Shown here: positions 1 through 39,505 of the stretch, in pieces
Numbering within the stretch: position 1 is the stretch's first letter
How the letters are laid out: every line of letters begins with the position of its first letter
DNA from: Gemmatimonadaceae bacterium
GTDB lineage: Bacteria > Gemmatimonadota > Gemmatimonadetes > Gemmatimonadales > Gemmatimonadaceae
Length of the DNA: 39,505 nt
Assembly: GCA_035533015.1 (NCBI GenBank)
Contig: DATLUQ010000003.1
Location: 1 to 39,505, forward strand
Direction: 5' to 3'
Program-made: the position numbers and the translations under genes
Notes under the pieces: model-generated
Database searches by the model: none
What the model was told of the DNA's origin: nothing
What the model saw: only the letters and a program-made list of their open reading frames with translations

Positions 1-902
1 GGCGGGAGCAGCGCCATCACTTCGTAGCCTACCTTGAACTTGGGATTCCACACGCCGATGTCCGCCGCCGCCAGGTACCCGCCAAGCAACGTGCGCTTGC
101 TGTAGCCGGGCACGTATTCATACAGGTACTCCGACGGGAGAAAGCGCCGCGGATCGAACAGGCGGCCGGTGAGATCGGGCGCCCACAGCGACTGCGGGTT
201 CGTGCCGAACTGGCGCGACCTCCCGTCGGCCTCGAGCCACAGCGAGCGCTCGGGCCCCGACTCCTCGTTGGCCACGAGCGTCCACCCGATCAGCTCCTCG
301 CCCAACGCGGCCACATTCTCGTAGCAGGGGTCCTCGTCGGAGCCGAGGACATACTCGCCCGGCTTGTCCGGTTGCGCCGGGTACGACGCCTGCCGCTCGA
401 ACCGGCCAGCCGGCGTCGCATTGATCGGACGCGGGCGGATGTTCGCCAGATCGCCGATGCCCTTGGGAATCCGCGCGATCTCGCCGCGCGCCGTGACGTA
501 GACGATCGCGCCGCGATGCGACACGTGCTTCTCGAACACCGCCGTCGGCGCGCCGTCGAGGTCGCCGATCACGGCCACCAGGCGCCAGCCTCCGATCTCC
601 TCACCCACCTTCATCCAGCGAGTTGGGCCGGTGGGCATCGCTGCGAGGACGGCGTCGGCGCGAAACCCGCGCGCCGCCGGCGCCTTGGTCAGCGCCTCGG
701 CCTCGCCGGCCAGCAGCAGCGCGTACTCGTTGGGGATGCGTCCCGGCGAGTAGCCCGGCGAACGCGTGGCCTCCGCCGCCGCGGAGGCATCCGGACGCGC
801 GGCGGCGAGCCGCAACGGCGATGCCGCGGAACCCCCCAGCATACGACGCGGAAGCACGGCCGCGGCGGCGGCCCACTGCACGAAGCGACGACGGTTGATC
901 AT
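1..902 (-). CDS. Tat-exported protein of unknown function, 3' end cut by window edge
   Basis: The frame is open from an ATG at 902 to the left edge with no stop, so the C terminus lies outside the window; about 300 residues are visible. It starts MINRRRFVQW followed by an Ala-rich stretch, a plausible twin-arginine signal (RRRFVQ), so export in the folded state is inferred. The mature part is Gly/Pro/Trp rich (for example IGGWRLVAVIGDLDG and EELIGWTLVANEESGPE) and has no motif I recognise. It lies 58 bases downstream of the OPT transporter gene on the same strand, so cotranscription is possible. No clear ribosome-binding site was seen. I cannot assign a function. Confidence 0.7.
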   Translation of the reverse strand, partial: MINRRRFVQWAAAAAVLPRRMLGGSAASPLRLAAARPDASAAAEATRSPGYSPGRIPNEYALLLAGEAEALTKAPAARGFRADAVLAAMPTGPTRWMKVGEEIGGWRLVAVIGDLDGAPTAVFEKHVSHRGAIVYVTARGEIARIPKGIGDLANIRPRPINATPAGRFERQASYPAQPDKPGEYVLGSDEDPCYENVAALGEELIGWTLVANEESGPERSLWLEADGRSRQFGTNPQSLWAPDLTGRLFDPRRFLPSEYLYEYVPGYSKRTLLGGYLAAADIGVWNPKFKVGYEVMALLP

Positions 903-960
903 GGAAGTGGGGTTACTGGCGAGCGATGGATTGTGGAATCGCGCAGAGCGCGGCGTGGCC

Positions 961-2925
961 CTACCGCACCGGACCCTGCATCGCCTCCGATCGACGCACC
1001 ATCCATCCGTAAAGGAAGACGAGCAGCGCCACGAAGCACAGCACACCCAGCCACGGGGCGGGCGCGAAGCTCTCCGGCACCAGCCCGATGGGCGCCTCCT
1101 TGGAGAACGCGACGATCAACCCGGCGTTGATCACGCCCCACACACTCTCCCCCACGATCAGCCCCGACGCCACCAGCGTGCCCAGGCGCTCGGCGCGGTC
1201 CGGATCACGCAACGTATGAACACGCCGGTCGTACCAATGCGACACCAGCGCGCCCACGACCACGGCGAACGTGGCCGACATGGGGAGATAGATCCCGATG
1301 CCGACAGCGAGCGGCGGGATGCGCAGCTTGTGCATCGCGCCGAGCGCCGCGTCCCCGAGTATGAGACCGACGCCGATAAGCCCGCCGACGCCGATCATCT
1401 TCCAGTCGAGATTGCCGCCAATCACGCCCTTGGCGAGCGCCGAGATGAGCGTCGCCTGCGGCGCCGGCAGCGGGTTGAGCGCCACCACGCCCACGTTCGG
1501 CGCACCCGCGAACCCGTAGGCCTTGGCGAGAAGATTCAGCACCCACGGAATCACCGCCGCGCCGGCCGCCACGCCCACGATGAGCGCGATCTGCTGCCGC
1601 CGCGGCGACGCCCCCACGAGTTGGCCCGTCTTGAGGTCCTGCAGGTTGTCGTTGGAGATCGTCGCGCAGGCGAATACGATCGCCGTGACGAACAGTGAGA
1701 ACGCGACGAGCGCGGGAGCCGACGCCCCCGTCGGCCGCACGGCCATGACGAGCACGGATGCACAGACCACGATCGACAGAATGCCGACGCCGGAAATCGG
1801 GCTGTTCGACGCGCCGATGAGCCCCGCCATGTAGCCGCAGATGCCGGCGATGAGAAACCCGACGATCACGACGAACGGCACGGCGATCGCCGTGAGCATT
1901 CCCGCATCGGGGGCCAACACCGTGGAGCGCGCGAAGCTGTAGGCCAACCCGCCGGCGATGAGCGCGCATCCCACAGCAAGCCCGATGATCCACGACGGCG
2001 ACAGATCGCGGTCGCGATCGTCCGCTACCCCCTCGGCGCGCGATGCGGCCAGCGTGCTCACCAGACCGCCCAGCACCGGCTTGGCCAGCGTGGCGAGCGT
2101 GTAGACCGCGGCCACGCCGATGGCGCCGGCGCCGATGAAGCGCACCTGCGTGCCCCAGATGGAAGCGGTGTGCGCGGCCAGCGTCACGCCGGCGGGCGTG
2201 GGATTCATCGACGTGAGAATCGGCACCGCGATCCCCCACGCGATGACGAGTCCCGCGAGCATCGCCATGCCCACCGACAACCCCACCAGATGACCCGCGC
2301 CCACGAGCGCCAGCGACCACGCGACGTCGTACCCGCTCGCCGCCGTCGCCCCGATCGGGAAGAAGCCCGTGAGCCCCCCGGCGGCGATGCGCGTCGCCGT
2401 GAGGATGGCCAGGCCCGCCGACGTGGCGGAACCGAGGACCACGGCCACGAGCCCTTCTCGCGCTTCCCCCGTCTCATCCTTCGTCTCGCCGCGCGTGCCG
2501 GAGCCCACCCGCAGCACTTCGGCCGCCGCCACTCCCTCGGGATACGGCAGATCCGAGTTGGTGACGAGCGCGCGCCGCAGGGGGATGGTGAACAACACGC
2601 CGAGCACGCCGCCGCTCAAGCAGACGAAGAACGACTGCCAGTACGGGAACCCCGTCCACCATCCGATGATGACGAGGCCCGGCAGCACGAAGATGATCGC
2701 CGACAGCGTGCCGGCCGCCGAGGCAACGGTCTGCACGATGTTGTTCTCGAGGATCGATGAGTCTTTCACGGCGCTGAGCAGCGCCATCGAGATGACCGCG
2801 GCCGGGATGGACGACGCGAACGTGAGGCCCACCTTGAGCCCGAGGTAGATGTTGGCCGCGGTGAACACCGTGGTGATGAGCGCACCGAGGACGAGCCCGC
2901 GGAGGGTGAGTTCTTTGGGTTGCAT
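961..2925 (-). CDS. OPT family oligopeptide transporter
   Basis: A 654-residue polytopic inner-membrane protein of the OPT (oligopeptide/metal-chelate transporter) family. It opens with QPKELTLRGLVLGALITTVF and continues AANIYLGLKVGLTFASSIPA, typical of bacterial OPT proteins, followed by about a dozen or more hydrophobic segments up to the C terminus. NSPISGVGIL and GDAALGAMHKLRIPPLAVGI are other OPT-like stretches. I start it at the ATG at 2925, where the family homology begins; a longer version from a TTG at 2976 adds 17 Pro-rich residues and has no better ribosome-binding site. Members import peptides or metal complexes by proton coupling; the substrate here cannot be told. The gene is 99 bases downstream of a small secreted-protein gene and upstream of the Tat protein. 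Confidence 0.9.
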   Translation of the reverse strand: MQPKELTLRGLVLGALITTVFTAANIYLGLKVGLTFASSIPAAVISMALLSAVKDSSILENNIVQTVASAAGTLSAIIFVLPGLVIIGWWTGFPYWQSFFVCLSGGVLGVLFTIPLRRALVTNSDLPYPEGVAAAEVLRVGSGTRGETKDETGEAREGLVAVVLGSATSAGLAILTATRIAAGGLTGFFPIGATAASGYDVAWSLALVGAGHLVGLSVGMAMLAGLVIAWGIAVPILTSMNPTPAGVTLAAHTASIWGTQVRFIGAGAIGVAAVYTLATLAKPVLGGLVSTLAASRAEGVADDRDRDLSPSWIIGLAVGCALIAGGLAYSFARSTVLAPDAGMLTAIAVPFVVIVGFLIAGICGYMAGLIGASNSPISGVGILSIVVCASVLVMAVRPTGASAPALVAFSLFVTAIVFACATISNDNLQDLKTGQLVGASPRRQQIALIVGVAAGAAVIPWVLNLLAKAYGFAGAPNVGVVALNPLPAPQATLISALAKGVIGGNLDWKMIGVGGLIGVGLILGDAALGAMHKLRIPPLAVGIGIYLPMSATFAVVVGALVSHWYDRRVHTLRDPDRAERLGTLVASGLIVGESVWGVINAGLIVAFSKEAPIGLVPESFAPAPWLGVLCFVALLVFLYGWMVRRSEAMQGPVR

Positions 2926-3024
2926 GCGGCCGATGGTCGGGGTGGGCTGAGGCGGGACGGGCGCGGTTCGACCCAACTTGCTAGCGTGTGCGCGGCGGCG
3001 CCAGACCGCCGGTCCTCGAGCGGT

Positions 3025-3450
3025 TCAAGGAGAGGGCCACACCTGCGCCCATCGCTCGCGGCGGGTGACCCATCCGGCCACAACTCCTACCGCGGCGCCG
3101 ACCGCGCCGAAGATCAGATGGCCGTCCCCGGGCAGGTCGCCGCGACCGTCCAGCGATCCGCAGATGAAGCCGACCACGGCGAACGCCAGCATGTGGTTCT
3201 CCGACCCGCGACTCACGTCGAGCCGGACCAGATTCGGCAGCGCGAAGGCCACTGTGTCGGCAACGTGGGCGGGACGAACCCAGAGGCTGTCCCCCCGCTG
3301 ACCGAGTACGTTCGCCACGACGGTTTGCGTCCCAGGCGGCAGCGCAAACCGGATGCGCGCGTTGGGCGCGAGCGTCACCGCGGCCTGTGCTCGGCCAACG
3401 CGGGGCGGCAGCAGCATCGCGGCGGCCAATATCAATACTCGGATGCGCAC
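3025..3450 (-). CDS. Small secreted or membrane protein with beta-rich domain and glycine-zipper-like tail
   Basis: A 141-residue protein from a GTG at 3450. The start is supported by the signal sequence RIRVLILAAAMLLPP ending near AQA (residue 23) and by GGGAG-like bases (AGGGAG) about six bases upstream. Residues 25-85 form a small beta-rich region (NARIRFALPPG, then DSLWVRP, then LVRLDVSRGS). Residues 87-130 hold two short Gly-rich hydrophobic segments (FAVVGFICGSL and IFGAVGAAVGVVAGWV) resembling a glycine zipper, followed by a charged end. This layout, a short barrel-like domain testing a per-protein property followed by a Gly-zipper, recurs in small exported proteins of this kind of bacterium, but I do not recognise a characterised family. 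Envelope location is inferred. Confidence 0.6.
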   Translation of the reverse strand: MRIRVLILAAAMLLPPRVGRAQAAVTLAPNARIRFALPPGTQTVVANVLGQRGDSLWVRPAHVADTVAFALPNLVRLDVSRGSENHMLAFAVVGFICGSLDGRGDLPGDGHLIFGAVGAAVGVVAGWVTRRERWAQVWPSP

Positions 3451-3672
3451 TTCCGCTCCCTGCCCTTCGGGTGGCCGCGGTCGCCGGTGCTCGCCATGAC
3501 CCATCCCGGCTTCGGCCAGGCCGGTCGCATCCAAGGTCGCGTATGGACCGTCGCGGTGACTCGGGGAATCCCCGGCTGTCTGTCCGGCATTGCCCCTTCC
3601 CCCATATCGGGCTCCGGACCCGGGATCGCCTCCCGGCGCTACCTCGTCAAGACCGGCCCCACCGAAAACACA

Positions 3673-3707
3673 ACACGCCCGCCGCTCCACGGAGCGGCAA
3701 GGCGTGT
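3673..3707 (-). terminator. Terminator of tRNA-Gly
   Basis: Two nested stems, 3673-3679 with 3701-3707 (7 bp) and 3682-3688 with 3691-3697 (7 bp), lie just past the 3' end of the tRNA. On the minus strand the hairpin is followed by TGTTTTCG, a short T tract. Confidence 0.6.
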
Positions 3708-3728
3708 GGTACCAACAACTTGCTTCAG

Positions 3729-3801
<73 letters not shown>

Positions 3802-3813
3802 AGATGGTCCTCA

Positions 3814-3842
3814 AGTATACCGGCCAAAAACACCCTAAACAA
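3814..3842 (-). promoter_or_regulatory. Promoter of tRNA-Gly
   Basis: On the minus strand, TTGTTT (3837-3842) and TATACT (3814-3819) are separated by exactly 17 bases, with transcription expected to start a few bases before the tRNA 5' end at 3801. The -35 box coincides with the T-rich tail of the terminator of the upstream export operon. Confidence 0.7.
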
Positions 3843-3861
3843 GCCGCCCCCCGAGCGGCTT
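3841..3861 (-). terminator. Terminator of the export operon
   Basis: A 7-bp stem (3841-3847 with 3855-3861) with a C-rich loop overlaps the last base of the adaptor stop codon. On the minus strand it is followed by TGTTTAGGGTGTTTTT, consistent with a Rho-independent terminator. Confidence 0.55.
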
Positions 3862-5057
3862 CATGCCCCGCCGCCACGCTCCATGCCCTTCACCCGCACC
3901 CCATCCCGCACCAGATCATTCGGCCGCGCCACCACCGTGTCGCCCGCCGCGAGCCCCGACACCACCTCCACGGCGCTCATCCCCCGGTGGCCCACCACCA
4001 CTGCCACCGACTCCGCCCGGCCGCCGCGCACGCGAAACACGCGCCACCCGCCATCGGCGGCCACGAGCGCACTGCCGGGCACGCGCAGCACGTCGGCGCC
4101 CTGCCACAGCACGATCGACACGCTCACCTGATACGCATCCCCCAGCGCCGCCGGCGCCGACGCGAACGCGCCATGCACATTCACCCGCTGCTCCTGCACA
4201 CCGAGCGGCGACAGCTTGGTGAATGCCGCGGGTTCGATGCGCGTGACGGTCGCCGTCACCGGCGCCACGCCCTCTCCCACGTGCACGAACATCGGCGCCC
4301 CCACCCGCACGCCCTGCGCATCTGATGACAGCACGTCCACCACCACTTCCAGATCGCGCGGATCGCCCACATCCATCAACGCGGTGCCCGCCGGCACCAG
4401 CCGATCGTGCTCCTCGAATACGCGCAGCACGCGCCCCGCCACCGGCGAGCGCACCACCACGCGGGAGCCCTCCGGCGCGGACGCCGCGCTCGCGCCCTCC
4501 ACCCCCGCCCGCGCGCTCGTGCGCTGCGCTTCCGCCGCGGCCACTTCGTCGCGCGCCATCTCCAGCCCCCGTACTCGTGTGTCGCGCAACCGCTCCGCGC
4601 TCTCGAGATCGCGGTCCGACACGGCGCCCGACCGGTGCAGTTCCTCTGCCCGTGCGAGCGCCCGCTGCGCCTCGTCCATCGCAAGCTGCGCCACCGCCAG
4701 CCCAGACCGCGCCTGCGATACTCCGGCGTCGGCCGCCCGCAACGCCGCCTCGGCCTGGTCGCGCGACCGCGGATCGAGCGGCGCCGCCACCATCGTGAGC
4801 AGGGGGTCGCCGCGCGCTACCGAGTCACCCGCCTCGAGCCGCACGGCAAGCAGCCGACCCGACACGGGCGCCGACACGGTCACGTGGTGCAACGCGCGCG
4901 TCTGGCCGTCCTCGTCGAGCGTCACGCGCAGTAGCCCCCGCGTGACCACCGCCAGATCGGCCGTCACCGCCGCCGGCCGCGCGAGCCAGAGGCCAACGAG
5001 CGCCACCGCCGCCACCGCCGCCGCGCCGATCACGATCTTCCGCGTCTTCCTGGTCAT
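3861..5057 (-). CDS. HlyD/MacA-type periplasmic adaptor protein
   Basis: A 398-residue membrane-fusion (adaptor) protein. Residues 8-25 form an N-terminal membrane anchor after a basic start (MTRKTRK). Residues about 55-90 are the first half of a biotinyl/lipoyl-like domain (HHVTVSAPVSGRLLAVRLEA, then GDSVARGDPLL). Residues about 95-195 are an Ala/Arg/Glu-rich helical hairpin likely to be coiled coil. The second lipoyl half follows (VVRSPVAGRVLRVFEEHDRL), then beta-barrel and membrane-proximal domains (VLRVPGSALVAADGGWRVF). Such adaptors link an inner-membrane ABC permease to an outer-membrane exit duct. It begins 3 bases after the permease stop and is the last gene of the operon. No TolC-like gene lies in the window, so the exit duct is encoded elsewhere or absent. 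Confidence 0.88.
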   Translation of the reverse strand: MTRKTRKIVIGAAAVAAVALVGLWLARPAAVTADLAVVTRGLLRVTLDEDGQTRALHHVTVSAPVSGRLLAVRLEAGDSVARGDPLLTMVAAPLDPRSRDQAEAALRAADAGVSQARSGLAVAQLAMDEAQRALARAEELHRSGAVSDRDLESAERLRDTRVRGLEMARDEVAAAEAQRTSARAGVEGASAASAPEGSRVVVRSPVAGRVLRVFEEHDRLVPAGTALMDVGDPRDLEVVVDVLSSDAQGVRVGAPMFVHVGEGVAPVTATVTRIEPAAFTKLSPLGVQEQRVNVHGAFASAPAALGDAYQVSVSIVLWQGADVLRVPGSALVAADGGWRVFRVRGGRAESVAVVVGHRGMSAVEVVSGLAAGDTVVARPNDLVRDGVRVKGMERGGGA

Positions 5058-5060
5058 GAC

Positions 5061-7424
5061 TCACTCACCCGTCTTGAGACATTCCACGATGTCGAGCGCG
5101 CGAATGCGCTGCCGCATGGCCAACCCCGACGCGCCGAACGCGCCGGCAATCACCGCCGCCGCGAACCCGTACGCCGTCCAACTGACCACCAGCGGAATCC
5201 GGAACAGCTCCGTGTTGCCCACGGACGATACCAACGCGCACAGCGCATAGCCCACCCCCACGCCCACCGCCATCCCGGCCACGGTGAGCAGGATCTGCTC
5301 CCCGAACACCATCATCGTCACCTCGCGCTTGGAGAAGCCGAGCACGCGCAGGCTGGCCAGCTCGCGCGACCGCTCCGACAGCGAGACCCGGGCGCCGTTG
5401 TAAACCACCCCGAACGCGATGATCACGGCGAAGATCACCGCGATGCCGAGCGTCAGCTGGAACGAATCGGCCACCGTGCGCTCGAATCCTGCCAGCGCGG
5501 CCGACCGGATGCCGATGCCCACCAGCGCCGGCTGCTCCTTGAGGGTGAGATACAACTCGCCCTCGCGGCGCGGATCCACCGCGAGCAGGGCGCCGGAGAT
5601 CGCCCGACGCTCGCCGGTGAGCCGGGCCGCGAACTCCAGATCGGCGTACGCGCTGGCGCCGAGCATCTCGTTGGCCACCGCGGATACCGCCACGCGCACC
5701 GTGCGGCGCGTGCCCTCGCGCAGCTCCACGGTCAGCGAATCGCCGGGCGCCACGTGCAGCACCTCGGCCAGCTTGGTGGTGAGCAGCACGCCGCTGGACG
5801 GCACATGGTGCACGCGCATGTCCTGATCCACGATCTGCCGCAGCTCCGCGCCCGCCGGCAACGCGATCAGCGCCGTGCGCCGCTCCACCGTGCCATGGCG
5901 CAGCGCCACGGGCACTATCCGGAGCGGCTCGACGGCCAGCACGCCCGGCAGTCTCCCGAGGGCGTCGATGGCCGTGCGTGGAGCCGCCTCACGGAAGGTG
6001 ACGCTGATGTCCTCACGCTGCACGTACTGGAACTGCACGTCCTTGATCCGGTCGATGGCGCTGAACGAGAACCGCGAGACCACGAGCATCGCGAATGCGA
6101 GCGCGATGCCAGTGACGGCCGCCACGGCCCGCAGCGGCCGGCGCGCCGTATTGCGCGCGACGATCCGCGCCGACGGCGCGAGCCACCGCTGCACGCCCAG
6201 CGTCTCGAGCAGCCCGGCCTCGAACCACGCCGGCGCGGGCGGCCGCATTCCTTCGGCGGGCGGGAGTCGCACTGCCGAACGCACGGCGATCGCCGCCCCC
6301 GCCACGGCCGCACCGGCCGCGATCAGGCACGCCGCCAGCGCCACCCCCCAGTCGGGGCGGACCGTGGCCACCGGAAAGCGATAGTACCGCGCGTAGATCC
6401 CCGCCGTGGCCTCCGCCAGCCGGAACCCGAGCGGCACGCCAACCACGGCGCCGGCGCCCACCGGCGTGAGCGCGAGCAACAGGTAGTGCGCGGCGATCTC
6501 GCGGTTGGTATACCCGAACGCCTTGAGCAGCGCGATCTGCCCGCGCTGCGTGGCCACGAGCCGCGACAGCACGACGTTGAGCAGAAACGCCGTGACGCCG
6601 AGCAGGATGGCCGGCATGATCACCGCGCCCACGTTGTTCTGCTCGATCTCGTCCGTGAGGAACTTGTGCGATACGTGCTCCGACCGGCCGTAGGCGCCCA
6701 GCGCGCCGTAGGGCTCCAGCACCCGGTCCACGGCGTCGATCACGTCCGGCTCCGAGGCGTCGGGCGCGAGCTGCAGCGCCATCGCGTTGAACCCGGTCTC
6801 GAGGCCCGTGGCCGAGGCGAGCAGCGCCCGCGGCGTCCAGATCACCCCGAACAGCCGGTTGTCGGGAAAGAGTTCCCCGCCCTGCATCTCGTAGATGTAC
6901 TCCGGCGAGATCGCGATCCCCACCACGTGCACGCGCTCCCACCGGCCGTTGAGCACGGCGCCCAGCGAATCGCCGGGCACGAGTCGGTTGGCCTGCGCGA
7001 ATGCCTCGCTGATCAGCACCTCACGCGGCGCGCCCGCCGCCGGCATGCGCCCCACGCGCACGTGCGGCACGTTGAGCAGCGGCTGGCCCGATGCCGGGAT
7101 CGACACGAACCGCCCGACGGCCGGCTCGGCCAGCCCCGGTACGTCGAGCACCGCCTCGAAGATGATCCTCGGCTCCACCACGCGAACGCCGGGGATCTCC
7201 GCGATGCGCCGCGCCACCGACGCCGGGGCGCGCTTGACCAGCACGAACACATCGGCGAAGTGATAGTCGCGGTAGTAGTTGGCCTGCGAATCGGCCAGGA
7301 ACCCGCGCATGCTGCGCAGCGTCACGAACAGCGCGATCCCCGATACCGCGACCATCGCCACCGCGAGCAGCGGACCGGCCAGCCCCATCACGTCGCGCGC
7401 CAGCTTCCGGTTGAGCATCCGCAT
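5061..7424 (-). CDS. ABC transporter permease with two FtsX domains
   Basis: A 787-residue permease of the MacB/LolC/FtsX superfamily. A membrane segment near residues 17-35 is followed by a large periplasmic domain (about 40-265). The first FtsX block of three helices comes next (about 270-385, with [20 protein letters not shown]). A further segment (about 430-450) and a second periplasmic domain follow, and the last FtsX block ends the protein (about 660-775, with [20 protein letters not shown]). Neither copy carries an ATPase domain, which is supplied by the gene just upstream (stop 3 bases before this start). Together with the adaptor this forms a mechanotransmission-type exporter rather than a classical channel-type ABC transporter. 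Substrate unknown; the divergent neighbour encodes a RiPP-like precursor. Confidence 0.9.
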
Positions 7425-7427
7425 GCC

Positions 7428-8135
7428 TCACCACTCCAGCTCGGCGGGGTCGCGCCGGGCCGGGTTCGCCTCGATGGAGGCGATGCGCCCGTTGCGCATG
7501 CGCAGCACGCGGTCGGCCATCTGGGCGATGGTCGCGTTGTGGGTGATGATCACGAGCGTGGTGCCCAACTCGCGGTTGGCGCGCGCCAGCGCCTGGAGCA
7601 CGACGATGCCCGTCTCGGCGTCGAGCGCGCCGGTGGGCTCGTCGCAGAGCAGCACATCGGGCCGCTTGGCGATGGCCCGCGCGATCGCCACCCGCTGCTG
7701 CTCGCCCCCCGACATCTGCGACGGGAAGTGGTCCAGGCGCTCGGCCAGCCCCACCAGGCGCAGCGCCTCGACCGCCGGCATGGGCCGCTCCGCGATCTCG
7801 GTGACCAGTTCCACGTTCTCACGCGCCGTGAGACTGGGCAGGAGATTATAGAACTGGAATACGAACCCCACGTGTTCGCGGCGGTATCGCGTGAGCGCGG
7901 CATCGCCGGCGCCCACCAGCTGGTGGTCGCGGAAGTTCACCTCGCCGCCGCTGGGCGCGTCCAGCCCACCGAGGATGTTGAGCAGCGTGGACTTGCCGCT
8001 GCCGGAGGGGCCGAGGATCACCACGACCTCGCCTTCCACCAGGTCGAGGTCCACGCCGGTCAGCGCATGGACGTCGACGTCGCCCATGTGATAGGTCTTG
8101 GTGAGACCGCGCGCGTGGAAGAGTCCCGTGCCCAT
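7428..8135 (-). CDS. ABC transporter ATP-binding protein (MacB/LolD-type)
   Basis: A 235-residue cytoplasmic ATPase. The Walker A motif is GPSGSGKST, the Q-loop region is [14 protein letters not shown], the signature is [15 protein letters not shown], the Walker B is [12 protein letters not shown] and the switch His lies in [22 protein letters not shown] is characteristic of the LolD/MacB/FtsE subgroup that partners FtsX-type permeases. I start it at the ATG at 8135 ([15 protein letters not shown]); an in-frame TTG at 8165 would add ten residues without a ribosome-binding site. First gene of the exporter operon, so its promoter must lie in the 220-base region shared with the divergent peptide gene. 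Confidence 0.9.
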
Positions 8136-8355
8136 ACGCTGCACCGTGCCGGTTCTGTCCGGCAATGTCTGTCGGGCAACGGTGCCCGGAGCGTCGGGGA
8201 ATGCAGGGTCGGGCCGGTCGCCCGGCGTTCCGGTCGCTGGGCGGGCGGCGGAGCGCCTTGCCGCCGGTCAGATTGTCCCGAATCGCATGGGAGCACACGC
8301 GAGTTTCGGCCTCGAGTACATGGACGCCGGATATGGACTCCGATATCTATCAACT

Positions 8356-8556
8356 ATGAATCGCCCGAACCCTCTGCTTCCATCGCCCACGCATCGGCCC
8401 CCCGGAGCCGACGCGAACATCGCGACGCGCGAAGCGCCGCACGCGTATGCGCCGCCGCGCCTGACCGTGTTCGGCGACCTCGCGCGGCTCACCACGAAGG
8501 TCGGCACGAGGGGCAAGAAGGACGGGGGCGGGCACAACAGGCGCACCGGCTACTAG
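8356..8556 (+). CDS. Lasso-peptide-type (RiPP) precursor peptide
   Basis: A 66-residue peptide from the ATG at 8356. Residues 31-46 read YAPPRLTVFGDLARLT and match every position of the lasso leader signature Y-x2-P-x-L-x3-G-x5-T: Y31, P34, L36, G40 and T46, with the classical spacing. In that family the conserved Thr is the penultimate leader residue, so the core would be K48-Y66 (KVGTRGKKDGGGHNRRTGY). D56 is then core position 9, the usual ring-closing position for a nine-residue macrolactam. Lys at core position 1 is unusual. The first 30 residues are Pro-rich and less typical. No Shine-Dalgarno sequence is visible; AT-rich bases directly before the ATG (8342-8355) would allow a leaderless transcript. 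In-frame ATGs at 8287 and 8320 are alternatives. No leader peptidase, cyclase or RRE gene lies nearby; a terminator follows at 8594. Leader match is seen; maturation is inferred. Confidence 0.7.
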   Translation: MNRPNPLLPSPTHRPPGADANIATREAPHAYAPPRLTVFGDLARLTTKVGTRGKKDGGGHNRRTGY

Positions 8557-8593
8557 CGCGTCGTTGCCGTCCCCGCCGTCGGACGGAAAAAGG

Positions 8594-8624
8594 AACGCCC
8601 CGCGCCTGATCGGCGCGGGGCGTT
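8594..8624 (-). terminator. Strong terminator of the tRNA operon
   Basis: A perfect 13-bp stem (8594-8606 with 8612-8624) closes a 5-base loop. On the minus strand it is followed by CCTTTTTCC, so it terminates the tRNA operon. It lies 38 bases past the stop of the convergent peptide gene and could also stop that transcript, although there is no T tract on the plus strand. Confidence 0.85.
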
Positions 8625-8648
8625 CGGCTCTATATGAGTTCTCTCCAG

Positions 8649-8720
8649 AGCCAGCGGTCGGGATTGAACCGACGACCGCCCGATTACGAATCGGGTGCTC
8701 TACCACTGAGCTACGCTGGC
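8649..8720 (-). tRNA. tRNA-Thr (anticodon CGT)
   Basis: The acceptor GCCAGCG (8714-8720) pairs with 8650-8656, and the discriminator is U. The stem CCCGA/TCGGG holds the loop TTCGTAA, giving anticodon CGT. Last gene of the seven-tRNA operon; CCA is not encoded. Confidence 0.93.
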
Positions 8721-8748
8721 GAAGCGACCGCCAGGCGATCGCCGAACA

Positions 8749-8830
8749 TGCCCTGGCGCGGACTCGAACCGCGACGCCTTGCGGCACCACCCCCTCAAGA
8801 TGGCGTGTCTACCAATTTCACCACCAGGGC
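8749..8830 (-). tRNA. tRNA-Leu (anticodon GAG)
   Basis: An 82-base tRNA with a long variable arm (GTGCCGCAAGGCGT region), as expected of a class II tRNA. The acceptor GCCCTGG (8824-8830) pairs with 8750-8756, and the discriminator is A. The anticodon loop is TTGAGGG between CCATC and GGTGG, giving GAG. Confidence 0.93.
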
Positions 8831-8839
8831 AAACAACTA

Positions 8840-8914
8840 CGGGGCCGACGGGGCTCGAACCCGCGACCTCTCGAGTGACAGTCGAGTGCTCTAACCAAAC
8901 TGAGCTACGGCCCC
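8840..8914 (-). tRNA. tRNA-Asp (anticodon GTC)
   Basis: The acceptor GGGGCCG (8908-8914) pairs with 8841-8847, and the discriminator is G, as usual for Asp. The anticodon stem CTCGA/TCGAG encloses CTGTCAC, giving GTC. The D loop is slightly long (AGTTTGGTTAGA), making 75 bases. Confidence 0.93.
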
Positions 8915-9052
8915 CAAACACGACAACACACACCGACACGCTCAGAGCCGTGAGCTGACAGCTGAGAGCTACCTGCACCTGCAAACGATCCGACTGTTCA
9001 CCGTCCTACTGTCCCACCGCCCTCCCGTCCTACCGTGGTATCGGTAGTCCGA

Positions 9053-9124
9053 TAGCCCGTAGGGGAATCGAACCCCTCTCTGCACCGTGAAAGGGTGCCG
9101 TCCTGACCGATAGACGAACGGGCC
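9053..9124 (-). tRNA. tRNA-Glu (anticodon TTC)
   Basis: The acceptor GGCCCGT (9118-9124) pairs with ACGGGCT, giving a G1-U72 wobble; the discriminator is A. The stem GCACC/GGTGC holds CTTTCAC, giving anticodon TTC. The D arm TCGTCTA is typical of tRNA-Glu. Confidence 0.92.
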
Positions 9125-9137
9125 TCTCGTCCCAACA

Positions 9138-9210
9138 TAGCGGTAACGGGATTCGAACCCGTGTTTGAGCCTTGAGAGGGCTCCGTCCTAGTCCCCTAGA
9201 CGATACCGCC
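9138..9210 (-). tRNA. tRNA-Glu (anticodon CTC)
   Basis: The acceptor GGCGGTA (9204-9210) pairs with TACCGCT, again with G1-U72 and an A discriminator. The stem GAGCC/GGCTC holds CTCTCAA, giving anticodon CTC. It is a second Glu isoacceptor directly upstream of the TTC one. Confidence 0.92.
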
Positions 9211-9320
9211 AAGGCGCGCCGCCACGGCCACCAGGCCCTGACGGTTCTCTTGCTGGAAGCCGCCCGCCCTTCCAGGACCTGCGACCCCCTCCGTCTCCCG
9301 TCGTCCTCTCAATCATCGAA

Positions 9321-9393
9321 CAGGCCGGGAGGGACTTGAACCCCCAACCGCTGGTTTTGGAGACCAGTGCTCTACCAGTTGAGCTACCGACCT
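9321..9393 (-). tRNA. tRNA-Trp (anticodon CCA)
   Basis: The acceptor AGGTCGG (9387-9393) pairs with 9322-9328, and the discriminator is G. The stem CTGGT/ACCAG holds CTCCAAA, giving anticodon CCA. It is the only Trp tRNA in the window. Confidence 0.93.
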
Positions 9394-9494
9394 ACATCGC
9401 AGCTGCGAGCGATCCGCCATCAGCTGTCGGTCCCCACCCTTCCACACCAACTGCAACCGACAACTCTCAGCGGATTGCCGTGAGCTGCCGTTAG

Positions 9495-9569
9495 GGTGAC
9501 TGACGGGAATTGAACCCGCAACCCCCGGAGCCACAGTCCGGTGCTCTAACCAATTGAGCTACAGCCACC
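9495..9569 (-). tRNA. tRNA-His (anticodon GTG)
   Basis: The acceptor GTGGCTG (9562-9568) pairs with 9496-9502. An extra G at position -1 (9569) faces C73 (9495), the identity pair of tRNA-His. The stem CCGGA/TCCGG holds CTGTGGC, giving anticodon GTG. First gene of the tRNA operon. Confidence 0.94.
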
Positions 9570-9622
9570 ATAGTGGACGCTCGCGCGTCCGGTCGCACCA
9601 CGGTGCGGTACGGCAGACTTCC

Positions 9623-9651
9623 ATTTTAACCGCGGCGCGACACCGTATCAA
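9623..9651 (-). promoter_or_regulatory. Promoter of the seven-tRNA operon
   Basis: On the minus strand, TTGATA (9646-9651) and TAAAAT (9623-9628) are separated by exactly 17 bases. Transcription would start about 45 bases before tRNA-His. It sits in the gap right after the efp stop at 9670. Confidence 0.8.
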
Positions 9652-9669
9652 CTGCGCCGCGCTCCCTCT

Positions 9670-10233
9670 TTACTTCGCGCGTTCCTGGTACTCGCCCGTC
9701 GCCGGATTGACCTTCACCTTGTCGCCCGTGCCCACGAATTCGGGCACGTTGATGGTCACGCCGTTCTCGAGCTTGGCCGGCTTGGGCGACGACGTCTTGG
9801 TGGCGGTCTTCATCACCGGCGACGTCTCCACCACCTCCAGCACGAGCGAGTTCGGCAGCTTGATGGCCACCGGACGGCCGTCGTAATACTCGGCCACGAT
9901 CTTCATGCCCGGCTGCATCCAGGGCGCGGCGTCGCCCAACGCCTCGTCGTCCATCTCGAGCTGGTCGTAGTTCTCGGTGTTCATGAAATGGTAGCGGTCG
10001 CCACCCTGATACATGAACTCCAACTCGTGCGTTTCCATGGACGCCGGCTCGATCGAATCGGCCGCGCGAAAGCGATGCTCGAAGCCCGACCCAGTGCGCA
10101 GGTTCTTGAGCTTGGCCTGCACCATGGCGCGAAGGTTGCCCGGCGTGTGGTGGCGGAACTCCACCACCCGGCACGGCTCGCCTTCGAACACGAGGACCAT
10201 GCCGCGTCGAATTTGAGTGGCGGGGATCGCCAT
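9670..10233 (-). CDS. efp: Translation elongation factor P
   Basis: 187 residues, the normal length for EF-P, which binds between the P and E sites and relieves ribosome stalling at polyproline. It starts MAIPATQIRRGMVLVFEGEP and shows the three OB-like domains; the C-terminal signature region includes GDKVKVNPATGEYQERAK. The domain I tip loop reads HHTPGNLRAMVQAKLKNLRT. Aligned to the E. coli loop KPGKGQAF, the modified Lys34 is replaced by Asn33, so beta-lysylation, rhamnosylation or aminopentanol attachment at that site is not expected. AAGGAT 8 bases upstream of the ATG serves as ribosome-binding site. A promoter is visible at 10290-10319. Monocistronic; the tRNA operon promoter follows. 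Confidence 0.97.
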   Translation of the reverse strand: MAIPATQIRRGMVLVFEGEPCRVVEFRHHTPGNLRAMVQAKLKNLRTGSGFEHRFRAADSIEPASMETHELEFMYQGGDRYHFMNTENYDQLEMDDEALGDAAPWMQPGMKIVAEYYDGRPVAIKLPNSLVLEVVETSPVMKTATKTSSPKPAKLENGVTINVPEFVGTGDKVKVNPATGEYQERAK

Positions 10234-10289
10234 GAGAAATATCCTTGAGAAGGTGCGAAGAATCCGGAGTTAAACCTAGACAGCCTTTT

Positions 10290-10319
10290 AATTTACGTTG
10301 GTCGCCAGGACCGGGTCAA
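10290..10319 (-). promoter_or_regulatory. Probable efp promoter
   Basis: On the minus strand, TTGACC (10314-10319) and TAAATT (10290-10295) are 18 bases apart in an AT-rich patch about 50 bases upstream of the efp start. Confidence 0.6.
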
Positions 10320-10346
10320 CCTCGCCCGTGAGGCCCCCGCGCCGTG

Positions 10347-10362
10347 GCGGCCCCGGGGCCGC
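10347..10362. repeat. 16-base GC palindrome downstream of the TMTC-like gene
   Basis: GCGGCCCCGGGGCCGC is a perfect palindrome 18 bases past the stop at 10380. It could form a hairpin that ends or stabilises the transcript, but no T tract follows on the minus strand. Confidence 0.4.
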
Positions 10363-10379
10363 GATCCCCGGCGGCTGCG

Positions 10380-12614
10380 CTACCGCTCGCGAGCCAGCTT
10401 CTCCAGCGCGCTCACCGCCGGCGGATACCCCGGCTGCACCTGGAGGGCGCGGCGGAATAGGCGCCCCGCCTCGTCGAGCTTGCCCTGCGCGGCTTCCGCG
10501 ATCCCGTACCGCGTGATCACCTCCGGGTCGTCGGGTACCAGGGCCATGGCCCGAGCAAAGTCCCGCGCCGCCTCGGCCGGACGCCGCGCCAGCAGCATGG
10601 CGCGGCCCGCAAAGACCAGCGCGGCCGCATCGTCTCCCGCCATGCTCGCCGCGGTACCGGCCGCCCGTTCAGCGTCATCGGAACGCCCGCTCTGGATGTA
10701 CGCGAGCGCGAGCAATCCGAATCCGAACCCGGACCCGGCGTCCAGTCGAGTAGCCGTCTCGAGCACCGGCAGCGCGTCACCCGGGCGGTTCTGGTCGAGC
10801 AACGCGCCGCCGAGCGAACGCATGACGTCGGCCCGTGTGGGATCCATGGCCGCCGCACGCCGCAGCACGGATTCGGCATCCCGCGGCCGACCGGTGTCCA
10901 TGTACGCCGCGCCGAGCGATGCCAGATCCTGAACCGCCGGCGTATTCTGCGCCACGCGCTCCAGGTACGGAATGGCGGCCACCGGGTCACCTCGCGCCTC
11001 GAGCACGCTCCCCATCATCGCCACGGCATGGGCGTATCCCGCGTCCAAGGCGAGCGCCCGTTCCAGATCGTGCTGTGCGTCGGGCAATCGGTCGCGACTG
11101 ATCTCCACCGACGCCAGATTGGTCCAGGCCGGGACGTAGCTGGAATCGAGCGCGATGGCCTGCCGGAACTGGGCCTCGGCATCGGCCAGCCTTCGCGGAT
11201 TCTCTCGCAGGACCGCCGCGCCGTAGTTGTCCCAGGCACGGGGGTTCTGCGGCACCTTCCGTACCGTGTCGTGCCAGAGTTGCTCCGCGTCGGCATACGT
11301 GCGGCCGCGCGCGTACGTACCCATGGCCAGCAGCGCCGCCAGCGCAACGACCACCGGCCGCGGATTCCACCCCGCCGCCACGCGCCTGCGCAGCGCCTCG
11401 GCGCCGATCACCAACGCCACGACCACAGCCGCCAGCGCCAGATAGATGCGCCGCTCCGCGGCGATCTCCGTGGTGATCGGTACGATACTCGACGACGGCG
11501 CGAGCAGCAGAAAGAACCACGCCCCGAGGAATCCCAACCATGGCGCGCGCCGCCAGGCCGCCAGCGACCCGATGCCCAGCACCGCCAGCAGTACCATCCC
11601 AGGGATGCCGCGCCACCCGGTCACGGGCAATGCGCCGTAGTCGAGCGTCAGCCCGACGGGCCAGAACGTGAGCCGCAGATAGTGGGCGATCGCCCACGCC
11701 TGGCTGTACAGGTACCGGTACCAGGTGATCTCGTAGCCGAACCCCACGGTCGTGGCCCGCGCGCCCCGCACGACGAAGCTCAGCAGCCAGGCCGTGGTGG
11801 CGGCCAGCAGCACGTAGAACCACAGGCGTCCGCGCACCGCCACCAGTTGTCGGAACGAGCCGCGTCGGAACGCGCGGTCGTAGAGCACCACGGCCAGCGG
11901 CGCCGTGAACATGACTTCTTTGCTGCCCATGCCCAGGAGGCAGACGGCGACGCCCACGGTGTACCACCCAGCCGTTCGCCGCCAGCTGCTCGCGTCCCAG
12001 GCGCGGATGGACGCGTATAGCGTTCCCAGATAGCAGAGAGAAACGATCAGCTCGGTACGTTGAATGACGTAGTCGACCGCCTCGGTCTGGATGGGCAGCA
12101 GCAGCCAGACGGCAGCCACCGCGCCGGCAATTCCGTCGGCCGAAGCTCGCCACCGGTCGTCGAACGCGCCGGACCCCGTGGTGCGTCGCACCACGCCGAA
12201 CAGGAGCAGTCCGCAGAGCAGATGGAGCATCACGTTCACGACGTGATAGCCCACCGTCTTGTGCGGGCCGTCGGGATCGGCGCGTTGGTCCACACCCAGC
12301 CAGCGGTTCACCGCGTAGTTCAGGGCGAGCGTGTAGCTCACCACCGGCCGCCCGGCGACCGCCGAGCCCTTGGTGGGCAGCGCCATCGTGCCCGCGGGCG
12401 GCCAGAGGGTGCGGATGGTGGGGTTGTCCTGGATCGCGGCCGTGTCGTCGAGCACGAACGGGCCGTTGAGGTCGGACGAATAGGCCACGAGGGTGGTGAG
12501 CAGGATCAGCCCCACCACCCACCACGTCACCGGACGGACAGCGAACGCGACACGTCTCGGTGAGGGAGCGGCTCCGGACAACCCACCGGATGAGCGCCGC
12601 TTGCGTCGGCTCAC
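10380..12614 (-). CDS. TMTC-like polytopic membrane protein with C-terminal TPRs
   Basis: A 744-residue protein. A basic N terminus (SRRKRRSS) is followed by a multi-helix membrane half (about 27-430). It carries the FVLDDTAAIQDNP motif in the first periplasmic loop and GRPVVSYTLALNYAVN, as in GT-C fold protein O-mannosyltransferase-like (TMTC) proteins. From about residue 460 to the end come roughly eight TPR units (NPRAWDNYGAAVLRENPRRL, then SSYVPAWTNLASVEISRDRL). Glycosyl transfer from a lipid-linked sugar is the family's likely role; no substrate can be named. I use the GTG at 12614 because it overlaps the upstream stop as GTGA and has GGGAG 11 bases before it; a GTG at 12656 is the longer alternative. 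Translationally coupled to the tesA-like gene. Confidence 0.8.
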   Translation of the reverse strand: MSRRKRRSSGGLSGAAPSPRRVAFAVRPVTWWVVGLILLTTLVAYSSDLNGPFVLDDTAAIQDNPTIRTLWPPAGTMALPTKGSAVAGRPVVSYTLALNYAVNRWLGVDQRADPDGPHKTVGYHVVNVMLHLLCGLLLFGVVRRTTGSGAFDDRWRASADGIAGAVAAVWLLLPIQTEAVDYVIQRTELIVSLCYLGTLYASIRAWDASSWRRTAGWYTVGVAVCLLGMGSKEVMFTAPLAVVLYDRAFRRGSFRQLVAVRGRLWFYVLLAATTAWLLSFVVRGARATTVGFGYEITWYRYLYSQAWAIAHYLRLTFWPVGLTLDYGALPVTGWRGIPGMVLLAVLGIGSLAAWRRAPWLGFLGAWFFLLLAPSSSIVPITTEIAAERRIYLALAAVVVALVIGAEALRRRVAAGWNPRPVVVALAALLAMGTYARGRTYADAEQLWHDTVRKVPQNPRAWDNYGAAVLRENPRRLADAEAQFRQAIALDSSYVPAWTNLASVEISRDRLPDAQHDLERALALDAGYAHAVAMMGSVLEARGDPVAAIPYLERVAQNTPAVQDLASLGAAYMDTGRPRDAESVLRRAAAMDPTRADVMRSLGGALLDQNRPGDALPVLETATRLDAGSGFGFGLLALAYIQSGRSDDAERAAGTAASMAGDDAAALVFAGRAMLLARRPAEAARDFARAMALVPDDPEVITRYGIAEAAQGKLDEAGRLFRRALQVQPGYPPAVSALEKLARER

Positions 12615-13339
12615 CGCGCTGCCATCTCCCGCAACACCGGTTCCAGCCCTCGCCACACGTTCCGGGCCACGATCTGCTCGCCGGCGTCGTTGGGGTGCAG
12701 GCCGTCGCCCTGCACGAGCGCCGGATGCCCGGCCACGCTGTCGAGCAGGAACGGGAGCAGAACCAGCCCGTTGCGCTGTGCGAGCAGTGGATACGTCTCG
12801 TGGAATGCTCGCGTGTAGCGCTGGCCGAGATTGGGAAGCGCTTCCATCTGCACGAGCACGATCCGCGCCTGCGGACGCACCCGGCGCACGGTGTCGATGA
12901 TCGCCTGGATGTTCGCGCGCGTCTCGGAGACCGGGGTGCCGCGCAGGCCATCGTTCGCTCCAGTCTCCAGCACCATGACGTCGAACGGCTGGCGGAGCAG
13001 CCAGTCCATGCGCCGCAGCGCCCCAGCCGACGTCTCACCGCTCACGCCGGCGTTGATGGCGCGAAATGGCAGGCCCGCCGAATCGATCTTGCGCTGGATG
13101 AGTTCGGGGTAAGCGCTGTCGGGCTCGAGACCGAGGCCCGCCGTGAGGCTGGTGCCCACGAACAACACGGTGTGCCGATCGCGCGCGCGCGCGCGGGCGG
13201 CCGTGTCCGTGGCCACCGCCGCGAGTCCGGTCCTGCTGCTATCCTTCGTTTGCGCGGGTTCGCCGCGGCCGGCTCCGCTATTGCAGGCCGCCAGCGCCGC
13301 GAGTCCGCCCAATCTCCACGCCAACCAACGCAATCGCAT
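12611..13339 (-). CDS. tesA: TesA-like GDSL/SGNH esterase, lipoprotein
   Basis: A 242-residue SGNH hydrolase. Block I is VLFVGTSLTAGLGLE with nucleophile S64 (GTSL in place of GDSL). A Gly oxyanion residue lies in NAGVSGETSAG, block III is ETGANDGLRG (Asn), and block V is QGDGLHPNDAG with D212 and H215. The N terminus MRLRWLAWRLGGLAALAAC is a lipoprotein signal with Cys19, so it is tethered to the envelope, unlike soluble E. coli TesA. It likely cleaves acyl esters or lysophospholipids. Its ATG (13337-13339) overlaps the ATG of the divergent ybbA-like gene (13338-13340). The tesA versus ybbA-ybbP divergence is the same as in E. coli, which supports the call. Confidence 0.85.
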   Translation of the reverse strand: MRLRWLAWRLGGLAALAACNSGAGRGEPAQTKDSSRTGLAAVATDTAARARARDRHTVLFVGTSLTAGLGLEPDSAYPELIQRKIDSAGLPFRAINAGVSGETSAGALRRMDWLLRQPFDVMVLETGANDGLRGTPVSETRANIQAIIDTVRRVRPQARIVLVQMEALPNLGQRYTRAFHETYPLLAQRNGLVLLPFLLDSVAGHPALVQGDGLHPNDAGEQIVARNVWRGLEPVLREMAAR

Positions 13340-14027
13340 GCTCGTTGCCCGCCAACTCACCAAGGAATACCGTGTCGGTGAGCGTCTGCTCACCGTGTTG
13401 CGCGACGTCTCGTTCTCGATCCCGCAGGGTACGTTCGTAGCCGTCGTCGGCCCGTCGGGCAGCGGCAAGACGACGCTGCTCGGCCTGCTCGCCGGGCTCG
13501 ACACGCCGTCGCGCGGGACGGTGCTGCTCGACGACGCCGACCTGGGCGCGATGGACGAAGACCAGCGCGCGCGGCTGCGTGGGGAGAAAGTTGGCTTCGT
13601 GTTCCAGAGCTTTCAATTGATTCCCACGCTCACCGCTATCGAGAATGTACAGGTTCCGCTCGAACTGCGCGGCGATGCAGGCGCCGCGGAGCGGGCCCGC
13701 GAACTGCTGGCGCGGGTAGGGCTGGGTGATCGACTGGACCACTTTCCCACCGAACTTTCGGGGGGCGAGCAGCAGCGGGTGGCGATCGCGCGGGCTTTTT
13801 CCAACGAGCCGCGCATCCTGTTCGCCGACGAGCCCACGGGCAATCTGGACAGCGACACCGGGCAGCGCATCGTGGAGCTGTTGGAACAGTTGAACCGCGA
13901 GTCGGGGGCGACGATCGTGCTCGTGACGCACGACGCGGCTCTCGCGGCCCGGGCCAGCCGGATCATTCGCCTGAGCGACGGCGTGGTCGTGCAGGACGCC
14001 GGGACGCCGGCCACGGGCGCGGCGTGA
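13338..14027 (+). CDS. ybbA: YbbA-like ABC transporter ATPase
   Basis: 229 residues from ATG 13338 (MLVARQLTKEYRVGERLLTV). The Walker A motif is GPSGSGKTT, the Q loop is VGFVFQSFQLIPTLTAIENV, the signature is [15 protein letters not shown], the Walker B is ILFADEPTGNLD and the switch is VLVTHD. It is a close relative of LolD/YbbA. It overlaps the permease by GTGA (14024-14027), so the two are coupled. No Shine-Dalgarno sequence precedes the start. It is paired with the two-FtsX permease and divergent from the tesA-like gene, as in E. coli ybbA. The cargo is unknown; lipids or lipoproteins are the usual proposal. Confidence 0.92.
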   Translation: MLVARQLTKEYRVGERLLTVLRDVSFSIPQGTFVAVVGPSGSGKTTLLGLLAGLDTPSRGTVLLDDADLGAMDEDQRARLRGEKVGFVFQSFQLIPTLTAIENVQVPLELRGDAGAAERARELLARVGLGDRLDHFPTELSGGEQQRVAIARAFSNEPRILFADEPTGNLDSDTGQRIVELLEQLNRESGATIVLVTHDAALAARASRIIRLSDGVVVQDAGTPATGAA

Positions 14028-16684
14028 GCGCATCGTTCTCGCGACTCGCCGCCGTCGCGTGGCGCGAGAGCCGCACGGCCCGCCGGCGGCTGCTGCTGTA
14101 CATGTCGTCGATCACGCTGGGCGTGGCGGCGCTGGTGGCGATCGACTCGTTCGCCGAGAACGTCACGCAGTCGGTGCACGACCAGTCGCGGGCGCTGCTC
14201 GGCGGCGACCTGTCGCTCACCAGCAACGCCGCGTTCCCGGCGCCCGTGAACACGCTGTTCGATTCGCTGAGCACCCACGGCACGGCCGTGGCGCGCCAGA
14301 CGAGCTTCGCGTCGATGGCGCTCGTGGTGCGCACCGGGCTCACGCGCCTTTCGCAGGTACGTGCCGTGACCCCTGGATATCCGTTCTACGGCCAGATCGA
14401 GACCGACCCGGTGTCGGCCTGGAGCACGCTGCAGGACGGACCACACGCCATCGTGGACGCGTCGCTGCTCGTGGCGCTCAACGCCAAGATCGGCGACTCC
14501 CTGTCGCTCGGAACGACCCGATTTCTGATCACCGGCACGCTGACCAGCGTGCCCGGAGAGATTGCGGTGACGGCGGCCATCGGGCCGCGTATCTACATCC
14601 CCGCCAGGTACCTCGGCGAGACCGGATTGCTGGTGTTCGGCAGCCGCGCGGACTACGAAGCGCTGGTCAAGCTGCCGGCCAACGTGACGCCAGAGGAGTT
14701 CGAGGGGCGCACCGCACGCGTGCTTTCCAGGAACCGCGTGCGCGTGCACACGGCGGCCGAGAACGAGTACAACCTGAGCAACGACATCGACCAACTGCGC
14801 AATTTTCTCAGCGTGGTGGGCCTGGTGGCGCTGCTGCTCGGCGGCATCGGCGTGGCGAGCGGGGTACACGCCTTCGTGATGCGCAAGATCGACACGGTGG
14901 CCATTCTGCGCTGTTTGGGAGCGACGAGTTCGCAGGTGCTGGTGATTTACGTGTTGCAGGCGGCCGCGATGGGGCTGGTGGGGGCCGCGGGCGGCGTCGT
15001 GCTGGGCGTGGCGCTCCAGTTCGCCATGCCGCACGTGATCGGCGACTTCCTGCCGGTGAGCGTGAATGTGCAGCTGGCGCCGGCGGCGCTGCTCAGCGGG
15101 TTGGCGATCGGCGTATGGGTGGCGCTGGTGTTCGCGCTGCGGCCACTGCTCGCGCTGCGCGGGGTGTCGCCGCTGCAGGCCTTGCGCCGCGATGCCGACG
15201 ACGCGGTGATGCGCCGCGCGCGGCACGACAGCGCGACCTATGTCGTCTCGTTCGCCATCGTGGCCAGCGTATTCGCGATCGCGCTCGAGCGTGCCGAGCG
15301 GCTGCGCGACGGGATCGGGTTCAGCGTCGCCATCCTGGTCGCCGTGGGGACGCTGTGGGTGGTGGCGGCGCTGGTCACCGCGGTGGCGCGCCGAGTGGTG
15401 CGCCCGCGTTGGCCGTTCGTGCTCCGTCACGGGGTGGCCAGCCTGTACCGGCCCGGCAACCAGACGCGGTCGGTGGTGCTCTCCCTGGGCTTCGGCGTGT
15501 TCCTCGTGAGCACGCTGTACCAGGCGCAGAAGAACCTGCTGGGCCAACTGAACCTGCGCATCGACCAGGTGCGGGCCAACGTCGTGTTCTTCGACGTCCA
15601 GGGCGACGAAGCGCCGGGCGTGGACTCGATCATCCAGGCCGGCCACTACACCATCGAGCAGAAAGTGCCGATCGTGACGATGCGCATCGCGTCGATCAAT
15701 GGCGAGACACCCGACCAGTTGCTGGCCGACACCCTGCCCGCGCGCCCCACGCTGCCGGCGACCGCCGACTCGCAGGCGGCGGGCGGACAGGGGGGGCGCG
15801 GCGGCCTGTTCGGCGGGCGGGGCGGACGTGGCGGGGTTGGCAACGGCGGCCCGCGACGGCGTCCGCGGTGGGCGCTGCAGCGCGAATACCGGTCCACGTA
15901 TCGTGATTCACTCGACCCCACCGAGAAGCTGGTGGCGGGCACGTGGTTCGACGCCGTGAAGGACACGATGCCACAGGTGTCGCTCGACGCCAGGCTGGCC
16001 GACGAGTTGGGCGTGGTGGTGGGCGATACCATCACCTGGAACGTGCAGGGCGTGCAGGTGCGCACCCGCGTGACCAGCCTGCGCGAGGTGGCGTGGGCCC
16101 GATTCCAGCCCAACTTCTTCGTGGTGTTCCAACCCAAGGCCCTGCTGCACGCACCCAAGCAGTTCGTGTTCCTGGCTTACGGCCCCACGCCCCGCGACGT
16201 GGCGATCATGCAGCGCGACGTGGTGCTCAAGTACCCCAACGTCTCGAGCCTCGATCTCTCGCTCGTGCAGCGCACGGTGGCCGACGTGCTCGACCGGGTG
16301 ACCACGGCCATCCGGTTCATGGCGCTGGTCAGCTTACTGCTCGGCGTGCCCGTGCTGTTCAGCGCCGTCGCGGCCACGCGCCGCGAGCGGCTGCGGGAGG
16401 GCGTGCTGTTCAAGACCCTGGGCGCCACCCGGCGCCAGATCGGCCGCATCATGCTGGCCGAGTACGCCCTGCTCGGCGCGCTCGGCAGCCTGGCCGGCGT
16501 GCTGCTCTCGGTGGGCGGGGCGTGGGCGCTCATGCACTTCATATTCCAGACGCCCTTTCACCCGGCGGTCTGGCCCGCGCTGCTGGTGAGCCTCGGCATG
16601 ACGGTGCTGGCCGTGGCGATCGGAATGCTGACCAGTCGCGAGGTGTTTGCGTCTACGCCAATGGCGGCGCTCAGGGAAAGCTGA
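14024..16684 (+). CDS. ybbP: YbbP-like FtsX-family ABC permease with a Gly/Arg-rich insert
   Basis: An 886-residue permease from a GTG overlapping the ATPase stop. A membrane segment at about 20-42 is followed by a periplasmic domain, the first FtsX helices (about 260-390, with KIDTVAILRCLGATSSQVL) and two middle helices (about 400-455). A second periplasmic domain follows, and the final FtsX helices (about 765-880, with REGVLFKTLGATRRQIGRIM) end the protein. This 4+2+4-like order matches YbbP. Residues about 586-617, inside the second periplasmic domain, are a low-complexity Gly/Arg run (GGQGGRGGLFGGRGGRGG and onward) not expected in the family. It works with the ATPase just upstream. The convergent receiver gene begins 61 bases downstream. 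Confidence 0.9.
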   Translation: MSASFSRLAAVAWRESRTARRRLLLYMSSITLGVAALVAIDSFAENVTQSVHDQSRALLGGDLSLTSNAAFPAPVNTLFDSLSTHGTAVARQTSFASMALVVRTGLTRLSQVRAVTPGYPFYGQIETDPVSAWSTLQDGPHAIVDASLLVALNAKIGDSLSLGTTRFLITGTLTSVPGEIAVTAAIGPRIYIPARYLGETGLLVFGSRADYEALVKLPANVTPEEFEGRTARVLSRNRVRVHTAAENEYNLSNDIDQLRNFLSVVGLVALLLGGIGVASGVHAFVMRKIDTVAILRCLGATSSQVLVIYVLQAAAMGLVGAAGGVVLGVALQFAMPHVIGDFLPVSVNVQLAPAALLSGLAIGVWVALVFALRPLLALRGVSPLQALRRDADDAVMRRARHDSATYVVSFAIVASVFAIALERAERLRDGIGFSVAILVAVGTLWVVAALVTAVARRVVRPRWPFVLRHGVASLYRPGNQTRSVVLSLGFGVFLVSTLYQAQKNLLGQLNLRIDQVRANVVFFDVQGDEAPGVDSIIQAGHYTIEQKVPIVTMRIASINGETPDQLLADTLPARPTLPATADSQAAGGQGGRGGLFGGRGGRGGVGNGGPRRRPRWALQREYRSTYRDSLDPTEKLVAGTWFDAVKDTMPQVSLDARLADELGVVVGDTITWNVQGVQVRTRVTSLREVAWARFQPNFFVVFQPKALLHAPKQFVFLAYGPTPRDVAIMQRDVVLKYPNVSSLDLSLVQRTVADVLDRVTTAIRFMALVSLLLGVPVLFSAVAATRRERLREGVLFKTLGATRRQIGRIMLAEYALLGALGSLAGVLLSVGGAWALMHFIFQTPFHPAVWPALLVSLGMTVLAVAIGMLTSREVFASTPMAALRES

Positions 16685-16745
16685 CGGCTCGAACGGGAGG
16701 CCTGAGGCCGAGTGGCGTTGGCTGCTGATTTCGCTCGGCCAGTTC

Positions 16746-17117
16746 TCAGCCGCCCGCCGCCAGCAGTCTCGCGATCGCCTTGAACAGAATGTGCTCGTCG
16801 ACGATCGGCTTGGTGACGTAGTCGTCGAATCCCGCGGCGAGGTACTTCTCGCGATCACCTGCCATGGCGTGGGCGGTGAGCGCGATCACCGGCAGGCTGG
16901 CCAGCGTCCGGTCGGCCCGGATGCGCGCCAGGATCTCCAGCCCGTCCATCACGGGCAATGAGATATCGAGGAGCACGAGGTCGGGACGCGCCACCGCGAA
17001 CGCGGCCAATGCGTCGGGGCCGTTGTCGAACTCCACGACCTCGAACGTTCCCATCAGGATGGCCTGGAGCAGCAACCGGTTGTCGGGGTTGTCCTCGACC
17101 ACGGCGAGTCGCGCCAT
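16746..17117 (-). CDS. Single-domain response regulator (receiver)
   Basis: A 123-residue CheY-like receiver and nothing else. The acidic pocket is VVEDN, phospho-acceptor D51 lies in LVLLDISLPVMDG, T/S lies in VIALTAHAMAGD and the Lys lies in DDYVTKP. The start ATG at 17117 shares one base with the TGA of the upstream Hpt gene (TGATG), so the pair is coupled. Phosphotransfer from the Hpt protein is a natural inference. Third gene of a GspE-like, Hpt, receiver unit. Confidence 0.9.
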   Translation of the reverse strand: MARLAVVEDNPDNRLLLQAILMGTFEVVEFDNGPDALAAFAVARPDLVLLDISLPVMDGLEILARIRADRTLASLPVIALTAHAMAGDREKYLAAGFDDYVTKPIVDEHILFKAIARLLAAGG

Positions 17118-17467
17118 CACGTGCCTCCGTTGCGGGCGTCGCGCAGCCACCGCGCGGCCGCCTCGAATGCGTCGCTGAGGTCGGGCAGCATCGCGGCCAC
17201 GGCCGCGACGTCGCCCTCCGCGGCAAGCCGTTCCCCGCGCTCGCACACGGCCTGCAGCGCCACTGCCCCCATCTGACCCGACGACGACTTGAGCGAGTGC
17301 AGCGCGCCCCGCGCGGTGGAGGCGTCGCCCTGCGCGATCGCCGCCCGCACCGTTTCGAGCCGCGGCGGGGCGCCGGCGAGCAGCAGATCGATCATCTCGT
17401 GGAGCAGCGGGTCACCGCCGAATTTGCGTATCCGGGCAATCGCGTCGGGATCAAACGTGGGGACCAT
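17117..17467 (-). CDS. Histidine phosphotransfer (Hpt) protein
   Basis: A 116-residue helical protein. The Hpt motif ARGALHSLKSSSGQMGAVAL gives phospho-acceptor H57. It has no kinase or receiver domain, so it relays phosphate between a hybrid kinase and a receiver. It sits between the GspE-like ATPase gene (18-base gap) and the receiver gene (1-base overlap). Candidate donors in the window are the hybrid kinases at 20937 and 28085. Confidence 0.9.
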   Translation of the reverse strand: MVPTFDPDAIARIRKFGGDPLLHEMIDLLLAGAPPRLETVRAAIAQGDASTARGALHSLKSSSGQMGAVALQAVCERGERLAAEGDVAAVAAMLPDLSDAFEAAARWLRDARNGGT

Positions 17468-17485
17468 GGAGGGTATGGACGCGAC

Positions 17486-19546
17486 TCACATCGGTCGGCG
17501 TACGGCGTTCTGCACCACGCCGGCAAAACGCCCCCAATCGACCGGTGCGCCGAGGTCGTGCGACGTGATGCCGTTTCCGCTCGTCGTGCCCCCCAGTGGC
17601 AGATCGGCAACGGCATCGATCGGGGGCGCGCCCTGGCCGCTGGCCGAGGGGAGCAGTTCCTGGCGCCGCGGCATCGCCAATTGGAGCATCGACGCCTCGC
17701 TCACCAGGAACGAGAACTCCACGCCCTCGTGCATGAGTTGGGCTGCCGAGTCGGCGTCGGGGGCCTCCGACACGCGGAAGCCGCCGCCCTCGAGCAAGGC
17801 GCGCGCCATGCGCCGCCACGCCGGATCCGGATTGAGGATCAGGATGCCCGCTGTACCGGTGACGGCTATCTCGTCGTCGAGTTGGTCGCCGAGCACGCGC
17901 TCGATCTCCTGAAGTGTCGTCTCGCCGCGTCGCACCCGGGCAACGGCCACGTCGCGCAGCGGCGCCATCCCGGCGGCAATCGCCGCGCGCTGGAGTTGCT
18001 GCGCCGTGGCGCCGGCGGCGATCATATCGGCGATGCTCGGCGCGACGATGGCGACTTCGATGAGCGGCAGACGGCCCCGATAGCCGGTGTTCCCGCACCG
18101 CTTGCACCCGGCGGCCCGCGACAGCGGGAGCACGCCGAACTGTGCCGAGAGCCGCTCCTCCTCTTCGGTCAGGGAGCCGAGCAGCGGCTGCGCGCAATCG
18201 GGACACACCCGCCGCACGAGGCGCTGCGCCAGACAGCCGCGTAGACAGGTGGCGATGGTCTGGCGGTCGAGACCCAGATCGGCCAGGCGCGCGACGGCGC
18301 TCATCGAGTCGTTGGTGTGCAGCGTGGCGAGCACGAGGTGGCCCGTCAGGGCCGCCTGGGCCGCCACTTCGGCCGTTTCGAGATCGCGGATCTCACCCAC
18401 GAAGATCACGTCGGGGTCCTGGCGCAGGATGGCCCGCAGCGAGCTGGCGAACGTCACCCCGCGCTTGGTCTCCACCTGGATCTGCGTGATGCCGGGCAGC
18501 TCGTACTCGATCGGGTCCTCGACCGTCATGATGTTCACGTGGCCGGTCGCGATCTCCTTGATCGCCGAGTACAGCGTGGTCGTCTTCCCCGAGCCAGTGG
18601 GGCCCGTGACGATCACGATGCCGTCGCGACAAGCCAGCAACTGCCGCAGCCGCGCCAACTCGCGGGGCGTGATGCCCACCTCTTCGAGGCGGCGCGCGTT
18701 CTCCGGACGCAGCACGCGAATCACCGCCTTCTCGGCGTCGCGCGTCGGCACCGTGGAGATACGCAAATCGTAATTGCGGCCCTCGATCGACACCTTGGCG
18801 CGGCCGTCCTGGGCCACGAGGCGGTTGGCGATGTCCATGCGCCCCAGCACCTTGATCCGCGACACGACCCGGTTGAGCGCCGCCATCGGCAGGTGCATGT
18901 GCTGGCGCATCACGCCGTCGATGCGGAACCGCACGCTGCCCCCCTTGGGGCCGGGCTCGATGTGCACGTCGCTCACGCCGTGCATCACGGCGTCGCGCAG
19001 GATCAGGTTGGTGAGTTTGACGACGGGGCCGGTCTCGACCTCGGTCAGATCCACCGCCTCCGGTTCCAACTCGTCGACCACCTTCACGGCGTCGGCGATC
19101 TGGGAGTCGACCGTGGTGAGGAGATTCTCCACCATGCGGTCGGCCGAGTAGCCGGAGAGCAGCGCGTCTTCGATCAGGGTCGGCGGCGCGAGTTCGAAGA
19201 TCGGGCGGCGCCCGGAGGCGAACCCGATGGCATGTTCGACTTCGATGTCGCTCGGGTCGGCCGTCGCCACGTAGATGTGACGCTCGTTCTCGCGCAGCGG
19301 GAAGACGTGGTACCGACGCGCGAGCCGCTCGGGCAGCAGCGCCAGCGCGCCAGGATCGGTGCGCTCGAATTCGGCCACTCGCAGCCCGAACTGCGACGCG
19401 ATGCGCGAGGCCAGGTCGGTAGGCGACAGACCCAGGGTACGCGACGCGATGTCCCACGCCTCGATATTCTCCACGTCTCCGGGAATCGAGAGGGACGATG
19501 CCCCTGCCAGCCCTGCCCGCGCTACCGCGCCTTCAAGCCAATGCAT
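17486..19546 (-). CDS. GspE/PilB-type secretion ATPase with degenerate receiver tail
   Basis: 686 residues from the ATG at 19546, chosen for GGGGAG ten bases upstream; ATGs at 19564 and 19600 are alternatives. An MshEN-like N-terminal domain (about 35-130) precedes the motor. Walker A is GPTGSGKTTT (about 315-324), the Asp box is TVEDPIEYELPGITQIQV, Walker B is PDVIFVGEIRDLETAE and the His box is TGHLVLATLHTNDS. A zinc-binding pair of CxxC motifs (CPDC near 448, CKRC near 481) completes the motor. Residues about 567-686 resemble a receiver (ILILNPDPAWRRMARALLEG), but the acidic pocket is NPD and no phospho-accepting Asp stands at the expected strand end (VEFSFLVSEAS), so it is a pseudo-receiver. 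Such hexameric ATPases drive type IV pili or type II secretion; no pilin or inner-membrane partner is nearby. Confidence 0.9.
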   Translation of the reverse strand: MHWLEGAVARAGLAGASSLSIPGDVENIEAWDIASRTLGLSPTDLASRIASQFGLRVAEFERTDPGALALLPERLARRYHVFPLRENERHIYVATADPSDIEVEHAIGFASGRRPIFELAPPTLIEDALLSGYSADRMVENLLTTVDSQIADAVKVVDELEPEAVDLTEVETGPVVKLTNLILRDAVMHGVSDVHIEPGPKGGSVRFRIDGVMRQHMHLPMAALNRVVSRIKVLGRMDIANRLVAQDGRAKVSIEGRNYDLRISTVPTRDAEKAVIRVLRPENARRLEEVGITPRELARLRQLLACRDGIVIVTGPTGSGKTTTLYSAIKEIATGHVNIMTVEDPIEYELPGITQIQVETKRGVTFASSLRAILRQDPDVIFVGEIRDLETAEVAAQAALTGHLVLATLHTNDSMSAVARLADLGLDRQTIATCLRGCLAQRLVRRVCPDCAQPLLGSLTEEEERLSAQFGVLPLSRAAGCKRCGNTGYRGRLPLIEVAIVAPSIADMIAAGATAQQLQRAAIAAGMAPLRDVAVARVRRGETTLQEIERVLGDQLDDEIAVTGTAGILILNPDPAWRRMARALLEGGGFRVSEAPDADSAAQLMHEGVEFSFLVSEASMLQLAMPRRQELLPSASGQGAPPIDAVADLPLGGTTSGNGITSHDLGAPVDWGRFAGVVQNAVRRPM

Positions 19547-19648
19547 TCGAGAGTGACTCCCCATGCCCAGAATCGGCTTCGATTCTGGCCGAAAGACCAT
19601 TGGTCAGTCGCGTGCCGACAACCGCCTCGGCGCCGATCATGACCGTTA

Positions 19649-19654
19649 TATAAT
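19649..19654 (-). promoter_or_regulatory. Possible -10 element upstream of the GspE-like gene
   Basis: The minus strand reads CTATTATATAACGG here, an isolated AT-rich patch in a GC-rich background, about 50-100 bases before the candidate starts. No convincing -35 box was found at 16-18 bases. Confidence 0.35.
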
Positions 19655-19708
19655 AGTTGTTGCAACGGCGCCGATTGAGTGATCCACGTTACAGACGCAT
19701 AACTCGCG

Positions 19709-20935
19709 TCAGCGCAACGCGATAGCTACGCGGAGCGGTTGCGAGGTGGCACCGATCAGGGCCCCGTAGCCCAACTGGCCAGACTGCGCCAGCCCCCAAC
19801 AATAGATGTTGGTGTCGGTCGTGACCCCGCACGCGTGGTTGCCGAGCCCCGTGCTCACGCTCGTGAACTGCCGCCATCCGATGACCTGCACCGGCACTTC
19901 GGCGCAAGGGAGCGATTGCGTTCCGCACCGCGCCGACAGCGCGCTCGGCGAAACGCCGAGTTGGCCGAACGAATCATTGCCCCAGCAGTACGCGTCGTGG
20001 CTGGCGGTCACCGCGCAGGTCTGGATGATGCCGGCGGACACTTCCGTGAACTGCAGGCCGCCGCTCACGGGGACGGGAGTGACGCTGCCCTCGGTGGTCC
20101 CATCACCCATTTCGCCGTGCGGGTTGGCCTCCCAGCAGTACGCCGCCTGATCGCTCACGCCGCACGTCGTGAACGAGCCCACGCTGAGCGCCTGCAGCGC
20201 GGGAGCGCCCGGCACCGCTTCGGGCAGGAGTTGCGCGCGCGCATACTCGAGTCCCTGGCTGCGATACAGCCAGATGTTGCCCCAGCAGAGAACGGTGTTG
20301 GCCACCGTCACGCCGCAGGTACGCGCCTCGCCGGCCGAGATCTGGACGAATTGCGCGCCCGCAGCGACGGGGGTGGGCGCGGAGCGCGGAACGATGTCCC
20401 CCGTGCCGAGCTGGCCGCGGTCGTTGTCGCCCCAGCAGTACGCGATGCCGTTGGTGCCGATGGCACAGGTGTGGGAGAATCCCGCCGAGATCGATTTGAA
20501 GGTGAGCCCGCCAAGCACCGGCTCAGGCACGGGCGCGTCCGCGGCCGCCACGCCCACCGCCCCCGAAGCGTTGTTTCCCCAGCAATAGGCGGTGGAGTCG
20601 GCGGCGATGGCGCAGGTATGCTCCGCGCCCGCGCTGATCGAGCGAAACGTGAGCGAGGTCGCTACGGGCTCGGCGGAGAGCGAGCAGGCGCCGCCTGCCG
20701 TGGTGTCGCAGGTCGCGGATGGCGGGTGTCCGAGTTGATCGTGCGCGTCCGATCCCCAGCAATACGCGCGGCCCGCCACGGTGAGGGCGCAGGTGTGGTC
20801 GAGCCCGGCGCTCACCGAAGCAAAGCCGTCGGCGCCCGTCTCGTCGAGCGTGGGCACCGTGGGGAGCCGGCTGGTATCGGCGGAGCTGCATGCCGCCAGC
20901 GCGACTGCGAGCACGGCGCAGGCCAGACGTCGCAT
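19709..20935 (-). CDS. RCC1-repeat beta-propeller lipoprotein
   Basis: A 408-residue protein from the ATG at 20935, one base after the upstream kinase stop (TGACATG). The signal MRRLACAVLAVALAAC has a lipobox with Cys16. The rest is about seven RCC1-type repeats, each built on FxSISAGxxHTCAI...AYCWGxNxxGQLG, forming a propeller. Nearly every repeat carries a Cys in HTCA and another in YCWG, regularly spaced, which would suit disulfides in an exported protein. RCC1-type propellers in bacteria are usually surface or periplasmic binding proteins; the ligand is unknown. The tight coupling to the CHASE3 hybrid kinase suggests a shared process, possibly ligand sensing. Confidence 0.88.
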   Translation of the reverse strand: MRRLACAVLAVALAACSSADTSRLPTVPTLDETGADGFASVSAGLDHTCALTVAGRAYCWGSDAHDQLGHPPSATCDTTAGGACSLSAEPVATSLTFRSISAGAEHTCAIAADSTAYCWGNNASGAVGVAAADAPVPEPVLGGLTFKSISAGFSHTCAIGTNGIAYCWGDNDRGQLGTGDIVPRSAPTPVAAGAQFVQISAGEARTCGVTVANTVLCWGNIWLYRSQGLEYARAQLLPEAVPGAPALQALSVGSFTTCGVSDQAAYCWEANPHGEMGDGTTEGSVTPVPVSGGLQFTEVSAGIIQTCAVTASHDAYCWGNDSFGQLGVSPSALSARCGTQSLPCAEVPVQVIGWRQFTSVSTGLGNHACGVTTDTNIYCWGLAQSGQLGYGALIGATSQPLRVAIALR

Positions 20936-20936
20936 G

Positions 20937-23183
20937 TCAGTCGGCCCGGCGCGCACGGATCTGGCGCAGCACGCCGCGCAACACGCGCGCCAAGTCGCCC
21001 CCGAGGGCCGGGCCCTTGGCGAGCACGGTGACCGTGTCGCGCTGGAGCACCTTCTGCTCGGCGTCGGAGAGCGACTTGGCGGTGATCACCACCACCGGCG
21101 TCTCGCGGTAGCGTTCGGTGCGCCGAATGCGCCGCAGGAATTCCAGCCCGTCAACGCCCGGTAGTACGACATCGAGCAGAATGAGATCGGCGTGGAACGA
21201 CTGGAGCTTGGCGAGCGCGTCGACGGCCGTCGGGGCCGATTCGACCTCGAGGCCGGGAAAGCCCGCCAGGTGGGCTTCGATCAAGCGGTGGGAATCGTCG
21301 GAATCCTCCACCACGAGCACGCGCGCCGGACGCGCGTTGAGCGCGCGATCGATCGCTTCGGCCAACGTATCGCGCGCGATGGGCTTGTTGAACACGTCCA
21401 CCGCACCGGCCAGGCGGCCTTGGTACTCCGACGCCACCACGCTCACCACGATCACTGGTGTCTGCGCGATCGAGGGATGCGCCTTCAGGCGCTGCAGCGT
21501 ATCGGACCCGTCCATCTCGGGCATGAGCAGGTCGAGTACGATCAGGTCCGGACGGCGGTCGAGGGCCGTCGAGATCCCCGCCTCACCCGATGCCGCGGTG
21601 AGCACTCGGCTTCCCGATTCCTCGGCAATCTGCGAAAGCAGCACGCGCGAGTCTTCGCTGTCGTCGATGATGAGCACGAGAGGCGCGTCGGCGTGCGTCG
21701 AGGGCGTGAGGCGACGCGGCACGGGCTGGCGTATTCCTCTCCCACCCCCCGCCCCCGGCCCAGCCCCACGCGACGGTCCCGGCGCCACGTGCCGCGCAAC
21801 CACCGGGGCGCCAGGGGTGACGTAGATGCTGAACGTCGAGCCCACTTCCTCCTCACTCACCACGCCCAAGCGGTACCCCAACCGCTCACACATCGACCTG
21901 GCGATGGCGAGCCCGAGGCCGGTGCCGCCGAACCGGCGCTGGACGGAACTGTCGGCCTGTTCGAACGCCTCGAAGATCCGGCCCACGCGGTCGGGGGCGA
22001 TGCCGACGCCGTTGTCGATCACGTCGAGCCGCTGCAGCGCGCCCGCGGGGTGGTCGGTGATGGCCCGCACCACGACCCGCCCACCCTGCGTGAACTTCAC
22101 GGCGTTGGCGATCAAGTTGAGGAGCACCTGGCGCAGTTTGTCGGGGTCGGTGCGCAGAGGCTCGATCTCGTCGGGCCGTTCGACTTCGACCAGCGGCGAC
22201 TCGGTTCCGCGAGGCGAGAACTGGGCCACGGTCTCGTCGAGCAGTCGTGCCACATCGATCGTCTGGAGCACCACGTCCATGCGACCGGACTCCACTTTGG
22301 AGAGGTCGAGGATGTCGTTGATGATCTCGAGCAGATGCGTGCCGTTGGCGCGGATGCGCTCCACGTAGGAGCGGGCGGTTTCGTCGATGGCGCCCGGACC
22401 GGGCTTGAGCAAGACGTTGGAGAATCCGATCACCGAATTGAGCGGCGTCCGCAGTTCGTGGCTCATACGGGCGAGGAACTCGCTCTTCGCGGCGCTGGCC
22501 GCGTGGGCCTGCTCCAGGGCCTGCACGAGTTCGGCATCCAACCGCTCTCGCTCGCGGATGTCGCGGCCAATCGTGATCACGGCCAGGGCGGCCACCGCAC
22601 AGGCGACGATGAAGCCGAACAGGAGGACCGTCGTGGCCAACTGTTCCTCGGCGCGCTCCTCCCGGAGGCGGCGGTCGAGTAGCGCGCGCTCGGCGCGCGT
22701 CATGCGCGAGATCTGCTGGCGGATGGAGGTCGAGAGCAGTACGCTGGCGTCGTCGGCCACGGTGTCGCGGCCCACCGCGGCGCGGCTGCTGTCGTACAAC
22801 GCGAGGACGCGCCCCATAAGGGCCATCTTCTGCCCCACGGAATCGGCGAGGATGTCGGCGCGCGCGCCCTGCGCCGGGTCGTCGGGCTCAAAGCGGCGCA
22901 GTCCCGCCAAGTCGCCGCGCACGCGCTGCGCGGCATCGTCATACGGGCCGCGAAACGCCGGGCGGTCGGTGAGTAGCAGCCCTCGCACCGCCGACTCGGC
23001 GTCCAGGACGTCACCCTCCAGCACCCCCAGCATCTGGATGGCGTCGTAGGTACGGCGCACCCGCACAGATGCCTCGGCCGACGCGCGCAGCCCGCGGTAC
23101 GACTCACCGCCGATCACCGCGAGGATCAGCGCCGCGGTGGCAAAGCTGAACAGCGCCTTTCGGGGGATGGAAAGCGTAATCAC
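20937..23183 (-). CDS. CHASE3 hybrid sensor histidine kinase with two receivers
   Basis: 748 residues from a GTG. TM1 (about 11-25) and TM2 (about 184-205) flank a CHASE3-like helical periplasmic sensor (about 30-180, with LEGDVLDAESAVRGLLLTDR). HisKA follows with H242 in SEFLARMSHELRTPLNSVIG, then an HATPase domain (N box LLNLIANAVKFT, G1 DNGVGIAP, G2 GGTGLGLAI). After a Gly/Pro linker (about 465-495) come two receivers with D551 (LIVLDLLMPEMDG) and D671 (LILLDVVLPGVDG). In the first receiver the usual Lys loop reads VFNKP; in the second the C-terminal Lys lies in LAKGPALGG. No HAMP domain is evident. A multistep relay through the Hpt protein at 17117-17467 is plausible. The gene is followed by the RCC1 lipoprotein. 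Confidence 0.92.
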   Translation of the reverse strand: MITLSIPRKALFSFATAALILAVIGGESYRGLRASAEASVRVRRTYDAIQMLGVLEGDVLDAESAVRGLLLTDRPAFRGPYDDAAQRVRGDLAGLRRFEPDDPAQGARADILADSVGQKMALMGRVLALYDSSRAAVGRDTVADDASVLLSTSIRQQISRMTRAERALLDRRLREERAEEQLATTVLLFGFIVACAVAALAVITIGRDIRERERLDAELVQALEQAHAASAAKSEFLARMSHELRTPLNSVIGFSNVLLKPGPGAIDETARSYVERIRANGTHLLEIINDILDLSKVESGRMDVVLQTIDVARLLDETVAQFSPRGTESPLVEVERPDEIEPLRTDPDKLRQVLLNLIANAVKFTQGGRVVVRAITDHPAGALQRLDVIDNGVGIAPDRVGRIFEAFEQADSSVQRRFGGTGLGLAIARSMCERLGYRLGVVSEEEVGSTFSIYVTPGAPVVARHVAPGPSRGAGPGAGGGRGIRQPVPRRLTPSTHADAPLVLIIDDSEDSRVLLSQIAEESGSRVLTAASGEAGISTALDRRPDLIVLDLLMPEMDGSDTLQRLKAHPSIAQTPVIVVSVVASEYQGRLAGAVDVFNKPIARDTLAEAIDRALNARPARVLVVEDSDDSHRLIEAHLAGFPGLEVESAPTAVDALAKLQSFHADLILLDVVLPGVDGLEFLRRIRRTERYRETPVVVITAKSLSDAEQKVLQRDTVTVLAKGPALGGDLARVLRGVLRQIRARRAD

Positions 23184-23204
23184 GCTGCCAATATATCTTT
23201 AAGG

Positions 23205-23309
23205 ATGCACCGGCGCTCGAAAGAACGCGGCTTCAAGCCGTACCTCATCTTCGGCATCGTGGCCGCAACCGTCGAGATGGCCATCATTCTCTGGCTGATG
23301 TACCACTAG
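23205..23309 (+). CDS. Putative 34-residue single-pass membrane peptide
   Basis: A short frame starting MHRRSKERGFKPYLIFGIVA and ending LWLMYH. It has a basic head (RRSKERGFK) followed by one hydrophobic segment (YLIFGIVAATVEMAIILWLMY), the classic layout of a small positive-inside membrane protein. It lies in the 120-base space between the divergent hybrid kinase (start 23183) and the Ser/Thr kinase (stop 23306), and its TAG overlaps that stop as CTAG. No clear ribosome-binding site (AAGG directly abuts the ATG). The composition is far from what random GC-rich sequence gives, which favours a real gene, but this is not proven. Confidence 0.5.
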   Translation: MHRRSKERGFKPYLIFGIVAATVEMAIILWLMYH

Positions 23310-25120
23310 GGGTTCGGCTGGCCGCGACCGCGCATGCCACGCCCCAGCCGGAGGTCGAACTGGTGGCAGCGCTGGGTGGCCGCCGCATCGCCGTTGGCGG
23401 TGTTGGAGCATGCGGTCATCGCCTGTTGCGCCATCCCGCGGAGCTGCTGCGCCACGGGGAACGGCATCCGTCCGGTTGGCATGATGTCCCGCAGCGTCTT
23501 CACTTCGCCCTGGGCTTCACGCAACTCGATGTTCGCGAGATTCGCGCGCCCGTTGGAGACGTACCGGCCGGCCGCCTGCATGTGGCTGCGAATCTCCTTG
23601 AGCGCACGGTTGATCCCTGCGCGATCGGCCGAATCCACCACCGAGGCCGCGGCGTTGGGGTGGCGGGTTTGGGTCAGGGATTCAGCCGGAGCGGCAGGGA
23701 GCGTGTCTCGGGCCGCAGCCGGTGGGCGCGACGTGGTGGCCGCGGCCACCCGCGGTGGCTGCGCGACGTGGTGCGCCGCCAGGTGCGTGACCTGCGGTGT
23801 GATGATCTTCGCCACCGGCGGTGCCGGAGCCGTGTTCGGCGGCGGGCTTGCGGTGTCCACAGCGCCGTTCGCCGAACCCACGGTGTCTCGCGCCGTGACG
23901 GCGGTGGACACGGGGGTGCGGCGCTGCCACGCATTCAGCACGGTATAGCCACCGCCGAGCACGAGCACCACAGCTGCCGCAATCCAGAGGCCGCGCGACG
24001 CCGGCTTGGACTGGTTGGCGGGCAGGACGCGGGTGCGACCCGGACCGGCGGGCTTGACCGAAGCTGGCGACCGCTTGTCCGGTGTAGCGGCGAGTGCCGG
24101 GGTCGGCCGAACGGGCACGGCCACGCGCACCGTCCGCTCGGGATCGTCGAGGGGCGTGCCAGCCGCCGCTTCGACCACCGCGCGCCCAAAATCGGCGACG
24201 CTCGCGTAGCGCCGGTCGGGCTCCGGATCGAGCGCCCGGTCGAGCGCGGCCTGAAGTGGCGCCGGCCAGGCGATGCCGGGGCGCACGGCGGTAAGGCTGG
24301 CGGGACGTGACGTGAGCCGCCGGACGAGCGTTTCCTTGGACGTCAGCTTGGGATACGGCAGGTCGCCGGTGAGCATGTTGAACAGGACGAGCCCCAGCGA
24401 ATAGATGTCGGTGCGTTGATCCAACTTCTCGCCGGCCAGTTGCTCGGGGCTCATGTACTCGGGGGTGCCGAGGGACACACCCGCGGTGGTCACCGTCTGG
24501 CCACCGCCCTCGCCCGGTGTTGCGACCGACTTGGCGATGCCGAAGTCCACGACCTTCACCCAGTCGCTGCCGTCGATCTGGCGCGCGAGCATGATGTTGT
24601 CGGGCTTGAGGTCGCGGTGGATGATTCCGAGGTGGTGCGCAGCGCTGAGGGCGTCGGTGGCTCCCTTGATGATTTGCGCGGCGCGAGCGATGGGCAGTGG
24701 TCCATCGCGCTGGACCAGGGCGTGAAGGCTCTCGCCTTCCACGAATTCCATGGCCAGGTACAGCAGCCCGTCGGGCGTCTCGCCAAAGTCGTAGATGGCG
24801 GCGACGTTCGGGTGGTTGATGCGGCTGGCGTTGGCCGCTTCACGGTTGAACCGCGTGATGGCATCGGCGGTGGCCGCGAGCGTGGGGCTCATGACCTTGA
24901 GCGCGCTCTTGCGACCCATGCGGACGTGTTCGGCGACGTACACCCGGCCCATGCCGCCCTCACCAATGAGGGAGGTGACGTGGTAGCGGTCTGCGATGAT
25001 CCGGCCAATGAGCGGATCGTCCGACGACTCGGCGCGCAGAGGACTGCCGTCGTTCGGACAGAATTTCTGCTCGGGCCCGTACTCGGCGCCGCACTGGGTG
25101 CAGATCTTCTTGATGCTCAT
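23306..25120 (-). CDS. Membrane Ser/Thr protein kinase (PknB-like) with zinc-ribbon-like N terminus
   Basis: 604 residues from the ATG at 25120 (MSIKKICTQCGAEYGPEQKF). Residues 7-22 resemble a zinc ribbon, but only three Cys (C7, C10, C21) are present. The kinase domain spans about 45-315: glycine loop GEGGMGRVYVAEHV, K75, E94, catalytic HRDLKPDN (D170), DFG (192-194), and the GTPEYMSPEQL activation segment end. A Pro-rich juxtamembrane linker precedes one TM (about 378-395). The external part is low-complexity Pro/Ala (about 400-480) followed by a helical region (INRALKEIRSHMQAAGRYVS) of unknown function. Eukaryotic-type kinases of this layout sense envelope signals and phosphorylate cytoplasmic proteins. 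Divergent from the PorV-like gene. Confidence 0.92.
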   Translation of the reverse strand: MSIKKICTQCGAEYGPEQKFCPNDGSPLRAESSDDPLIGRIIADRYHVTSLIGEGGMGRVYVAEHVRMGRKSALKVMSPTLAATADAITRFNREAANASRINHPNVAAIYDFGETPDGLLYLAMEFVEGESLHALVQRDGPLPIARAAQIIKGATDALSAAHHLGIIHRDLKPDNIMLARQIDGSDWVKVVDFGIAKSVATPGEGGGQTVTTAGVSLGTPEYMSPEQLAGEKLDQRTDIYSLGLVLFNMLTGDLPYPKLTSKETLVRRLTSRPASLTAVRPGIAWPAPLQAALDRALDPEPDRRYASVADFGRAVVEAAAGTPLDDPERTVRVAVPVRPTPALAATPDKRSPASVKPAGPGRTRVLPANQSKPASRGLWIAAAVVLVLGGGYTVLNAWQRRTPVSTAVTARDTVGSANGAVDTASPPPNTAPAPPVAKIITPQVTHLAAHHVAQPPRVAAATTSRPPAAARDTLPAAPAESLTQTRHPNAAASVVDSADRAGINRALKEIRSHMQAAGRYVSNGRANLANIELREAQGEVKTLRDIMPTGRMPFPVAQQLRGMAQQAMTACSNTANGDAAATQRCHQFDLRLGRGMRGRGQPNP

Positions 25121-25268
25121 GTCTTCAATGACAGTTGGGTGCGCCCCCGCGTCACCAGGTGCGGCGCGAGGGATCGTCCGCGGGGCGTCCCGCCCTCGGG
25201 AACCGCGCGGGCTTTCGCCCCGGCGTTCCCCAGGGTAACATCCGCGCGCAACCCGCTCCGAGGTCGAA

Positions 25269-26171
25269 ATGGCTGTGCGTTCCAGATGGGTGCTCGTTGT
25301 GCTGCTCGCGGCCGGCGCCGAGCGCGCCCGGGCCCAGGAGTACCCACTGGCCCCACTGATCGCCCGCCTGCCGGGCAGCACCCGGGCGTTGGCCATGGCC
25401 AACGCCGACATGGGCGGCCGCGAAAGCGACGTGATCTTCTACAATCCCGCCCAGTTGGCCGTGGCCCACGGATCGGACGCCTCGGCGGAGCTCTACACCC
25501 ACGGAGACCTGCTGGCGACGTTGTCTACCGAGACGGGTCTGGCTGGCGGCGCCCTAGGAGTCGGGGTGCAGTCTCTCACGTTCTCGAGCGCCTCGGATAC
25601 GTACGCGTCACCCACCGAGCTGGGCACACGCGGCCCGCTGGCATCGTCCGGGCTGATCCTGGCCGCGGGGTACGCCCATTCGCTTTTCGGGTTTCGGGCG
25701 GGCGCCAACGTCAAGGTGCTGCAGCAGCAGATCGGCAGCGCAAGCGACACGCGCGCCGCGTTGGATGCCGGCCTGTCGTACGATCTCTGGCGTGGTACGG
25801 CCGGGCTGAGCGTGCAGAACGTGGGGCCCGATCTGCGGACGTTCAACGGCCACGTGTCGCAGCCCACGCAGGCCAACCTTGGGTTCTCCTCGGGCCGGTA
25901 CGAGGCGGGTCCGCTGGATCTGAGCGCCGCGGCCACGGGCTCGGTGCTGCGCGGCCGGACGTTCGTGGCGGGGGGCGGCGGCGAGGTCTCGTACAGCTGG
26001 CTGGACGGCTACGCCGTCTCGGCGCGGGCCGGCGTGCGGCGGGCCGCCGAGGGCGAGGGCCCATGGACGGCGGGGGTGGGGATCTCGGCCGATCGGTTCG
26101 AACTCGACTACGCGTTCGAGTCGCGGGCCGGGCGGCCGGGCGCTCACCGCATCGGAATCCACATCCGGTGA
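25269..26171 (+). CDS. PorV/UPF0164-like outer-membrane beta-barrel protein
   Basis: 300 residues with a signal peptide (MAVRSRWVLVVLLAAGAERA, cleavage near ARAQ). The mature start has GSTRALAMANADMGGRESDV followed by IFYNPAQLA, the signature of PorV/PorQ and UPF0164 barrels. The rest alternates polar and hydrophobic residues in about a dozen beta strands and ends with GIHIR, as expected for an outer-membrane barrel. GAGGT lies 6 bases before the ATG. The next gene overlaps its stop (GTGA), so the barrel and the lipoprotein hydrolase are translated together. Members carry or anchor exported proteins; a link to the hydrolase's export is only inferred. Confidence 0.8.
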   Translation: MAVRSRWVLVVLLAAGAERARAQEYPLAPLIARLPGSTRALAMANADMGGRESDVIFYNPAQLAVAHGSDASAELYTHGDLLATLSTETGLAGGALGVGVQSLTFSSASDTYASPTELGTRGPLASSGLILAAGYAHSLFGFRAGANVKVLQQQIGSASDTRAALDAGLSYDLWRGTAGLSVQNVGPDLRTFNGHVSQPTQANLGFSSGRYEAGPLDLSAAATGSVLRGRTFVAGGGGEVSYSWLDGYAVSARAGVRRAAEGEGPWTAGVGISADRFELDYAFESRAGRPGAHRIGIHIR

Positions 26172-28078
26172 GCACACGCTTCTCGATGGGCGCCGTCGTG
26201 GCGCTGCTGGTCGCGGGGCTTGGCGGCTGCACCCAGTCGCTCAAGCTCTCGGCCGACGATTCGGGCACCGTGCTGGCCCGGCAGCTGATCACGGCGCCCA
26301 ACCCCGGCGAACCGGGCCCGTACCGCGTACGCTACCTCACCTACGGAAGCGGCACCGACGAGCGGCGGGCCGCGTATCGCGATTCGGTCGCGATCAGGAC
26401 GCGCGCCGTGGACGCGTCGCCATTCGTGAAGATGTCGCCGCAGCAGGCCAAGGACCGGAAGGCGCTCTGGGGGTTCGACATCAAGCACGCGCCGCTGAAT
26501 GCCCGCGTCTGGTACCCCGAAGGCCCGGGCCCATTTCCCCTGGTCGTGATCGCGCATGGCAACCACGATCCGACCGACTATTCCGACCCCGGGTACGCGT
26601 ATCTGGGGCAGCTGCTGGCGTCGCGTGGATTCATTCTGGCGTCGATCGACGAGAACTACGTCAACGGCAGCTTGCGCGGCGAGAATGCCGGCCGCGCGTG
26701 GATCATGCTGGAGCACCTCGAGGCGTGGCGCGCCTTTACCGACAGCGCCGGCAATCCGTTCTACCACAAGGTGGACTGGAACGAGATCGGGATCATGGGA
26801 CACTCGCGCGGCGGCGGCGCGGTGTCGCACGCCGTGCAGTTCAACGGCCTGGCACGTTTCCCCGACGATGCCAATGTGAAGTTCAACTTTCACTTCCACA
26901 TCAACGCCGTGGTGGCGATCGCGCCGGTGGACGGGCAGTACAAGCCGGCGGGGAAGCTCGAGCCGATCGAGAACGTGAACTTTCTGGTAATTCATGGCTC
27001 GCACGACGGCGACGTATCGGAGTTCATGGGGATCCGGCCCTACGACCGGCTGCGGTTCACCGACGGGGGTTTCCATTTCAAGTCGGCCTGGTACGTGTAC
27101 CGGGCCAACCACGGCCAGTGGAACACCGTGTGGAACAACCACGACAACGGGCCGCGCAGCGCCAACCGCCTGGATCTGCGCGCGCTGCTCACGCCCGAAC
27201 AGCAGCGCCAGTTCGGCAAGGTGGTGATCGGCGGATTCCTGGAAGCCACCCTGCACCATCGCACGGAATACCTGCCGATGTTCCGTGACCAGCGTACGAT
27301 CGGCCACTGGCTGCCCAGGACGATGTACATCACGCGGTTCCAGGAGAGCAGCTTCCGTCTGCTGGCCAACTACGACGAAGACGTGGATGTCACCACGGGG
27401 TCCGTGCCCGGCGTGACGATCAGCGGCGACAGCCTGGCCAAGTGGTACGAAGCACCCATTCCCCTGCGGTTCCCGAACGACGAGCAGAACACCAACGCCG
27501 CGTGGCTCGGCTGGAACGACCGCATCGCCGGCCCGGACACGGCGGCGCGCGGACGGCCGGCATCGTACACGTTCACGCTGTCCGACTCACTCGTCTCGTC
27601 GCTGCACGTGGGCGACAGCACGTCGGTGATGATGTCCATCGCACCGACGCGCGAGATGCCGGGGCCGCGCCGGGCGCCCGGGGACAGCGCGGGCAGGGAT
27701 CGCGCGCGCCATGACGCCAGGGCGCCCATCGTGCACGACGACTCCGTACCGATGGACCTGACGGTGGAGTTGGTGGACGCCGATGGGCACCGGGCCCGCC
27801 TGCCGCTGTCGCTGTTCGGTCCGGTGCGGCGTCCGCTGGAGACGCACGTGCTCCGGCGGGCAGATCGCGAGAAAACGGAATTTCGCAATCCGTACGAGAT
27901 CGTGCCGCAGACGTATCCCATGCCGCTCGCGGCGTTCGTGAAGGTGGCGCCGCAGTTCGAGCCGGCCAGGCTTCGCACCATACGGCTTCTGTTCGACCGC
28001 ACGCCGTCGGGCACGATCGTGCTCGACGATGTGGGGCTGGCGAACATGGATCCGGCGTTCCTGCCGCCGGGCCCGTAG
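26168..28078 (+). CDS. Lipoprotein alpha/beta hydrolase, large
   Basis: 636 residues from a GTG that overlaps the upstream stop; an ATG at 26186 is the alternative. Lipobox VAGLGGC with Cys21. The alpha/beta-hydrolase core spans about 100-330: oxyanion region VVIAHGNHDPTDYS, nucleophile elbow GIMGHSRGGGAVS (S213), a likely acid in VIHGSHDGDVSEF (D280 or D282) and a likely His in YRANHGQWNTVW (H315). This is close to chlorophyllase and dienelactone-hydrolase-type enzymes, so ester hydrolysis outside the cytoplasm is expected. Residues about 400-636 are beta-rich with a disordered Pro/Arg/Asp stretch (about 500-520), possibly a binding module. Convergent with the PAS kinase, only 6 bases apart. 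Confidence 0.85.
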   Translation: MSTRFSMGAVVALLVAGLGGCTQSLKLSADDSGTVLARQLITAPNPGEPGPYRVRYLTYGSGTDERRAAYRDSVAIRTRAVDASPFVKMSPQQAKDRKALWGFDIKHAPLNARVWYPEGPGPFPLVVIAHGNHDPTDYSDPGYAYLGQLLASRGFILASIDENYVNGSLRGENAGRAWIMLEHLEAWRAFTDSAGNPFYHKVDWNEIGIMGHSRGGGAVSHAVQFNGLARFPDDANVKFNFHFHINAVVAIAPVDGQYKPAGKLEPIENVNFLVIHGSHDGDVSEFMGIRPYDRLRFTDGGFHFKSAWYVYRANHGQWNTVWNNHDNGPRSANRLDLRALLTPEQQRQFGKVVIGGFLEATLHHRTEYLPMFRDQRTIGHWLPRTMYITRFQESSFRLLANYDEDVDVTTGSVPGVTISGDSLAKWYEAPIPLRFPNDEQNTNAAWLGWNDRIAGPDTAARGRPASYTFTLSDSLVSSLHVGDSTSVMMSIAPTREMPGPRRAPGDSAGRDRARHDARAPIVHDDSVPMDLTVELVDADGHRARLPLSLFGPVRRPLETHVLRRADREKTEFRNPYEIVPQTYPMPLAAFVKVAPQFEPARLRTIRLLFDRTPSGTIVLDDVGLANMDPAFLPPGP

Positions 28079-28084
28079 GCGCGG

Positions 28085-30391
28085 TCAGGCCGCGGGAGCG
28101 CGGAGCAGCAGCGAGCGGATGCGTTCGAGGAGCGTGAGGGCGCTGAACGGCTTCTGGAGGATCGGCGCTTCGGGGTCGTCCAGCGTGTGGCGGAGCGCCT
28201 CCTCGTCGACGTAGCCCGACATCAGGGCGATCACTGCCTCGGGGCGCTCGGCCGCGAAGGCGCGGGCCAGTTCGCCGCCGTTCATACGCGGCATCATCAC
28301 GTCGGTGAGCAGGAGGTCGATGTCGCCCGCGTGGTGCCGCGCCACATCGAGTGCCTCGATGCCGTCGCGCGCCGTGAGCACGGTGTATCCCTCGTCGCGC
28401 AGGATGCGCTCGGCGAGGGCGCGCACGCCCTCGCTGTCTTCGGCGATGAGGATCGTACCCGTGCCACCCCGCACGACGCGCGAACGGGGCGGCGCCGGCC
28501 GCGCCGCCTGGGAGGCACCCGGGGTGGACGGCAGGTGGATGGCGATCGTGGCCCCCTGGCCTGGTGCGCTGTCGACGGTGATGAACCCACCGCTCTGCGT
28601 GACGATGCCGTAGACCATCGAGAGCCCAAGCCCCGTGCCGCGGCCCATCTCCTTGGTCGTGAAGAACGGTTCGAACAACCGCTCGCGCACTTCCGGCGTC
28701 ATACCACTTCCGGTATCGATGACGCGGAGCACGGCATACGCGCCCGGAGCGTGGCGCGCGTCCGCGCCGGCCGCGAACTCGACGTTCGCCGTCTCGATCG
28801 TCAACGTACCGCCGGCCTGCCCTATCGCATCGCGGGCATTGAGCGCCAGGTTGAGCAGCACCTGTTCCATCTGGCCGGGATCGACGCGCACGATCGCGAG
28901 GTCGGGCTCGAGCCGCGTGGTGACCGCGATCGACTCGCCGAGCAGCCGCTGGAGGATGCGCGCGAGATCGGTGACCACGGTGTTCAGGCTCAGCGCCTCG
29001 GGGCGCATCACCTGGCGCCGGCTGAACGCCAGCAACTGGCGCGTGAGCGTGGCAGCGCGGTCGGTGGCCTTGCAGATCTCCAGCACGTCGGCCCGTCGCG
29101 GATCGTCGGCGCGGATGCTCTGGAACAGCACGTCACTGAACCCGCGGATGGCCGTGAGCAGATTGTTGAAATCGTGGGCCACCCCGCCCGCGAGCTGCCC
29201 CACGGCTTCCATCTTCTGCACGTGACGCAGGTCCTCTTCCAGGCGCCGCCGTTCCGTGACGTTGCGCGAGACGGCGAGGAAACCCTGCACCGCCCCCGTA
29301 TCGTCGTCGACGATGGCCTGGTGCGTGGTCTCCAACCACACGTCCTTGCCGTCGTCTCGCTGGACGCGGAACGTGGTGGTCTCGACGCCATGGTGGCCGA
29401 TCAAACGGCACTGCACGGCCTGCAGCCGCTCGGCATCGCCCGCATCGCAGAGGTCCGCCATCGAACGACCCACGAGCGCCTCGGGATCCATCCCGAGCAG
29501 CGACCGGCAGACGGGGGAGACGTACAGAAAGCGTCCGTCCAGCGACATTCGCGCGAGCATGTCCTGCGAATGCTCGGCCAGAAAGCGGTGCCGCTCCTCG
29601 CTCTCGCGCAACGCGTCCTCGGCGGCCCGGCGCGCCGTGATATCACGCGCCACGGCCAGCAGCGCCACCACGCGGCCGTCCCTGACCTCAATCTGCACGT
29701 TCTGCCCCACCCACACGTCGCGCCCGTCGGCGCGGAGCGCCGGGAACTCCCAGTAGGTCACGGGAATCTGCTGCTTGATCTGGCGCCTGTAGAGTTCGAT
29801 TCCCTCCATGCGGAAGTCGGGACGCACGAAATCCAGATACGTGCGGCCGACGATCGAGCCCTCACCCATGCCAAGCACGCGCGATGCGATCGGATTGGCG
29901 TAGGTGAAGATGCCGCGGGGATCGATGCGATAGATGCCGTCGGTGGCGCTCTCGACGAGCAGTCGGTAACGCTCCTCGCTCTCGCGCAACGACGCGCCGA
30001 CCCGCTTGCTTTCGGTTATGTCGCGCGACGTGATCGCGATGCCGTCTTCCACCCGCACCACCTGGTGCCGCACCCACTGCGGCGCGCGGTCGGCATCGTG
30101 CAGGCGCAGATCCTCGGCAAACGACTCACCCGTGGTCACGACGGCCACGCACCGGTCCAGGAATCCTTCGGCCCGGGCCTGCGGGAGCACCTCGGTGAGC
30201 AGATGCCCCGCCAGCTCGTCACGCGAGCGGCCCAGCAGCTCCTCGCCCCGGCGGTTCAGTTCGACCAGGCGAAAGTCCTGCACGGCGCCGTCGGCTCCGC
30301 GCGCGGATTCGAGAAGGAAGAACGCGTCGAGGCTCGCAGCGATGGCGCCGCGGAACCGGGTCTCGTCGTTGACAGTCGGTCGCGAAGGCAC
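28085..30391 (-). CDS. Soluble triple-PAS hybrid histidine kinase
   Basis: 768 residues from a GTG at 30391; a TTG at 30454 inside an inverted repeat is the alternative. No membrane segment is seen. PAS domains lie at about 13-130 (FRGAIAASLDAFFLLESARG), 137-257 and 262-385, each ending in the RDITxxR/RNVTERR hinge. HisKA has H406 in GGVAHDFNNLLTAIRGFSDV, the variant typical of hybrid kinases with a PAS front. HATPase motifs are LLNLALNARDAI, DTGSGM and GRGTGLGLSM. A C-terminal receiver has D697 (LLLTDVMMPRMNG) and LQKPFS. It senses a cytoplasmic or diffusible signal through PAS. Its output regulator is not adjacent; the Hpt/receiver pair at 16746-17467 is one candidate. Confidence 0.9.
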   Translation of the reverse strand: MPSRPTVNDETRFRGAIAASLDAFFLLESARGADGAVQDFRLVELNRRGEELLGRSRDELAGHLLTEVLPQARAEGFLDRCVAVVTTGESFAEDLRLHDADRAPQWVRHQVVRVEDGIAITSRDITESKRVGASLRESEERYRLLVESATDGIYRIDPRGIFTYANPIASRVLGMGEGSIVGRTYLDFVRPDFRMEGIELYRRQIKQQIPVTYWEFPALRADGRDVWVGQNVQIEVRDGRVVALLAVARDITARRAAEDALRESEERHRFLAEHSQDMLARMSLDGRFLYVSPVCRSLLGMDPEALVGRSMADLCDAGDAERLQAVQCRLIGHHGVETTTFRVQRDDGKDVWLETTHQAIVDDDTGAVQGFLAVSRNVTERRRLEEDLRHVQKMEAVGQLAGGVAHDFNNLLTAIRGFSDVLFQSIRADDPRRADVLEICKATDRAATLTRQLLAFSRRQVMRPEALSLNTVVTDLARILQRLLGESIAVTTRLEPDLAIVRVDPGQMEQVLLNLALNARDAIGQAGGTLTIETANVEFAAGADARHAPGAYAVLRVIDTGSGMTPEVRERLFEPFFTTKEMGRGTGLGLSMVYGIVTQSGGFITVDSAPGQGATIAIHLPSTPGASQAARPAPPRSRVVRGGTGTILIAEDSEGVRALAERILRDEGYTVLTARDGIEALDVARHHAGDIDLLLTDVMMPRMNGGELARAFAAERPEAVIALMSGYVDEEALRHTLDDPEAPILQKPFSALTLLERIRSLLLRAPAA

Positions 30392-30430
30392 GGAGGCGTC
30401 GGAGGGGGCGGCAAATTCGGGTGAATCGTT

Positions 30431-30464
30431 CGCCCGCCGGTCGGTGTGGGTCAACCGGCGGGCG
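30431..30464. promoter_or_regulatory. 10-bp inverted repeat in the divergent promoter region
   Basis: CGCCCGCCGG (30431-30440) and CCGGCGGGCG (30455-30464) are perfect inverted arms around a 14-base spacer. The right arm covers the -35 position relative to the TATAAT at 30473, as an operator would; a hairpin in the transcript of the PAS kinase is the other reading. Confidence 0.5.
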
Positions 30465-30472
30465 CCGAGCCC

Positions 30473-30478
30473 TATAAT
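30473..30478 (+). promoter_or_regulatory. -10 box for the gene at 30530
   Basis: A perfect TATAAT stands about 50 bases before an ATG with a strong ribosome-binding site. No good -35 box is seen 16-18 bases upstream (GTCAAC at 30450-30455), which would fit activator control. Confidence 0.55.
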
Positions 30479-30529
30479 ACCATCAACGGGTGCACGGCGC
30501 GCGGGGCGCCATCCCGTGGAGGAGGTGCG

Positions 30530-32257
30530 ATGGGACGACCAGGAAGCCGCCGTCCGGCGACGCCGTGGAGCTTGTTGGCGGCAGCGCTGCTGCTCTGTCC
30601 CGCGCCGTCGCGCGCCCAGCTGGCGCCGCGAGACTCGTCGCGCGTGGCGCGCGCCGCCCGCGACGCCCAACGCGACTTCGAGTGGCACCGGCGCTCGAAC
30701 CTGCAATGGACTTCGGGGGGATCGGGCGGCACCTGCGACGCGCGCATCGGCCGCTTCTGCTACTGGCACGGCACGACACCCGACAGCGCGCCGCCCGAGG
30801 CGGTGACCATCACACGCGCTCGCGACCGGCTGCTGGCCCAACTCGATACGGCGGCCCAGCGGTTGCCTGGAGACGGATGGATTGCCGGCCAGCGGGTTCG
30901 CTACTTTCTCGAAGCGGGGCGCCGAGACTCGGCACTCGCCGCGGCGCGCGCCTGCGCGGCCGACGCATGGTGGTGCGAGGCCCTGCGCGGGCTCGTGCTC
31001 CACGTCGACGGCCGCTACGCGGCCGCGGAGTCCACCTACGATCGCGCGTTGGCCGAGATGCCGGACAGCACGCGCTGCGCATGGACCGATCTATCCGTGC
31101 TGCTCGATGGCCGCGCCGCCGACCGCTATCGGGCGCTGAGCTGCGACGAACGCGGGGCCCTCGACGCCCGGCTCTGGTGGCTGGCCCAGCCGTTCTATTC
31201 GCTGGGCGCGAACGACCTCCGCACCGAGCACTTCGCACGCCTGACGATCGTCCGCATCGCCAGGGAATCCGTGTGGCCGGTGGCGGCGTCATGGGACACC
31301 GACGAGCACGACCTGATCGTGCGCTACGGATGGCCACGCTGGTTCGAGCGCGTCCGGCCGGTGCTCGACGCCGATCCCAACTACTCGGTCATGGGGCACG
31401 ACCCGCAGCCGAGCTTCGCGTTCTTCCCCGACGGCCGGCTCATTGATTCGGTCTATCAAGCGGTACCGGGCGATTGGGACCTGACCGCCTATCGAGCCCA
31501 AACGCGTTACGCGCCGGCGTACACGGCCTCGGTCCCGCGGGTGCCGGTGCTGCTGTCGCGGTTCGAGCGCGGTGATTCCGCCGTCATCGTCGCCGCGTAC
31601 GACGCCTCGGACGACACCCTGCTGGTGCGCCATCCGTTCGATGCCGCGCTGGTGGTGACACCAGACGAACGGCAGTACTTCACGTCCCGTCAGGCCGCCG
31701 CGCCCCGCACGGGAGCACTGATCGCCAACGTCCCGCGGCTGGCGGCGATCGCAAGCGTCGAACTCCTGGACACAGCCCAGCGCGCCGCCGGGAGAACGCG
31801 CGAGGCGGTCGCGCCCCTGCCCACCGGCCCGGAGTTGCGGCTCTCCGACGTATTGCTCTTCCGGCCCGACCCCACGGCGCCAATGCCGCAGACGCTTGCC
31901 GAAGCGGCGCGGACCGCGCTCGTTTCGGTGGCGGACACGACGCGCGCGCTGGGATTGTACTGGGAGGTGTACGGGCGCATTAACGCCGGCGAGCCGGTGA
32001 ACGTCTCATTGACCATCGAGCGCACGGGGATGGGGTGGTGGCAGCGGGCACGCCAGTGGCTGCGAGTGGGAGGCGGCAGTGCGCCGATCGCCCTCCGCTG
32101 GCATGACGCGGCCCGGGCGGGCCAACCGGCGATGCGCCGCGCGGTATCGGTGGACCTGTCGCGGCTGGATGGCGGCACGTACGCGCTGAGGCTCGAGGTT
32201 GAGACTTCGAGCGGAAGGAAGGCGGAAACCGGGCGAACGCTGGACATCCGGCGATAG
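30530..32257 (+). CDS. Exported protein of unknown function (GWxTD-like layout)
   Basis: 575 residues from the ATG at 30530, which has a near-perfect AGGAGGT (30520-30526) just before it. The signal peptide (about 10-32, RRPATPWSLLAAALLLCPAP) ends near SRAQ. A helical, TPR-like region (about 90-230) includes AESTYDRALAEMPDS. Around residue 285 the sequence DLIVRYGWPRWFERVRPVL resembles the RYGxP stretch of GWxTD-domain proteins. The C-terminal 90 residues form a beta sandwich (LGLYWEVYGRINAGEPVNVS up to TYALRLEVET) like the end domain of that family. Role unknown; exported proteins of this layout are common in Gemmatimonadota and Acidobacteriota. It has its own promoter and a likely terminator at 32366-32393. 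Confidence 0.75.
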   Translation: MGRPGSRRPATPWSLLAAALLLCPAPSRAQLAPRDSSRVARAARDAQRDFEWHRRSNLQWTSGGSGGTCDARIGRFCYWHGTTPDSAPPEAVTITRARDRLLAQLDTAAQRLPGDGWIAGQRVRYFLEAGRRDSALAAARACAADAWWCEALRGLVLHVDGRYAAAESTYDRALAEMPDSTRCAWTDLSVLLDGRAADRYRALSCDERGALDARLWWLAQPFYSLGANDLRTEHFARLTIVRIARESVWPVAASWDTDEHDLIVRYGWPRWFERVRPVLDADPNYSVMGHDPQPSFAFFPDGRLIDSVYQAVPGDWDLTAYRAQTRYAPAYTASVPRVPVLLSRFERGDSAVIVAAYDASDDTLLVRHPFDAALVVTPDERQYFTSRQAAAPRTGALIANVPRLAAIASVELLDTAQRAAGRTREAVAPLPTGPELRLSDVLLFRPDPTAPMPQTLAEAARTALVSVADTTRALGLYWEVYGRINAGEPVNVSLTIERTGMGWWQRARQWLRVGGGSAPIALRWHDAARAGQPAMRRAVSVDLSRLDGGTYALRLEVETSSGRKAETGRTLDIRR

Positions 32258-32262
32258 CGCCG

Positions 32263-32290
32263 GCCTGCCGCCCTCTGGACGGCGGCGGGC
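32263..32290 (+). terminator. GC hairpin after the exported-protein gene
   Basis: A 10-bp stem with one G-T pair (32263-32272 with 32281-32290) and an 8-base loop begins 5 bases past the stop at 32257. No T tract follows on the plus strand. Confidence 0.4.
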
Positions 32291-32365
32291 CATTGAGGCA
32301 CTGTGAATGCGCGCGTCGCGTTCAACGGCGCCGGGTTGGAATTCGTAGCATCGACAAGAAACGAA

Positions 32366-32393
32366 CGGCCGGGGGCTAGCGCGAACCCGGCCG
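32366..32393 (+). terminator. Rho-independent-like terminator between 32257 and the MarR gene
   Basis: A perfect 8-bp stem CGGCCGGG/CCCGGCCG (32366-32373 with 32386-32393) with a 12-base loop is followed by CCTGATTTTCG. It lies 55 bases before the MarR start, so an attenuator role is also possible. Confidence 0.5.
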
Positions 32394-32447
32394 CCTGATT
32401 TTCGATCATGCCGGCTGCCCGTCCCCCCTTAACCGTCCGCCCGCCCG

Positions 32448-32936
32448 ATGACTTCAGAAGAACTGCAACAGATCACGACTGCCATGAACGCGGTACGATC
32501 GATCGTACGCGCGCTCCGCGTGTCGTCCCGGATGATCGAGAGCAAGATGGGCATCAGCGGCGCGCAGCTGTTCGTGCTGCAGCAGCTGGCCGACCGGCCG
32601 GCGCACTCGTTGAACGAACTCGCCGATCGCACGGCCACGCACCAGAGTTCGGTGTCGGTGGTCGTGCGCCGCCTCGTGGACCACGGCTACGTATCGCGGA
32701 CCGCGGCGGACGCCGACCGGCGGCGCGTCGAGCTGGCCCTCACCGACAAGGGGCACCGCCTGCTCGAGCACGCCCCCACCACCGTGCCCGTGAAACTGCT
32801 GCGCGGCGCGCGCGCGCTGAGTGCCGAAACCCGAAAGGCGCTGGCCGAGCACCTCCAGGAGTGGGTGCGCGCATCGGGCATCGAAGACACCGCCCCGCCC
32901 TTGCTCGGCGACGATACCGACATCGCCAGCGGGTAG
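32448..32936 (+). CDS. MarR family transcriptional regulator
   Basis: A 162-residue winged-helix dimer. The helix-turn-helix is HSLNELADRTATHQSSVSVV followed by VRRLVDHGYVSRT; the wing is ADADRRRVELALTDKGHRLL, the MarR signature. MarR proteins repress nearby genes and release DNA on binding phenolic or oxidant ligands. The preceding 190 bases carry two hairpins but no clear palindromic operator. There is no ribosome-binding site before the ATG at 32448. Its stop is one base from the convergent KdpD-like gene's stop, so its target is not obvious from the context. Confidence 0.92.
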   Translation: MTSEELQQITTAMNAVRSIVRALRVSSRMIESKMGISGAQLFVLQQLADRPAHSLNELADRTATHQSSVSVVVRRLVDHGYVSRTAADADRRRVELALTDKGHRLLEHAPTTVPVKLLRGARALSAETRKALAEHLQEWVRASGIEDTAPPLLGDDTDIASG

Positions 32937-32937
32937 C

Positions 32938-34371
32938 TCACTCGGGATCCCAGGCCGGCAACAATAGCGAGAACACGCTTCCGCCGCCCACGCGCGCGGC
33001 GTACTGCACCACGCCGCCCTGCGCCCGCGCAAGCCGTTGGGCGATGGAGAGACCGAGGCCCGCCCCCCCGTCATTGGCCGCCGCGGGCGGCCGGTAGAAC
33101 GGCTCGAAGATCTGGTTCACCTCGCTGGGCGGCACGCCGGGGCCCCGGTCGGCCACGGAGAACCGGAGTTGGTCGCCCTGCCGCGTCGCCGCGAGGTCCA
33201 CGGGCGTGGCCGCGGGCGCGTAGCGCAACGCATTCTCCACCAGATTGCTCAGGATGCGCAGCGTGTGCACGAAGTCGAACATGCCGAACAGCGCCGGTTG
33301 TGACAGGTCGAGAGTGGTCACCACGCGCCTGCCGCGGGCCGCGCCGGAAAACTGGCGCACCACGGCGCCGATCACGTCTTCGGCGGAGTTCAACTCGGTG
33401 TTCGTACGGAACGTGCCGCCCTTGATGCGCGACAGGTCGAGCAGGTCATTGACCAACCCCGAGAGCCGGTCGGCCTGTTCCTCGATGACCATGGCGTTCT
33501 CGTCGCCCCGGAGCGCCGCGTCCTGGGCCAGCGCCTTGATGGTGGTGAGCGGTGTACGGAGGTCGTGGCTCACCGTGGCGAGCAGGATGTCTTTGAGACG
33601 GTTCGCTTCGCGCAGCCCTTCGGCGTGCGCCGCCTCGCCCTCGAGCCGCATACGCTCCACGCCCAGGGCCGCGTAGTACGTGAGTGCTTCGAGAAACTCG
33701 TCTTGCGCCCGGTCGAGCATGATATCGGTGGGGTGGTAGAGGCGCAGCCGGCCCACGGCGTCGCCGTGCGCCGTGAGCGGCAGGACGCGCGTGTGCGCGC
33801 CGTCGGCCGGCGGCCAGGCACCGGCGTGCGCCACCTCCGATTGCTCGACGCCCAGCACCCGATCGATGGCGCACGAGTCCACACGCAGTTCGTCGCGGAT
33901 GACGCGGGCGATCGCACCGAGCGCCCGCTCCGGTGTCCCCGCGTTGAGTGTTTCCGACCCGAGGTGGGAGAGCCGCGTCACCTCGTCGGCCCGGCGGCTC
34001 GCCTCCACCGCCTCGGCCTGGGCGCGCGCCAGCAGTTCGGTAGTCGTGACCGACGTGGCCAGGAACGCGAACAGCATCACCAACTCCAGCGGCTTGCCCA
34101 CCCCAAGCGTGTCGTACGGCTGCTGGAAGAAATAATTGATGAACACGAACCCCACGCACGCCATCAGGAAGCCGAACCCGCGGCCTCCTCCCACGCTCCC
34201 GCCGAGCACGACCAGCAGGTACGCCAGCACGACGTGCGCTTGATCGATGTCGGGGCGCATGCGCGCCATCGCGAACGTGACGAGCAGCAGCAGCAGCGTC
34301 CACAATACCCGTCCGCCGAGCGACGGACGATGGACGGTGCTATGCGCTTTGCTCGAAACGGTAGCCGACAC
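32938..34371 (-). CDS. KdpD-like sensor histidine kinase (short form)
   Basis: 477 residues from a GTG at 34371 that lies 32 bases inside the response regulator gene; GGAG sits 4 bases before it. A TTG at 34305 is a shorter option but would remove the basic N terminus. Four membrane segments (about 22-38, 44-60, 66-82, 95-112) form the DUF4118 module of KdpD (QAHVVLAYLLVVLGGSVGGG and NYFFQQPYDTLGVGKP). A GAF-like domain (about 135-240), HisKA with H269 (LLATVSHDLRTPLTTIKALA) and HATPase (NLVENALRYAP, DRGPGVPP, GAGLGLSIAQRL) follow. The KdpD N-terminal ATP-binding and USP domains are absent, as in many short KdpD relatives. Coupled to the KdpE-like regulator. Confidence 0.85.
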   Translation of the reverse strand: MSATVSSKAHSTVHRPSLGGRVLWTLLLLLVTFAMARMRPDIDQAHVVLAYLLVVLGGSVGGGRGFGFLMACVGFVFINYFFQQPYDTLGVGKPLELVMLFAFLATSVTTTELLARAQAEAVEASRRADEVTRLSHLGSETLNAGTPERALGAIARVIRDELRVDSCAIDRVLGVEQSEVAHAGAWPPADGAHTRVLPLTAHGDAVGRLRLYHPTDIMLDRAQDEFLEALTYYAALGVERMRLEGEAAHAEGLREANRLKDILLATVSHDLRTPLTTIKALAQDAALRGDENAMVIEEQADRLSGLVNDLLDLSRIKGGTFRTNTELNSAEDVIGAVVRQFSGAARGRRVVTTLDLSQPALFGMFDFVHTLRILSNLVENALRYAPAATPVDLAATRQGDQLRFSVADRGPGVPPSEVNQIFEPFYRPPAAANDGGAGLGLSIAQRLARAQGGVVQYAARVGGGSVFSLLLPAWDPE

Positions 34372-35068
34372 CGGGCTCCGTGATGATGAGTTGTGGGCGC
34401 GACGGATCCTGTTCGATCTTCCGTCGCAGGTTGGTGATGTGTACGCGAAGGTACTGCTGCGGGTTGCCGAACGCACGCCCCCACACGGCGTCGAAGATCT
34501 GTTGGTGGGTGAGCGTGCGCCCCGATGCCGTCGCGAGGCTGCGCAGGATCTCCCACTCGATGGGCGTGAGGTGGATGGCACCCGCGCCGCGAGAGACGCG
34601 GCGCCGCACGAGGTCGATCGTCAGCCCGTCGACCGTGATCGTCGAGGCGTGCGACGGCGCCGACAGCGATTGGAACCGGCGCAGGTGCGCCCGCACGCGG
34701 GCCGAGAACTCGAGCGTGCTGAAGGGCTTGGTGATGTAGTCATCGGCGCCGAGATTGAGCAGCGCCACCTTCTCCTCTTCCCCGTGGCGCGCCGTGAGCA
34801 CGACGATGGGCATCGTGCCCCAACGGCGTACTTCGCGGCAGACGTCGGCGCCCGCCATGTCGGGCAGCCCGAGGTCGAGCACGATGAGGTCCGGCGTGGT
34901 GGCGGCGGCCTGATCGATGCCCTCGCGCCCCGTGGCGACCTCGACCACGTGATCGGTGAGATCGCGGAGCGCGTTGCGCACAGCGCGCCGGATGTGGACT
35001 TCGTCATCGATGACCAACAGGGTCGGCTGGCCAACGGCTTCGGATAGGGGAGTATCGACGGTAGTCAC
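34340..35068 (-). CDS. KdpE-like OmpR-family response regulator
   Basis: 242 residues from a GTG preceded by GAGGAG about nine bases upstream. Receiver (about 15-130): acidic pair in LLVIDDEVHIRRAV, D65 (LIVLDLGLPDMAG), T in VVLTARH, K in DDYITKPFS. The DNA-binding winged helix (about 145-240) includes IHLTPIEWEILRSLATASGR and ends RRKIEQDPSRPQLIITEPGV. The closest family resemblance is KdpE. It heads a two-gene unit with the KdpD-like kinase. No kdpFABC genes lie in the window, so potassium control is not established. The 234-base region upstream is shared with the divergent Asp-box protein gene. Confidence 0.9.
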   Translation of the reverse strand: MTTVDTPLSEAVGQPTLLVIDDEVHIRRAVRNALRDLTDHVVEVATGREGIDQAAATTPDLIVLDLGLPDMAGADVCREVRRWGTMPIVVLTARHGEEEKVALLNLGADDYITKPFSTLEFSARVRAHLRRFQSLSAPSHASTITVDGLTIDLVRRRVSRGAGAIHLTPIEWEILRSLATASGRTLTHQQIFDAVWGRAFGNPQQYLRVHITNLRRKIEQDPSRPQLIITEPGVGYRFEQSA

Positions 35069-35302
35069 GGGTGTGTCTCCTCACGGGCAGAAATCCAACC
35101 TGCGTTCTCTACACCAAATGGACCCCCGGGTCCCGGCCCGCGCCACAAAGGCGATGTGAAGTCGCCCGCCGGGGGCCGGCCGGCGCGCGATCGGGCCCGG
35201 CCCGAGCGCGGGCGGTTGCGGTGCGGGGGTCGTCGCGTTCAGTTCAGGCGTCGTACCCGTCCTCCCGACCCCTGCGCGACCGCAAACTGGAGACCCACCG
35301 AC

Positions 35303-38300
35303 ATGTCGAAAGCCGCCGCTGCCGCCACCCTGGTGCTCGCGCTCAGCGCTCCATCAGTGCCGCGGCAGAGTACCACGCCGGCGCCGCTCGTTCCGCCGAG
35401 CACGTACCAGGAGCTCCACCGGCGGTTCGTCGGCCCCTTCCGCGCCGGCTGGGCGACGATGGCCGAGGGCGTGCCGGGCGAGCCCAACACCTTCTATTTC
35501 GGCGCGGCGGGAGGCGGCGTCTGGAAGACCACCGACGCCGGCCGGACGTGGCACGGCCTGCTGCAGCACGAGGGGGCGTCGGCGGTGGGCGCGCTCGCCA
35601 TCGCGCCATCCAGTCCGAACGTCATCTACGTGGGCACCGGTGAGGTCGCGGCACGGTACGATATCGCCGCAGGCGACGGTGTGTACCGCTCCGACAACGG
35701 CGGCGAGAGTTGGACCAACGTCGGCCTCGCGGCCACGCACCACATCGGCCGCATTCTGGTCGATCCGCGCGACCCCAATCGCGTGCTCGTCGCCGCCCTG
35801 GGTCACGTGTTCGGCCCCAACGCAGAGCGCGGGGTGTATCTGAGCACCGACGGCGGCAAGCACTGGAACCCCGTGCTGCAAGTCAACGACGCCACCGGCG
35901 CCGTGGACCTCGCCTGGGATCCCGAGCACCCCGCGGTGGTGTACGCCGCCATGTGGCAGATGCGCATGCACCCGTGGATGGACTACTTCATGCCGCAGTC
36001 GGGGCCCGGCTCCGGTATCTACAAGAGCACCGACGGTGGTGAGCACTGGGGCCGGCTCACCGGCGGCCTCCCGTCGTCGAACGTCGGACGCGTGGGCCTG
36101 GCGGTGGCTCGCGGGAGCGGTGGCGACGTGGCCTACGCCTCGATCGCGCTCGAGGGGTCGACGCTCACCACGGCGCCCGCCGCGCACGACGCCAGCGGGC
36201 TCTACCGCACCGACGACGGCGGCGCTCACTGGCGCCTCGTGAACGGCGACCCGGCGCTGGCCAGCAGCTACTTCGGACGGGTCACGGTGGCGCCGAACGA
36301 TCCCAACACGGTGTACGTGATGGGCCAGTCTATCCGGCGCTCCACCGACGGCGGCAAGACGTTCGAGTTCTTCAAAGGCGCGCCGGGCGGCGACGACTAC
36401 CACTTCCTGTGGATCGACCCGCGCGACCCGACGCACATGATCTCGGGCGCCGATCAGGGCGCGGCGGTCACGGTGAACGGCGGCGCCAGTTGGTCGAGCT
36501 GGTACAATCAGCCCACCGGGCAATTCTACCACCTGGCCGTGGACGATCGCTTCCCGTATCGCATCTACAGCGGTCAGCAGGACAACGGCACGGTGGAGCT
36601 CTGGAGCCGCGGCCCCTATGGCGTGGTCGACGAACGCGACTGGCACCCGGTGGGCGGCGACGAGCGTGACTACATGGTGCCGAAGCCGGGGGCGCCCGAC
36701 ACGGTGTTCGGCACCGGGCTGGGCGGGCACATGTCGCGGTTCGACGAGGTCACGCGGCAGTCGGCCGAGGTCTCGCCGTGGCCGGTGTCCACATACGGCG
36801 CCTATCCGCTCGATGTGAAATACCGCTACACGTGGATCACGCCGATGGCGTTCTCGCCCCTGCCCCCGCACACGATGTACCTGGGGGCGCAGAAGCTGTT
36901 CGCATCGGACGACGACGGCGACCACTGGCGGACGATCAGCCCCGACCTGAGCGCGAAGAAGGCCGGAGTACAGGACTGCGCCGACGCCGACCTCGCGCGC
37001 GCGCGCGACTGCGGGTTCGGCGTGATCTTTTCCATCGCGCCGTCGCCAGTCGCGCGCGGCACGATCTGGGTGGGCACCGACGACGGAATGATTCGCGTAA
37101 CGACCGACGGCGGCGCCCACTGGCGCAACGCCACCCCCGCTCTGGTGCCGGCGTGGGCCCGCATCGACAACGTCGAGCCGTCGCCGTTCGACACGCGTAC
37201 GGCATATGCGTCCGTGGATATGCACCGCATGGACCGCGACGCGCCGCTCGTCATCCGCACGACGGACGGGGGCAAGACCTGGCAGTCGATCTCCGACGGC
37301 ATCCCGGCCGACGAATTCGTGATGGTCGTGCGCGCCGATCCGGCCAAGCGCGGCCTGCTCTACGCCGGCACGAGCCGCACGGTGTACGTGTCGTTCGACG
37401 ACGGCGGGCACTGGCAGCCGCTGTCGCTCAATCTGCCCACCACCTGGTACCGCGATCTGCTCGTGCACGACGGTGACCTGATCGCCGCCACGCAGGGCCG
37501 CGGCATCTGGATCCTGGACGACGTGGAGCCGTTGCGCGAGGCGGCGGCCGCGGCCGCTCGTCCGGCCCATCTGTTCGCGCCGCTGACGGCGACGCGGCTC
37601 CGGAACGATGAGAACCGGGACACGCCCTGGCCGCCCGGGACGCCGGTGGCGAAGAATCCGCCCACCGGCGCCGTGCTCGATTACTGGCTGGCGAGCGAGG
37701 CGAACGGCCCGGTGACGCTCACCGTTCGCGACGCAGCGGGCCGCGTCGTGCGCACGTTCTCGAGCGGCGATTCCGCCGAGCATCTGCCCTCATCGCAATA
37801 CTTCGAGAACGGGTGGCTGGGGCCCGAACCCACGGTGTCGGCCGCCGCCGGCATGCATCGATTCGTGTGGGACCTGCGCTATCGACGCCCCGACGCGCTC
37901 TCGTACGACTACTCCATCGCGGGGGTGTGGCACGAAGGCACCCCGCTCGATCCGCGCGGCCCCCTGGCGCTGCCCGGCCGCTACACGGTGACCCTGGGGG
38001 TGAGCGGCGCGACGTACACGGAGCCGCTCACGGTGCGGATGGATCCACGCGTGCACGTGGCCGAAGCCGCGCTCCGCGCGCAGTTCGCCCTGGCGCAGGC
38101 AGTGGATTCGACGCTCGGCCGCGCAGTGGCGGCGCACCGCGAGATCACGAATCTGCTCGCCGGTCGGAAGGCCACGCTGCCGGCCGCCGCCGTCGATTCC
38201 CTCAACGCCATTGCCGACGGCGGCATGCCGAGCCTGTCGTCGGTGGCCGCTGTGCTCAGCAGTCTGGCGACGGCGGCGGTGGCGGCCGATGCCGCGCCCA

Positions 38301-38395
38301 CGCAGGGCGAACAGGCGGTGTTGCGGGAGTACACCCGCCAGCTCGACGCGCTGCTCGCGCGGTGGAAGGCACTGGGCGTGCGAAGTCAGCGGTGA
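35303..38395 (+). CDS. Asp-box (sialidase/VPS10-like) beta-propeller exoprotein
   Basis: 1030 residues from ATG 35303, with GGAG about ten bases upstream and a signal peptide (SKAAAAATLVLALSAPSVP). Many Asp-box motifs SxDxGxxW appear: TTDAGRTW, SDNGGESW, STDGGKHW, STDGGEHW, SDDDGDHW, TTDGGAHW, TTDGGKTW and FDDGGHW. Together they describe one or two large propellers (about 30-750). A beta domain follows (about 795-960; LDYWLASEANGPVTLTVRDA resembles FlgD-type Ig), and a helical C terminus (about 975-1030). No sialidase catalytic Arg triad is evident to me, so an enzymatic role is not claimed; relatives are annotated as glycosyl hydrolase or VPS10-domain proteins. Probably secreted or surface bound. 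Confidence 0.85.
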   Translation: MSKAAAAATLVLALSAPSVPRQSTTPAPLVPPSTYQELHRRFVGPFRAGWATMAEGVPGEPNTFYFGAAGGGVWKTTDAGRTWHGLLQHEGASAVGALAIAPSSPNVIYVGTGEVAARYDIAAGDGVYRSDNGGESWTNVGLAATHHIGRILVDPRDPNRVLVAALGHVFGPNAERGVYLSTDGGKHWNPVLQVNDATGAVDLAWDPEHPAVVYAAMWQMRMHPWMDYFMPQSGPGSGIYKSTDGGEHWGRLTGGLPSSNVGRVGLAVARGSGGDVAYASIALEGSTLTTAPAAHDASGLYRTDDGGAHWRLVNGDPALASSYFGRVTVAPNDPNTVYVMGQSIRRSTDGGKTFEFFKGAPGGDDYHFLWIDPRDPTHMISGADQGAAVTVNGGASWSSWYNQPTGQFYHLAVDDRFPYRIYSGQQDNGTVELWSRGPYGVVDERDWHPVGGDERDYMVPKPGAPDTVFGTGLGGHMSRFDEVTRQSAEVSPWPVSTYGAYPLDVKYRYTWITPMAFSPLPPHTMYLGAQKLFASDDDGDHWRTISPDLSAKKAGVQDCADADLARARDCGFGVIFSIAPSPVARGTIWVGTDDGMIRVTTDGGAHWRNATPALVPAWARIDNVEPSPFDTRTAYASVDMHRMDRDAPLVIRTTDGGKTWQSISDGIPADEFVMVVRADPAKRGLLYAGTSRTVYVSFDDGGHWQPLSLNLPTTWYRDLLVHDGDLIAATQGRGIWILDDVEPLREAAAAAARPAHLFAPLTATRLRNDENRDTPWPPGTPVAKNPPTGAVLDYWLASEANGPVTLTVRDAAGRVVRTFSSGDSAEHLPSSQYFENGWLGPEPTVSAAAGMHRFVWDLRYRRPDALSYDYSIAGVWHEGTPLDPRGPLALPGRYTVTLGVSGATYTEPLTVRMDPRVHVAEAALRAQFALAQAVDSTLGRAVAAHREITNLLAGRKATLPAAAVDSLNAIADGGMPSLSSVAAVLSSLATAAVAADAAPTQGEQAVLREYTRQLDALLARWKALGVRSQR

Positions 38396-38420
38396 CTTCG
38401 CGCGCCGGTTGCCGCCGACT

Positions 38421-38804
38421 TCAGCGCGTGCGCGCGCGGATGTCGGCGAGTTGCAGACGCAGGTCCTGATTGGCCTTGAGAATGTCGGCCAGCAGGTCCG
38501 CGGCCGGACCGTCATCCACCACCGTCGGCTCGGGGCCGAAGCGCTTGTTCATCCCCATGTGGCGCGTGGGATCGATGCGCACCTCGTGCGGCAGGATCAG
38601 ATCGGCTTTGCCGTCCATGACGCGGACGGCGAAGAACTTCTTGCCTTCCTTCTCCATGTAGCCGAAGTGGATTCCGGTGGCTTCTTTCGGCCACGGCGGG
38701 AGGTTGTGCGTTTTGCCGTCGGTACCGACGAACGTCGTGGCGCCGGTCTTGAGCTGCGAGAAGTTCGGGTCGAAGGCACCGTGGTACATGAGCGCGTGTT
38801 TCAT
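38421..38804 (-). CDS. Protein of unknown function, 127 residues
   Basis: The ATG at 38804 begins MKHALMYHGAFDPNFSQLKT. No signal peptide or membrane segment is present; the sequence is Lys/Gly/Asp rich with a short beta region (GIHFGYMEKEGKKFFAVRVM) and a helical C terminus (ADLLADILKANQDLRLQLAD) that may be a short coiled coil. I do not recognise the family. It lies 30 bases downstream of the TPR gene on the same strand and is convergent with the Asp-box gene. Codon bias matches its neighbours, and the alternative longer frame upstream overlaps the TPR gene and is not credible. Confidence 0.65.
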   Translation of the reverse strand: MKHALMYHGAFDPNFSQLKTGATTFVGTDGKTHNLPPWPKEATGIHFGYMEKEGKKFFAVRVMDGKADLILPHEVRIDPTRHMGMNKRFGPEPTVVDDGPAADLLADILKANQDLRLQLADIRARTR

Positions 38805-38833
38805 TCCGGGTCTCGGTTTGGAGTGGGCACGGG

Positions 38834-39505
38834 TTATGGATGCTTCTCGGTATCGCGCAGGTGGGTGAGCCGCTGCTTCACGTTTGCCACCTGGGGTTGG
38901 AGGTCGGAATCGGCGTTCTTCCACAGCTCGACGAATTTCGAATAATAGTTGGCGGCCTCGCCAGGGTTGCCCTGGGCCTCGTATAGCTCGCCGAGGCTCT
39001 TGTACACGAAGGCGAGTTCGTCGCCGTCGGGGGTCATGGCGAACGCGTACGGGGTGTCCAGATAACGGTGAAATTCGGCGATCGCCGAATCGGGCATGTT
39101 GGCCTGGTCGAACGCCATGCCGAGCGTGACGGCCACGCACTTCGCGCAGTCGCTAGCCGGCCCGTCGGGGAGCGAATCGGCGGCGCGGAATTCGCGAACG
39201 GCGTCGAGCGGGCGCTTCTCGGCCAGCGCGACGTAGCCGAGCGCGGAATGGCGCGCGGGTTGGTCGACGCGGAGAATGCTCGTATCCCGTATCTCGGATT
39301 GCATCTGTGCGAGCAGCGCCCGCGCCTGATCGGGGCGGCCGGCCATGGCGTAGATCTGGGCCAACTGCGCGTACGGCCGGACCTCCGCCGGAAGGGTTCG
39401 CAACGGCGTGGCGGCGATCGCGGCATCGAGCGTGTGGACGGCCCGCGCCGGCTGACCGCGGAACCAGGCGTCGAACATCGCCGACTCCGCCGAATCCAGG
39501 AGCAC
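38834..39505 (-). CDS. TPR protein, 5' end cut by window edge
   Basis: The last 223 codons of a larger gene; the frame is open to the right edge and the true start lies outside. Helical repeats of TPR type follow one another (VRPYAQLAQIYAMAGRPDQA, RHSALGYVALAEKRPLDAVR, LAFVYKSLGELYEAQGNPGE with AANYYSKFVELWKNAD). A CxxC occurs in SDCAKCVAV. Such repeats form the C-terminal part of large Ser/Thr kinase or transcription-regulator proteins in this group of bacteria, but no such domain is visible here. Followed after 30 bases by the small unknown gene at 38421-38804. Confidence 0.75.
   Translation of the reverse strand: MLLDSAESAMFDAWFRGQPARAVHTLDAAIAATPLRTLPAEVRPYAQLAQIYAMAGRPDQARALLAQMQSEIRDTSILRVDQPARHSALGYVALAEKRPLDAVREFRAADSLPDGPASDCAKCVAVTLGMAFDQANMPDSAIAEFHRYLDTPYAFAMTPDGDELAFVYKSLGELYEAQGNPGEAANYYSKFVELWKNADSDLQPQVANVKQRLTHLRDTEKHP

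Follow-up and report, generated by a model that had tools for sequence, protein, structure and literature searches.

A stand-alone lasso-type precursor gene in a Gemmatimonadaceae bacterium, probably processed by enzymes encoded elsewhere

The prochlorosins are lanthipeptides in which a single modifying enzyme serves precursors scattered through the genome, and for these trans-processing has been demonstrated. Amongst the lasso peptides, members that begin with Leu or Trp exist (citrulassin and fusilassin), so that the list of observed first residues given in a 2025 paper is incomplete. From a non-exhaustive search we know of no proven lasso peptide that begins with Lys. The 2025 list comprises Gly, Cys, Ser and Ala, and the same paper added Asn as a new first residue (PMC12670498). 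Lasso leaders carry the motif YxxPxL at positions -17 to -12 and a Thr at position -2 (PMC10368454). The split-B lasso systems, which have a PqqD-type B1 and a B2, include paeninodin and the bsf system of the Bradymonadales, which has a kinase and carries Ile at -2 (PMC5067487, PMC10368454).

The window analysed here is a stretch of 39,505 nucleotides from a Gemmatimonadaceae bacterium whose assembly (G000; 3.03 Mb in 66 contigs, 95% complete) was compared with those of three congeners (G102, G103 and G104). It holds a small gene that most likely encodes the raw material of a lasso peptide, with the translation MNRPNPLLPSPTHRPPGADANIATREAPHAYAPPRLTVFGDLARLTTKVGTRGKKDGGGHNRRTGY followed by a stop codon. 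The features of the locus are as follows.

5061-7424, minus strand: LolDE-type permease, left neighbour, named from sequence
7428-8165, minus strand: LolDE-type ABC ATPase, left neighbour, named from sequence
8344..8349, plus strand: TATA-like hexamer TATCTA, 6 nt before the ATG, a possible -10 element
8356..8556, plus strand: lasso-type precursor gene, 66 aa plus stop, from translation, motif, family alignment and shared start position
8446..8496, plus strand: leader recognition region from Y31 to T47, positions -17 to -1 (Y-17, P-14, L-12, G-8, T-2)
8497..8553, plus strand: predicted 19-residue core KVGTRGKKDGGGHNRRTGY, its cleavage site also a prediction
8497-8523, plus strand: predicted ring from K48 to D56
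8593..8625, minus strand: strong hairpin with T-run, probable terminator of the tRNA operon
8648..9568, minus strand: tRNA cluster Thr-Leu-Asp-Glu-Glu-Trp-His, which marks the locus in the congeners

The hairpin may also bound the precursor transcript. The leader motif Y31-x2-P34-x-L36-x3-G40-x5-T46, which an earlier sequence-only reading had placed at residues 31-46, is present in the translation with exactly that spacing. It occurs once in the six frames of the window, the expectation being 0.015 under a first-order and 0.005 under a fifth-order Markov model, and no simulated window out of 400 had it together with an acid at position 9 of the core. Both published rulers, the Thr at -2 and the YxxPxL at -17 to -12, agree in making K48 the first residue of the predicted core, so that D56 falls at position 9 and the core K48-Y66 proposed in that reading stands. 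The ORF has the Y-17, P-14, L-12 and Thr-2 of a lasso leader and, in D56, an acid at core positions 7-9, with K48 occupying the place where Gly, Cys, Ser or Ala is customary, albeit not defining. No Pfam match was found for the precursor. Two NCBIfam models give suggestive scores beneath their cut-offs: lasso_cyano (NF033528) aligns with residues 30-56 (E=5e-4, 19.9 bits against a cut-off of 33) and lasso_leader_L3 (NF033521) reaches 18.2 bits, which is 0.8 bit under its cut-off of 19. Amongst genus members the highest lasso_cyano score is 31.1 bits, all those tested lying below the cut-off, and lasso_leader_L3 reaches 20.9 bits, with only L048 and L054 above the cut-off.

Of 179 genomes from the same family, 31 gave homologues in a profile search; a later profile, applied with a stricter threshold to a sample of 395 genomes from the phylum, gave them in 29. 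All three congeners carry a homologous gene at the same site, between the LolDE-type ABC operon and tRNA-Thr, the contig of G103 ending shortly past that tRNA; the LolDE-type pair (5061..8165, minus strand), which is separate from the precursor gene, forms the left neighbours there too. When the four syntenic homologues are aligned, their start codons fall at one and the same position. A lack of homologues with a conserved leader had been named beforehand as a finding that would tell against a lasso precursor, and it is contradicted by the congeners' syntenic copies, which keep both leader and core. The window's genome has a second stand-alone precursor (C39:10383), with counterparts in all three congeners recognised by the same neighbour gene and, in G102 and G104, by a longer common gene order. 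Across 12 precursors of the genus the leader residues Y-17, P-14, L-12, G-8 and T-2 are invariant, as are G3, G6, D9 and an R-T-G near the end of the core.

A wider set of 37 unique cores, mainly from Gemmatimonadota and excluding the two genes of the window's genome, was chosen by the leader pattern and an acid at core position 7-9. D9 is present in 36 of the 37, a figure to be read in the light of the acid that the selection demanded at 7-9. The first residue is Lys in 15 cores, Thr in eight, Ala in eight, Asn in three, Arg in two and Val in one; in the 22 unique cores that have a cyclase-like ORF no more than 3 kb away the corresponding figures are Lys 13, Ala five, Thr three and Asn one. 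Since Lys is the commonest first residue, the cyclase-linked cores included, Lys-1 is, as far as these predicted cores go, a trait of the precursor family. It had previously been described as an oddity, which holds in relation to the experimentally known lasso peptides but not within the family, where it is typical. In another genus of the family (L057, L058, L059, L060, L062, L063 and L064) cyclase-linked precursors occur in tandem, with a leader of the W type and cores of the form KVDxxGxxDGG...RT, with Asp at both positions 3 and 9. Similar cyclase-linked precursors also occur beyond the phylum, in a Desulfobacterales MAG (L094, core TASGSGRQDGTGNYGTARYST) and in Enhydrobacter aerosaccus (L096, core AVGPVGAPDWG...).

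In G102 and G104 a further precursor lies about 100 bp from the gene for a protein of 629 aa that combines a glutamine-amidotransferase with an Asn_synthase domain. Family scans were carried out on G104's copy of the cluster, in which the best NCBIfam model for this protein is the lasso cyclase NF033535 (307.8 bits, below the 525 that the model demands). Ahead of it comes a PqqD protein (PF05402, 65.7 bits), which amongst solved structures best matches a lasso PqqD chaperone and TbiB1; behind it lie an HprK-like kinase, an NTP_transf_5 protein and an ABC transporter. The cluster yielded no B2 gene in either genome. That paralogues adjoin genes for PqqD/B1, a lasso cyclase, an HprK-like protein and an ABC transporter is strong evidence, at the level of gene content, for placing the precursor family in the lasso type. 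The HprK-like kinase and NTP_transf_5 protein of the cyclase cluster correspond to L053:5876-8133 and L051:10100-12280. Through them the peptides may acquire a phosphate or some other modification.

The situation in the window's own genome is different. No lasso peptidase, cyclase or PqqD gene was found on the window contig (39 kb), as had been claimed from the sequence, and all of the genome-wide Asn_synthase and Transglut_core3 matches are on other contigs. B1 and cyclase genes adjoin the paralogues of G102 and G104 but no precursor in G000. PqqD gave no match anywhere in the G000 assembly and the lasso-cyclase profile found nothing there; the best Asn_synthase match proved to be QueC and was rejected as a cyclase, the other three being weak and under the cut-off. 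The genome-wide search for enzymes that had been proposed thus yielded a B2-like peptidase but neither cyclase nor PqqD. The island of G104 together with its flanks (G104:C62, 60000 to about 106000, at least 45 kb) is absent from G000 save for paralogue-like pieces, and the next 20 kb leftward gave only partial, paralogue-like matches; the island query matched G102 and G103, the flank queries having no positive control. One G000 match to the island's flank, on C35, was considered as a contig edge and turned out to be an isolated paralogue, so that no edge marks the missing island. Since the missing block also bears unrelated genes, e.g. a glutamine synthetase (named from sequence), it is simpler to suppose that a contig went unrecovered. 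In G103 (80% complete), where neither B2 nor cyclase was found, both contigs covering the island break off inside it and the cyclase may lie in the gap between them.

The B2-like gene of G000 (C46:1836-2243, L014), which belongs to the transglutaminase family, scores 46.8 bits against NF033537, for which the cut-off is 33, and is syntenic in two congeners (L085:2205-2588 and L086:4836-5366). It is the only such gene found in G000, G102 and G104 and stands alone, away from B1 and cyclase, with OmpA-like and NlpC-like neighbours and, in G000 and G102, QueE and QueC (all but QueC named from sequence). Cys68 and His107 of the protein are conserved and invariant with the B2 proteins of clusters. 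Beside those it is shorter and divergent, it lacks a clear counterpart of their Gly-Asp, and its third catalytic residue is unclear. The AlphaFold model is of moderate confidence (pLDDT 74, pTM 0.56); a Foldseek search of the PDB with the model produced nothing significant and a phmmer search of the PDB with the protein no match.

The dispersal of precursors is a feature of the genus. A precursor lies within 5 kb of a cyclase match in three of 12 cases in the genus and in 37 of 39 in other genera (Fisher p = 3e-6, to be taken as a guide only, since matches from one genome or from related species are not independent), leaving nine of 12 unlinked in the genus and two of 39 elsewhere; cyclase and precursor positions were compiled by hand from profile searches. 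Both exceptions outside the genus are close to contig starts. A search of titles and abstracts, with subscription papers outside its scope, revealed no report of dispersed or stand-alone lasso precursors. All nine unlinked genus precursors have a TATA-like hexamer no more than 18 nt upstream of an in-frame start, seven of them identified by a pattern scan and those of the window and C39 by reading the upstream regions, compared to eight of 139 control genes, whose start codons are less certain. The Fisher values for this enrichment, 2.7e-6 with five genes and 3.3e-10 with nine, are exploratory, since the pattern was drawn up after the upstream regions had been viewed and was later changed. A sigma-70 scan upstream of the precursor found no full promoter. 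To judge from the position of the hexamer, the precursor mRNA may be leaderless.

The locus has also changed rapidly. Between G000 and G104 DNA identity is 93.7% in the left flank and 82% in the right, and the interval from the LolD start to tRNA-Thr (about 8200-8646) is unalignable by blastn. The dS of the permease is 0.13, and the aligned part of the precursor, amounting to only 35 codons, has a dS of 0.67 and a dN of 0.37. These data fit both a cassette replaced through recombination and one that has changed very rapidly. Compared with L055, L050 and L056, the interval 8200-8646 hardly aligns among congeners, in the manner of a fast-changing or replaced cassette.

The reading to which we give good, if incomplete, credence is that of a stand-alone lasso precursor gene with its own expression, the product of which is processed in trans by a single set of enzymes shared among several dispersed precursors. 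The leader would be bound, through Y-17, P-14 and L-12, by a PqqD-type B1, the separately encoded B2-like cysteine peptidase would cleave after T47, and an asparagine-synthetase-like cyclase would close a nine-residue ring between the alpha-amine of Lys1 and the Asp9 side chain, with the basic RRTGY tail threaded through it; the product would then leave the cell by way of the ABC transporter that the cyclase cluster encodes. The B1 and cyclase of the window's strain would sit in the stretch missing from its assembly. An orphan precursor with enzymes acting in trans was also the proposal of the sequence-only reading, and it is strengthened by the syntenic homologues and by the cyclase- and B1-linked paralogues, though B1 and cyclase were seen in congeners only; with both missing from the G000 assembly, trans-processing in the window's strain is something that we infer. 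An antimicrobial or competitive function would fit a basic core and a locus that changes fast, and is speculation. A ribosome-targeting role, raised by the basic core since lariocidin is also basic, was set aside, having no sequence match behind it.

An important consideration is whether the pathway is still intact in this lineage. The B1/cyclase island may have been lost and the remaining precursors left unprocessed and decaying, which would account for an assembly that, at 95% completeness, shows no trace of cyclase, of PqqD or of the G104 island with its flanks. This we consider unlikely, as both G000 precursors retain all of the genus-invariant residues in intact frames, the absence of a block that includes an unrelated glutamine synthetase suggests an unrecovered contig, and the contigs of G103 break within the same island. 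A good deal less probable is a leader-like peptide that is bound or cut but never lassoed, yielding a linear or otherwise modified basic product: the cyclase-linked paralogues agree with the window's precursor in their core pattern, down to D9 and R-T-G, even though the unusual first residue, the basic tail and the want of an adjoining cyclase would suit such a peptide, which the HprK-like kinase and nucleotidyltransferase of the related cluster could modify. Slightly more doubtful still is a lasso precursor cut elsewhere, e.g. before Gly50 to give a seven-residue ring to D56. Such a start would put Gly, the classical residue, in first place, and G50 does not vary within the genus, but core position 3 is Asp in 13 of the 37 unique cores of relatives, so that this start fails for the family, and both rulers yield K48. 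That the ORF is a chance one without function is scarcely credible: it is short, without a Pfam match and in a GC-rich region full of spurious ORFs, yet homologues in synteny, alike in leader and core, stand in four genomes within an interval of which the rest barely aligns.

If the preferred reading of a trans-processed precursor is extended to the genus, there is perhaps an even chance of a dispersed lasso pathway in which stand-alone and probably leaderless precursors, one of them a fast-changing cassette beside a tRNA cluster, draw on a B2 encoded elsewhere and on a single cluster of B1, cyclase and exporter, giving strongly basic peptides with rings that start at Lys, Thr or Ala. Lasso mining seeks precursors beside their enzymes, and in a genus where most are unlinked many would be missed. 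Lys-1 and Thr-1 rings would broaden the known tolerance of lasso cyclases, which is of relevance to engineering, and a conserved locus with a cassette changing faster than its neighbours would offer a natural series on peptide diversification.

The comparison with known systems is closest for the split-B lasso systems, which share the YxxPxL and Thr-2 leader, a PqqD-type B1, a B2 peptidase and an asparagine-synthetase-like cyclase, an HprK-like kinase being present in the congeners' cluster. They differ in that most precursors and the B2-like gene here are away from the cyclase cluster, and in that the first residue is Lys, Thr or Ala with a predicted nine-residue ring to Asp, whereas bsf has Gly1-Asp8. 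The lasso_cyano (NF033528) and lasso_leader_L3 (NF033521) families resemble the precursor in leader and early core, at scores beneath their cut-offs for the window ORF. Metanodin (PMC12670498) likewise has Thr at -2 and a ring that starts with a non-classical residue, but that residue is Asn and the cluster is ordinary, in contrast to the mostly Lys, Thr or Ala cores and dispersed precursors described here. Lariocidin (PMC11451635) is also a strongly basic lasso peptide, although its ring is Ser1-Asp8, and a target common to it and the window peptide would be speculation. The genus precursors are scattered much as those of the prochlorosins are, trans-processing being demonstrated there and inferred here, and would be the lasso counterpart of the scattered prochlorosin genes.
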